A stretch of DNA of 64,000 bases, taken from positions 25,489,936-25,553,935 of the forward strand of contig CAIIXF020000006.1 of assembly GCA_903813345.2 (NCBI GenBank), given 5' to 3'. The stretch is from Owenia fusiformis (taxonomy: Eukaryota > Annelida > Polychaeta > Sabellida > Oweniidae). Shown here piece by piece: positions 1 to 64,000 of the stretch. Position numbers and translations under genes: made by a program. The notes beneath the pieces were generated by a model that was not told the DNA's origin, searched no databases, and was given only the letters and a program-made list of their open reading frames with translations. The stretch's first letter is position 1; every line of letters begins with the position of its first letter.

Positions 1-36
1 GATACAGACACCGATGCTGAATTTCTCGGCAGTGAC
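1..36 (-). CDS. Possible exon of unidentified gene, cut by window edge
   Basis: On the minus strand a TTTTTAG acceptor is followed by an open frame reading VTAEKFSIGVCI to the window edge. If joined in phase 0 to the possible exon at 98-222, the reading DSDMDK/VTAEKFSIGVCI stays open. I do not recognise the protein. It does not resemble the C-terminal part of the UHRF1BP1 family as I know it, so a separate gene is more likely. Only 12 codons are visible, so this is weak evidence. Confidence 0.3.
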
Positions 37-97
37 CTAAAAATTATCAAGAAAATGAATTACAAATGGAAATGAACACATTATATCTATCATGTAC

Positions 98-222
98 CTT
101 ATCCATGTCACTGTCATTAATAAATTCAAACATGACAAAAAACATCTCTTCGTAGATGTAAGGAGCAGCTATGCATGGAAGAATGATTACATTTGACTGA
201 CATACCCATTCATCTAACAACA
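98..222 (-). CDS. Possible exon of the same unidentified gene
   Basis: The minus strand has an open stretch containing LLDEWVCQSN and, later, PYIYEEMFFVMFEFIND. It ends at an AAG/GTACAT donor that would splice in phase 0 to the next piece at 1-36. The 5' limit is uncertain: the AG just before the ATG at 222 lacks a good pyrimidine tract, and the frame stays open upstream to 280. The residue mix (acidic and aromatic, few low-complexity runs) looks more coding-like than the surrounding AT-rich DNA. I do not recognise the product. Confidence 0.3.
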
Positions 223-280
223 TCTTGGATGTTTGCAAGATATTTATCATAATTATCAGATAAAAATTGATCTTTTCCAT

Positions 281-1803
281 AACTCAGAGCACTATTAATA
301 AGCGCTCACAAGATACTAATTTTTTTCATTATTCAGTCGAAGAATAGAGATATTTCGACACGGCTCTGTTCCCTATAATTATGAATCAGCAAAACAAGAC
401 AACAACAGTCAACACAAACCTGTTTTCATTTCTCTAGAGCTCTATCACTGAACACTAAGAGTATATTAATCGCATTATTGAACAACGATTTCCAATAGGC
501 TTGTTTTTCATTAGAATTTGCACAAACGAGACAAGACACTGCGTTATTTATACAATTCTTTGAGGACAGCTGATGGAATATAAATCAAAGATTTTAATAC
601 ATTAATCATCAGAACTAGTGTTTAAGTTATCAAAGATAATATTTTTTCTGAAAAATATCAGCCATTTTGAATTAAGTAGCCATATTGAAAATTCTTCTCT
701 CAAGCAGTGGTCCTACACCTATAATGCTTAAAGGCAGGGCTCCACTATAAAAGCAGAAAGTCAGTTAGAAAATGAAGTAATAGCATGTTTGAATTTTAAA
801 TGTCTACAGAATCTGACACCTAAAACCTGTTTTTCCATATATCTCTAGTATTTTTGCACAGAATCAGCTAAATTTTGTCACAATTATTCATGAATATATT
901 CTGAATCAGATGGTCATTATATTTTTAAATAGTAGTACCTATCTGGGTTAAATTTGACGATGGCTTCTCTATATCCCCCTGGAACTTCAATGGGATAATA
1001 ATAAACATATTGACCTCCTGATTCCATAGAATGAATGACAAAATAACTACTAAAAAGTAATACTCTGTGACAATCACCAGAAGAAGATGGGTGACATTTT
1101 CTAATACCCATTAAAATAAAATATTGCACCCATTAAGAAATAATGATATGATTTCTCAGTGTAGTGTAGGGGATGTCCTCTTAATGGAACTATCAACTAA
1201 GAAGATGAGGAACAGTCCCATCAACATTAAAAGGTAATACAAGACCTTTTATAATTATTTCATTGCAGATATTGAGTAGAAGGATCGTGCAGAGTTTATC
1301 AACTAAGACGGGATGGGGATGATTCCTAGAACGACTTAATGGTAACATAAATCTGTACAGTAATACAATGTTATGATTCTTTCATTTCAGAAACAAATGC
1401 GGACAAATTAGACACGAGCTTCGTTAGCGAAATTGAGATGACTCAACTACATGTAACTCAACTACATTGAACACCTGGAGAATCAATAAATAAAGAATAC
1501 AAATACATCAGGGATTTTCCGATACTAATTCTCTATGTGAATTTGAGATACTGACATCACGGATGTAAAGATTAATTAATTGTACTGTCTATCAACTTCC
1601 ATTAACTCGAGCATATATACTCTCAAACCAAACTGAATTTGATGTGAGATACAATAGAAAATGATTTCATGTTTTATGAAACTATTCATAAACACAATAC
1701 AGTTATAGTAATTTCATATAAAACCACTCTTGGGGAAATTATAGTTTTTGGAAAACTGAAGGAATATTGTGAAATATCTAATTGATCCTAAAGTCACAAG
1801 AAA
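281..1803. other. Non-coding stretch with a degraded dispersed repeat
   Basis: I see no gene here. About 640-760 resembles the unit found at 51200-52430 (CCATTTTGAATTAAG, then CATATTGAAAATTC and a 'gtcctacac' block). About 945-1010 resembles the tail of that same family (CTATATCCCCCTGGAACTTC followed by a GGGATAATAATAA block). The rest, including the 700 bp before the GPCR start, is AT-rich with no recognisable element. Confidence 0.5.
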
Positions 1804-2883
1804 ATGGCGATAACAAATGTGACGTTTTCAACGATAGACACCAATGGCAGTTATGGACCAAAAATACAGCCTATGGATGACGATAATGGCAGTTCCCGTA
1901 ATGAATTCGATCCAGTGGATTATCCTGATACAGCGAGACTTGTGACAATTATAGGTGGCGCTATTATACTGCTTGGTGGATTATTCTTGAACTCCATGAC
2001 AATAAAGACAATTTATAAAACCCCAAAGTTACATAACGTCACATACTTGTTCCTGGTCCTACTCAATGGTAATGATATTGTCTTCTCTGTTTGGTCGATT
2101 ACCTTCATTGTAATCACAGACATTTATAACAAATGGATCTTTGGATCAGGTTTCTGCCAAGCGTTTGCCTTCGTTAATGGAACATTGCTCGGACTTGAAC
2201 TATTCATGCTTATGTTTATAACAATGAGCCGTTACATCAAGGTTGTCCACCCCCAGTATTTCAATATCATATTTACGAAGAAGTCAATCATGGGTATGAT
2301 TTTATTTGCGATTATATTCGTCACAGCCTGTTTGCTTCCTCCTTTGACAGGCATGTGGGGGGAAATTGAATATATCGCACGTAAGAACATATGTAGCTTT
2401 AAGGATAAGAATGACAATTATCATATGTTCCTAGAGGGCATCACAGTATTGCTTCCACTAACTGTCATCATTATAAGCTACGTCAGAATATACATAGTGG
2501 TTCATAACCAATCGAAAACTCTTAAACGTCACAGTCTCATGCCCAATGGGGACACGAAACGTCCACCTAGTAACACAATGCTTAAACGTAAAGAACGCCA
2601 GCTCACAAAAACACTAGTGGCTCTCGTTGTGACATTCATTCTCTCGTACACTCCATATTTGGTTGTAGCTGGTGTTGATAAAGAAATCCAGTATCCTATT
2701 TTACATAGAATCGCAACCATATTGCTATGGTCGAACTCATGCTGGAATAATGTTGTATTAGTTGGGATGAATTCACAGTTTAGGGATTATTGGTTGGCAC
2801 AATTGAAATGTAAGGACGTCCCCGCAGACCACTCCCCAGTCGTGAAAAGGGTCTCCGACTCAACGAACATTCCACCAGAGTGA
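1804..2883 (+). CDS. Rhodopsin-like (class A) G protein-coupled receptor, single exon
   Basis: An intact 359-residue frame with seven hydrophobic segments. The N-terminus has three N-glycosylation sequons (N5, N14, N28). TM1 carries N63 (GLFLNS), TM2 carries D91 (NGND), and the TM3/ECL2 cysteine pair is probably C118 and C197. The DRY motif reads SRY (142-144). TM5 has P218 and Y226 (ISYVRIY). The TM6 CWxP motif reads SYTP (281-284). NPxxY at the end of TM7 is altered to NNVVL, followed by a helix-8-like NSQFRDYW. The usual TM4 tryptophan is not evident. The ATG sits in a good context (AAGAAAATGG) and there is no intron. Such variants occur in orphan invertebrate receptors of the melatonin/Tre1/Moody type, but the ligand cannot be told from sequence. 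If the minus-strand lipid-transfer gene continues leftward, this gene lies inside its intron. Confidence 0.9.
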   Translation: MAITNVTFSTIDTNGSYGPKIQPMDDDNGSSRNEFDPVDYPDTARLVTIIGGAIILLGGLFLNSMTIKTIYKTPKLHNVTYLFLVLLNGNDIVFSVWSITFIVITDIYNKWIFGSGFCQAFAFVNGTLLGLELFMLMFITMSRYIKVVHPQYFNIIFTKKSIMGMILFAIIFVTACLLPPLTGMWGEIEYIARKNICSFKDKNDNYHMFLEGITVLLPLTVIIISYVRIYIVVHNQSKTLKRHSLMPNGDTKRPPSNTMLKRKERQLTKTLVALVVTFILSYTPYLVVAGVDKEIQYPILHRIATILLWSNSCWNNVVLVGMNSQFRDYWLAQLKCKDVPADHSPVVKRVSDSTNIPPE

Positions 2884-3963
2884 GTGTCTATAATTGTAAA
2901 AATTCTGAGCTTAGATGTCATTATGGTCACACTAAATACACAAATGAGACTGGTCATTAAAAACTGATGAAAATGTTACGGATGTGAGACGAATAATTTC
3001 AAAACCTTTCCGAAGACTTGGACTCAGATGTTATCTTTGTTACATTCAATCAATCTAATGTGGAATTTTCTGAAGACAGTCAAATTGGAGATAAAGGTAA
3101 AATATAGATATATATATATGTATATACAGGGCGTTAAATAAGTACTGATAAAGGTAAAATAAATTTATATGTATATACATGTGGAGCAAAAAGAATGGAT
3201 TCAAAAAAAGAAATAACAAGGTAAAATAAAAAAACAGTAACACTGAACAATGGGTTCTTAATGAAATTGTGGCATGAGATAGATGTTTAAAAGAGAAATC
3301 AATGCACTATTAAGAAATATATAGATGTACATTTGTTTGAAAATTTATTCATTGAACTTGTTAAACACTAATTGAAATTGTAAAAGCACTCTTTGAGAAT
3401 TTGGTTTTTGATAAATATTTCGATTCCACCGAAGCAAATATTTTTGTTTGTTATTTTTGAAATATTTTTCCTATCTTCATTTATTTATGTTAAACTTAGG
3501 GAAATATATGAGGAAAATCCAATTATCCAACATTTGATCTTAATAATGTGGTTTATTGTGTCAAAGAATCAATATTCACCTGTCGGGCCGATTCAAAAGT
3601 AATAGACCAAATTTTTCTTTGGGAAGAGTCATTTCATTTACAGTTTTGAGAATGGTCAGGGTTTGATTCAAAATAGAACCATTTCATTCTCTCAGGAAAA
3701 TTGACAGGATCCCTTATTAGACCATTGTAATAAACTTTTCACGTTAGATTGATGAATTGTAACGATGTTTTCCATCATGAACATCAAGCCAATAATCGAT
3801 GACATGATTGATTTGTGTCTCAGTTTTTTCAATAGGCTCAGGAAGGCTACATGTAATCATGAAAGAGGCTTGGGAGACTTTCTTATCCTAAAATACACAA
3901 ACATTTTAGGCTGTTAAAAATAAAAGGTCATAATATAGCACCCAAAGGTGCAATAAAAATGGG
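2884..3963. other. AT-rich stretch downstream of the GPCR
   Basis: Presumed 3' UTR and intergenic DNA. It contains a TA-rich microsatellite near 3100-3125 and a short direct repeat of 'ataaaggtaaaata'. I see no further gene. The short open frames here are AT-rich chance frames. Confidence 0.5.
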
Positions 3964-5501
3964 ACATTTTAGAGAGAGAGAGAGAGTCCTCTTAAGCTAC
4001 AATAAGTCGTCGCATGAGAATAACTTTGTACTATCTCACATTTTTACGGAACTGAGAAATCAAGGTTTGAAAGTTTAGAGGTCTGTATCTTACTTAGTAT
4101 TGCTATGTGAAACTTGATTTTTTGTATGTCACCTGGTCTCACCCTAGAGATATCTTATATGAAATATCATACCTTGAAACAATTTACAAGATCCTTTTTT
4201 AAAACTATGGAAATGGAGTTGATACAATTTCCCACCGGAATAACAGCTTATTTCTAATTTCAAATTGTCATATCTGATATCACCTGTTTCAACCAATCAA
4301 CTCTCTAAGTATTGGTCATGTGACTTGCAAAACTTGGAGTTATAACAATCTTATATTAAAACAAAGTATGCCAATATGCATGTTATTGTATCTAGAATGA
4401 AAAATAATGTTTTGCTTTGTAAAAAAATCTTCAAAAACCAAAGAATATTATTTAATAAAATAAAGAAAATTCAATTTATAAAACTTTAAAATCAATTTCT
4501 CAAATAAGTACAATTATTTCTTAATTTTGGAATCTCAGGACACCCTTCAAAAAGAATTTATTGCATTTGAAACCAAGGCAGAAGTACAATGCATTGAAAC
4601 CAATGACGCCAATACGGTCCCCCACATATTTCCCTCGGTATAAACCCTGTAGCCTAAACCTCCCATTGTGGGATCCACAGCCTTTACTATCCTTTTAGTT
4701 CAGAAGCGTTAGGTAAAGAGGGACTCTGATAAATCAGAATGTAAACCTCCCAGCACATTACAATGTAGCCCCTAAGGGCCGGTCCGCTGGTCATTATCAG
4801 GTTATTTTCGATACAGACTAGTTGATTTTTTCACTGGGTATAGGAGAATAACATTGCAACTGGTCCGTAATTCCATTTTGACCAGCAGGTTTCAGATCCT
4901 TAGGGCCTAAGACATAACCAATTTTTATTACATGTACATGGAAGAAATTTGAAAATAGAAAAATAATTTCTAATTCATTTTAGATTAATGAAAGTGATGA
5001 AACCTCGATTTAGGTAATCACATTTTGTTCATTGGGATGCAGCTATCATTATCCATTCATTTTCTGTGGTTTGCTACTCTGTGGAGTACAATTGGGAATT
5101 GAAGCAATTGTAGAAGTGGAGACTAAGAGTGGCTCTTTGTAAAGAAATTGAACCAATTTGTTACTTTTCCAAAATAAAATGGAGATGATCTAAAAACAAT
5201 GATCCCAAAAATGCAAAAGAAAAGACAAATCTGAAAAACATACTAGTAATAAAATAACTAAAAAGATCCCAGATGTTCAGTGAAAAGCACAAAGTAAATC
5301 ATAGATGAAGAAAAAATAAAATAAGTGTTTTAAGGGACTATACTTACATAAAGATAACTCGTTATTGATATAGTGTATGGTCAGTAAAAGTTAAAGCTAG
5401 TTTAAATAGATTTAGCTTTTTTCCACAAACTATAAAACATCATTTTGAAAGAGATTTCAATAGTATACAGACAGTGATTGCCTTTGAGCAATGTAGTGTA
5501 C

Positions 5502-5670
5502 AAATAGTGACTGCCATTGAGGGAAATAGTGCAAAATATTTTCCTCAAGGGAATATCCTGTCCACTGACATGTTCCCGAGGCTGCAGGCCGAGGGAACAA
5601 GTCAGTAGACAGGATATTCCCGAGAGGAAAATTTTTACACTATTTCCCGAAAATGTGGCAGTCACTATTT
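5502..5670. repeat. Perfect-ended hairpin (about 70-bp arms)
   Basis: AAATAGTGACTGCCATTGAG at 5502 pairs with its near complement ending at 5670. The arms continue through 'ggaatatcctgtc' and 'gacaggatattcc' toward a centre with CCCGAGGCTGCAGGCCGAGGG. It looks like a MITE nested in the larger fold-back element. Confidence 0.7.
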
Positions 5671-5757
5671 GTTTTATTATATACCTGATAAAGTACTCTT
5701 TAAACAAAAACAAAATGAGAAGTCTTTTCATGTCAATATCTGGTGATTAGTACAATT

Positions 5758-6205
5758 CATCTTCCCTGAAAGCAGGGATTTAGGACTTTCCAGGGAATTT
5801 TTTCATCTATTCCATGTCATGTGACCATGAATAAGCCAATGAGCATCTAGAATACATTTGAGGTATATAATAATGCAAAATATGACAGTTACTATTTGTT
5901 TTGATTACTATATCTAGTATATAACCTATTATTATGTACTCTATTTGAAGAAACAAATAAGTAGTCTTTCATTTTCAACATTTAATGATGACAGCTCCGT
6001 GTATGCATTTCTATTGCCTTTGGCCATTCAAACCCCTATAAGACCTGGTAGCAGGGAAGATAAAGGGTACTTTTGACTGCTCACATGATCTAATTAACTG
6101 GTCATTTGTACTTTTCATCTTCCCTGGTAGCAAGGATTTAGGTTTTTGAGGAAATTAGTAATTCTATTTCATATCATGTGGCCATGAATAATCCAATGAG
6201 CATCC
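5758..6205. repeat. Direct repeat pair of about 95 bp
   Basis: About 5758-5850 and 6113-6205 share a block running from 'ttcatcttccctg' to 'ccaatgagcat', with moderate divergence. This indicates an internal duplication within the fold-back element. Confidence 0.55.
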
Positions 6206-6738
6206 ATAATAGAGTAATTGAGGGCATATAATTTGAATATGCATGGGATTACACATACTGTATCATTTTATTTTTTTGATCTACTTGTAATAGTTCTAAA
6301 ACTAAAACATGAAAGGCCAGGCATGCAAACTGGCATGGTATTCCGATGTGTTACAAAACATTATTTCATTCTAGATACAATAACATGCATATTGGCATAC
6401 TTCGTTTTAATATAAGATTGTTATAACTCCAAGTTTTGCAAGTCACATGACCAATTCTTAGAGAGTTGATTGGTTGAAACAGTTGATAACAGATATGACA
6501 ATTTGAAATTAGAAATAAGCTGTTTGTCTGGAGATGGTACAATTTCACACTGAATTCTAGCTTAATGAGAGGGAATTGAGATGGGGCATGTATCTGAGCT
6601 GAAAGCCTGTGTTTCAAATAGTAAAATTCCATGTCTATCTCAATTTTTTTGAAAATGGCAGTTAGTACAAAGTTATTCTCACGCGATGAAGTATCTTATC
6701 ATGCCCCATCCAACGCTCTCTCTCTATGAAATCTAAGT

Positions 6739-7786
6739 GTTAATACAGACTGTTGTTAATTCTAGTAATTGATCTCGGTTTCAATTTTCATGTGACCATG
6801 ATGCCATCTATCCTCTTGGGTTCCTCGTGATGAAAATGTTGTTTGCACCAATAGGGAGGAGATAATGATGGTAGAGGTCAATGGCAGCACTGCATGTGAA
6901 CCAAAAGCCTCTAACGGCCACGCTGACTGTCATGGTGATGTCACAGATTGGTTTTATTAAACCGTTGGCAGCTATGGAAGACGGATGATTGTACTTAATC
7001 CACCTTGAATCCAGAACAAAACTTCGCACAATTGATTTTTTATAAAATAAAACTTTGACTAGAAAACAGGAGCATCTTGCCTTAATTCCTGGTGCCTGCT
7101 ACTAAGCCAATACATATGTTCAGAACAAAAACTTACTGAAGATTTATCCTCAGAGATAATATTCCCACACCATATGATATCATATCTGTTATGATTGAAT
7201 AAATTAACATTAATGATGAATTTGTTATGGTGGAGCAAGGAGCATGGTCCTGAGGTACAACAACATAATGAGTGAATGGTGTCACTGATTTAAAATTAGA
7301 GAAAAAAGTATCAGACTATATTCAGGAAAATTGAGTAGACTCGGCAACACAGAAAATAGTCAAATACAGCCCTAATAAGTGGATAAACTGATCTCATGTA
7401 TTCAAATCAGATGCATCCTCAATCCAAGGGACTGAGCTGGGGCTGGTCCATTTGTCAATGCTGGTTTTGATTCAGACCAGTTGATTACTATATCAAATAC
7501 AAGAAAGTAACATTAAGACTAGTTCTAATGGCATTTTGACAAGTTGCTGTATGGCCAGTAACAAGAGACCTCCAAAAAGTGACCCCATTTTACATCTATT
7601 ATGGGAATATAGGCTCTGTAGGCTCAAGGTCTGGAGGCCTACAATCTCAAACAATCATAGAGCGCCACACCAATGTTCTAACTTAGGAAGTTAGTGACAC
7701 AGGCATATACAATGTTGAACAAATTAATACATATACGCATTACCACAACAGTTATGCTCAACTGCATTCAACTACACAGCCAATAT
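6739..7786. other. No recognisable gene
   Basis: A minus-strand open stretch at 6808-7029 contains VSVAVRGFWFTCSAAID, but no supported splice pair and no family match were seen. The rest is unique-looking AT-rich DNA. Confidence 0.4.
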
Positions 7787-7952
7787 AATTCGACGCCGTT
7801 TCGGCACCGAAAAAATTCGACACTGTTCCGGCACCATTTCGACACCGTTTCGGCACCGAAACCTTTCGACACCAAAATTTGCTATCGGACTAGTCAGTCC
7901 ATTTGGTGCCGAAATGGCACCGAAATTTGGCACCGAAACGGTGTAGCTCACC
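7787..7952. mobile_element. GC-richer fold-back MITE
   Basis: Repeated TTTCGGCACCGAAA-like blocks on the left pair with TTTGGTGCCGAAATGGC and CACCGAAACGGTGTAG blocks on the right. The base composition differs sharply from its surroundings. There is no coding potential, and the open frames across it on both strands are a by-product of the repeats. Confidence 0.6.
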
Positions 7953-8154
7953 AACAACAGTATTTGAAGTACCAGCTTCAGAGGTACATATTTTCGTGTC
8001 ATATGATATATTCAATTTCAAACATAAGATTATGTGTTTTAACTTTATGTTTATTGATGATACTTTTTGTCTTATTGTTTAACATTGCATTAAGAACTTT
8101 TTGAGACAGTGAAGTTGTTGCTATGGATACTACATGATATTATACTCAAGGAAT

Positions 8155-8325
8155 AAGGACTGAGATTTTATGATTTATGGCGTAATAAATGACCGCATTT
8201 TTATTCTGGTCATTGTTAAAAGACCAAAATCGCGTAGCGACTAGCGATTGAGGTCTTTGGCAATGTTCAGAACAAAATATGAGGTCATATATCTGACATA
8301 AATCATAAAATCAAGGTCTTTGTTA
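8155..8325. mobile_element. Short inverted-repeat element
   Basis: Arms of about 50 bp: GAGATTTTATGATTTAT at 8163 pairs with ATAAATCATAAAATC near 8300. An inner pair, 'gaccgcatttttattctg' with 'cagaacaaaatatgaggtc', continues the stem. The centre contains CGCGTAGCGACTAGCG. Confidence 0.6.
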
Positions 8326-10180
8326 CGATTCTAATATGATAAACAGACAAGAAACACTGTTATATGCATTTAGGAAAAGCGGTCATACATACTCCAATAT
8401 AGACCAGTAAATCAATTGTCCTAACTATTGTGACGTCACGTATCATATTAGAAACAGCATTACATGTATATATATATATATTATTTTCTCCTTCAAAAGC
8501 ATTTACTAGGTCATTTAGGATATTTATATTTCATTTTGTAATGATGGAGTATCTTTTGGGAGATAATCATATTTTAAATTACAAGAAAGGTTAATTGTAC
8601 ATATTGCTTGTAATTTTGTAACCCCCTATAGATCTGATTCCGTCTTCAATATTTTAAGTATATTTCTTTTCTACTCCTTCTGATGAAAAACCCTGGGAAT
8701 GAATGTAATAAACTGAACAAATAAACTTAAATTAAATGATATCTTATTGACATGTCCTACTGTTCAATAAAAAATAATTCAATTACATTTGTCTGATCTT
8801 TTGTCCCTTGTGAGACATTTGATTGAATATTATTTTCCCGTTGCATGATTCCACAATGAGGGTGATGATATACTAGAAAAAACAAGTGCGGTAGATCACA
8901 GTTGATTAACAGAAAACCTTGCATGAAATTGTAAATTTAATATTTCAAATTACATAATAAAGACGTAAGGGTGGAATTAGTAAGAAAAAAAGTAGACTAA
9001 TGGGGAATCAGCCTTTAAATTATAAAATAAATCCAGAAATCATTTTTTTGTTGAAATAACTTAAGAAAATGATAGGAAATGAGCGGAACTTGAGGGAGCT
9101 TTAAACACAGGCAGAGTAAGTGACAGAACACGGAGAAGCTAAAACATCGGAAGACCCAATCACTTATGCAAACACTGACAGAGAATAATTTCTGAAGTCA
9201 ATTCTAACAGTGACAAAGCCAGCTGATTAACTTCTAGTGCACATTCTTGGCTACTTACACCTTTGGTGCTTCGGTGCTTCAATTCTTTCATCATAGTGAT
9301 TTCCCTGGAATTTCCCCTTAACTTTCATTTTAAAATTTTAATTGAGCGCAATGCTACAGCTTATAAAGTAGCTCTCCGATATAAGAAACATTACATGTAC
9401 ATAATTTTCTCAAGGCTTTGTAATACTCGAAACTAATAGAACTTCTAACCTAACTTCTACCTGAATGAAATAAATCATCACCAGAAATTTGTATTCAGTT
9501 AAAAGTATTGTCAACACTTGTTTGGGTAGCTGCTAATTCATCACATTATTGCCTTAATCAAGGGCAGAAGAAGTGAGCAGCTTCCACAATTCTTTCATAT
9601 TCTATCGTATTCGGGGATTCCCCATTACATGACGTCCAATCAAATTGCAGGATGTGATCACGTGAACAATCATGAGCATGTGCTCCTTCAGTGCAGCGCA
9701 TGCGTAAAGTAAAATTTAAAATCGTGGAAATTGCGTTTTTTTCAGTTTATCAACATTTCAACATCATCATTTCAAAACTACGGTTATACTATTATTATAT
9801 TGAAGTTACTCGATCCAAACTTGAAGAGAATACTCATAAAACAACAGCAAACATTGTGAGATCCATTTCAATGGCAAATGAGGCCTGTTTATGAAACTGG
9901 TCATCGAACGTGCCGAATACTACAGGTCATCTTTGGGAAATCTCCCCCCTGATCAAGGGTTTGAAATATTATGACACCCTCCAAACAAAAATATGAAATG
10001 AAAAAGACTATAAAACAGATACATTAGGTTTTATGGAACTCATTTTGACATGATCTGCTATCAAATGTCAATAAATATGAGACATCATGAAGAACATCTC
10101 TTTTTATGAGGTTAAATAATGGATATTAGGTATAAAAAAGATTTATTGTGGCAAAACCAGGGATGTACCCAAAATCAAAA
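8326..10180. other. No recognisable gene or element
   Basis: AT-rich. A short cluster at 9600-9690 has TGACGTCCAATC and CACGTG words, but nothing downstream looks like a gene. Confidence 0.4.
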
Positions 10181-10182
10181 CA

Positions 10183-10320
10183 AGGCAATAACATGCAAAA
10201 ACAAAAATTCACCATGTAGCAATGGATGTAATGGATGCCAAACATCCAACACCAACTGCTGAACACCATCCACAAAAAGTTGGAGACTATAAAAACATGT
10301 CACCACATGTAGTAGGGGCT
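10183..10320 (+). repeat. Dispersed TTAACATG/GTCACC family, copy 1 (diverged)
   Basis: Matches the consensus seen at 35328, 45360 and 59268: a 5' block 'caaggca-taacatgcaaaa', an inner CCAAC-ACC run, 'ccacaaaaagttggagact', and a 'catgtcaccac' end. Same orientation as the other eight copies. Confidence 0.55.
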
Positions 10321-10339
10321 CCAAACAAAGTGAGTCAAA

Positions 10340-11995
10340 TTCAAATTTAGAAAAAAAAATAGGTGAGACGACACATCAGTTTCAATAACAGACAATGAAA
10401 AAACTAAGCTACAGATGGCCTCAAGTGTAAATCAATAAAATTAGTACCGTGGGTACTGGGCTCACATGGTGACAGAAAAAACCGGATATAATTTTTTGCT
10501 GATTTTTTGTAATACAACTACTCTTTACAGTGACATGGCTTTTTGCAATGCAAGACACCTGAAATTATTTGTAAAGCTAGGAAATAGGCCAAAATTGAAT
10601 TTCGCGAGACAAAAATGGCGACCATATTGAAATCAGGCAAGCTTTTGAACCAGGAGTCATAGGGGAGTTTTTTTGTATTGATGTTGAACAAAAATAATGT
10701 GAAACTGGAATCCTATCGACAGAGGTTTTAAGCAAATGGTTCAAAAGAGGATTTCGCGAGACAGATGGACAAATCAATGTTAACTAAAATGGCTGAAAAT
10801 AAAAAAACAGATATAATATTTTGCTAATTTTATGTAACAAAATTATTTCATACAACTACTCTTTACAGTGACACGGCTTTTTACAATGCAGGACAGCTGG
10901 AATTATTTGTAAAGCTAGGAAATGGGCAAAAAGTGAATTTCGCGGAACAAGAATGGCGACAATTTTGAAAATAGGCGAGCTTTTGAACCAAGAGTCATAG
11001 GAGAGTTTTTTGTATTGATGTTGAACAAAATTAACTTAAAACGGAAATCCTATCGACAGAGGGTTTAAGGTAAATGGTCCAAAAGTGGATTTTGCGAGAC
11101 AGATGAACAAATCAATGTTAACTAAAATAGCTGAAAATAAAAAAAATTGATATCATTTTTCGCTGATTTTTCGTAACAAAATTATTTCATACATCTACTC
11201 TTTACATTGACATGGATTTTTACAATGTAGGACACTTGAAATTATTTGTAAAGCTAGGAAATGGGTCAAAAGTGAATTTCGCGAGACAAAAATGGCGGTC
11301 ATTTTGAAAATAGGCAAGCTTTTGAACCAGGAGTCATAGGGGAGTTTTCTGTATTGATGTTGAACAGAAATAACTTAAAACAGGAATCCTATCGACAGAG
11401 GTTTTAAAACGTGCCACTGTTATTGACGGAAAGTGGATTTCGCGAGTCATATAGACAAATCAATGTTAACTAAAATGGCTGAAAATAAAAAAAATGGATA
11501 CAATTTTTCGCTGATTTTTTGTAACAATATTATTACATATATCTACCCTTTACATTGACATGGAATTTTTCAGTGTAGGACACCTGAAATTATTTGTAAA
11601 GCTAGGAAATGGGTCAAAAGTGAATTTGCGAGACAAAAGTGACGGCCATTTTGAAAATAGGCGAGCTTTTGGACCAGGAGTCATAGGGGAGTTTTCTGTA
11701 TTGATGTTGAACAGAAATAACTTAAAACAGGAATCCTATCGACAGAGGTTTTAAAACAAATGGGTCAAAAGTGAATTTCGCGAGACAAAAGTGGCGGCCA
11801 TTTTGAAAATAGGCGAGCTTTTGAACCAGGAGTCATAAGGGAGTTTTCTGTATTGATGTTGAACAGAAATAACTTAAAACAGGAATCCTATCGACAGAGG
11901 TTTTAAAACGTGCCACTATTGTTGACGGACGGACAGACGGACAGACGGACAGACAGACGGACAAGTGAGTGATTGCAAAAGCTCACCATGTGAGC
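10340..11995 (+). repeat. Tandem array of about 320-350-bp units with a GGAC-rich tail
   Basis: Units begin near 10488, 10806, 11147 and 11497, with a partial unit from 11756. Each includes 'tttgtaaagctaggaaatgg', a 'ttcgcgagacaaaaatggcg' block, 'ttttgaaccaggagtcata' and 'cctatcgacagaggtttta'. The array ends in a GGACAGAC microsatellite (about 11928-11962) followed by AGTGAGTGATTGCAAAAGCT and CACCATGTGAGCTAA. I take this as a dispersed repetitive element with internal tandem units. The weak open frames within it are not genes. Confidence 0.75.
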
Positions 11996-13160
11996 TAATA
12001 AAAACCTGGTATATGTGTTCTAAACTAAAAATGCTGGAAATAAAAAGGATATTATGATATAACTGGATAAGCATTACTGAATGTCTGAAACAGTCCCTCA
12101 TTGCCAGATTTACTTCTTCTGACATTCGTGTTCTTAAGCCTCAGTAACATTTGCTCTACAGCGGCATCAACATAAAAAAAACCTACATCGTACTGCCTTA
12201 TATTTTATGACTGAGGCTAAGTTCAAAAAAAATAATGTGATATTTAAAATATAATGTAATCATTTCAGGTTTTCTACTCCCCAGATAATTTATGTTTTTT
12301 GATCGAATAATCTAATAGTTAAGCGACAAACAACAAAGACAACATTTGTATAGACTGTACAGTTAAGCTTGTATTAACACATCTTAAATCCGACGCTTCA
12401 CAATGTCGAAACCTCAATATGTGAACACCTGCTTGTCAAAAACACTATTGGTTGGTCCCCATCTTGGGAGACTGACTTGTTCACATCAGCTTTTAGCGCA
12501 GGATTTCATACTGCATTTTCATTGATCAGCAAATTCTTATTATCCTAGATGAAAAGCTACCTGATCAACGTAATTAGCTGATAGCAAGGAAACCTTAAAT
12601 CAAGTTCTAGTTACAATGTTTTATTTTATGATTAATTACCCAATAACAATTAGCTATTGTTCAGCACATAGCACAAAATCTCTCAAATCAATCACTCCTA
12701 TTCTGTATATAATACACCTGCTTGAAAAAGACAATGTGGATTTACCTCATTCGGAATCGTAGCCATTGGTCAATACAATGTAATCATCAAGATAGTGCCA
12801 GTGGAAATTGAAGCCACTAATAACACAGACGCCAATCTATGGCTGATTTCTAGTCACCTGGGGAATAAAAGCCATCTTATTTACATCAATATGTGATATA
12901 GTTCTTATAAATATTGTCCAAATGGGAATTGTCCAGAGGCATGATTGTTGTTTAACTGTACCAAGGAAAATAAATTCTACATGTATGCATCTAACTACCC
13001 TGAAGTTACTCTATAAGAGACAATTTCACAATTTTGACTCCAAAATAAAATCCTAACTGTTTTGAATTGAATGGTTGGTAAAAGGCAAACATTTTTTCAT
13101 ATAGTTATATAAAGGTGTTCAATTTCATACACACCTCTCTGAAAGGATAAGAGAAAAACT
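11996..13160. other. No recognisable gene
   Basis: AT-rich, unique-looking sequence between two repeat blocks. Confidence 0.4.
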
Positions 13161-13275
13161 TGTCTTAATGAACACCTCTCTCTCTCATGAACACCTCTCT
13201 CTCGTGAACACCTCTCTCTCGTGAACACCTCTCTCTCTCCCGTGAACACCTCTCTCTCGTGAACATCTATCTCTG
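13160..13275. repeat. CT-rich minisatellite (GAACACCTCTCTCTC units)
   Basis: About six or seven repeats of a 15-22-bp unit with variable CT length. It is open on the minus strand only because of its repeat structure. Confidence 0.8.
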
Positions 13276-13407
13276 GTAGACACCCTTGCCTTCCTCCGCA
13301 CACACTCTACTGAGTTCTGTATAAATTACTCTCTCTATGGTGAACACTACTAAAAATAGTGCTTGGCAAAATGTAAAGTATACACAGGTTTTACTCTATA
13401 GAGTATA

Positions 13408-14381
13408 CAGGGTGGTCCAAAAAAAAGTGAACCCCTGCAAAGGGCCATATTTCCCTTATTACTTGCAGGAATTCTTTTTTATTTTCACATGTTGTAGAGG
13501 AAGGTCTAAAATTTATGTTGGTACCATACATTTTTCTTAGTCTTGAAATTTGCAGAAATTATAAGCCCTAACCAAATATTGCTGAAAATGGATAAAATGT
13601 GATTTTCAACATCCGTGATTCTTCAACCCATCAACACCCTTCCCGTGACAATTTTTTTAGCTGCAGTCTTAAAGAGCTATTATTTTCTGACTTTGTTTGG
13701 TTTTGAATCACACACATTATTGCGTAAAAACTAGCATCCTATCTCTGTTAGTTGCAAAGATATTGTGATCCAAAGAAATGTTCCAAGTTTCCATGGACGA
13801 AAATTTTTCCAAGCGAAATCACAACATACCCCTATATGATCTTGAAATGTCAATATCTTCATTAATCATGGACCAATTCTAGTGAATTATGGCTCAAAAC
13901 ATTGAATACTAGATTTTCTTTTGATCTTCCAAAGATATTTGATGAAGGGCTTCTCAGACTCCTGGTCACAGGGGGAAACTTTGCCCCCCTCTATCCATTT
14001 GTGTAGGTAACATGCCCCTTAACTGTTGAACAATTAAAACTGCTTCAAAATGATCAATGAAAGTGTGAAATGTGTTTTCTGCTCAAATAGTATCCCATTT
14101 GTCATATGGTAGGGTTTTAAACTTGTATCTCTAACTGAAAGCTGTTTAAAAAATACCTAACAATTTCCATGAATTACGTTGGTAAAATTTTGTACAATCT
14201 AATTTTTAGGCATGTTCGTTTAAGTCTTGTAATTTCTTGAAAATTTAAGGCTGACAATAAATTATGGCATCAACAAAACTTTAGACCTTTCTCTACAATA
14301 TGTGATAATATGAGGCAATTCATGCAAGTATTAAGGAAAATACAGCCTGTTGCAGGGGTTCACTTTTTTTGGACCACCCTG
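13408..14381. mobile_element. Tc1/mariner-like non-autonomous element (974 bp)
   Basis: Terminal inverted repeats of about 33 bp start with CAGGGTGGTCCAAAA and continue into a GTGAACCCCTGCAA block. They are flanked by TA on both sides (13406-13407 and 14382-14383). No transposase frame is evident inside. The termini resemble those of the element at 42275-43370 (CAGGGTGGGCCAAAA), so both belong to one superfamily. Confidence 0.85.
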
Positions 14382-14654
14382 TATATAAAACATTTTGTAT
14401 ATAACCATTTCCTAACATAAGCACCTCATAAAATATCATTAAATGGTAAAAACTGGGCATAAATGGATATTTCATTGTGCCATTAATCTACCTTCGTAAT
14501 ATCATACAGAAACAAAAATGAAAATTTATTTGCATTTCATTTCCGCGTCTCTAAATATGCAACTTTGTCTGCGATGTGTACAGATGCAAAACCAACTAAT
14601 TTAGGAGGTGGACCTCATATATAATATCCAATTTGTTGAAAATACTGAATATAC

Positions 14655-14804
14655 ACTTTGGAAAAAAGGTGCTTACACCAATGAAGAAGTTGTACGATCA
14701 GCATCCTCCGAATGCAGGGCTCCAGACATCAAAACATCATCTACTACGTTCCTTCCATGAGGCACGAGTTCTGGAGGCCTATCTTCAGAGGATGCACAAT
14801 CAGC
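14655..14804 (-). CDS. Possible exon, gene uncertain
   Basis: On the minus strand CTCTCTCTGTATTCCCAG is a good acceptor. It is followed by an open frame reading KTSADCASSEDRPPELVPHG, then a serine- and acidic-rich stretch to SSL, and a GTGTAAG donor. The composition resembles the disordered middle region of UHRF1BP1-like proteins. However, only phase 0 is open, whereas exon 13 of the lipid-transfer gene ends in phase 1, so at least one unseen exon would be needed between them. It could also belong to another gene or be a chance frame. Confidence 0.3.
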
Positions 14805-14986
14805 TGATGTCTTCTGGGAATACAGAGAGAGGTGTTTTACTCTCTCATTCTCTGTTACATACTGAATCACCAGTACATCCCCATTCAAGGATTATTACAT
14901 TTAACACTGAATAAATGGCACAATCAGTTGATGTCATTTGGGATTTCATATATAGGAGTTTTACTATCTCGACCTCGGTTCTTTAA

Positions 14987-15589
14987 AGGAATATTCCTTG
15001 CCAAACCATCTCTCTCCTCATATGGTAGCTATAACCATATATATGTTTGCCATGTTTAGCAAAACACGCAAAAATGTTTTGATATGGTCAAATTTGATCA
15101 CTTAGAAATGTGATGCTCAATTCCAGTAAGCTGCCATCTTTTAAAATTTCACACAGGAAGTGATGTCATCGACTCTCAACTTTGCATATAGCATTAGGTG
15201 AGGAGCTATTAAGAATTACAAAACCAGCTAAATATACTTTTTCAACTTTGTATCTTATTTAATCCTTCTGAAAATCTCTTCTTTTATTCTAAGTTGACAA
15301 GCCCTGAAAATATTTTTGCACAGAAAGTAATGATCACTTGTCTAGAAGTGATTGTGTGCTACTTTCCTATACTGTTATGGACAAGGTTATAGAAGTTGAG
15401 AGTTGATGACATCACTTCCTGCAAGAAATCTTAAAAGATGGCAGCTCACTGGAAATAAGCACTAGATTTTTAAATGATCAATATTGACCATATTAAAACA
15501 TTTTCCCATGTTTTGCTAAATATGGAAACTATATATATGATTATAGCTACCATATCAAGAGAGAAAGGGTCTGGCAAGGAATATTCCTT
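14987..15589. mobile_element. Fold-back element with TTAA target duplication
   Basis: The ends AGGAATATTCCTTGCC and GGCAAGGAATATTCCT are perfect inverted repeats flanked by TTAA (14983-14986 and 15590-15593). Imperfect arms extend inward about 200 bp (for example 'aggaagtgatgtcatcga' against 'gatgacatcacttcct'). Comparison with the uninterrupted neighbouring units ('ggttctttaatgg') confirms the empty site. TTAA duplication is typical of piggyBac-type elements. No transposase is seen. Confidence 0.85.
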
Positions 15590-15940
15590 TAATGGAATTA
15601 CAGACACAATATTCCCCAATCCCATGAAAAATTACATTTAACACTGAATAAATGGCACAATCAGTCATATCCTCAGGATGTCATATATAGGAGTTTTACT
15701 TTTTTGACCTCGGTTCTTTAATGGAATTACTGACACAATATTCCTCAATCTCATCAAAAATTACATTTAAACTGAAGAAATGGCACAAAGTTGACGTCCC
15801 ATGGGATATCGTATACAGGGGTTTTACTATCTCGAGCTAGGTTCTTTAATGGCATTACAGACACAATATTTCCCAATGCAATGAAAAATTACATTTAAAC
15901 TGAAGAAAAGGCACATTGATTTAATGTATCCTGGGGAAAT

Positions 15941-16122
15941 CATACCTGCCAACCTAAGACCAAAAATTTGCGGTAGTTTTTGAATTGTCGTAGATTTTTT
16001 CGAAAGTTTTTGAAAAATGCAGTAGTTTTTACGGGAAAAAATGGTTAATTCTTTACAGTAGTTTGTCATTTTTTATGGAAAACGGTAGATTCCCGTAAAA
16101 ATACGGTAGATTGGCAGGTATG
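15941..16122. mobile_element. 182-bp MITE with CATACCTGCCAA ends
   Basis: Inverted termini CATACCTGCCAA and TTGGCAGGTATG, flanked by GGGAAAT-like direct repeats (left 15934-15940, right from about 16122). The interior repeats a GGTAGTTTTT motif. It is probably hAT-related, judging by the flank size. Confidence 0.75.
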
Positions 16123-16794
16123 GGAAATTATAGAGAGGCTGTTTTACCCACTGTTCTATACCAAATCACGAAGATCAATATGACGCATATTACACTCCCA
16201 TGACACGAAGATCACATTAAAGAACTGATGATTTCACATACATTACATATCATCCTCGTTCATAATAAAAACATAAATAAACATCCTCCATACTATGAAA
16301 ATCACACAAGTCACATTTCCTGAGCTTTCATTATGAAAACATTAAAAACCATCCCTCTTACCATGAAAACCAAATTCATAAGCAATTATACAATTTATAA
16401 CTCATTCAATTTCTTATGACTTATCCTAACAAATACTCCCCCATACCACGAAAATCGCATTTACAACCAATTAGTAACATTTATGACCATGGCAGCCTTT
16501 TTTCTAATAAAAATAACAATAACTACTGTATAATAATGTAATAACCTCACTGTGCACAACTCAAAAACCTTTTAGAGTAAAATGTAGAAATCCCTTGATA
16601 TGTCTGTTCAGAAGCTATTAGACTCGCTATATCCTGTATCTCTCATAGCGAGCTTGTTTCTATTTCCAAAAATCATCCAAAAAGAGCAAGAAAGGGAGTG
16701 TCACTCCCAGAGTGCATCATAGAAATTTTGAACAGATGGGTCTTGACCAAAGATGCCTACTCCTAGTAGTCTGATAAGATTCATACTTTAAAAA

Positions 16795-17250
16795 ATGGTA
16801 ACATTTGTGATACATGTACTTTTCAAAATGGTAACATTTGTGATACATGTACTTTACAAAATGGTAACATTTGTGATACATGTACTTTTCAAAATGGTAA
16901 CATTTGTGATACATGTACTTTACAAAATGGTAACATTTCTGATACATGCACTTTACAAAATGATAACATTTATGATACATGTAATTCACAAAATAGTAAA
17001 GATTCTGTTACATTGTACTTTACAAAATGGTAAAAAATCTGTTACATGTACTTTACAAAATGGTAAAGATTCTGATACTGAACAAAACAGTTAAGATTCT
17101 GATTCTCTACAAAATGATAAAGATTCTGATAGTTTAAAATTCGTTATATTTCTGATGTAATATAAAATGGTAAAGATTTTGATACTATACACAATGGTAA
17201 CATTTCTGATGGTACACAAAGTGGTAGTGATTATGGTACTCTACAAAATG
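16795..17250. repeat. 33-bp minisatellite, decaying to the right
   Basis: The unit ATGGTAACATTTGTGATACA plus a GTACTTT(A/T)CAAA end repeats every 33 bp (starts 16795, 16828, 16861 and so on). It is near-perfect to about 16950, then diverged. Because 33 is a multiple of three and stop words are absent, it is open on both strands; I do not call either frame a gene. Confidence 0.9.
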
Positions 17251-17859
17251 GTTAAGACCACTTGTCATGTTTTGTTACACAGTACAGAGTACATGTTAAC
17301 CTAGACAGAATGCATACTCGTTTCCCAGTTTGATTTTCAATCAAATGAATGAAAATGAAAACATCATACCTTGGAAATCCAAGATGGACAGAATGACCAA
17401 CTGGCATGACCTTAACCATATTATAAATCATTTATGACGTTAAATTCTCCATTATTTACATAGGGCTAATGTGAATAATCTGACATGTCTGAGGGAGGGT
17501 GACATTGACACATCCTAACAATGTAACTTAACTGTTCCAGACAATCATGAAATGCTAACAGAATGACAATTAAGTCAGTGTTTTATTCAATGATCATGTT
17601 TGTGTTAAGCTTGACCAGGGATCAATGTAACTCCATATAGCTTAAGTCATAGATCTACAAATGCAAAATAAATTTGTTTTTTCTTAGATTTATATACCTA
17701 AGTATTTACAAAATGGACAATTGATTTGTGTACCTGTAATTTACAATGTTTGGAGAAATGGTCCCAGTGTCATGTAGCGTTGACTTCATTGCACGAAACA
17801 ACAAAAAATGACTTAAATATCAAATAGGTGTTAAAAATGAGACCTTTCTGACACACAAG

Positions 17860-17966
17860 GCATTAAAATGTCACCAGTCATTTGTTACAAATGTCGAACT
17901 TCGAACACCACCCACAAACATTTGAGAGATAATAATATGTCACCACTTTTGGTGGTGACATAATAC
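17860..17966 (+). repeat. Dispersed TTAACATG/GTCACC family, copy 2
   Basis: Contains GTCACCAGTCATTTGTTACA, a CACCACCCACAAACATTTGA block, and the terminal hairpin TGTCACCACTTTTGGTGGTG followed by ACATAATA. Confidence 0.65.
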
Positions 17967-18018
17967 AATTACCACATATGAATAATGACATTTACATAAT
18001 GAAAATAAGTTGATGCAA

Positions 18019-18135
18019 AGCGTTAACATGACAAAATGTCACAACAATTGTTACAAATGCTGAATACTTATACCATTATGCCAAAAATTGACTACAAAAT
18101 AGTTCTTAGTGGTGACATAATAAATGGTGACATAA
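18019..18135 (+). repeat. Dispersed TTAACATG/GTCACC family, copy 3 (degraded)
   Basis: GCGTTAACATGACAAAATGT begins the copy, and a GTGGTGACATAATAAATGGT end is duplicated. The inner part is diverged. Confidence 0.5.
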
Positions 18136-19135
18136 TAAATAATTGTGCAACAAAATTGTGACACAATACTGGAGGTTTAGATCACCTTGACCATTGATTT
18201 GAAATGTCATAATCCCTATTACTTAAACCCAATCATAAAATTCCTCAATGGTCACCGTTTAAAATGCTCAATAGAGGAGAAAGGAATTCACAAAACAAAG
18301 AATATCCTAGAAAGGTACATACCCAATACTCTATACAGTAAATATTTACAAAAAACCAGACTCTTCCTCTTAAATTTGGAGAGAAATATGGTTAAGTAAG
18401 CTTGACATGGGTTAAGTGATTAACTCAGTTGATTTGATGAATTGACATTCAACACGTTTTTTATTAAAAAATATTCATTTATTCTATAGAATAAACGAGC
18501 CATAGAAGGCAATTTACAAGTACTCATCAGAAACTGCTACAAAAATGTCATTTACAAACATTGACATTTAGAATATAAAGGAATCAATAATTATTGATAA
18601 TGAGAGGTCATGGGGTTGATCCCCACTGGGTTGGACTGCCTTCCGACATCACCCCTTCGCTCAAGATTTCATTCATTTCATTAACCATTATTGTAATGCC
18701 ATCTTTATATTACTTGAAGAAGTACTCAACTCAAACTTTGTGTTATTGTTGATATAACTCAATGCTTGCCCAAAATGTGTAAACTACTATAGTTATATCG
18801 AAATCTTACTTTATATTATTCCTAGTCCTCATTGATATAAATATTTGTCCCCGTGTGTGTGTGTTAGCGTGAGAATATTACATAAATTACATAAAACATA
18901 TTACATAAAACACATAAGTTGTGTTGGTTTCCTACAATTACTTTTAGGCAGATTAATAAGCGCTATACAAAGTATATGTAATGGTTGTTATGATGTGTAT
19001 GCACCAATATCACCATAGCAACTGTATTCCCTAATGTGTATGCATCTATTTTTACCAGGACAACAACATAACCATGACAACAGTATCCCTTAGTCTGGAC
19101 ACATCTGTTATTACTATGACAACAGTATCACCTAC

Positions 19136-19366
19136 CTGGATAGTCAATGCCTTCTGGGAAATAATAATCAGTGTACTCAAAGTGGACCGACGACATCTCT
19201 TGAGGGAGTTTCAACGATTTCTTGTCAGAATGGAGGAATTTTTTTGGCACACTTCTGGAACTATCTGACGAGGATACTCTATATAAAGTGAAGTCCTCTA
19301 GGCGCAGCACGAAAGCACTCTCCAGCAGTTTTCCTGACATTGGCTGTTGCCTTGACTGAGCAGGGC
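19136..19366 (-). CDS. BLTP3: BLTP3/UHRF1BP1-like lipid-transfer protein, exon 13
   Basis: Acceptor TATTATAG and donor CCAG/GTAGGT bound 231 bp, entered and left in phase 1. The frame reads PAQSRQQPMSGKLLESAFVL, then LEDFTLYRVSS, SDKKSLKLPQEM, SSVHFEYTDYYFPEG and DYPG. This corresponds to the conserved segment of human UHRF1BP1L around the KKSLYLPQEM and EFTEYYYPDG motifs. It is the last exon of this gene I can recognise, covering about residues 425-501. In human proteins of about 1,440-1,460 residues, roughly two thirds would follow. Confidence 0.92.
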
Positions 19367-19576
19367 CTATAATACAAAATAAGATGCTTCAACATGATAT
19401 CTTTCAGGCATATATTGACATAGATATACAATTTCCACTGTTGCATTGACTGATCAGAACAAATAGAGTAAAATGCTTTATGTGTTCCAATAACAAATTG
19501 GTAATTTTTTTGCAATTATGGTTAATTCATAAAGCTATGGCAACGTGTTTTTGGGCCTTACATTGACAATGGCCTG

Positions 19577-20091
19577 GTACCTTATCTTGACTCTGTGCTG
19601 AAGCCTTATCTTGACTATGTGCTGAATCCCTACTTTGACTATATGCTGAATCGCAACCTTGACTATGTGCTGAATTCCTACCTTGACTATGTGTGCTGAA
19701 TTCCTACCTTGACTATGTGCTGAATTCCTACCTTGACTATATGCTGAATCCCTACCTTGACTATATGCTGAATCCCTACTTTGACTATCTGCAGAATCCC
19801 TACCTTGACTATATGCTGAATCCCTACCTTGACTATATGCTGAATCCCTACTTTGACTATCTGCAGAATCCCTACCTTGACTATATGCTGAATCCCTACC
19901 TTGACTATATGCTGAATCACTACCTTGACTATGTGCTGAATCCCTACCTTGACTATATGCTGAATCCCTACCTTGACTATATGCTGAATCCCTACCTTGA
20001 CTATATGCTGAATCCCTACCTTGACTATATGCTACATCCCTACCTTGACTATATGCTGAATCCTTACCTTGACTATGTGCTGGTGAAGTTG
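19577..20091 (-). repeat. 24-bp tandem array growing out of the exon 12 splice donor
   Basis: In gene sense the unit reads SAYSQGRD and carries CAAG/GTAGGG, a donor-like site, in every copy. About 22 units are present. The first, at the authentic exon end, has the best donor (CAAG/GTAAGG). Sixteen units share the exon's frame. A 2-bp insertion near 19690 then shifts the rest to IVKVGIQH-type readings. Two units carry SQSRD, with CAAA/GTAGGG. Confidence 0.9.
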
Positions 20092-20232
20092 TAGGTGTAG
20101 GAGGCATATGCTCAGCTAATGCTGCTTTCACTCGTGAAAAGTCTTCAGTGAATGATGAAAACAGTTGCTTCACCCAGGCCTGTCTTGCTGCCATGCCGTC
20201 ATCATACTTGGCCCAGTGCTTGCGGTCTGACC
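20068..20232 (-). CDS. BLTP3: BLTP3/UHRF1BP1-like protein, exon 12
   Basis: Acceptor TTGTTTCAG; 165 bp entered in phase 1 and, at the first donor CAAG/GTAAGG, left in phase 1. It reads GSDRKHWAKYDDGMAARQAW, then VKQLFSSFTEDFSRVKAALA and EHMPPTPTTSPAHSQ. The HW pair and following helix fit the human segment after the GGAMQL motif (SCNHWMYFSD...). The chosen 3' end is the strongest donor by consensus and joins cleanly to exon 13. The exon could be lengthened by multiples of 24 bp through the array that follows, so its true end needs transcript data. Confidence 0.88.
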
Positions 20233-20529
20233 CTGAAACAAAAAGTATGCATGTATGATCATTATGATTAAACTAAAAATATAAATACATAATACTGCAT
20301 AGTATATTGTATGCACTCATAGTTCATTTAAGTCTTCTAGTCTTCATTTTCTCTAGATGTATTTCCAAAACTGGTGACTTTTTAAATGTTGAGTACTGAA
20401 CTCATAAAACTTCACAGAATATATATCTGTACTTTCAAACTAACACTAGAGAGAACATAGCAATAATTCTTAAAAATATCTACAAGTTTTTACAGACACA
20501 AAATGTGCTTGTCAAAATCATATTGTTAC

Positions 20530-20619
20530 CTGCAGGATGGAAGGGGTAGTGGTCCAATGACAGCTTGTACAAGGTCACTTGCATAGCACCGCCCTCTATA
20601 TGTCTGTTGTGGGCCTTGT
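20530..20619 (-). CDS. BLTP3: BLTP3/UHRF1BP1-like protein, exon 11
   Basis: Acceptor TTATTTGCAG and donor CTGCAG/GTAACA bound 90 bp, both in phase 1. It reads DKAHNRHIEGGAMQVTLYKL, then SLDHYPFHPA. This matches the human ESNRRITGGAMQLSFTQLTV segment and the conserved D-Y-Y/H-P residues, part of the first chorein-type repeat region. Numbering leaves 'exon 10' for the optional 36-bp candidate at 23667. Confidence 0.93.
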
Positions 20620-22140
20620 CTGCAAATAACATATTTATAATTTACATATTTTCAAAATTCGATTAAATTCACATTGTGTTAAGTTAAGAGTTTTTGCTTT
20701 CCTAATATCATCCCTAGTTTTTTTGAATTACTTTCAGGCATTTGATTTAAAAATAGTAATATCTTAATATAAGCAAGGATGCCTGTTAATTCAAAGAAGG
20801 CTAAAATGATTCTTTTTGTATTTTTCTGTTTTAAAAAAACACACATGTAATATGAATAATACTCCTATATATTGTACATTATTTTAATGAATTAAAATTA
20901 AAGTGCTTTATTGGACTGGTAGTATACTTGTTTAAGACATGAATTCAATAAAATTCGATAAAATAAGATTAAATTTGTGTAAATTCCTGTGTTATATTTT
21001 TCATATTTACCATGCCGCTAATGTTATTAAGTTAACAAAGGCATACTTTTGTAATTATATCAATATCAAGGAATTATAAATAAATTGAAATTGAAAAAAG
21101 AAATTGAATCATTCCAAATGGATTTTATATGTAAAAATATTAATTGCCACCAGTACCGCCACTTTGCAGAATAATAATTGCCACCAGCCAGAACTTTACT
21201 GGGCAAAGACCAAAGGGTGATGAAGGGTGTATATGACTTTTATGCCTTGTATTATATTTTGGAATACCTTCTTTCCTGTAGATCAAGCACCTCTTAGCAT
21301 CTCCATAAGCCTTACACCTATTTTGTATTTTATCTATTTTTTACCTCAAATAAATTCGATTTCATATTGACAAAGATATTCAGCAGACACCTTGAATTTG
21401 TAGTATCTCTGTAACAGTATCCTCCACAAAATTTATTTCTCAGCAGATGCAAATTTCTAATTTTCATAATGCATACTCTTTCATCAAATGTACTCCTATT
21501 TTCACAATCTTAAGTGGGTGATTACATTCTGGGGATATCATTGTATAAAGCCAATCACTTCTGTAAATGAAATCACTTTTCTCAAGCCATTTTTACCAAA
21601 TACATTTGCCAGTTCATGAGATGTCTCTTTTGTAATATTTCACTATCATTCTTTTATATATTGTCCAATTATCCAGTGTGCAAAATGCAAAACCAAGAAT
21701 GAAACTAAGCAAGGAAAAATTAAGCAAATAATAAAACCAAGCAAAGATTATAACAGTATTAAGGTAGTTAGAGGGAACAAAGCAAGAAAGGGATGGGAAT
21801 CAATTCCTCCAATCATGATCAAGTTACAGATCTGCAAATCATATGCCTTTTAGTCAGACCTACAGATAATTGCAAACTAGACAAAGAGTCAGGCCCATAG
21901 CCGTTGTTTGATGGGTTCGAGAACCCCCCCCTGGCCAAAAAATCTTTCAAAATCATGCAGTTTTCCACTATTCTGAGCACTTTTTAAGTGATTTTGGCCA
22001 TTTTTGGACCAAAATTGTCACAAGTGAACCCCCCCTGGAATTTTTCAAAAAGTGAACCTCATTTGGCAAATCTTGGCTATGTGCCTGAAGAGTTGACATT
22101 CTTTGTCTAGTAACTTTACAATGTTTAGAGAAATGGATCT
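20620..22140. other. Intron DNA
   Basis: AT-rich with no exon recognised. About 21886-22078 is one of three copies of a dispersed repeat starting GGCCAAAAAATCTTTCAAAA; see the separate entry. Confidence 0.5.
21886..22078 (+). repeat. Dispersed CTTTCAAAATCATGCAG repeat, copy 1
   Basis: Shares CTTTCAAAATCA(T/C)GCAG, GCACTTTT(T)AAGTGAT and AGTGAACC blocks with 46026-46350 and 59980-60080, all in the same orientation. Confidence 0.65.
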
Positions 22141-22149
22141 TAGGTAAAT

Positions 22150-23530
22150 TAGATCAGGTAGAACAGGTAAACCTGAAGAGGCATACCTGAAAAGGTAAAC
22201 CTGAAGAGGTATACCTGAAAAGGCATATCTGAAAAGGTAAACCTGAAGAGGCATACCTCAAAAGGTAAACCTGAAGAGACATACCTGAAAAGGTAAACCT
22301 GAAGAGGCATACCTGAACAGGTAAACCTGAAGAGGTACACCTGAAAAGGTAAACCTGAAGAGGCATACCTGAAAAGGCATATCTGAAAAGGTAAACCTGA
22401 AGAGGCATACCTGAAAAGGTAAACCTGAAGAGGCATACCTGAAAAGGTAAACCTGAAGAGGCATACCTGAACAGGTAAACCTGAAGAGGTACACCTGAAA
22501 AGGTAAACCTGAAAAGGCATATCTGAAAAGGTAAACCTGAAGAGGCATACCTGAACAGGTAAACCTGAAGAGGTACACCTGAAGAGGCATACCTGAAAAG
22601 GTAAACCTGAAGAGGCATACCTGAAAAGGTAAACCTGAAGAGGTATACCTGAAAAGGTAAACCTGAAGAGGCATACCTGAAAAGGTAAACCTGAAGAGGC
22701 ATACCTGAAAAGGTAAACCTGAAGAGGCATACCTGAAAAGGCATATCTGAAAAGGTAAACCTGAAGAGGCATACCTGAAAAGGTAAACCTGAAGAGGCAT
22801 ACCTGAAAAGGTAAACCTGAAGAGGTACACCTGAAAAGGTAAACCTGAAAATGCATATCTGAAAAGGTAAACCTGAAGAGGCATACCTGAACAGGTAAAC
22901 CTGAAGAGGTACACCTGAAGAGGCATACCTGAAAAGGTAAACCTGAAGAGGCATACCTGAACAGGTAAACCTGAAGAGGTTCACCTGAAGAGGCATACCT
23001 GAAAAGGCATATCTGAAAAGGTAAACCTGAAGAGGTATACCTGAAAAGGTAAACCTGAAGAGGCATACCTGAAAAGGTAAACCTGAAGAGGCATACCTGA
23101 AAAGGCATATCTGAAAAGGTAAACCTGAAGAGGTATACCTGAAAAGGTAAACCTGAAGAGGCATACCTGAAAAGGCATATCTGAAAAGGTAAACCTGAAG
23201 AGGTATACCTGAAAAGGTAAACCTGAAGAGGCATACCTGAAAAGGCATATCTGAAAAGGTAAACCTGAAGAGGTATACATGAAAAGGTAAACCTGAAGAG
23301 GCATACCTGAAAAGGTAAACCTGAAGAGGCATACCTGAAAAGGCATATCTGAAAAGGTAAACCTGAAGAGGCATACCTGAAAAGGTAAATCTGAAGAGGT
23401 ATACCTGAAAAGGTAAACCTGAAGAGGCATACCTGAAAAGGTAAACCTGAAGAGGCATACCTGAAAAGGTAAACCTGAAGAGGCATACCTGAAAAGGTAA
23501 ACATGAAGAGGCATACCTGAACAGGTAAAC
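22150..23530. repeat. Long minisatellite of 14-bp monomers (about 98 copies)
   Basis: On the plus strand the monomers are CTGAAGAGGCATAC, CTGAAAAGGTAAAC and CTGAAAAGGCATAT in a mixed order. On the gene strand they read GTATGCCTCTTCAG, GTTTACCTTTTCAG and ATATGCCTTTTCAG, so most run from GT to a pyrimidine-rich CAG. The array lies in the intron between exons 9 and 11. All minus frames stay open for hundreds of codons purely because the repeat contains no stop. Confidence 0.95.
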
Positions 23531-23666
23531 ACAGGTTAACATACCAGTATATCAGTATTAACATGAACATGCAAGCAAGCAAGCAAACAACCTGCACAAA
23601 ACTGAGTAAGTAAGCTTAAACTTAAATGGGTGAAACATTAGGTGAAACTAAAAATATAATGCACAC

Positions 23667-23702
23667 CAGTAGTTGGGTTAAACTGAATCTTCTTCCTGTC
23701 GA
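23667..23702 (-). CDS. Candidate 36-bp cassette exon (exon 10) of the BLTP3-like gene
   Basis: A good acceptor (TGTTTTATTTCCAG) and a weaker donor (CTG/GTGTGC) bound 36 bp that reads VDRKKIQFNPTT when entered in phase 1, and leaves in phase 1. It would therefore insert 12 residues in frame between exon 9 (ending CDDTTA) and exon 11 (starting DKAHN). The human proteins have no equivalent and exon 9 joins exon 11 directly, so this is either an optional microexon or a chance match. Confidence 0.3.
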
Positions 23703-23934
23703 CTGGAAATAAAACATCAAACATATTAATATAAATAGGTGGAGCTCTGAAACATTTATTAGCACTACTAGGTATGGTATAGTCAAGCAACACAATGTTT
23801 AATGTACAATATTTAAAATGTGAATTATGTTAAAGTGCTGAAATGTGTAACAAAGTAGCGTGGTGAAACAAAGGGGCAATTTTAAAAATAGTGCAGATCC
23901 TGGTATAAATTTTCATTGACAATTGACTTGCGAG

Positions 23935-24065
23935 GAAATGGTAATCCCAACAAATGGTTATTCCCAACAAATGGTAATCCCAACAATTGGTAATCCCAAC
24001 AATTGGTTATCCCAACAAATGGTAATCCCCAACAAATGATAATTCACAACAAATGGTAATTCAAA
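23935..24065. repeat. AATCCCAACAAATGGT minisatellite
   Basis: About eight imperfect 15-17-bp units of AATGGTAATCCCAACA. Confidence 0.8.
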
Positions 24066-24832
24066 ACATGTTTTGCAACTACATCAACTACAATGCATAA
24101 AAATTATCATCACACAATGATATATTATATCTATACACTATGTTATCAATATCAAGCAATTTTGAAAAAAGAAAATAGTAAAGATCAGTCTTGCATGAAG
24201 TAAACCCCTTCTACAACCCTCCCCCCTATTGTCTTGTTTTAGGAATGGGGTTTAGAGTAACTTAAAGTAGCCTAGAATAAGTAATTCGGCATATTGAATT
24301 CCAAAATTCATTCCACCAGACCCACCTCAATGCAAGACTGGAAAATCTAAAAGTGGCAATAAACAACAAATGTATCTGAACAACACACAGAAAAATAAAG
24401 GAGTAAGCAATATACAGAACAAAACAACAGTTTAGGGCAAAATCATGATAGAATATTGAACAACTACAAATTTTCATTGAGTTCACTAGTGACTACTAAA
24501 TTAATTGAATAGGCTCCTACCACCTCCAATGGATATGAAACCCATTTCCATTTATTTTATTTCATGTTTTTTTCTGGAAAAGTGTTCTTTTACAAGCCCA
24601 CAATCAGGATAACTGAACCAATAAAACAATGTTTCCCCCCAAATAACAAGACAACACACAAATTACTCCCCCTTCTATTACACCCCCTTCCTGTCCCTCT
24701 ACCTTCACCCCTATCCTCCTTGTCTCACGGCTTCCCCCTCAATGTCCTCTCACTTTAACCCCTCCCTGTCCCCCGCATTGCCCCTTCACGTCCTCTTACT
24801 ATGTCCCCCCCTCCCTGTCCCCTATCACCAAC
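24066..24832. other. Intron 9 DNA
   Basis: AT-rich, then a C-rich and pyrimidine-rich stretch (about 24630-24820) just downstream of the exon 9 donor in gene sense. No element was recognised. Confidence 0.4.
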
Positions 24833-25007
24833 CTGCTGTTGTATCATCACATAGATGAAGATCGAGTCGACCTGTATAAAGATGATATGACGTTTCTTTG
24901 ATGTCTAACTTTGCAAATAGTTTGTTCATGGCAGACTCAGCAGTCTGTGAGGGTGAGGACTTCCTGTTTTGTCGACTAGGTGGTGGCTTGTCCATTGAGG
25001 ACTGTTT
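24833..25007 (-). CDS. BLTP3: BLTP3/UHRF1BP1-like protein, exon 9
   Basis: Acceptor TTTTTTTTCCAG and donor GCAG/GTTGGT bound 175 bp, entered in phase 0 and left in phase 1. A polar linker (SSMDKPPPSRQNRKSSPSQT) is followed by AMNKLFAKLDIKETSYHLYT and GRLDLHLCDD. This corresponds to the human KLFNDFDVKETSHHLVISHL / DLHICDD segment. The linker is the least conserved part, as in vertebrates. Confidence 0.93.
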
Positions 25008-25448
25008 CTGGAAAAAAAAGCATTACAGTAAGAAACAAGCAGTGAAGTCCAATGCATGCAATGAGGTTATAAGATGATGGGCTGTGATTTTGATATAAGA
25101 TATTCAACTGTCTTTATAAAATGTTACAAGTATAAAAATGTCAATATTTTTTTATGATTTTGGTGTTTTACCCTAAAATATACTTGGAACAAGTCAGATT
25201 CCACATGAGTCAATAAAATCTGTCCCCTGTAGTCAACCATCAAAGGATTTCATATCTGCTGGTGTCAAATTAATCTGGAGAGCTTGCTCTTTAAGTGTTC
25301 AATTTCGTTTGAAGGTTAATGCCAAAATCATAAAAGATATTGACCATTTTGTACTTGTAACATTTTTATTGTAACACTCTGTATACACGTACATGTATAT
25401 AAGAAATGTGTTTATAAAGTGGACACCCTGCATACGAAAATCTCTTAC

Positions 25449-25612
25449 TTTGACTTTTTCTCCCGCGAGTCGCTTAGTTTGTTCAGAGGATTTCTCAATG
25501 ATTTGTTTGAGGGACTTCATAAATAGCAACATAGCTTTAAGTTGAGAGTCAGTCAGGACCCATAGAAGGTCATCTAAGTTGAACTGTAGCTTCGTTGCTA
25601 ACATACTGCAAT
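25449..25612 (-). CDS. BLTP3: BLTP3/UHRF1BP1-like protein, exon 8
   Basis: Acceptor AAATCTTTCAG and donor AAA/GTAAGAG bound 164 bp, entered in phase 1 and left in phase 0. It contains DCSMLATKLQFNLDDLLWVL followed by TDSQLKAMLLFMKSLKQIIE and KSSEQTKRLAGEK. The LDDLLWVLTDSQLKAM motif is nearly identical to human UHRF1BP1L and was the clearest family identifier in the window. Confidence 0.97.
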
Positions 25613-25951
25613 CTGAAAGATTTAAATGGACAAAACAAATCAAAATCTTTAAAGATGCATGACATCTTTATAGTGAGAGATATGATTCATGTGTATTTAT
25701 CTATTCACAAACTTCCCACATTAAATATGGAACTTTTTAATATGGAACAAATCTTTAAGAAAATAACACGCTCCATCGAAAAATGTATGAACAGTTACTC
25801 TGAGATGATGATGAAGTTTTACCTGGTCCAAAAGCCATACACAAAACATAAAAAGACTGTTTTCAAAAGAAAAAACATGAGATTTTTTAAATTAAATCTA
25901 AATCGAATAAGTTACTAATACTACAACATACAATTATTCAATAAATATTAC
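25613..25951. other. Intron 7
   Basis: AT-rich intron of 339 bp. A plus-strand open frame across exon 8 and this intron is a shadow. Confidence 0.7.
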
Positions 25952-26081
25952 CATTTAATGACTTTTTGATGGAAATTCTGATCTTGGCTTGGTTTGAAAT
26001 GAGCCTCAAAGGAGTAGTGGTAAAAGACTTGTCCTTGGAGGCTATTGCATTAGCTTCTATACGGAGCGTCTGCCACTCCAC
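25952..26081 (-). CDS. BLTP3: BLTP3/UHRF1BP1-like protein, exon 7
   Basis: Acceptor TTTTTGTTCATAG and donor AAATG/GTAATA bound 130 bp, phase 0 in and phase 1 out. It reads VEWQTLRIEANAIASKDKSF, then TTTPLRLISNQAKIRISIKK. This matches the human INWQMIRIEADA...APVRLITNQSKIRVTLKRRL segment of the chorein-family N-terminal region, which builds the hydrophobic lipid-conducting groove. Confidence 0.95.
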
Positions 26082-26900
26082 CTATGAACAAAAATAAAAG
26101 TTTAATAAATCCAATTTAAATATATCTAGAACCCTCCCGAAGTTATAAATTCTAATTCTAAAAATTTTAGATCCTAATGTGATATCAAAAGAGTACTACA
26201 GACTGAATGACAGGTGTGACATTACAGAACAAGATTGTAGAGGGGGAGAGGGTGATCATACAAATCAAGAGTATGAGGGAGATTGAGTGACCTTACAGAA
26301 CTAAAGGGTAGATTTTGAGGGGAGAGGGTGACCTGACAAGATATCACTATGTTTCCTGCTGGAATGAGATTATAGCTATTATCGCCACCTATTTAAAACC
26401 AAGTACAAACCCATTATTCGCTGTGGACAAGGGTGGATAATGACCATGATGGCCAAACACTATGGCTCCACCTATTGCTAAAGTTGGTATAGTAAAATAT
26501 AAGCAGTCTAAAAATATAAGATGACCTTGTATAACAATATGGTATTAGCTTTGGGAGAGAGGCTGGTTTAAAAGGCATTAACAAGGCAAGGCATTAACAT
26601 GTAAAATGCCACCACCTGCCATGTCGAAACACCAAACACCAACTGCTGAATGCAGAATAACAGCCACAAAAGACATAAAAAGTAGTGGAGTTTGATCATG
26701 GGTTAGTAGGTAAGTACTGCTAGACTAACTGCCCTACGATGGCTCTCCCACCAGTCACTGACAGATGAACTGCCCTGCAGCGGCTCTGCCACCAGTCACT
26801 GATAGATGGACTGCCCTAGGACGACTCTTGTCACCTAGTCTTTTCTTCAGTTTTTATCTACCAATATACATCTATTCAATTACCTCTTATATAGAAACTT
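26082..26900. other. Intron 6 DNA near exon 7
   Basis: Includes a copy of the GTCACC dispersed family (26586-26690) and repeated 'actgccctaggacg-ctctgccaccagtcac' blocks at about 26710-26840. That motif recurs at 28670, 31385 and 31440. Confidence 0.5.
26586..26690 (+). repeat. Dispersed TTAACATG/GTCACC family, copy 4
   Basis: CAAGGCATTAACATGTAAAA followed by TGCCACCACCTGCCATGTCG and a CCAAACACCAACTGCTGAAT block; the 3' hairpin is diverged. Confidence 0.6.
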
Positions 26901-27384
26901 TCAACATTTAACAAAGCTTATGGTGTCTACAAACTTTCAGATAAATGAGGGTATTCTAGGTTTAGTTCAATGAAAAAAACAAAGTTGAGGGAAATGTCAG
27001 AATGGAAGTTAGGAACAGTGTATTAAGTATATTTTCATCAAATCTAGATTGACATATATTATTTGTTTTAATGTAATCAGCAAAATTAAGAAATTCACAC
27101 ACTTCCTGATAGTCTGATGACGTATGTCAAGTAGGCTAAAGGGGAATCCCTCGACCAGTCCATACAAAAAATATAAAATGCATATAGTCAAAATGAAACT
27201 GAAACTGATATTTACTGATTTTAAGATCAAAACTCTAAGTGACTGGAGAGACATCTTTCAATTGATAGTAAGACTATAGCTAATATCAACATGAGCCACT
27301 ATAGACTTTTTAAAAATATTATCGTTATCAACACATCGAAATTGCTCCTCCATCTTCACAACAAGTTTCTATATTCAAAACAGG

Positions 27385-27645
27385 AGAAGAAATAGGGATA
27401 AGGGAAGAAATAGGGATAAGGGAAGAAATAGGGATAAGGGAAGAAATAGGGATAAGGAAAGAAATAGAGATAAGGGAAGAAATAGGGATAAGGGAAGAAA
27501 TAGGGAAAAGGGAAGAAATTAGGATAAGAGAAAAAATAGGGATAAGAGGAGAGATGGGATAAGGAAAGAAATAGGGATAAGGGAAGAAATAAGGATAAGG
27601 GAAGAAATAGGGATAAGGGAAGAAATAAGGATAAGGGAAGACAGG
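27385..27645. repeat. 18-bp minisatellite (AGGGATAAGGGAAGAAAT)
   Basis: About 14 units with few changes, purine-only on the plus strand, inside the first copy of the duplicated intron segment. Confidence 0.9.
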
Positions 27646-27879
27646 TGAGAGATTGATTAAACCAGAAATTTAATGTTAGATGATTTTGTGTAACAGATAC
27701 AAATATTCCATAATACAGTTATTCAGGAGGGGCGAACATAAAATATGTAATCCTATTCCTTTTTTGCATAAGTTCTACCCCTCTTAATGAGTTGATAACA
27801 AAAGAGTACTACAGTAATCAGATGGGGTCACATAGTAGAACAAGTCAGTGTATTAATATATTTTGGACCTATGAACCTA

Positions 27880-28036
27880 CACGGGTGTTAAAACACGAAT
27901 ATACCATGAGAACATGCTTTGAGGATCCGCGTTGTTTGAACCTACCGCCGAGCACAATTATACATTAAGACCCGTTACACAGTCATGATACCAACGAGCA
28001 AGCTCATTGCATCATCGGGTCTGCTTTACCCCCGTG
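27880..28036. mobile_element. 157-bp MITE with CACGGG/CCCGTG ends, copy 1
   Basis: The interior contains CGCGTTGTTTGAACCTACCG and GGGTCTGCTTTACC. It is flanked by AACCTA on both sides. Its reverse-complement copy of equal length lies at 33253-33409. Confidence 0.85.
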
Positions 28037-28199
28037 AACCTATGACCATAAATAAAGGTTTAATAAATCCAATTCAAATAGATCTAAAACCCTCTCGAAG
28101 ATATAAACTCTAATTTAAAAAAAAAACAACTAAAACCTTGATGTGATATTAAAAGAGTACTACAGACTAAATTACAGAACAAGAGTATAGGATTTTGAG

Positions 28200-28650
28200 G
28201 GAGAGAGGGTGATCATACAAATCAAGAGTATAAGGGAGATTGAGTGACCTTATAGAAGAAAATAGTATTAAAGTTTGAGGGAGGGGGTGACCTGACCTTA
28301 CAGAACAAAGGAGTATTATAGTTTGAGAGGGTGATCATACAAAACAAAAGGGTATGAGGGGATAGATTGGAATTATATATCAAAATAGTATTAGAGTTTG
28401 AGAGGGCGGGTGACCTGACAGAATAAAAGAGCATTATAGTTTGGGAGGGTGATCATACAAAACAAAAGGGTATGATGGGGATAGAGTGACCTTACGGAAG
28501 AAAATAGTATTAGAGTTTGAGGGGAGGGGGTGGCCTGACCTTACAGAACAAAAGAGTATTATGAGGGTATTGAGGGTATGAGGGGGATAGCGTGACCTAA
28601 CAGAACAGGGTGATGTAAAAGAACAAAAGAGTGTTAGTACATTTTTAAAC
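28200..28650. repeat. Irregular AG-rich tandem blocks (agaacaaaagagtatta units)
   Basis: Repeated 'gaccttacagaacaaaagagtatta-agtttgagggggagggtgac' blocks of 50-60 bp. The same blocks recur at 26210-26330, 30370-30470, 30670-30870 and 31280-31350, so they are part of the duplicated intron segments. Confidence 0.7.
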
Positions 28651-29453
28651 AACAGCAGGTAATTGCTGGTGATTGAACTGCCTTATGGCAGATCTGTCAC
28701 CAGCCCTTATCTACCAATACAAGATTCATTCAATTTTGTGTTATATAGATAGCTTCCAGATATAACAAAGCATATGGTGTCTACAAGGTCTCAGATGATA
28801 TGTAATGTAATGGTATTCTAGGTTTACATCAATTAAAATGCAACTTTGAGGGATATGCTTGAATAGAACTCAGGAACAGTGAATTAAGTAAGTTTTAATC
28901 AAATCTACATTGACATAAATTATTTTGTTTTATTGTAATTAGCAAAATAAAGAGATCAACATACTTCCAGGTAGTTTGATGATATATGTTGAGTAGGGTA
29001 AAGGGGAATACCTCCACCAATCAATGCAATATATAATACATCATCAACATGAAACCGACATTGTTGGTTTATAAATTGATTTCAGAATTCTAAATGACTG
29101 GAGAGACATCTTTCAATTCACAGCAAGTCTAACATTAACATGAACCTCTATTTTTAAATATCATCGATTTATGGTGTGCTCTTTCATCTTCACAGCAAGT
29201 TCCTTTATTCATTCAACACAGGAGAGTAATTAGGGACAATTGAGAGATTGATTACATCAGAAATGTAATGTAAGTTGATTCTGTGTATATAACACATCTA
29301 AATATTCCATAATACACAGTTATTCAGTTATTCAGGACAGGCAAACATTAAAGTAATTCCATGCAATCCCATGCCTTTTCTTACATCAAGTTACAGTTTC
29401 ACCCCTCTAAACACATTAAACATCTTACATGATCTGAGACACGCCACTCATAC

Positions 29454-29480
29454 CTCATTAAACTTGATGAGGGCATCCTT
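29454..29480 (-). pseudogene. Relic of exon 6 3' end with donor
   Basis: In gene sense this reads DALIKFNE followed by GTATGA, against DALIIFKE/GTATGG in the real exon 6 (34281-34391). Upstream similarity to exon 6 stops and no acceptor-bounded exon remains, so it is a duplicated fragment. Confidence 0.7.
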
Positions 29481-31120
29481 GCGGAACACCATATGTATTG
29501 ACACAGATTCAGTTATGAATTCCAATGGGTCAAGAAAGACAATCACAAAAATGATTAAAAGAGTGCAATTATGGCATTTAAACTTAAGAATGGAAGGTGA
29601 TATACTGATAAAAGAACAAACTAAAGAATGCATTATACATTGAGAAAATAGGTTACACTGTATATGAAACTAATGAAGCTAAAGAGCATTGACATTGAAT
29701 AAAAATTGATATTCGATTGATGGAGGGACAAAAAGGTAAAAAACATTACTATCCAGTAACATGAAGAGATAAGAAGTATATCAGAGGAAGATGACCTTAC
29801 AGAACAGGACAACCAAACCACAATTCTGATAAGGGCACCCTATTACTGTTCGACCACCATTTTTAAACCAATTAGTAGTATATTCATTCTTGCTTTATAT
29901 TGTAACCTTTCCTATTTACCACAGCAAATGGTGTCTATAAGCTCTCAAATAAAATGTTATTTTAGGTTTCCTTCAATGAAAATACAAATTTGGGGGTAAT
30001 GTTAGGATCAAACCTCAGGTACGGTTAACTAAGTAAGTTTTAATCAAATCTAGATTGACATAAATTATTCTTTTCTATTGTAATTAGCTAAATTAAGAGA
30101 TCAACACACTTCCTGGAAGTCTAATGAATCCTTCTGCCAATCAATAGAGTATATAATATAATACATCATCAAAATGAAACTGACATTTAGTGATTTACAT
30201 GTTCAAAACTCTAATGACGTGAGAGACATCTTTCAATTAGCAGTAAGACTAATGTCAAAATGAGCATAATATTCCATAATATGCATTTATTCAGGAGAGG
30301 CAAAATATGTAATCCTATAACTTTTTTGCATAAGTTAAAGTCTCACCCCTCTAAACGAGGTGATAACAAAAGAGTACTAGAGTCTGAATGGCAGGAGGGG
30401 GGGGGGGGGGCATTACAGAACAAAAAAGTATTATGTTTTGAGGGGAGAGTGACCTTACAGAACAAGAACCAACAACCTCCGGATTACATTTTGAGTGTTC
30501 TGCAACTTAAAATACAGAGTGGCTCTGTCAAAAAAACATTGCATATGTATATTGAATTGCAGCCATACATGCTCAGATTCCTGAAACCACCATTATTTTA
30601 GGTTTACCTATCTTTCGAGGTTGTCAATCAGAATATTCATGATGCCACATGGTCTTTTCAATGTGACATTCCCCAAAGGATGACCTTACAGAATAAAAGA
30701 GTATAAGAGTTTGAGGGGAGGGGAGGGGGTGACCTGACCTGAGAGAACAATATAGTACAGGAGTTTGGGGGGAGAAGGTGATAATACAAACAAAAGAGTA
30801 TGAGGGGGATAGAGTGACCTTACAGAACAAAATAGTATTAGAGTTTTGAGGAGAGAGTGATGCAAAGAACAAAAAACTATTTATGACCAGCATGGACCTA
30901 GGGACAATTCAGAAAATGCAGGCTAATCTCAGCTTTAAGCGTCAATCTCTGCCTTATTTAAAAAGCTAACTATGTATGTGTTTTATATATCATTTTGAAG
31001 TATTTTTTATTCACATTTCAGTGAAATTATTTTTCCTAAAGTTTCTACCATATTTTCAAAGTTAAATATACCCGGACATCATCAAATACTCTGCAAGACG
31101 TAACACTAGGCTTACACGGT

Positions 31121-31500
31121 TTGTTGAAATTAGGAAAATCCTTTTTAAATAATGATCAGAATCCCACTAAAATTTCTCATTGTATTCAATGGAACATGTG
31201 CATGAACATGTGCTTGTCATTTTTGATGTTGGAAGGCTGTTTGCGCCCTATACTGGTCATTGTTTTGTTTTGGTATTTTGGGGTGACCTTACAGAACAAA
31301 AGAGTATTAGAGTTTTGGGGAGAGAGTTATGTAAAAGAACAAAAGAGTAGGGGGAATGCAGCAAACAAGTAGGAAAGGACTGGTAGATGAACTGTCCTAG
31401 GACGGATCTGCCACCAGCCCTTATCTACCAACAAGTAGGAAAGGACTGGTAGATGAACTGCCCTAGGACGGATCTGCCACCAGCCCTTATCTACCAATAT
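31121..31500. repeat. Duplicated ACTGGTAGATGAACTG block
   Basis: A 60-bp segment at about 31370-31430 is repeated directly at about 31431-31490 (aacaagtaggaaaggactgg...cttatctacc), nearly identical, indicating recent duplication. Confidence 0.8.
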
Positions 31501-31878
31501 AGAATCTGTTCAGCAGTGCCTTATATACCAAACTTTCACATTTAACAAAGCTTATGGTGTGTACAAGCTCTCAGATAAAATGTAATAAGAGGGTGTTCTA
31601 GGTTTACTCCAATGAAAACACAAGTTTGAGGGTAATGCCAAAATAGAACTCAATAACAGTGAATTAAGTAACTTTTAATTAAATGAAGATTGACATAAAT
31701 TTTTTTTTTCTTTTTCAATTAGCAAAATTAAGAAATCCACACACTTCCTGGTAGTCTGATGACGTATGTCAAGTAGGCTAAAGGGGAATCCCCGACCAGC
31801 CCATACAAAAATATATAATGCATCATCAAAATGAAACTGAAACTGACATTTAGTAGTTTATTAGATCAGAATGCTTAA

Positions 31879-32365
31879 AGCTGGACTTCGCTCCGAAACG
31901 CAATCTTGGGTTGTTTCGGGGGTGAACTTTATCATTTTGAGCTTAATGAAAGATTATAGAATGATGAACAAATGGGGAAAATCTTGTGTAGAAATACTTA
32001 CGATAAGTGTGTCATTTCAAAGATTTTTCATTGAATTTGTTTCGATCGGAGCCGGCGATATGATTTTGGAAAGGTTTCTAAATGAAGAACGTGACGTCAC
32101 TTCCGAATCATAGCAATCAAATAAGTAGCGTTTAATTACTTCCACTATTCATTAAAACACGGTGGTGTAGCGGTAGAATCCTCGCTTAGCACGCGGTAGG
32201 CCCGGGTTCGAATCCCGCATTCGCCCTTTTAATTTTTTAACTAAATGATTGTTCTTTGATATTACGCAGAAAAAACAATTTTTATTTACATAAACTTTAT
32301 ATTAGAGCTTGAAAATGTAAAAACAATATATGTCAACATATTGCGTTTTGGAGCGATGTGCAGGT
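31879..32365. mobile_element. TTAA-flanked element carrying a tRNA-like sequence
   Basis: The ends AGCTGGACTTCGCTCCGAAA and the complement of TTTTGGAGCGATGTGCAGGT are imperfect inverted repeats. TTAA lies on both sides (31875-31878 and 32366-32369). Neighbouring copies of the intron segment lack it, which fixes its limits. The interior contains TGACGTCA and the tRNA-like segment at 32161-32225. No transposase is seen. Confidence 0.75.
32161..32225 (+). tRNA. tRNA-like sequence or tRNA pseudogene (anticodon position reads AGC)
   Basis: Contains a box A-like TAGCGGTAGAA, an anticodon arm CTCGC-TTAGCAC-GCGG, a box B GGTTCGAATCC, and a T4 run right after (Pol III terminator-like). The body resembles tRNA-Gly (GGTAGAAT...CACGCGG...GGCCCGGGTTCGA), but the anticodon position reads AGC, an alanine anticodon. 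The D arm is short and two acceptor-stem pairs fail. A functional tRNA is therefore doubtful; a tRNA-derived piece of the surrounding mobile element is likelier. Confidence 0.45.
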
Positions 32366-32403
32366 TTAAGTGACTGGAGAGACATCTTTCAATTGACAAC
32401 AAG

Positions 32404-32431
32404 ACCCCTTTACATATGATGAGGGCATCCT
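32404..32431 (-). pseudogene. Second relic of exon 6 3' end
   Basis: In gene sense GATGCCCTCATCATATGTAA keeps DALII of exon 6, but the donor GAG/GT is changed to AAAGGGGTC. It is interrupted upstream (gene sense) by the dispersed repeat at 32450-32890. Confidence 0.6.
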
Positions 32432-32449
32432 TTCCAAATACTACTACCC

Positions 32450-32890
32450 TGCGTGCAGAGTCTAGTTAAACTACACTCTGCCTAGTAGAGACCATATTAC
32501 AGTTTAGTAGCCCCGCCCCCACGACGGGTACCGGTGACAGTTTGGGTAATAAATCACTTTTGACCTACGCGCTGACCTTTCTTCCACCATTCAGCGAGCT
32601 TGAAGAAACATACGCCAAATGCGTTCTAATTAAATATGCGCATGCCATTGGTCAATTCCGGGCTCAACGATGACGTCAGAAGGAATGACCATATATAGAA
32701 CGTCGGTCAAATTTTGCCGACGAACACTGATTGGCGCGGTGAGTTCACAGGTTTATTTTAGTTTGAAAGAGTGAAGATGAAGCTCTCTTTTAAGAAGTTA
32801 AGTCAAACGAATGCAAAGGGTAAAATACTACAATATGTATATGAACAAAGTTTGGAGTAAGAATACTAGCGGTCTAGCAGAGGGCCATCT
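32450..32890 (+). repeat. Dispersed repeat with promoter-like CRE and TATA words, copy 1
   Basis: Homologous to 48945-49290 in the opposite orientation. Shared blocks are a CTGCCTAGT-GAGAC region, CAGCGAGCT-GAAGAAACAT, CTGATTGGC-C-G-GAGTTCA, and a purine-rich GTGAAGATGAAGCTC block. This copy also has an inverted CCAAT (near 32648), TGACGTCA (32671-32678) and ATATATAG (32691). It is GC-richer than its surroundings. Confidence 0.7.
32671..32698 (+). promoter_or_regulatory. CRE plus TATA-like words in dispersed repeat
   Basis: TGACGTCA followed 12 bp later by ATATATAG, with an inverted CCAAT 20 bp upstream. This resembles a core promoter of a mobile element. No downstream gene is identified. 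Confidence 0.35.
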
Positions 32891-33252
32891 AGTGTTTGAT
32901 AAATGAATCAAGGTTTATTCTTGATAGGGTTAGTACTCATCTATCAGGAAACAATTGAAAGTTTGTTTTGGAAACAGAATTTCTAGAGATGGAATTTTTA
33001 ACTTCAAACTTGACCGTATGCATTGACAAAGATTCTGTTATAAACCTGATACACTGGGTAAAAAACAAAATCTCAAAATTGATTAAAAGAGTGCAATGAC
33101 TGCCACATTTGAACTTTAAAATATAACCTGATACATGTATACTGATAAAAGAACAAATATATGCATTTGAGAAAATAGGATATATGGAATTGATGAAGCT
33201 AAACAGCATCAACGCTGAAAAAATTGATATTTAATTAAAGGGGAACAAAAAA

Positions 33253-33409
33253 CACGGGGGTAAAGCAGACCCGATAATGCAATGAGCTTGCTCGGCAGTA
33301 TCATGACTGTGTAACGGGTCTTAATGTATAAGTGTGCTCGGCGGTAGGTTCAAACAACGCGGATCCTCAAAGCATGTGCTCATGGTATATTCGTGTTTTA
33401 ACACCCGTG
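33253..33409. mobile_element. 157-bp MITE with CACGGG/CCCGTG ends, copy 2
   Basis: Reverse complement of the element at 27880-28036 with only a few differences, and flanked by A runs on both sides. Equal length and near-identity imply recent mobility. Confidence 0.85.
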
Positions 33410-34280
33410 AAAAAAGGTCTAAAAGTCTTTCCCTAACAATAGCATTGGGTGACAAGAGAGTGGCTGAGGGGGTAACCTTACAGTGCAGGCCGTCCAAACC
33501 ACAATTCTGATAAGGACCCCCATAACTGTTCAGCAACCATCCTCATGGTATTCCTATAAACCAACTGTTCATTCTTGCCTTATATAGAAAACTTCTACAT
33601 TTAACAAAGCTAATGGTGTCTACAAACTTCCAGATTAAACATATTATGATGATATTCTAGGTTTATTTTGGTGAAAACACCACTTTGAGGATTATGCAAG
33701 TAAAGAACTCAAGAACAATGATTTAAGTAACTTTTAATCAAATCTACTTTGACATTAATTATCTTGTTCTATTGTAATTAGCAAAATTAAGAAATCAACA
33801 CACTTCCTGATAGTCTGATGACGTATATCAAGGAGGCTGAAGGGGAATCCCTCGACCGGTCAATGCAATATATAAAACATCGTCAAAATGAAACTGAAAC
33901 TGATATTGGTAGCTTTTTATTATAAGTTGTATTCAGAACTCTAAATGACTGAAGAGACATCTTTCAATTAACAGCAAGACTAATGTCAACATGACCAATT
34001 ACTATTTTTCAATATTATTGACTCATGGAAGTCTTTCTTCATTTTCACAGCGAGTTCCTATCTCCAACAGAGGGCAGAAAATAGAGGAAACAGCCGAAAA
34101 CAGTAGAGAGATTGGTTGAACCAAAAATTTAAGTCTTTTAATCAATCTGAATGTGATCATTCAAGAAATATGTATGCGTCTCTTACATTAAACTCCAGTT
34201 TCATCCCTCCAAACCACAATTATTTAGACATCCCCCTTAATTTAAGATTGGTGCAATACCATGATAAAGTCAGCCCATAC

Positions 34281-34391
34281 CTCTTTAAATATGATGAGGG
34301 CATCTTGAATAGTGTCCTTGACTCTGGAATGACGTAGATCAGTAGCCTTTGCCCAGTTAGGTGTACAGCTATTCACAAGAATCCGAGAGAT
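34281..34391 (-). CDS. BLTP3: BLTP3/UHRF1BP1-like protein, exon 6
   Basis: Acceptor ACCTATTTCAG and donor AAAGAG/GTATGG bound 111 bp, phase 0 on both sides. It reads ISRILVNSCTPNWAKATDLR, then HSRVKDTIQDALIIFKE. It aligns to the human segment around SQLRIYSVNAHWEHGDLRFT and GEVLTFKE, with the same spacing to the EWQ of exon 7. Its 3' end was copied into other copies of intron 6. Confidence 0.93.
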
Positions 34392-34851
34392 CTGAAATAG
34401 GTAGAAACATTAAACACACTAGGCTGACATTATAGCCTGACAGTTTATATGCTGGGGACATTTAATGAATTTGAGCAATTCAAGGTACAATACAATTAAA
34501 CCTGTCTAATCTGAACACCACTGAGGCTGGTTAAGAGTGTTCAAATAAACCAGTGTTAACATTTCAAGGGTTTCTAAATATGTGAATGGGCCACAACAAA
34601 GGGACAGAAAAAAGTGTTCCCATTGACCATCTGATATACAGGTTTCACTTTACTCAAACTCAATAATGAGTTGACAATTCTTTACAATAGTTTTTTTAAA
34701 GGTTTAAAGGATTTTATTATCATAAAAGGTCATTATCAGGTTTTACAATAGGTTAGTTAATCAATTTGAACCAATTACAGTTTAAACTTATACCAGGTCG
34801 ATCAATAAGTTCATGGAAAATGGTACTAATGAACTACAGTAGTTGAAAAAA
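34392..34851. other. Intron 5 DNA
   Basis: About 34495-34655 resembles an old copy of the AGTAGAACCTG-type mariner MITE (AAACCTGTCTAATCTGAACA ... TACAGGTTTCACTTTA). Confidence 0.4.
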
Positions 34852-35252
34852 TAAAATCACCTGTATTGAAGCCTGGAATGCATGTGACTTGAAGTTGACA
34901 GTGACAGAGTTTATTGAAATAAAATCACCTGTATTGAAGCCTGGAATGCATGTGACTTGAAGTTGACAGTGACAGAGTTTATTGAAATAAAATCACCTGT
35001 ATTGAAGCCTGGAATGCATGTGACTTGAAGTTGACAGTGACAGAGTTTATTGAAATAAAATCACCTGTATTGAAGCCTGGAATGCATGTGACTTGAAGTT
35101 GACAGTGACAGAGTTTATTGAAATAAAATCACCTGTATTGAAGCCTGGAATGCATGTGACTTGAAGTTGACAGTGACAGAGTTTATTGAAATAAAATCAC
35201 CTGTATTGAAGCCTGGAATGCATGTGACTTGAAGTTGACAGTGACAGAGTTG
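34852..35252 (-). repeat. Six 68-bp tandem copies of the exon 5 3' end and its splice donor
   Basis: Starts at 34852, 34920, 34988, 35056, 35124 and 35192; the sixth is the real exon end. Units look identical. Each carries the coding end (gene sense ...GCTTCAATACAG) plus the donor GTGATT and an 'attttatttcaataaac' stretch. The period is not a multiple of three. Confidence 0.95.
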
Positions 35253-35309
35253 ATAGACATACTAATGCCATCAACCACACGGTCTGTGAAGCCATACTTT
35301 CCTCCAGAG
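35201..35309 (-). CDS. BLTP3: BLTP3/UHRF1BP1-like protein, exon 5
   Basis: Acceptor TTTTATTGCAG and donor ACAG/GTGATT bound 109 bp, entered in phase 2 and left in phase 0. It reads SSGGKYGFTDRVVDGISMSI, then NSVTVNFKSHAFQASIQ. This matches human SEYGFAEKVVEGISVSVNSI and IRIGAKAFNASFELS. The exon end is embedded in the 68-bp tandem array. If it were read through past the donor, the frame would stop after five codons (VILFQ, then TAA), which supports the donor chosen. Confidence 0.95.
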
Positions 35310-35327
35310 CTGCAATAAAAATACATA

Positions 35328-35500
35328 AGACATTAACATGAAAAATGTCACCAACTGCCATTTGTTGCAGATACCAAACCCCAAGCAACAACCACCAAGT
35401 GTCAAACACCGACTGCCATACACCATCCACAAAAAAAGTTGAGATTATAACATGTCACCACTTCTGGTGGTACATGTCACCACTTCTGGTGGTGACATAA
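35328..35500 (+). repeat. Dispersed TTAACATG/GTCACC family, copy 5
   Basis: GACATTAACATGAAAAATGT, then CACCAACTGCCATTTGTTGC, an expanded CCAAAC/CCACCAAG run, and the terminal hairpin TGTCACCACTTCTGGTGGTG present twice. It lies in the short intron between exons 4 and 5. Confidence 0.8.
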
Positions 35501-35636
35501 AAATAACATTTATTCATCGTTCTACTCCCCTCAGTTATCAGAACTGGAAGTCATAACAATGTCACAATGAATATATAACTGTGCTAACTTTACAAAGAAA
35601 GATTCAATAAATATTAGCATTGATTTTTCTAGGTAC

Positions 35637-35719
35637 CTGTAACTAGGCATTTGTGAAGTGTTGCTAGGTTTCCTTGGTTCATCACAGGTTTCCATCTCAA
35701 CCTCCACCTCATCCAGAAA
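35637..35719 (-). CDS. BLTP3: BLTP3/UHRF1BP1-like protein, exon 4
   Basis: Acceptor ATGTTTTTCCAG and donor TACAG/GTACCT bound 83 bp, phase 0 in and phase 2 out. It reads FLDEVEVEMETCDEPRKPSN, then TSQMPSY. The METCDEPRKP core matches the human MEMSTCEEPRSP motif, followed as in vertebrates by a short variable linker. Confidence 0.93.
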
Positions 35720-38700
35720 CTGGAAAAACATTTTTTATTATTTATTTATTCATGGTAATGGATAGTATAGTTATGTAATAAAGTAGCCTGGGTATACCTA
35801 ACCGGGGTTGGGGGTGTATTGGGTGGGGCTTTTTACCTTTTTGAGCCAATTTGGATTTTTAGGACATCCCAAATAATTATTTTTCAAGTGTAAGTAGTTC
35901 AGAGGCAATATAAAGGTGAATTCCCAAAGAGAATGACTCGAGCGACTTTAACATCTCTACCCCATCCAAATGCTGACATTCTCCAAGGGAACAACAAGGA
36001 CAGAAAGAACAGATAAAATACTGGACTAAAGATAAATCTAAGCCAAAATTAGCCTTGTTATGTCTGGCTATGCCCATGTTCTCATTCAACACAATGACAT
36101 TCCCATATCTCATTCCACAAGTGACCAGATTCTCTAAATGAGAAAACTGCAAATTAAACACTTTTATTTCCGCCATTCCCAGCAGCATTCACACAAGACA
36201 GACAGGAGATGCTTGCGTAAAATTAATTACACTTGATCATGGGATCACTATTCAATCAAATCAATCCTATATAAACATTGAGATATAAAATATTTACACC
36301 TGGCAAACTGTAATCCTACTCTAGAAAACAGATACAGTCCATCAAATTAATGAAACATTATTGATTCCCAGCTCATTTCTACATTCAAAGCCCATGGTTT
36401 ATTCTTGACTACATCTTAAATAAAGGAATTGTTTTTAATTTACCAATATACCAATTGTTATGTTAAGTTCAGATGAACACAACATTTGATTACAAGAAAA
36501 GCAATAGGCCTATGGCCACAGCACAATTATCATGTGGTTGAATATATAATAAATTGATTTAGTCAAAAACTAAAACTAAAAACGGACTTCTGATTTAAAA
36601 TAGATGGGACTATTGGAGAACATGAAAGGAATGAGAAATGATAAAGAGTCTGAGTGTAAAATGTTCAAACTAATCCAAAGTTTCTTTCAAATCCTAATTA
36701 TGTTTTCCAAAAAAAAAATTCTGCTCAAATATAGGGTCAAATATATGGTCCTGCATTCTGGTATGCCAGAGCCCCTCTTATCTGCTATTTGCGAGAGAAG
36801 GATTTGGAGGATAAAGACAAAGGGGGCGCGGCTATCACGATGAAGAATCTGAGCTTTCTTTGACTGTTACCCAATCTCCTAATCTTTAACTCAAAAGTAG
36901 TAACTCCACGGATTGGAGTGGCAAATCCCATCAAACATATTTTAACATCTTCGTGATGACATAGAATCTTTATGGTATCTTTATACATTTATACATTTAC
37001 AATTCATTTACTCCTATGAAAAATCTCTGCCAAATCCTTCACAAATTAATCCTGCGAGATATCTCCAAATTACAATGAAGGAAGGATCCTGCAAAAAGGT
37101 CTAATAAATTATTGTCTATCGGGACTAATTAAAAGACAATTTTTCACCGATGTGATCAAAAGGCCATTTGGTCAAGCACACATCGCATAATGCTACATAG
37201 AGAACTATTGATCTGCTAATCCTGCAACCGCCAAATACTCAGCGAGTAATTCTCTTCCAAAGTGAATTTTTCCATCTTTCAGCTGTCGTATTAGAAGTGA
37301 TCTCGATCTCCTCAACATGAAGCATGAAAGCAGCCGAGTACTCCAAGTGATTTAGAATAGCCTTGCACACTGTGAAAACCCTATTTGCAACACATTGAAA
37401 TTTTGAAAAATTCATAAAACTAGAATTTAAGAACAGTTCTGAACAATTTTTCCTTTTTAAGATGCCTTAATAAGATCAAGATGACCTTCAAAATTATATT
37501 TTGCTTATATAAGCCCTCAGAATATTGTTTAAACACCCTACAGGGAATGAATTCAATCATATTTTTTATAAAATGCGTCATCAAAGACATCTGAATAATG
37601 TATTTCATGCAATCAAAATAGATAAGAAGCTGACAACTTGTTGGGTAAAAATCGTTGCAAGTATAGCTAGCAAGAACCTTAAAAGGGATTTCTTGAGGAC
37701 AATGTATTTTTGACAGAATCCAAAGCTATCCCTGGATGGTAAGTGCATTTACACCTGAACTATTAATGCATCTAACCCTGGGGGAAATCAACAGGAAAAT
37801 TTTCAAGCAATGTGTCCAAATATTAACAATCATCACATCAGAGTTGAAAGAAAGATGCTTGACTAAGGTCATGATGACCCTGAAAACATTTTGCTCATTT
37901 ATGCCCTAAAAGATCCTTTCTTTTAACGTAGCATGAGGATTGAATTTTTTATTAATTTAGTAATCATATTCTGATGCTTTGTCTTTTGACATTATACGGC
38001 AGAGTTTATCATAAAATATATATGGTGAAATGAAGACAGAATCCGATCATACCTTATATAAATATATTGGTAATGAGGCTTATATAACATGATAAAACCT
38101 TTGATACATTTAAAAATCTTATCTGTTTACATATCAAAGTTACTATGATAACCTGCTGAATCTAAATCCTATAATACACATGGAAACATTTCAAATAAGT
38201 AAAAAAAATCAATTCTCTCATGTTGAAAGAGATTAATCGCCATAATCCACTGAATGTCAAAGCTTTATTAAAAGAAAATAAAAGGGATACTTGAACACTG
38301 TTGTTATTGTGCAACAGCGCACATACCATTGGATTTCATGTTAAATAAAAAATGTTGAGGGCTTCTTTATCGATATTCTTTGATTAAAACCTGCCAAGGC
38401 TCATTGAATTACCAAAAAGAAAAGAAAGAAACATTTGAAGCTATATGAATGGACATTGTCTCTATTCAGGGTTGCTATAACATTTTCAAATCATAAATAC
38501 TGACTTTCCTCGATTCATGCATAGAATTTACAAAATATTTATTTGATTTAAGTGTTTTTGTCAATTCATGAATATTTCCAGTAAATGTTATCCAATTTTT
38601 AAAATTCCATTCACTTGAAATTCCTTGAACTTTTTAAGTAATTTCTGAAAATCTCCAACTTTGACAACCCTAGTATTATTTAACCCAAAATAACCCAAAA

Positions 38701-39003
38701 AATCCTATCTACATGGTGGGCCAAAAACCAATACCCAAGATTAAGGATAAATGTCATATGATATACACTGAAGTTAAACCATGCCATGTATTGTTTATCA
38801 TTTTAAAGATAATTCATTTGCTAACAATATGCCACCATCTGATTGGAAAACTGTTATTTTCTTGTGGAGTTAGAGACTAAAAACATGAGCAAAAATATAT
38901 AGAAAATATAAATTAATGAATAATTATATTGAACTCTCACAAATATATTTCTATTTTAATGTTATTAAATTTTTGACTCAATGTACAAGAAAATGGCACT
39001 TAC
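35720..39003. other. Intron 3 DNA
   Basis: A 3.3-kb AT-rich intron. I recognised no exon, RNA gene or clear mobile element. A GC-richer 36780-36920 stretch contains 'actccacggattggagtggcaaatccca', which partly recurs near 51210. Confidence 0.5.
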
Positions 39004-39042
39004 CACACATATAGGAATCGTCTTCAACTTTGTCCATGCAAT
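39004..39042 (-). CDS. BLTP3: BLTP3/UHRF1BP1-like protein, exon 3 (39-bp microexon)
   Basis: Acceptor TATTTCAG and donor TGTG/GTAAGT bound 39 bp, phase 0 on both sides. It reads IAWTKLKTIPICV, which matches human IPWTKLKTHPICL. It is a very small exon between a 22.5-kb and a 3.3-kb intron, and it is called because the family motif and both splice sites agree. Confidence 0.93.
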
Positions 39043-39224
39043 CTGAAATATACAAAATATGATATATAAACATAGGTTTGAATCATTCTACAAATCTGAA
39101 ATTTTTGATATACGCTTTGAGTTAGAACACATAGTATTCAGAATATATACATAAGCATTCAAGTATCACTCTTAAAGGATACGAAAATGCTCCTCCTTCA
39201 ACAGACAGATAAGATGGATAAACA

Positions 39225-39772
39225 TTTAGCCTGACTTCATACATTTTTAGATTGACCAACATTTGGCCTGATCTCATACATTTTTAGATGGACCACCATT
39301 TGGCCTGACTTCATACATTTTTAGATGGACCACCATTTGGCCTGACTTCATACATTTCTAGATGGACCAACATTTAGCCTGACTTCATACATTTTTAGAT
39401 GGACCAACATTTAGCCTGACTTCATACATTTTTAGATGGACCAACATTTAGCCTGACTTAATACATTTTTAGATGGACCAACATTTAGCCTGACTTCATA
39501 CATTTTTAGATGGACCAACATTTAGCCTGACTTCATACATTTTTAGATGGACCAACATTTGGCCTGACTTCATACATTTCTAGATGGACCAACATTTAGC
39601 CTGACTTCATACATTTCTAGATGGACCGACATTTGGCCTGATCTCATACATGGACCAACATTTAGCCTGACTTCATACATTTTTAGATGGACCGACATTT
39701 GGTCTGACTTCATACATTTTTAGATGGACCAACATTTAGCCTGACTTCATACATTTTTAGATGGGCCAAAAT
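39225..39772. repeat. 37-bp minisatellite upstream of the microexon
   Basis: About 14-15 copies of a unit containing TTTTTAGATGGACCAACATT and TAGCCTGACTTCATACA, with few substitutions and one deleted unit near 39640. Confidence 0.92.
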
Positions 39773-41396
39773 TGCCAGAAATTTTTGGGCAAAAAAAGTT
39801 TGATTTCTATTTTGCCTGCATTATCATATATTTAAGAAGGACCAATATTTGGCCTGACCTCACAATTTTAGTTGATACATTTTCTTTCCCCAATTTCATT
39901 TGTTAACAAATAACATTTTTATTGATTTAACTTAAAAATCTATAATTTTCAATAGCTATTATGCAATGTTAAATCTGTTAAATATCAATGATATTTCAAG
40001 GCTTCATAAATAACATAAATATCACACAGGAAACAGTGTTAAAGGTCTTTCACCTGATTTAAACAATATTTTTATTATTTCCTTAGATACAACATTCCAT
40101 TCTTAAATGTCATTCCTCAAGTTATTCAATACCATTCCCTCTGGAATATATACATTAGTTTCCTGGCATTTTGAAAGACATATAGCTGATTAATGCTATA
40201 CATTTTTAATAGCATGGCTATATAATGCCTCATAATTCAAACTATCATTCTCCTCCAAAATACATTTTAAATCAGATCACATAAATCTGGGGTTTGTTAA
40301 ATGAGTTTAACTAACAGCCCATCTCTAATAAGATTATGAGTCTAGATCCTGAATATCTGTTTACTAAGCACACTACCCACTGACTGCAATAGATTAATTG
40401 TTCTGATTATGATTAGAATCTTAACGATCTCAAATGTGACTTTCATTGCTTTAAGTGAATGTTTCAATGAAAGTAAAAGATATAAAATCAATGTACACTG
40501 TACAATGTAGTTAGTGATGATTTTCTTAGTATATACATCTGGGAGAAGGCAAGAGCTGAGAAAATCTCTAATTAGATCAGTGATCCCTACAGGATTTTTT
40601 CTCAAGTGGGTGCAAAATTCTAATTTTCACAATTAAGACCAAAATTGGCCAAAATATGCCAGTTTTTCATGATTTTTCTCATTTTCAAGTAGGTACAAAT
40701 GGATTTTCAGGTGGGTGCAAACCTATTTTCAAAATCTCAGGTGGGTGCTGCCCCCACTATCTTTGCTGGGGAGATCACTGTAGATTAAGACTGGCTCTTA
40801 GGAAGGGTTCGATCAATCCATCAATATGCTAAAGAATCTAAATCATGTTCTTTTACCCAAGGCAAACTTCAAAGCCAATTTATCTTTTTTGGAGAGAAAT
40901 GTCAAATTTTCTGCTGAGTCGATGTTATTGATAATATTAGATTTACCAATTTATTTTGCATTTTAAAATATTTACTGTAAGTACAAAAATATTGTGTTAT
41001 TTTAGGGACTGGTCACTCAGAACAACATCTTACCGAGTAATCTCTTTAAGAAACTGACAAGTCTCTGTGTAACCATTTGACAACCTGGACTTCACAAACA
41101 AAAGACATTATCACGATCATGACAAGAATGATTACTGCAAATGCCATCTTGTTGCTGAGCTACCAAGGATAAAGAAACTGTCACGCAAGAGACATGTAAT
41201 AGACACGTAATTGACTTTCTCATTAACTGTAAACCTTTGAAGAATCCTGCTAAAATGAGGTTATTACTATTATCACCACCTATTGAAAACTATATGTAAG
41301 TACAAACTCATTATTCGCTGTAGACCAGGGCAGAAACGACCAATATTACCATTATGGCCCACCAATATTGCTCAACCTCACAAACCTGTTACCCCC
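39773..41396. other. Intron 2 DNA
   Basis: A 'ttttctcaagtgggtgcaaaattc' block at about 40598-40750 has several 'aggtgggtgcaaa' repeats. I see no gene in this stretch. Confidence 0.4.
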
Positions 41397-42004
41397 CTAT
41401 CACACCAAACTAGTTCTTACCCGTTCTTGCCAGTCCTACGAAAAAACGGGCTCAATCTGGCTGTGGTCGGGAAATATGTCTAAAATAATTAGCTACTTCA
41501 TTCATAAACAGTCTTCAATATGTCCATCTCATTCGCAGTTCGTTCAGGTCGCACTACGTCGGTATGCAACGCTGTATAACGCGTCCCTTAGAATGGTATG
41601 GTCGCCATCGAATTTTGAATCGATTCAAAATTCTAAATCACATTCCCCGTCCATGAAAGTCCATGAGGTTCGTAAACAGACCGTAGAACAATACGTTCAT
41701 TCCGTTCGCACACAGTTTAAAACCAGTTTTGAAGAACGCAGTGGCAACTTGCTTGGTATGATAGATATATTTTTGCTAACTCGTTGATAAATACATTCTT
41801 AATCAGTTTTAACCCGTTTGCAATTAGTTCTACCTTGTTTTCAATACATCCTCAGACAGTTCAACTCGTTGTAAAAACGTCCCTAGTAGGATTGAAGTTT
41901 GACGGTTCCGTTCGTAGTACGTCTAGCTCATTGTTAGTAGGTTGTCACTCGCTCTAATTGTAGAACGTGACGACCAAGAGAACATTATGAGTTTGGTGTG
42001 ATAG
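41397..42004. mobile_element. 608-bp element with CTATCACACCAAAC inverted ends
   Basis: CTATCACACCAAAC at 41397 is mirrored exactly by GTTTGGTGTGATAG ending at 42004. The interior is richer in CG words than its surroundings. The open frame inside has no recognisable domain. No target duplication was found. Confidence 0.7.
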
Positions 42005-42274
42005 TAGGGTCAGATAAAGAGGGACTGATGATAAATCAGAGTTCTAATAGAAATAGAGCTGGCATCGAATAGGATTTTAATGTCGACATGTCGGAGCTCT
42101 CGATCGACAACGATATCGACATTGTCGGGTCCAATGATATTGGAAAAAATGAAAAAAAATTAATAGTATTGTAATTAGCAATACGATGCACAATAGTCAT
42201 CCTCACTTGTATGTTTTATATTTAACTTACATGTAAACCATGTTTAAGTATGAGACTTTGACGAAAAAGCAATA

Positions 42275-43370
42275 CAGGGTGGGCCAAAAAATTTTGCAAC
42301 TTTTTTAAAAGGCTTGAAAAGGATCATAACATTAAGGTATTGACATAAAAATTCATATACAGAAACTTTAGGATAGGCATATTTTACCATTTAAATATTT
42401 AAGCTAATACTGACTTCAATTTTTTTCAACAGATCTTTGAATATCGATGGTAAAGTGTTCATGTGTCCGAGATTTACTGTTTTTCCAAGAAAATGTGACT
42501 TTATGATTTTATGTGATCAACAATAACACATCCATTATGTTCACTAAATCTGCTACAATCTCTGATAACTGTTTATTCAATATACTAGGACAGTTTTATA
42601 TCGGTATCTACTCACAATGGTATTATGTTATACTGTATCTATTAATTATTTATTAATCACATGTTCATACATCCACCTTTCACCTTCACTATCGCTCCCA
42701 GCCATCGGGCAAGGGTCACTTTGGAATACCTGGAGGATGATACCTCTAGATTTATTAGTCCTTATAAATGGCTGCCCAATACACCAAATGCCAACCCCTG
42801 TGACTATCACACATGGAGGCACCTGGAGCAGTTTATTGCAGTTAATGGTAATCCCCACACACTATTGATCAACTAAAAGAAGTTAGGAGAAGTGGAAAGA
42901 AGTACCACAAGAATCGCTGGATGGCGCCATTGCAGCTACGCCCTTGTGTCTGTGTGATAGTGAAGGTAAAAGGCGGATGCATGGAACATTTTTTAAATAA
43001 ATAATTAATAGATACAGTATAAAATAATACCATAGTAGATACTTACTAGACTGTACTAGCCATTGGTTAAACAATTATTAAAGATAGTAGCAGATTTAGT
43101 GAACATAATGAATGTTTTATTGTTAATCACATAAAATCATAGAAATTCACATTTTCTAGGAAAAATGGTAAATCTTGGACACATGAACAATTTACCACTG
43201 ATATTCAAAGATCTGTTGAAAAAATTTGAAGTCAGTATTACCTTAAATATTTGAATGGTATAATATGCCTATCCTAAAGTTTCTGTATATGAATTTTCAT
43301 GTCAATACCTTAATGTTATGATCCTTTTCAAGCTTTTTAAAAAAGTTGCAAAATTTTTTGGCCCACCCTG
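42275..43370 (+). mobile_element. Tc1/mariner-like element with long inverted arms and a transposase relic
   Basis: The ends CAGGGTGGGCCAAAA and their complement are flanked by TA (42273-42274 and 43371-43372). The arms are about 350-400 bp and nearly identical, much longer than usual mariner termini. The unpaired centre holds a transposase fragment. It is inserted inside the hAT-like element. Confidence 0.88.
42661..42876 (+). pseudogene. Mariner-type transposase fragment
   Basis: The frame contains KWLPNTPNANPCDYHTWRHL, which matches the block around the third catalytic acid of mariner-type DDE transposases (W-x-P-N-S-P-D-x-N-P-x-D-Y-x-x-W). The putative catalytic Asp is encoded at 42802-42804. 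The frame stops soon after, and a similar C-terminal stretch continues in another frame, so it is frameshifted. The first two catalytic acids are absent. Confidence 0.75.
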
Positions 43371-44751
43371 TAAATAGACAAAAACTACGATTTCTGTTGT
43401 TATTTCCAGGCAGCCATTGAAAATAAATCTCGAGGGTAAATCTCGAGGGGCCCCGAGACCTAATTCGAGGGCAGGAAGTCGATCAAAACAAAAAAGAAAA
43501 TTTGAAAATGTAGGCGGTAAAACTTAACTCAAATACACCATACAGCAGGTAGTAACAAAGATTTTAATTCATAGAGAAATAGCTTATTATGTTGTGAGTT
43601 CCAACTGTCGATCAAGAGGCGTTGTGTCGACATGGGTGTCGCAGAGAGCATTCGACTGACAATCGACCATTCCGACATTTGAAGCCAGCTCTAAATAGAA
43701 ACAATATAAATATCTGAATTTGAGGCAACCTTACAAGTCACAACTCAATCATATATAAGAAAATTATTAAATTGCAATGATCGCAACAGTATTGAAACAA
43801 GTGGGTGTAAGTGAGTGCTCCACAGACTCACAATAGCTTGAACACATACTAGCACCAATTTCAAAATGAAGAATTGTGAAAAGACAACTTAGCGCCCACT
43901 TGAGAAAAATCCTGAGAAAACAGAGAATTGGACATGTTTTCTTATCAAGTGATTTAGCTATTCATTTCCAATAGTTTGATTTTTCATCTTTAAAAGAGAG
44001 CATCAACTACAAATATAATACAAGACTCTGTGCCTAAAGGTAATAAACATGTACTATGGTCTGACACTCTGGGTACATCTTTACATAGCAGTGAAACAAT
44101 TTCTCAGTTCAATACTAAGTAATTCTACAAGATAAATGCAATTTGTTCATCATGTTCTCTAGTCTAAACCAATATTTCAAGTAGAATACTGCGTCATCAA
44201 AGAGACTGTTACTTTTAATAATTTAACACTGGACCAAATGAGGGCAAAATAGCAAAATGCACACCCGGCCGTGCCCTGATTGAAACTCAAGAGATGAAGC
44301 CCTCCTTTAAGATGCAAAATCAAACTCTTAAAATAGAGCTTTGCACACCTCTCTCCTTATAAGAAAGGGCTATAACATCAGTGACATCATAAAAGCTTAT
44401 GATACGAGAAATGACATAAAATAGACAGGAGTTATCACAAGATCACAAGATGACAGTATATGTCATAACGAAGCCTATCATTATAGCTTCAAACGAGAAA
44501 TTACGTATTCGCTTAACTGAAGTCTAAACATCAATCTTAACTCTGCAAGATTTATCAATACGCAATATATTAAATTTAATGAAGTTCATTAGCTAGCAAT
44601 CTACGAGAATGGAAACATGAATGGTCAAGATTAGAAATTACATCCTTCTGATTTTTGAATTCTGCCTGAGTGATATTCAAGGGATTATAATGTACCTGTT
44701 ATATAATAAAATGATAATATCAACATTTTAACAATGAAAAGTAAGAAATAA

Positions 44752-44850
44752 GGCATTGGCATGTAAAATGTCACTACCTATCATTTGTTACAGTCACCAA
44801 ATGCCGAACATCAACAGCTGAACGCCAACTGCCGAACACAATTATATTTT
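44752..44850 (+). repeat. Dispersed TTAACATG/GTCACC family, copy 6
   Basis: AAGGCATTGGCATGTAAAAT, GTCACTACCTATCATTTGTT, then repeated CCAAATGCCGAACATCAAC units. A partial second run of those units follows at 44885-44940. Confidence 0.65.
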
Positions 44851-45359
44851 TTGCGCACTAAGCTGAAATAAGATCTTCAAATAACAGTCGGCAAATGCCA
44901 AACATCAACCGCTGAACATCAACCGCCAAACACAATTACATCTTGTACACTAAGTTGAAAAAATATCTTCAGATGTTTTATCCAAAATATTTCTATCGAA
45001 AAAAGGTGACAAAAAGTGTAAGCATTATAATGGCAATTTTATTCAATCCACTTCTCTTCTAGGTGATTACTACTTTAAGACCTATAAATCATATACAATT
45101 AGACATCAGCAAGGAGCAACCTTACAATAGCTGCTGATCTAAAGTACCAGGTCTGATTACCTAATGAGAAAGAGAATGCTAATTCATTCAATTGGTACTT
45201 GGATGTCCTTGATATACCAAAGTCACACCAAATATTTATGCAATTACGATAACTTGATACATATTCAGTCTGAGTATACTTAACATTTTGAGACAACGAG
45301 TACATGTTGTCATTCTCCCAGGGACAGAAAAAGATAGAACCTTAAAAATATATACATAA

Positions 45360-45440
45360 CAAGGCATTAACATGGAAAATGTTACCACCTGCCATTTTTT
45401 ACAGATGCTGACTGCCAAACACCAACCACCAAACACTAAA
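45360..45440 (+). repeat. Dispersed TTAACATG/GTCACC family, copy 7 (3' truncated)
   Basis: AAGGCATTAACATGGAAAAT, GTTACCACCTGCCATTTTTT, then CCAAACACCAACCACCAAAC. The terminal hairpin is missing. Confidence 0.65.
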
Positions 45441-46025
45441 TTCCCCTGTCAGTGAGCTTTTTGTTTAAAATGATGATTGAAAAAATTGCTGATTTAATGA
45501 ATGTCAAATGTACAGGACCACGCCATAGATAACAAAGTAACAGAAAATTAATTTTAAAAAAACTGAAACAAAAGTCTTGATCAAATTACCTAAACAACTG
45601 AACGCTGTGACTCAAATTCTGATGGAATTTTTGTCACTGATTTTAATTGGGAATGCTAAAATCATCCAATAATTTTTCAGTTAAAGAATGTAGACAAGAG
45701 ATGTAAGCACATTATGTTAGAAAGAAGCTGATGATATCTAAGCATGAAATTAATGATCAAAGACTACTTTCAATAATGATGCTAAAGAAAATGTAAGTTA
45801 ATGGGTGTTGATTATCTGAAAATGGGTGATTAAACTTATTATCCTGAAAGCGAAGGTAACGCAAGGATAAACGACAGTGACCCAGATAGTAAGCTACTTA
45901 ATTTTTTCTCATTGTTCTAAGAGCTGATATAAAAGCCTCTTTAAAACTAAGCTACTAATTCCTTTCTCTTTATTCCAAGAAATGATAAAAGCCTCTGAAA
46001 TAATTACAAAACTTAAATAAAGGCA

Positions 46026-46350
46026 GGCACGTAGGTAGCTTTTGCCAAGGGGGTTCAGTTTTTTGATAAATTCTACGGGGGAGTTCAAATTTGACGATTT
46101 TGGGTCAAAATCACTTGAAAAATGCTTAAATGGTATTGCATGCAGATGAGGATACTATATTATATATCTTTAATGATGAATCTAAGATTCTACCATTTTT
46201 AGTGTTCCCTGGCCAAAAATCTTTCAAAATCACGCAGATTCTCACCAAGCACTTTTCAAGTGATTTAGGGCCAAAGTTGTCGAATGTGAACTAGAGGTAA
46301 ACCTACTCCCTGGAATTTCTAGAAAAGTGACAACACCCTCTTGGCAAAAC
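46026..46350 (+). repeat. Dispersed CTTTCAAAATCATGCAG repeat, copy 2
   Basis: Shares GGCCAAAAATCTTTCAAAAT, CACGCAGATT, GCACTTTTCAAGTGAT and CCCTGGAATTT blocks with 21886-22078. It is partly internally duplicated (46060-46130 repeats the AGTTCAAATTTG / GGGTCAAAATCACTTGAAAA theme). Confidence 0.6.
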
Positions 46351-48117
46351 CAGGGCCTGATTGACAATAATGTGTGGAATGATGAGAAATAAATGCTGTG
46401 TAATAACTAGAAATAGATACATTATACTTTGTGATATGAGAGCTTTATAACCACAGAGATGTGCTTATATTCTGACTGTCACCTTGGAAACAATGATTAG
46501 TTATGAATAAACTTAACACTAATCCTATTATAAGCTGACAATTGAAGGAACGATCAATAAGAGCCCTTCAAAATCCATGTCTTCAGTTTTGGTATGATCC
46601 TATTGTTTTTGAATATTTTCAAACCCAAGAACTTAAAAAGGCATTCGAAAATAATGTCCAAAAATTAAAATTAAAATTGGCCACCTGTAAATGCCAAAAA
46701 TCAAAACATTATTTCTAGATTCATTATTTACTAAGAAATATCCGCGACAGTTTCAAATCAATATATCAAGTGGTTTGCTTGGAAATAAGCAGACAAAAAG
46801 TCACTTTGCAGTTTCAACTTTCAAAATTATGGAAAGTTAATCTTGATTTCAATATTTTTAGTTTTCATCGAATTATAAGTAAACTAAATTTCTGTGGACA
46901 TTCAGCTTTGAAGTTTCTACAATATCAAAGTTGTATGACATAGACACTCTATAATCTCTTAAATAATTCTTCTGATGATGAGTCGATATCATGATTCAAT
47001 GATAAATATTATATCACACATAGGGTAGTGCAAATTGCATCATTGCAATGCAAGCGCCGGATTCACTGTACCCTAGCTAAGCAGAAGAACATATAATTAA
47101 ATCAAGGTACCCACAGGGGATGGTATAGGAACAATTTATCACGTTGCAGAATTTCTTCATCTGGTATAACTAATTATTCATTAAACAAAATTCAAATGAA
47201 ACCCTGAACTTAAGAAATTATTCTTTCCACACAAATTCTTTGACAAAACAGGACTACAAAATTCCACAAAAAACCTTTTCAGACAAAACTAATTATGATT
47301 AAAGCATTTTACTTAAACTGATATTAGATTGACAAGAATGGTTTGGAAGGTCAGCTTTTCTATAAATCTGTTTTAAGTGAGAAAATAAAGATAGAATTGA
47401 TCAATTTTTATTAAAAATCTGTTTTTAAATTGGATTAGAGAGTGACCAGATCAGCTTGACCTTGGAGTTTTAACACAGGCCATCAATTTCATGTTCCAAA
47501 TATAGAACTGTCAATCAATATCTTTGGTCTGCTTGGACTGTATGAAAGTATTTTAAGTTTGATTGTGAATGATCTTCATCTTTAATGTTCCCAGGAACAG
47601 AATTGAAGTTTTGTTACAATGCTTACAATTTTATTTGTAAGGAATTAGAAAATGATTTTTGCAAAATATACACAGGTCATACTGACCTCAGAATGTTTCT
47701 TAGTGATCCACGGGTCAGTTTCCAGCCAAGATAGAATGGCTTTCACATCAGTTAAGGAAAACACAGAATAAAATTCTGTGCTATGGGCTGATGTGAAAAA
47801 TCAGTCTACCCTGGTCGGGATTCACCTGTTAATCCTATGTTTCAGATTAACAGGTCATATAAAGTGACCTACTTGTAACAGACATTGAAAAAATATTATT
47901 TTTAGCACCATTAAAGCAAATCAAATTCGCCTAAAATGCAGATCAACTTGTGTCGATGTCATCAGTGATTGATTTCACATACATCGATGTTACTTTGTGC
48001 AATACCCAGTTGAACAAGCAAACTGAAAATTACCTTACATATACTCAATTGAAAATTAATCAACTAAAGTTGAAAAATAAAAAAACATCAAGAAAAATTC
48101 TTAGTCAGGTTGTTAAA

Positions 48118-48230
48118 ATAGGTATAAACATGCGAAATGTCACCACCTGCCATTTGTTACAGATGCCAAAAAATGAAGACCATAACAATATGTCACAACT
48201 TTTGGTGGTGACAGAAAAACTGTCACCCAG
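48118..48230 (+). repeat. Dispersed TTAACATG/GTCACC family, copy 8
   Basis: AACATGCGAAATGTCACCAC, CTGCCATTTGTTACAGATGC, then a short inner part and TGTCACAACTTTTGGTGGTG at the end. Confidence 0.7.
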
Positions 48231-48944
48231 TTTGTAAATAACACTCTGGATGGCGCTTCTACTGTATGGGACATTCTACTCATACTGTTGATATATAGAT
48301 TAAAAGATTTTTTAGAGAATTAAACGATTTGGTCGATTTATCATCATCATATGTGATAGCTTAATCAGTACAGCATTGATAAGAAGTAAATTGCTTGTAC
48401 TAACATTGGTTTTAATAATACATGCGCTGCAAATGAACAAATTATTGATAAATCTAATAAACTGAGTATATTAACGGTACTGTAATTGATAATCACATCA
48501 CGATACATGATTGCATTTATAATGAAGACAGGTATAAATGCATAACTCTTTCTTGTCTTTGTGTATTCTATCATATGATTTTGGGTACATAAAAATATTA
48601 ACACAAAAATCAACACTTTATTTTCTAAATAATTTTTTTCTTGTTTACTAGTAATACTAAATGAAAACCACACATTACTTTGTTTTGCCTAATGGGAGAA
48701 ATTATTATTTTTTATTTAACAGGATTCCCATTGCTATCTCCAGGGTTCTACATTATGCTTTTTATATATTTTTGGTATCAATTCTATGTTTTCACATTTT
48801 CTCTCATTTGATTTGCAGGCAATGTTTTACTTGTACTTATTCACTTATAAATGAAAAACATTATTTCCTGATTAATAAAAAACTCAATTTATCTTCTAAA
48901 TTGACTTGATACAGGTCAGACTTATGTCTGATACCCTTAGATCA

Positions 48945-49290
48945 TCAACTAGTACAGTATACTTCACTTTTACTAGAATGAAAAATGTATAGTTCAGCAT
49001 TCAACAAGTTACCCTTTGTATTCGTTCAACTTCGCTTCTTAAAAATGAGCTTCCTCTTCACTATTTCAGTTTACAATAAATTTCTGAACTCGCTGAGCCA
49101 ATCAGAGTTTGACATTGAAATTCAGATGACTTTCTACACATGTTCCTTACAGCTCGCTGATTGGTTGAGAAAAGGTCAAAGCAGTAGGTTTGAGATGATT
49201 TATGAACTGGGCCGTCACAGGCACTGGTCGTTGGGGTGGAACTGCTAGACTACATAGTCTACACTAGGCAGACGGTAGTTTATAACTAGA
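48945..49290 (-). repeat. Dispersed repeat, copy 2 of the 32450-32890 family
   Basis: Reverse-complement homology to 32450-32890: AACCAATCAGCGAGCTGTAA, CTGATTGGCTCAGCGAGTTC, and a purine-rich GTGAAGAGGAAGCTCATTTT block in the same order. The CRE and TATA words of the other copy are not conserved. The end carries the palindrome TAGACTACATAGTCTA. Confidence 0.65.
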
Positions 49291-49805
49291 CTATGCACCA
49301 AGTCAGAGAGCAATAGCAAAGCAACACTACTGTATTTCATTCACAAGGAGAATAGCCTTTGTTAGATGAAAGGTTTTGATTAGCCAAATGGGTTCAAATA
49401 TTTATCAATAATATGAAGAGGGTAAGATTAATTAGATCATTCTTTACAAGGGTATCTAACTGGTAGGGTTTATTGTTGTTTATAGCGCAGCTGTGAGAAT
49501 CAATAATATTCATTGACAAGTTACAATGATCTACCTACAAGTATATGTAAAGAAATCAATGATTTTTATCACTAGTCTACATTCAACAATTTGAAATTCA
49601 ACTGATTAAAATAGATGCAAAATCTTCATCGCTTCTCATCTGGCAGATTCTGCTTGCATGGCAGATTTTAGTTATTCAACCTTTACCCAACCCTGATAAC
49701 GTTCATCATTCCCGATCTGTATAGGAAAGAATAAGGGAATCATTTAGGGGTTAGATCTTAGATGTAATGCTCCATTCAACAGTATGCATGAGACCTGTCA
49801 ACAGC

Positions 49806-50150
49806 CTATATTTGGGAAAATAAGGGCACAAATACAGGGGCTAGGTTAAAGACACCAAAACAGCCTATGTTGGAGAAAATGAGGGCATAAAAACAGGGCT
49901 AGGTTAAAGACACCAAAACAGCCTATGTTGGAGAAATTGAGGGCATCAAAACAGGGGCTGGGTTCAAGACACCAAAACAGCCTATGTTGGAGAAATTGAG
50001 GGCATGAAACAGGGCTAGGTTAAAGACACCAAAACAGCCTATGTTGGAGAAATTGAGGGCATCAAAACAGGGGCTGGGTTCAAGACACCAAAACAGCCTA
50101 TGTTCAAGAAATTGAGGGCATAAAACAGGGCCAGGTTTAAAACAAACCTA
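49806..50150. repeat. 59-bp minisatellite
   Basis: About six units of CACCAAAACAGCCTATGTTG, GAGAAATTGAGGGCAT and ACAGGG-CTGGGTTAAAGA with small length changes. Confidence 0.9.
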
Positions 50151-51199
50151 ACTACCCTGTCTTTGAGGGTGATTAAAACGAGGCAGAAGAATAGAAAGAA
50201 TAATCTCAGCCTGTGTTTGAGAAAATGGAACACTAACTACTCTCACTAATGGTTCTACTTGTTTCGTAGAACATTTTATCTCTGATTGGTGGATCATTCA
50301 CATGAATGATCATACCTAATATGGCACCATCAATCATCCGAATTATAGCCTAGATTTCCGAGAAACAGGAGATGTATCCAGCTATATATTACAGTAGTCT
50401 GAATTCACTAAAATATCATTTTGCCTAGGAGTACCCACTATACAAAGGCCTAAAAAGCCCCTTTGTTTATGCCCTGAGATGTAGTTCACTAACTCCATTT
50501 TTGCACTCTTTTTCATTTTTTGGGGATATTCAGATTTTCTCTTTATTTGTCATGTGGGAATTTCAGGAATGTCATGAATTTGGATTATGTTTACATTGAA
50601 TGGAAATCCATCATTAAAAATTGACATATTTTGACCAACATAGAGCAAATGAAATTAGATATGAAAAATATGAAAACCCTGGTTAAGTATGAGAAATAGG
50701 GTCATAAGCTTTGATTAGACAGACAGTCTTATCATAGACAAATATAAATGACCAAGGATTACAAATGTAATTGAAAAGGTAAATACCATCGATTCTCCAA
50801 ATTGAATCAAGCCCGCTTGCCTTTCTTGGCTTACTCCTTTGGATGGTCACACTTGATAATTTAAAGTCACCGCTGATTGAGTCAACAAGGACTCGGGCTG
50901 AATAAACCCTGTGATAATTTTCATCATTACCAATTTATCTAGTGGCATTCTGAGGCAATAAAATTAATTTAACGAAAGAATATTCCAATACGACAGTCAA
51001 CACGGAGCTTCAATATCCAACTTCCAAGCAAACATTGTAAAACATTAAATCCTTGCCTCTTACATGCATGACGTATGACGCAAAGTTAATCTCAGATATT
51101 CTCAAGGGGGTTCTGGGTCTTGAAGCATGACTGTTTTTTGGCATGTTGTATAACAAATTTTATTTGATTAGTGACATTCCAAGCAATCTCATTGCTTAA
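50151..51199. other. No recognisable gene
   Basis: AT-rich intron sequence with no clear element. Confidence 0.4.
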
Positions 51200-52430
51200 C
51201 TAGAAAAACAGCAACTCCACGGAGTAGCAAATCCCACCGAACAAAACATATTTAGATTATTAGTGGCCATTTTGAAAATTCCTTCTTGAGCAGAGCTTGT
51301 TTGTCCCTAAGCATCAACATATAAAATGTAAACCATATCCATAAATTAAAATTTGAGTTATCAAAGATTACATTCTTTTTTACTAAAAATGGCAGCCAAT
51401 TCTGCAGTCATTTTGAAAATCTTTCTCGAACAGAGCTATAGTGTCCCTAGGTATCAGCATATAAAATTTGAATTAAGAAAAATGGCAACCATTTTGAAAT
51501 TCGGCTGCCATTTTGAAAATTCTTCCTCGAACAGAGCTACTGTGTCCCTACTGTGTTTGCAGGTATTAGAGTTATCAAAATTTCATGGTTTTTTTTTACG
51601 AAAAATGGCCACCATTTTGAAATCCAGTGGCCATCTTGAAAATTCATTTTTGAACAAAGCAACTGTGTCCCTAGCCATCATCATATAAAATTTGAACCAC
51701 ATCCGTTCACTGGTATATGAGTTATCAAAGATTACGTTTTTTACGAAAATTGGCCGCCATCTTGAAATTCAGCCGCCATCTTGAAATTCAGCCGCCATCT
51801 TGAAAATTATTTCTCGAACAGAGCTACTGTGTCCCTAGGCATAATCATATAAAATTTCAACCAAATTTGTTCACTGGTATTTGAGTTATCAAAGATTACG
51901 TCTTTTACGAAAAATTGCCGCCATTTTAAAATTAAGCGGCCATCTTGAAAAAATTTTGTCGAACATAGCTACTGTGTCCCTAAGCATCATCATATAAAAT
52001 TTGAACCACATCCGTTCACTGGTATTTGAGTTATCAAAGATTACATATTTTTACGAAAAATGGCCGCCATTTTGAAATTAAGTGGCCATCTTGAAAATCT
52101 CTTTTTTGGCAAAACTCCTTTGTCCCTAGGCATCAGCATATACAATTTGAACCAAATCCGTCAACTTGTATTTGAGTTATCAACGATTACATTTTTTAAG
52201 AAAAATGGCGGCCATTTTGAATTGAGCGGCCATATTGAAAATTCCTTCTCGAGCAGAGGTCCTACACTCATAAGGCATAAGCCTATAAAATTTGAACCAA
52301 ATCCGTCAACCGGTATTGGAGTTATCGCCCGGACACACGGACGGACGGACAAACAGACGGACGGACGGCTTCCCTATATCCCCCTCGAACTTCGTTCAGT
52401 GGGATAATAATTAATATATCCTATATTTTC
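51200..52430 (+). repeat. Tandem array of about 150-bp units with a GGAC tail
   Basis: About eight units repeat AAAATGGC(C/G)GCCATTTTGAAA, 'ttctcgaacagagctactgtg', 'tccctaggcatcatcatata', 'aaatttgaaccaaatccgt' and 'gagttatcaaagattacg'. The array ends in GGACGGAC repeats (52330-52368), then CTATATCCCCCTCGAACTTC and GGGATAATAATTA. A single degraded unit plus tail lies at 640-1010. The architecture parallels the array at 10340-11995. Confidence 0.8.
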
Positions 52431-52499
52431 ACGCAGTTGGAAACAGAATCCATATTACACCCTAAGCCTCCCCACGCTTTAAAATGAAAGTCATCCTTT

Positions 52500-52768
52500 T
52501 CTGTTAGATAACAGTTTAAAACACTTTATACCAAACATCATGGAATAAAAATATTATTCTTTTTGTTAGATAGCAGTTTAAAACACTATATACCAAACAT
52601 CATTGAAAAAAGTGTTAAAACAGACATCGTTGAAAAAAGTTTTATTCTTTCTGTTAGATAGCAGTTTAAAACACTATATACCAAACATCATTGAATAAAA
52701 ATGTTATTCTTTCTATTAAACAGCAGTTTAAAACACAATATACCAAACATCATTGAAAAAAATGTTAT
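52500..52768. repeat. Tandem AGCAGTTTAAAACAC units (about 65-75 bp, four copies)
   Basis: Each unit has TTAGATAGCAGTTTAAAACA, CTATATACCAAACATCATTG and a 'ttattcttt' block. Confidence 0.85.
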
Positions 52769-53368
52769 TCGATGATTATAGCTTGCAGTTTATGTAGACT
52801 ATATAAAGTCAATCAAACACAAAAATAACATAAAAATGATAGTGTTCCTACTGCCATATATTACATTACATGGCATTAGTAACATTCTACCAATCTTCAG
52901 AGTATAGAACATAGAATTACCATGGTGATAATTCCAATAGTCAATTGATATTGTAAAAGGCCTAATGGAATAATTGGCATTTAATGAGATAAAAATAGCA
53001 GCTTAGTATAGATTTTAACCCAGAAATAATAATTAGGATAGGGTTTCATATTTTCTTTCTAGATAGGAAGATTGTGTTTCTCAATTTAGTCATCAGTCCC
53101 TAGTGTAGAATGTAAATAAGAGAATGAGGAAGTTCAGAAAAAAATATTGTGTATATTGTGATTGTATATTGCAGTTTGTCGTAAATGATTAAGGGAAAAA
53201 GTACTCAATTGAATGATAACAAAATTGGTTGCAACTTTTCAGACCGACCCAATAGTCTAATTTTTCAAACATGTACATGTACTATAGAAATATACATATT
53301 TGAGGGGTTGTCTGATAATAATGTTGTCTAAGACTACACAAATTATTGATTGGAATTTCATCAGTCAA

Positions 53369-55854
53369 ATTCACTGGGGGGTATAGTGATGCAACAACAC
53401 CGTGTTGTTGCATCAAGATGGCCAGACTTCCGGTGATCAATTTTCGTACGACGTTTTGTTTTCCCAATTTACACCCATTTCTAGGACGAGTTGCTCAATA
53501 ATCATACACATGCAGTTAGCGCATGATCTATATTTTAAAAAACTGTCATTGGTATACATGTAACATCATCAAGAAGCGATAAATTCGTGGTTTTAATTCC
53601 TCACTATTGATGCAACAACACCACTCTGTTTCTTATCGATGATGCAACAACACCAATGTGCTGATGCAAAAACGCCAATATAATGTATCATTGAACAACA
53701 AGAGAAACTGTTTTATGTTCTGTTTACAGGTGTAGGTCGGGGCATGAATAAAACGCGTGAGTCAGTGGTCCATGAATGAAACGTATTTTGTTTGGTTTCT
53801 TTGTCTATATCAAAGTTAAAAGGATATACAAGGCAAACTAAATAAAGTACAGAATCCCCGAGAGGCAATCTCATTGATATTGTATCTGAAAAATAAAGAT
53901 TATATATTTTCTAAATTAAATGCCCTTGATTTACCGTATGGAAATTGCTTACAAATAACTCTTATAATTTTGGAAAGACAACAGATATCAGTCATTTTGT
54001 GTTGTTAGTACCTCAGTTGAAATACTCAATTCTGATTGGGTGATTAGCGGTCAAAATTATGTACTGTTGACCGCTACTAGGTACTGTTGACCGCTACTTC
54101 TGAAAAAAAAAGTTTCATGGCGTCACAAAAACATGGAAGACGGACATTTTGTAAACATTGATGAAAATGACTTTACTAGGCGACAAGTATAGCAAAAATA
54201 CAATTAGAAACTTAAAATTAACATTAATTCACTAACGAGTCGTCTATATATGTATTATTAGATTACTCGGACTAACAAAACAATTGTAGACCTCTCCATT
54301 CGATCAACCGTCAAAATCGTATACCTCGACTGTAAACCTTGAAATTACTGTTGACCCCGACCTTCGGTCTCTGTCAACAGTAGTTTTTCTGTTTACAGTC
54401 TCGGTATACAATTTTGCCGGTTGACCTCTGAGGAGGTCAACAATTGTAAACTGTTGACCACCACTAGGTACTGTTGACCCCTATTTTCGAAAAATTGTAT
54501 TTTTATTGTTGACATTTTTTAATTTTGAAAAAATAAGTTGTGTAAAAAATTACAAGTATTCGACGGTTTGGGGATTTTTTGCATCAACGTATACATCAAC
54601 AGTAAACCCTGAGAGTACTGTTGGCCTCGACCTCCGAACTTTCAAGGATTACAGTATCGGTATCCAATTTTGCCAGTTGACCTCAAGAGAGGTCTACAAT
54701 TGTATATTGTATATCCTTTGTTATCCCACCCAAAGTCTGATGTCATATATCAAGTTGAAGAGTTGTATACTTTGCTCAGGAGTTTATTCCGAGAGACAAT
54801 ATGATATTTCCCGAGGGCCCAGGATATCTGGGATAACTGTACCCCTATCAATTTACCTTTTTGGGCCCTTTTTACTCTGTCGGAGACACGGTGTGAGAGA
54901 AGGAATCCAAAGAGAGCAATAATTCTACACGTGCGTCGTGCAAGATTTCCATTAAACGTGTAACTAAACGGCCTGTCTAAAAAAGTCAATTAGACGTTTT
55001 TACACGTTGGCTCTCCAAATTGGAGGAAATAAAGAATCATATCATATTATATCATAGATGAAGCAATCATCCCATCAACATAAGCTCACGAATGTCACAG
55101 TTAAACTGTTTTAGTTATAATTTGATAAACAGTGGTAACTTACATCTACTAGTTTATCACTGTTCCACAGATGGATGACAGATAATTTCCAATAGCTCAT
55201 CATGTTTACCGAGAACGAAAGATGTTTGTCCACCATTTTGAATGATACTAACTGGAGTCAGGGTCATCAAGCTATGGAACAGTGGTTTATGAAAATAGAT
55301 TGGGTTACTAAAGCTTGCCATGTTAAAGGCGATTTAACTATGTTATAGAACAACGGCCAGTACATTATAATATTTAAAAGTATAAATTTTGGAAATACAT
55401 ATAAAGGATCTTCGCCCGCAGGGCGTGTATTTTGAATGCCTTGAGAAGAACGCAAATATGGGTAATGGGTAACGGTGGTGCAATAGTAGCATTTTAAAAT
55501 CTGTTCCTCTCGAGATTTATGGTCTTCTGAAATTATACTATTAATTGGTGTTGCTGCATCATTGCTCAAATCTAGAGGAGTGTTGTTGCATCTTCGGTTT
55601 GGTGTTGTTGCATCAATAGTGAGAAACCAAAACCGTGAACTTATTGCTTCTTGGTGATGGTACATGTAAACTAATGACAGTTTCTTTAAATATATATCGT
55701 GCGCTAACTGCACGTGTATGGTTATTGAGCAACTCGTCCTAGAAATGGGTTTAATTGGGGAAACAAAATATCGTACGAAAATCTATCACCGGAAGTCTGG
55801 CCATCTTGATGCAACAACACGGTGTTGTTGCATCACGATACTCCCCAGTGAAAT
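53369..55854. mobile_element. 2.5-kb fold-back element with reiterated GATGCAACAACACC motif
   Basis: The left end (TTCACTGGGGGG, then TGATGCAACAACACCGTGTT) and the right end are inverted. The arms pair for about 300 bp with few mismatches (for example 'ctaggacgagttgctcaata' and its complement). GATGCAACAACACC or its complement occurs about ten times, all within the arms. At each end two copies form a perfect 27-bp palindrome. The centre carries a second motif family (ACTGTTGACC). No transposase was recognised and no target duplication is clear. Confidence 0.75.
54060..54640. repeat. Irregular ACTGTTGACC repeats in the centre of the fold-back element
   Basis: TACTGTTGACCGCTACT occurs twice near 54062-54100. 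Related TACTGTTGACC words follow near 54350, 54455 and 54470, and inverted GGTCAACAATTGTA / TTGTAGACCTC words pair around them. Confidence 0.6.
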
Positions 55855-58635
55855 TGATATACTGAAATACTCTACCAATTTAAGCCTACTATACTCTTTG
55901 ATGATTCTGAATTCTAAATGATGAGCTGCCTTTCCTCATAAGATGGATCTTTCTATGCAGAACATTTGTCAATAGCAGGATTCCATTAAATATTCCGAAA
56001 ATGTCACAGTCGTAAAATAATCTGGTGATCATGACATACTGTAAAATGCCATTAGCACACTGACGATTCCCAAAGAAGCCTAATATAAAATCAACAAATT
56101 TGAGATCAAACACTCAGCTGAAATGTCAAAATTACGACGTTCATAAAATACTTAGGAGAATTAGCCAATCACATTTCATAATATTTACGCAGATGAATGG
56201 AAATCGTATCTCCCAGGAAATTACTTTGTTATCCCCTAAGGTGTTCATTACGCAAACAAGCTGATCTGACTACAAATTATGATGTCCTAAATAAAAGAAG
56301 AGTCATGAAATGAGAACAATAAATAAAGAGTGAAATATACAGGCATGTAGATGTCTGATTCTTAATTATTAGGAATGAAATCCAAGTAATGCAGACTCTA
56401 CAGAAAAATGGTATAAAACATATAAAGATTATTAACCCTGACCTACTTTAAAGTTTAAATTTTTTCAACAAAATTTTAGTCTTAGACTATTCTTGCCTCA
56501 GGCACAGGGGTACATAGTCTTCAGGCAAGGCTAATAAAATTCGAGAATAGCGAGGAAGTCAGAGATGTGATGATAGTGGTATTGGAGCGGGGGAATAGTT
56601 ATGGGTGGAGGGGCCTTTGATAATGAAATTTGAGTTTATGCAGACTCTTAACAAAATTTGAGAATAGTGAGGAAGGTGGGAGAAGAGGGATGGGGTTAAA
56701 TAGTTTTGGATGGAGAAGCACAAAATGTTTCACTAAAATTGCTCTCATTTGAATAATTTTCATCAAATTTACATAAAAATGTTTTAAAATGTGTAGAAAT
56801 GATCTCTGCCATCTAATTTTAGTTTAACATCTAAAGGTATGTAGTAAAATGTCAAAAGTTGGCAAAAATGAAAAATTGAAAAACTCTCTGGTTTCACACC
56901 ATATGTTCAAACTGGGAAACGAGTATGCTGGTTTCAACCGATTTTAGAGACTGGGATTCAAGAGGTTAATGAGAGACTAACATTAGTTAGTTAATAAGTA
57001 TTAAGTAAGTTAACCATCATTTGATATAAAATAGAAGAGGAAATTAATGAGGGAATATAGACTAGCATTGGTTGATGGATTGAGCTCAAGTGATAAGTTA
57101 TGAGCTTAGTTAAGAAGAAAAGCTTTACTTTAGAAATACAAGATAGTTCTTTACTCAAGTAACAAACTGAAACTATGTGTAATTTTCAGTTAGGTAGTTG
57201 GAATTAACAACCATAATCAATCTCTAAGAAGCAAATACAGATTTTACGTAAATAATATTTAAAAATATCAATGCTAAAAGTCTAAAGGGACATTGTGACT
57301 CTCTCAGTGTGGTACAATTAAACGCTAGAGTGACTAAACAGAATTATTAGCTTTTATGCTATCGCTATCGGTTTGTCTCAATAGAAGATGGATACTGCTT
57401 TGTTACCGCAGTGATGCAAAGTTAGAGTCATTCTGAACTTTCCATTCCTCTGCCTCTTGAACTTCTATATAACAATAGGCAATTGATATTTTCTATAAAA
57501 TTAGATTTATGTAAAACACATTGATTCTGTGGGAGAAATTTTCGCAGATTTGTGCATTTTGTTTCTTTTTGCAAACTCATATTTTGCAATTTTTGCAAGT
57601 GTCTCAATATGTGCCATGATTCCAGGAATACAATTCTAAATTCAAAAAACAGTAACTTTTTATCACAATGTAGTCATTCTAGGTTCAGATACAAGTGAAT
57701 ATAAAACCATCCGATGGATGAAGTATCAACACCAAATTAAACCAATGACCAAATAATTCTCTGTTGCTTACTGATGCATTTTAATTTTTCAATGTTGGCC
57801 CTTGTGCTTTCCCAATATATATATCTGTGATGGTAACCTCCGACCATGAGTTCAAGGGAACTAGACCATTCTCACACATCTTACATGTATTTCTAGAGAC
57901 ATGAAATATGTGTCATGTTGATGAGTATTCTGTTACATACCAGTATCTAGCCCATACATACCTTGTTTACAGATTATTCTGCCATGAAATTTCACAGGGG
58001 GCCTTGGTTTAAAATGCAAAATAGAAGGAAAAAGAACAGAGTTTGCAAGGAATAGAGTAAACAGACATGTAGTCAACACTCTAAATAATATAGAAATATC
58101 AAGAAAAAAGACAGTTTATTCAATTTTTTTAAAGAAATAACATGTGATAAGCATCGAGCGAGTGAGCAGACGTATATTTTAAACATAGTAAGCAGGTTAT
58201 CACTTATCAATACAAGGTTATGATGGCCCTTAAACATCAACTTAACCGAGGTAGCTTCTTGACACCTGAACATACCAAAACAGAACATGAACTTTATGAT
58301 CCCATGAGGGATCCCATAATCTCCTGAAGGATGCCCTTTGGTATCTGAATCAATGAAGAAAAGGCTAGTCCTGATATTGACCTTCAACATTTGGTTATTG
58401 AACTTGTGTGTGTGAAGACCTCATCATGAAAGGCAATTTCTAAAAAATTGTGCGATCGTAAATAATACAGGAAGTTCAACTGTTACTCACATCGTTATTT
58501 TAGCAACATCACATTAAAACTTCACAAAACAATACCTGTAATTGATATTTTTAGAAGCAAAACCACTGGGTAATTAAAAGGTTACAGCAATATATGGGGA
58601 TTGCCATTTGCTTTACAAAATGCTACAAATCTGTC
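55855..58635. other. Intron 2 DNA, no recognisable gene
   Basis: A short direct repeat of 'aaaatt-gagaatag-gaggaag' occurs at 56535 and 56648. Otherwise AT-rich, with scattered short open frames without coding signs. Confidence 0.4.
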
Positions 58636-58636
58636 T

Positions 58637-58767
58637 TAGTAGAACACCTTTAATTGATACCTCTTTAAAAGTGTTCCATTTTGGAGGTGTTAACATTAAG
58701 CCAATTGGTTTCCGGACTCTGAAAAGTGTTCCATTTCTGGAGTTGTTCCACTTTACAGGTTTCACTG
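58637..58767. mobile_element. Old mariner-type MITE (TAGTAGAAC...GGTTTCACTG)
   Basis: The ends resemble those of 60115-60294, with a GTGTTCCATTT(T/C)GGAG core repeated inside. TA-like flanks are present. The copy is diverged. Confidence 0.5.
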
Positions 58768-59267
58768 TACTATGTCTTTTTACAATGCCAATGTAATGAA
58801 ATTCCCTAACAGACAATGTTACATTCTGATATTCATCGCATCTTTCTGTTTCACAAAACACATTGCTGAGACGAAATGAGATGTCATGGTTTATCATGAT
58901 GAATATGTCATGGTTTTCATCTTGATCTGGAGCAAATAGATGACTTAGGGGAATATATTCGTGGACCAGTATATGACAGTTTAACAGTGTGTGGATGCAA
59001 CTGTCACAATTTATGACGTTTGACAAGGAAATTAAATTGGATTCATAAATCACTGAATTTTTTTGACAATTGGCACTCGACTGTATATTCTCACTATAGT
59101 TATGTTGCCAAATACCTCTGACAGCATGGATCTTTGATCCCGAAACAACTCATTCAGAGCTATTTTCCCTTCTCCTTTACAGATGTTTAGTTTCACTAGA
59201 TTGACAGCTAGACTGATATCACTATATAGCACTAATAATGCTATCATATTAAAGTAAACTTTTTAAC

Positions 59268-59425
59268 AAAGCATTAACATGCAAAATGTCACTACATGCC
59301 ATTTGTTACAAACACCAAACACCAACTGTCGATTGCTGACAATCGAACACCAACCACCAAACCCATCCACAAATAACTTGGAGACTATAGCAATATGTCA
59401 CCACTTCTGGTAATGAAATAAAAAT
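59268..59425 (+). repeat. Dispersed TTAACATG/GTCACC family, copy 9
   Basis: AAAGCATTAACATGCAAAAT, GTCACTACATGCCATTTGTT, several CCAAACACCAAC-type units, CCACAAATAACTTGGAGACT, then TGTCACCACTTCTGG with the hairpin's second arm degraded. Confidence 0.75.
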
Positions 59426-59979
59426 ATCAAAATTCAGGAATTTTTTAAATTTCAACCAAATGACGTCCTTTCTAAATGACAGTAGGATCTGCGGGAACAA
59501 ATTTTGGATATGCAGAGAGGGAGGCAGTAACCTACAATGCATAACAAGCACTACGAATTAATCTTAATCATGATTGAAATAATGTTAAAGGTATAAAGAA
59601 CTTAGCTTTAAATACAAATTACTGACTTTGAACTTTAGGTATAATAATATTTATTTAATGTTAACGTTTAAAAATATCTTGTAACCTTTTAACTTTTCTC
59701 TTGATGGGTTGTAAATACGGGATGACATAAAAACTGTTAAACATTGAAAGAACTCATTTATTTTACTTTACCTTGCATTAAATTCATAGCAAACCGACAC
59801 AGATATTTTATAAACAAACTTGTTTTTGTTGAATATCAGTAACATTACTGATACTCAAGTACAATTGTACTTAATATATAGTGTATAAGCACAAAACATG
59901 TTGTTCCGGTGCAAGGGATTATGCCACCATTGCTAAAAAGAAACCCATCAAGTTGAACAAAGTCTACACATACCTGTAG

Positions 59980-60080
59980 TCAGGGGATGGGGTATGAGCG
60001 AGCCTCCCTGGCCAAATTCTTTCAAAATCATGCAGTTTTTCAACATTTTGTGCACTTTTTTTTAAAGTGAACCCACCCTT
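59980..60080 (+). repeat. Dispersed CTTTCAAAATCATGCAG repeat, copy 3
   Basis: CCTGGCCAAATTCTTTCAAA followed by ATCATGCAGTTTTTCAACAT and AAAGTGAACCCACCC. It is a shorter copy of the family at 21886. Confidence 0.55.
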
Positions 60081-60114
60081 GCAAAAGCCCGCTACAGGCC
60101 TACAACATCATATA

Positions 60115-60294
60115 TAGTAGAACCTGTGTAAGTGGAACACCCTTGGGCCCACTAAAAACACGTCCCAATTTGGGAGGTGTTCCACTTACAGAGGTTCATT
60201 AACATGTAGAAGATAGGTCATGGGACTTTAAAAACATGGTTCCACTTGTGAGGTGTTCAATTTACAGAGGTGTTCCATTTAGCAGGTTCTACTG
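60115..60294. mobile_element. 180-bp Tc1/mariner MITE
   Basis: The ends TAGTAGAACCTG and CAGGTTCTACTG are inverted and flanked by TA (60113-60114 and 60295-60296). The inside repeats GGTGTTCCACTTACAGAGGT-like blocks. Confidence 0.8.
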
Positions 60295-60296
60295 TA

Positions 60297-61522
60297 CTTT
60301 TAACTTTTAAAATGTTAAAAGTTTCTTGATTCATCAAGGTATATCATACAACTGAATTAAAGCACAGGAAAAACAGTAGCTAAGTATGCTTTTAAAGAGA
60401 GACTAGATAGATACCATTTTGTGTGTTTTAGTGGTGCACCTTATACTTCTCTTAATCCTATTGGTGGCTGGCCAGTGTACCTTTTCTAACATTACCAAAG
60501 TATACATTTCAAACCTAACAATGCAAAACATGTTTCAGAACACACTATGCTGAACACTACATATTGTTATTTTCAAATATTGAATAATTATAACAGTGGG
60601 TGGGGTAAGTAGTTGAAAAAACAATGTTTCCAATACAGCTGTGTCTGAACATAGGTGGCAAATAATTAAAACCATTCAATGGTGAAAAGCACTAACTAAC
60701 CCTATGAGGTAGGTTTTTCTCAACATGCATTTTCTTGCCAGGGTGAAATTGATTTTAGCTAATTATTCTGGTTAGAAATGTCCAGAACCAGTGGTATTTT
60801 ATCATCGTTTTCTAAACAATAATATAATGTGAAACTTGCCGTGAAAACAAGCAAATAATAGAGCATCCAAACAACCCAATTGTTCCTTCCTAGTATGATT
60901 TACAATTGACTCCTTGTAACAAAAAGTGTTAAACTGCTAACTGTCTAATAAACCATAAGACTAGCTTATATTAACGCTATTACTTCTGGATGGTTTATAC
61001 AATTTTATAATACACTGTATAAATAAACTGCCCCGCCTTATCTTAAATTTCATCCACATAGTTACCTAGAATACTTTGCTTATTCAGCATTTTCCTTTTG
61101 TATGGTAAGAGGTCTTGGCAATTTAATTTGTCCCTGAATATATCAAATTAAGTATTTCATATCAAAAAAGTTATGTTAATTAAATCTATCTGAGGCCATA
61201 AGCCAGATTTGCTGTCTCCTTAGGATTTCTCTAAATTCATATCATGAAATTTATTTAACAAATATGATTTTTTAATTAAAAACATCCTTATAAAATAATA
61301 ACTAGATGATTTTTAGTATTCACAACTGAGTACAAATCAATTTAAACAATAAATAAAACAATGAAATAATTTCCTAAAAATCTGTAATTTGATAAAGCAC
61401 CAAGTAGCTTCAATATTCTGAAGAAATCATGCATGCTTATATTCATAGAGGATATAACCCGTAGGCTTGGCTTCAAAATTATTGTAGTAAAACACCTGCT
61501 ACAGTAATAAAATTAACCTTAC
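60297..61522. other. Intron 2 DNA next to exon 2
   Basis: AT-rich, with no recognisable element. Nothing coding-like was seen. Confidence 0.5.
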
Positions 61523-61685
61523 CTTAATTTGTACTTTGTTGCATACTGCCTTAGATAATCTCAGCCAGGTAGGCAAGTCTAGGAGTTCCATCAGAATTTG
61601 TTCATTTAGCTCCAAGTTGGCTAGTTCACCTTCACCTTTTAGTGTGCTTATGTTGATACGGTCTGGTGTTAAGTTCTTTGTGAAC
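61523..61685 (-). CDS. BLTP3: BLTP3/UHRF1BP1-like protein, exon 2 (chorein N-terminal domain)
   Basis: Acceptor CATATTTCAG and donor TTAAG/GTAAGG bound 163 bp, phase 2 in (one base completes a Lys codon) and phase 0 out. It reads FTKNLTPDRINISTLKGEGE, then LANLELNEQILMELLDLPTW and LRLSKAVCNKVQIK. This is the conserved chorein signature, nearly identical in pattern to human FTKNLSPDKINLSTLKGEGE / LKNLELDEEVLQNMLDLPTW. Its acceptor region is duplicated just upstream in gene sense. Confidence 0.97.
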
Positions 61686-61858
61686 CTGAAATATGATCAA
61701 AATGAGATTATACATGGGGAAACAGGCCCAGGGTGTGACTGTGACATATGATTATTGGTGAACCTGGAATATGGGCAAAATGAGATTATACGTGGGCAAA
61801 CAGGCCCAGGGTGTGACTGTGACATATGATTATACATAGGCAAACAGGGTGTGACATA
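61680..61858 (-). repeat. 78-bp tandem duplication of the exon 2 acceptor region
   Basis: 'gtgaacctg-aatatg-caaaatgagattata' occurs at 61680 and again at 61758 (period 78). Both are followed by 'caggcccagggtgtgactgt' and 'gacatatgatta'. A third, partial unit follows to 61858. The second copy carries CATATTCCAG/GTTCACC, a decoy acceptor. Confidence 0.9.
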
Positions 61859-62507
61859 TGATCCAGCTCAGAGGCCTGGAGTCAGGTACAATAGTTCCAA
61901 TCCGGCCCCGGTGATTTTTTCAGTATGGTGAGGAAAACAACGTACTTATATGTAGTATTATGTGTCCCATGGGACACATATCTAGAAATTATATAAAAAT
62001 TGTTCCATGAGTTCCATCACCTCATATAATAAATCGTGCAGTCTACTTAGTAGTCATAGCCATGTCTGATTTATTGATTAACTTAACTATTTCTATCGAA
62101 ACATTATCAAAAATGTCAAGTAGATCAGTAATTTTGACTGAAGGATCATGCATATGTGTCGATAGATATACTTATTCAAAGGTAATAATCTCAATCATCA
62201 AGGACATCTGTCCAAATACTCTGCACCTCATGTACAATCTGATCACACCTTAAATGGTATGTAATCATGCCTAGAATATCATCTGATAATTCCTAAAATG
62301 TCATATCATCATTCTCCAACATTTGTATATTGCTTGTGGTTTGGCAGCTTTTTCATACTTCTGGGACATGTTATTTTTGAGCATGAAAAAACATCTAAAT
62401 AAAATTTTTCCCATAATAATGAGAGGCTGCAGGTTTATACTGCACATAAAGCCCATAGATATTTCTAAAAAATTAACATCGCTAGCCATAGGGCCAGGAA
62501 CATGTAT
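61859..62507. other. Intron 1 DNA
   Basis: No gene or element recognised apart from the neighbouring duplication and the hAT MITE that follows. Confidence 0.4.
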
Positions 62508-62977
62508 TAGTGTTGTCGCGATTAATCGATACATCGTGATATACATCGCCAAAGCTGATTCTGGCAATGCATCGATGTCTGAAACAAAACATCGATGTTT
62601 TAAAAAAAATTTAATTGACTAAAAATCATCCTTTCTTATCTTATTTTGACGCAAACCGCTTACCTTTCTCATGTCTTATTTCATTTTCCAATGTTTTCTG
62701 ATATTCTTTCACTTTAAAACTGTTTTTGCCAGTCGAAATGAACCATTAATCTAAAACATTTTACTCTACTTTCATTTCACCGTTACTAGAAGTTCCCGGA
62801 TGTACCAGCGTACTCTTATTAATTTGTTCTGTTCAATATTTTAGTACATTAGCTTTCGGTATCTCAGTGCACTTTTCTCAGACTTTTTCTCGATGTACAT
62901 CGCGATGTGCATCGATGTTTACTACTGAAAATTGCCGATGCATCGATGTACGATTATGGTACATCGCGACAACACTA
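62508..62977. mobile_element. 470-bp hAT-type MITE
   Basis: The ends TAGTGTTGTCGCGAT and ACATCGCGACAACACTA are inverted and flanked by a perfect 8-bp duplication ACATGTAT (62500-62507 and 62978-62985). The interior arms are rich in CATCGATG words. There is no transposase. Confidence 0.92.
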
Positions 62978-62985
62978 ACATGTAT

Positions 62986-63454
62986 GAAAAAGATCGAGTC
63001 AAATACACCTAGTAAAGAGATGAGGTAGACTTCGAGAAAGAACATGTTCCCTTGCCTATGTCGCTAACAGAAATTGTCTACTTTAGAAACTAATTTGAAA
63101 TGAAATATACAAATAGTATCTAAAATTTAAATATTCTGTATGATATTGCAATGTTGCACTGTGGTTCTTTGCCTCGCCTTGCACTTATATTGACTTCTCT
63201 TCTGACTGCAATACCACTTTCGATATATTTCTATCGGCATTGTACAAGGTTTGTGTGCCCAAAGGATTACAATTGATTATCATATTTGGATACAGTGTAA
63301 ATGTTTGAGTATATTTCCTGTTTCCTGAATGGAAGTGCAAGATCCAATGGAAAAGTGGGCAGACAGTTTCTGCAAGAGGATTTTTATGATGCATTGAAAA
63401 TAATTCCACAAACAGTTTTCGGGTATAAATTATTTATCTGAACTTTCTACTTAC
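62986..63454. other. Intron 1 DNA next to exon 1
   Basis: No recognisable element. An open frame at 63185-63409 on the minus strand has no supported splice sites or family match. Confidence 0.4.
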
Positions 63455-63498
63455 TTAGACAGATGTTTCAATATCTGGTTCTTTATAATTGATGCCAT
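63455..63498 (-). CDS. BLTP3: BLTP3/UHRF1BP1-like bridge lipid-transfer protein, exon 1 with start codon
   Basis: The ATG at 63498 opens MASIIKNQILKHLS and the exon ends at TCTAA/GTAAGT, a full-consensus donor; the split Lys codon is completed by exon 2. The N-terminus is almost identical to human UHRF1BP1L (MAGIIKKQILKHLSRFTKNL), which fixes the start. Known family role: UHRF1BP1 and UHRF1BP1L (BLTP3A/BLTP3B) are rod-like proteins of the VPS13/chorein superfamily that carry phospholipids between membranes at organelle contacts on endolysosomal compartments. The amphipathic N-terminal segment caps the groove. Twelve exons (63498 down to 19136) give about 501 residues. The rest, by comparison about 940 residues, is not seen here. 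Introns are long (intron 2 is 22.5 kb) and full of repeats. Confidence 0.96.
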
Positions 63499-63873
63499 AT
63501 TGACGTATAATCCAACTTTATTTGGGAGAGAAATATTACACCAAAATATCCATATTTCTATTGATCGATTTTGATTGGTTAGAAGTTTTGTGACACACCA
63601 CACTTTGGTTTCATCTAAGACTTTAAAATGATAATTAAAACTGGTTATTATATATCAACTCAATCAATTATGTATATTTAACATTGAGTTATTACAAATA
63701 TAAGTATTTTGGTATGTGATTAGATAATAAACTAATCAAAAAGGTAAATTCGATAAAACTTTATTGTGCCAGTCATTATTCACTTCGATATAGCGATTCA
63801 CGTGCAAAATAAAAAATCAACAACACATTCTTAACATTTTATTTCTTCGTGTTTTGCACAGTCAGGCAACATC
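63499..63873. promoter_or_regulatory. Possible bidirectional promoter region
   Basis: About 375 bp separate the BLTP3-like start codon from the plus-strand ATG at 63874. The stretch has TGACGT (63501-63506), an inverted CCAAT (ATTGG at 63574-63578) and an E-box CACGTG (63799-63804). There is no clear TATA box and no repeat. Assignment is by position. Confidence 0.35.
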
Positions 63874-63897
63874 ATGTGGAGACAGAGTGCAAGAAAA
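63874..63897 (+). CDS. Possible first coding exon of a divergent gene
   Basis: ATG opens MWRQSARK and is followed directly by a strong donor, AAA/GTGAGT. A short basic N-terminus with Trp and Arg is typical of mitochondrial targeting presequences, but eight residues cannot identify a protein. The call rests on the donor and the head-to-head position. The next exon would be beyond the window. Confidence 0.35.
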
Positions 63898-64000
63898 GTG
63901 AGTAATCTACAATCTTCTGTTGTGTCATGTCAGTTGATGGTAATGTCATCTTTTAATCTGAATTTTAATTATTTAAATTGTCAGAAATAAATCATATGAA

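What the first reader, a model, noticed from the sequence alone, without database searches (positions are those of the whole stretch)
19577..20091. Ladder of in-phase splice donors made by a 24-bp repeat at the end of exon 12
The exon 12 end (SPAHSQ/G) is the first unit of a 24-bp array. Every unit carries CAAG/GTAGGG or CAAA/GTAGGG in the same position. Because 24 is a multiple of three and exon 13 starts by completing a phase-1 codon, any of the first 16 donors keeps the reading frame, each step adding eight residues (SAYSQGRD type). A 2-bp insertion near 19690 ends this: donors beyond it would put exon 13 into a frame that soon stops. The gene could thus produce a family of proteins differing by an SQ-rich linker of variable length, possibly polymorphic between individuals. 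The array might also be fully exonic or fully intronic.
Basis: partly seen in the sequence, partly recalled or inferred. Interest (0 to 1): 0.85.

Follow-up and report, generated by a model that had tools for sequence, protein, structure and literature searches.

The report
In-frame splice-donor repeat in BLTP3 gene
In a lipid-transfer gene of an unidentified eukaryote, the end of one exon has been copied about twenty times into the following intron, so the cell meets up to sixteen splice sites that all keep the protein readable; whether it uses more than the first one is unknown, and a similar repeat is already known in a human gene.

Summary
The geometry is real. On the minus strand, exon "12" (20232..20068) of a BLTP3A/B-family lipid-transfer gene (PF24917) ends inside the first unit of a 24-bp minisatellite (19578-20083, 21 units). 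GT stands in the exon-end register in 19 of 21 units. Sites 1-16 join exon "13" in frame; sites 17-22 do not, because of a 2-bp slip. "Every unit carries GTAGGG" is wrong: 13 of 21 do. Donor 1 (AAG|GTAAGG) is the strongest. The usual repeat donor (AAG|GTAGGG) is weaker, but scores above three of the five other donors I located in this gene. Units show no sign of selection for amino acids or donor sites, and the unit is open in two of three frames anyway. Most likely this is an intronic minisatellite seeded at an exon-intron junction; I infer mainly donor 1 use, with low-level +8/+16-residue isoforms in a variable linker. Human ABCA7 has the same arrangement with a 25-bp unit, where one-unit inclusion is about 2%. 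No transcripts, second allele or related genome could be examined, so use and polymorphism remain untested.

The parts
20530..20619 (-). Exon '11' of the BLTP3-like gene
   Evidence: Splice-bounded reading; with exons 12-13 it matches PF24917 positions 340-514
20068..20232 (-). Exon '12' when donor 1 is used; encodes a probable helix, then the PTPTTSPAHSQ linker
   Evidence: alone it matches PF24917 373-422 at 17.5 bits, below the cut-off of 24, joined with exons 11 and 13 at 134.5 bits. Single-sequence model: helix 3-41, then low confidence. My gene finder preferred the longer end at 19708
20062..20070 (-). Donor 1, AAG|GTAAGG, strongest donor of the ladder
   Evidence: 11.3 bits, U1 pairing -10.0 kcal/mol; 0.03% of 6792 GTs in the window reach this score
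19578..20083 (-). 24-bp minisatellite, 21 units, the first spanning the exon 12/intron 12 junction
19708..20067 (-). Part of the array that would be added in frame; donors 2-16 at last exon bases 20044, 20020, ... 19708 (24-bp steps)
   Evidence: In-frame joins 16 of 16 including donor 1; 5.0-8.7 bits for donors 2-16
19690..19695 (-). 2-bp (CA) slip between units 16 and 17 that ends phase compatibility
   Evidence: 26-bp spacing; sites 17-22 out of frame, 6 of 6
19578..19697 (-). Out-of-phase units 17-21; units 20 and 21 have lost GT
19554..19577 (-). Divergent edge copy (unit 22) with AAT|GTAAGG, out of frame
   Evidence: alignment to the consensus beats base shuffles, p=0.012; 8.0 bits
19136..19366 (-). 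Exon '13'; opens with a phase-1 join and continues the BLTP3 domain
   Evidence: PF24917 444-514 at 72.8 bits

Best explanation
A minisatellite arose by repeated tandem copying of the exon 12/intron 12 junction of a BLTP3-family gene and expanded into the intron. Most copies carry a donor-like site in the original register, so the intron begins with a ladder of donors. Splicing most likely uses donor 1 in most transcripts because it is the strongest, lies furthest 5' and gives a short exon (165 nt). The next few donors are used at low level and add 8 or 16 residues to a variable, probably disordered linker between groove segments; the far in-phase donors are rarely or never used. Shown here: the array, its register, the frames, the donor scores and the protein family. 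Inferred: the copying history, the dominance of donor 1, the low-level isoforms, the place of the linker in the fold and its tolerance of added residues.
For: The array straddles the junction, and the unit pattern hits nowhere else in the window. Donor 1 scores 11.3 bits against at most 8.7 for the other in-frame donors. Unit 1 and units 20-21 share GTAAGG/ATAAGG and CAC, whereas inner units are homogenised (9 of 21 identical to the consensus), as expected of an expanding minisatellite. No acceptor-like site above 2 bits lies inside the array. Units show no purifying selection: of 17 distinct changes 1 is synonymous, and 7 fall in the 9 donor positions (P(<=7)=0.74). Precedent: ABCA7's 25-bp VNTR starts with the exon 18 donor, and one-unit inclusion is reported at 2+/-1%. 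The join lies in a weakly aligned stretch of PF24917 (profile 422-444) after a predicted helix.
Against: Ignoring position, donors 2-16 together outweigh donor 1: it gets 33% by matrix weight or 13% by U1 pairing. The usual repeat donor scores above three of the gene's five other located donors, so the ladder may be used substantially. My gene finder scored the exon ending at donor 16 highest. The donor-1 product is about 14 profile columns short of the family; adding 1-2 units raises the PF24917 score from 133.7 to 142.6 and 145.7 bits, though X-filled and scrambled inserts do nearly as well or as well, so the gain mostly reflects length. Donor frequencies were recalled human-like values, not trained on this species. 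No transcript was seen.
Confidence: 0.6

Rival explanations
1. Working ladder: several in-phase donors are each used appreciably, so the gene makes a graded set of proteins with SQ-rich linkers of different length, varying with allele length.
For: 16 of 16 in-phase joins open; 12 of the 15 repeat donors in phase score 8.6-8.7 bits; position-blind models give donors 2-16 67-87% together; one- or two-unit linkers fit the family length best.
Against: Donor 1 is strongest and first; sequential models with an assumed 80-95% capture at donor 1 leave 4-8% for donor 2 and less for each one beyond. No conservation of donors or residues among units. In ABCA7 one-unit inclusion is about 2% and did not depend on repeat length.
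Confidence: 0.18
2. The array is a coding repeat: the exon normally runs through many units to a late in-phase donor (such as unit 15 or 16), and exon 12 ending at unit 1 is the minor form.
For: My simple gene finder scores the exon ending at 19708 highest (92.4), because the frame is open throughout.
Against: The unit is open in two of three sense frames, so openness is weak evidence. Adding all 15 further units lowers the PF24917 score to 123.1 and splits the match in two. Changes among units are not biased to synonymous.
Confidence: 0.08
3. Inert intronic minisatellite: donor 1 is used exclusively and the repeated donors are never selected.
For: Strength and position of donor 1; no constraint on units.
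Against: The next repeat donors score well and lie within 24-48 nt of donor 1; the like-arranged ABCA7 repeat leaks measurably.
Confidence: 0.14

Closest known systems
Human ABCA7 intron 18 VNTR (PMC5954066; section 21 and passages read)
   Same: A minisatellite of 25-bp units starting with the exon's own splice donor, so units repeat the donor; use of a donor one unit further on is observed.
   Different: Its 25-bp unit shifts the frame and the product is subject to decay; here 24 bp keeps phase for 16 donors. ABCA7 has length alleles and RNA data; this locus has neither. In ABCA7 the effect that grows with repeat length is skipping of the next exon, not unit inclusion.
Internal tandem repeats at exon-intron boundaries of human segmental-duplication genes (PMC2812944; abstract and passages read)
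   Same: Tandem repeats across exon ends change splicing; 66% of such intron modifications also have transcript support for the repeat kept in the exon.
   Different: A survey of paralogues; no in-phase donor ladder appears in the passages I read.
Fission yeast introns made of 24-nt tandem repeats, SPOG_01682 and SOCG_00815 (PMC3629103; section 15 and a passage read)
   Same: 24-nt units around an intron and its neighbouring exons, with splice signals thought to come from the repeat.
   Different: There the repeat makes up the new intron (proto-site AGGC); here the acceptor is outside the array and no array acceptor scores above 2 bits.

Membership tests
BLTP3A/B (bridge-like lipid transfer protein 3) | Sequence match to PF24917 above its curated cut-off | tested here: met
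   68.3, 122.9 and 134.5 bits against cut-off 24, 3 of 3 pieces given, covering profile 20-70, 225-337 and 340-514. Exon 12 alone is below the cut-off (17.5 bits)
BLTP3A/B (bridge-like lipid transfer protein 3) | Whole protein with six groove repeats and C-terminal helix (as described for BLTP3A in PMC12583604, passages) | not tested
   Only six coding segments located
Donor-bearing minisatellite at an exon end (ABCA7 type) | Array begins at or across the exon's own donor | tested here: met
   Unit 1 spans 20083-20060 and the junction is at 20068
Donor-bearing minisatellite at an exon end (ABCA7 type) | Donor repeated in following units | tested here: met
   GT in register in 19 of 21 units
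Donor-bearing minisatellite at an exon end (ABCA7 type) | Variable length between alleles | not testable with these tools
   One sequence only; no genome held
Donor-bearing minisatellite at an exon end (ABCA7 type) | Transcripts that include a repeat unit | not testable with these tools
Intron created by tandem duplication (repeat supplies both splice sites) | Acceptor lies within a repeat copy | tested here: not met
   Acceptor at 19366 is outside the array. No array AG scores above 2 bits. Exon 13 shares only AGTCAAGG with the unit: p=0.038 in its first 60 bases, 0.13 over the whole exon

The most novel reading that the evidence does not exclude
An individually variable, in-phase donor ladder sets the length of an SQ-rich linker in a lipid-bridge protein: each added 24-bp unit adds one more donor and eight more residues, so linker length is tuned by splicing and by repeat number without breaking the frame.
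Probability: 0.13. Interest if true: 0.65.

Novelty: new member of a known kind. Interest (0 to 1): 0.36.

Why it matters
If several donors are used, this is a natural series of near-identical, equally spaced donors in which position is the main variable. It would let one measure how far the spliceosome favours the first donor, which ABCA7's frame-shifting 25-bp unit obscures through decay of the longer product. It also shows how a minisatellite at an exon end can feed repeat units into a protein without a frameshift. If only donor 1 is used, it is an ordinary intronic minisatellite.

Tried and rejected
Selection on the repeat as protein or as donors: not supported. In one search (21 units, all columns) the 21 distinct changes were 2 synonymous, 17 non-synonymous and 2 stop. 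In one search, with the first four columns of unit 17 dropped because the insertion affects them, they were 1, 15 and 1 of 17. AGTCAA is invariant in all 21 units, but a run that long is borderline by chance (P=0.054).

Origin of the intron from the repeat: not supported.

Relatives: the exact unit has 0 matches in viral contigs and 0 in genome contigs, and no relative of exon 13 was confirmed in viral contigs (20 pattern matches, 0 confirmed). These collections are not animal genomes, so this says little. No solved structure matched the exon 11-13 protein convincingly (one hit, E 0.76).

Literature searches that gave nothing I used beyond a listing. brought up the earthworm metallothionein paper (PMC12783039, passages), which in those passages concerns repetitive introns, not donor ladders. 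brought up the potato intron paper, ABCA7, another the BLTP papers, another the segmental-duplication survey, another the fission-yeast paper. PMC4974935 (passages) describes the fission-yeast unit as AGGT, whereas the original paper says AGGC.

Gene finder: 8 candidates printed; six overlap pieces that match PF24917; the other two (35309..35201 and 14813..14677) were not tested.

Weaknesses: the donor and acceptor matrices, the amino-acid frequencies, the U1 5' end and the rule that early stops cause decay are recalled, not from a call.

Full report
What is there. The window holds, on its minus strand, part of a gene of the BLTP3A/B family: three typed pieces match PF24917 at 68.3, 122.9 and 134.5 bits, cut-off 24. 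No genome is held for it. Introns and family point to a eukaryote, probably an animal, but the species was not identified. The exons of interest are 20619..20530, 20232..20068 and 19366..19136 (my gene finder itself extended the middle one to 19708).

The array. Tandem Repeats Finder reports 19586-20082, period 24, 20.6 copies. Cut in register, it has 21 units from 20083 to 19578 plus a divergent edge copy, spaced 24 bp except 26 bp between sites 16 and 17. The extra two bases are a CA slip at 19690-19695. Unit 1 contains the end of exon 12. GT stands in the donor register in 19 of 21 units, and units 20 and 21 have AT there. Ten units read AAG|GTAGGG and three AAA|GTAGGG; the remaining eight differ.

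Frames. I joined exons 11, 12 and 13 with exon 12 ended at each of 22 sites. Sites 1-16 give an open product in frame with exon 13 (16 of 16), rising by 8 residues a step from 161 to 281. Sites 17-22, two of which lack GT, are out of frame (6 of 6), with a stop 54 codons before exon 13's end. That is far enough from the next junction for decay of the mRNA to be expected (recalled rule).

Donor strength. With a recalled human-like matrix, donor 1 scores 11.3 bits, which 0.03% of 6792 GTs in the window reach. AAG|GTAGGG scores 8.7 (0.74%), units 15-16 score 8.6, and units 7, 10 and 13 score 5.0-5.6. The gene's other located donors score 11.3, 10.2, 8.0, 7.2 and 6.0. U1 pairing is nearly equal for donor 1 and GTAGGG, -10.0 against -9.7 kcal/mol. 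The usual repeat donor is therefore competent by sequence. Illustrative models disagree: weighting by strength alone gives donor 1 33% (matrix) or 13% (U1 pairing), while sequential capture with an assumed 80-95% at donor 1 leaves 4-8% for donor 2 and less for each one beyond. Inside the array no acceptor-like site exceeds 2 bits; intron 12 has two, at 19449 (7.0) and the presumed real one at 19366 (10.7).

Selection. Counting distinct changes from the consensus and dropping the first four columns of unit 17, 17 changes remain: 15 non-synonymous, 1 synonymous, 1 stop. Seven lie in the nine donor positions, no fewer than random (P=0.74). Neither the peptide nor the donors look conserved among units. 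The consensus unit is open in two of three sense frames, so the long open frame is weak evidence of coding. Nine of 21 units are identical to the consensus, and over the first 16 units a 72-bp lag shows the highest self-identity of the five lags tried (0.949 against 0.920-0.931), which I read as recent expansion.

Protein context. Exon 12 aligns to PF24917 up to about 422 (17.5 bits alone, below the cut-off) and exon 13 from 444 (72.8 bits). A single-sequence model of exon 12 plus array (mean pLDDT 56.9) gives a helix at residues 3-41 and low confidence after it, including some low-confidence helices in the array. Published analysis calls the loop that follows the helix of a groove repeat the site of greatest variability (PMC7613979, passages), and BLTP3 proteins have predicted disordered loops (PMC12583604 and PMC9067936, passages); that this linker is such a loop is my inference. 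Family score against units added: 0, 133.7; 1, 142.6; 2, 145.7; 3, 140.8; 4, 135.8; 5, 133.7; 15, 123.1. Inserts of X (139.5 for 8, 141.9 for 16, 135.7 for 24), a scrambled 16-mer (146.0) and an arbitrary hydrophobic 16-mer (140.5) behave similarly. So the profile mainly expects a linker about 14 residues longer than the donor-1 product. This fits occasional or even regular use of donors 2-3, but does not show it.

Known counterparts. ABCA7's intron 18 VNTR (25-bp unit) begins with the exon 18 donor. A product with one unit retained is reported, at 2+/-1% if the paper's 'respectively' is read in its order of events; it is subject to decay, and its level did not change with repeat length, whereas skipping of exon 19 rose with it (PMC5954066, section 21 and passages). 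By analogy a long array here could favour skipping of exon 13, which is 231 nt (77 codons) and would keep frame; this is untested. Tandem repeats at exon-intron boundaries that alter splicing are described in human duplicated genes (PMC2812944, abstract and passages). Fission yeast has two gained introns made of tandem repeats, with 24-nt units extending into neighbouring exons (PMC3629103, section 15). The present locus is thus a member of a known kind, distinguished by keeping phase. In the listings of ten paper searches and the passages I opened, I saw no in-phase ladder of this sort; the library lacks most subscription papers.

Verdict. Multi-donor use is possible but undemonstrated, and the most likely state is donor 1 dominance with slight leakage into the ladder.

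Noticed in passing
22161-23530, minus strand (intron between 24833 and 20619): About 98 copies of a 14-bp unit (TRF: 48.9 copies of 28 bp), mostly TTTTCAG|GTATGCC or CTTCAG|GTTTACC: these join an acceptor-like to a donor-like site, resembling tandem recursive-splice sites (a likeness recalled, not tested). On the sense strand 37 acceptors and 32 donors score above 7 bits; on the other strand 0 and 44.
   Followed up: partly
59053-59262, minus strand: An open stretch reading LAVNLVKLNICKGEGKIALNELFRDQ resembles the chorein-region exon at 61685..61523 (INISTLKGEGELANLELNEQ); possibly a duplicated or alternative exon (by eye only).
   Followed up: no
34849-35251: 68-bp repeat, 5.9 copies, 100% matches: a very recent expansion or an assembly matter; carries 6 donor-like sites above 7 bits on the minus strand.
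   Followed up: no
39212-39773: 37-bp repeat, about 15 copies, with 13 acceptor-like sites above 7 bits on the plus strand.
   Followed up: no
19350-19357, minus strand: Exon 13 shares AGTCAAGG with the repeat unit near its start; p=0.038 in the first 60 bases but 0.13 over the whole exon, so probably chance.
   Followed up: yes
19449, minus strand: A second acceptor-like site (TGATCAG|TCA, 7.0 bits) lies in intron 12 between the array and exon 13.
   Followed up: no
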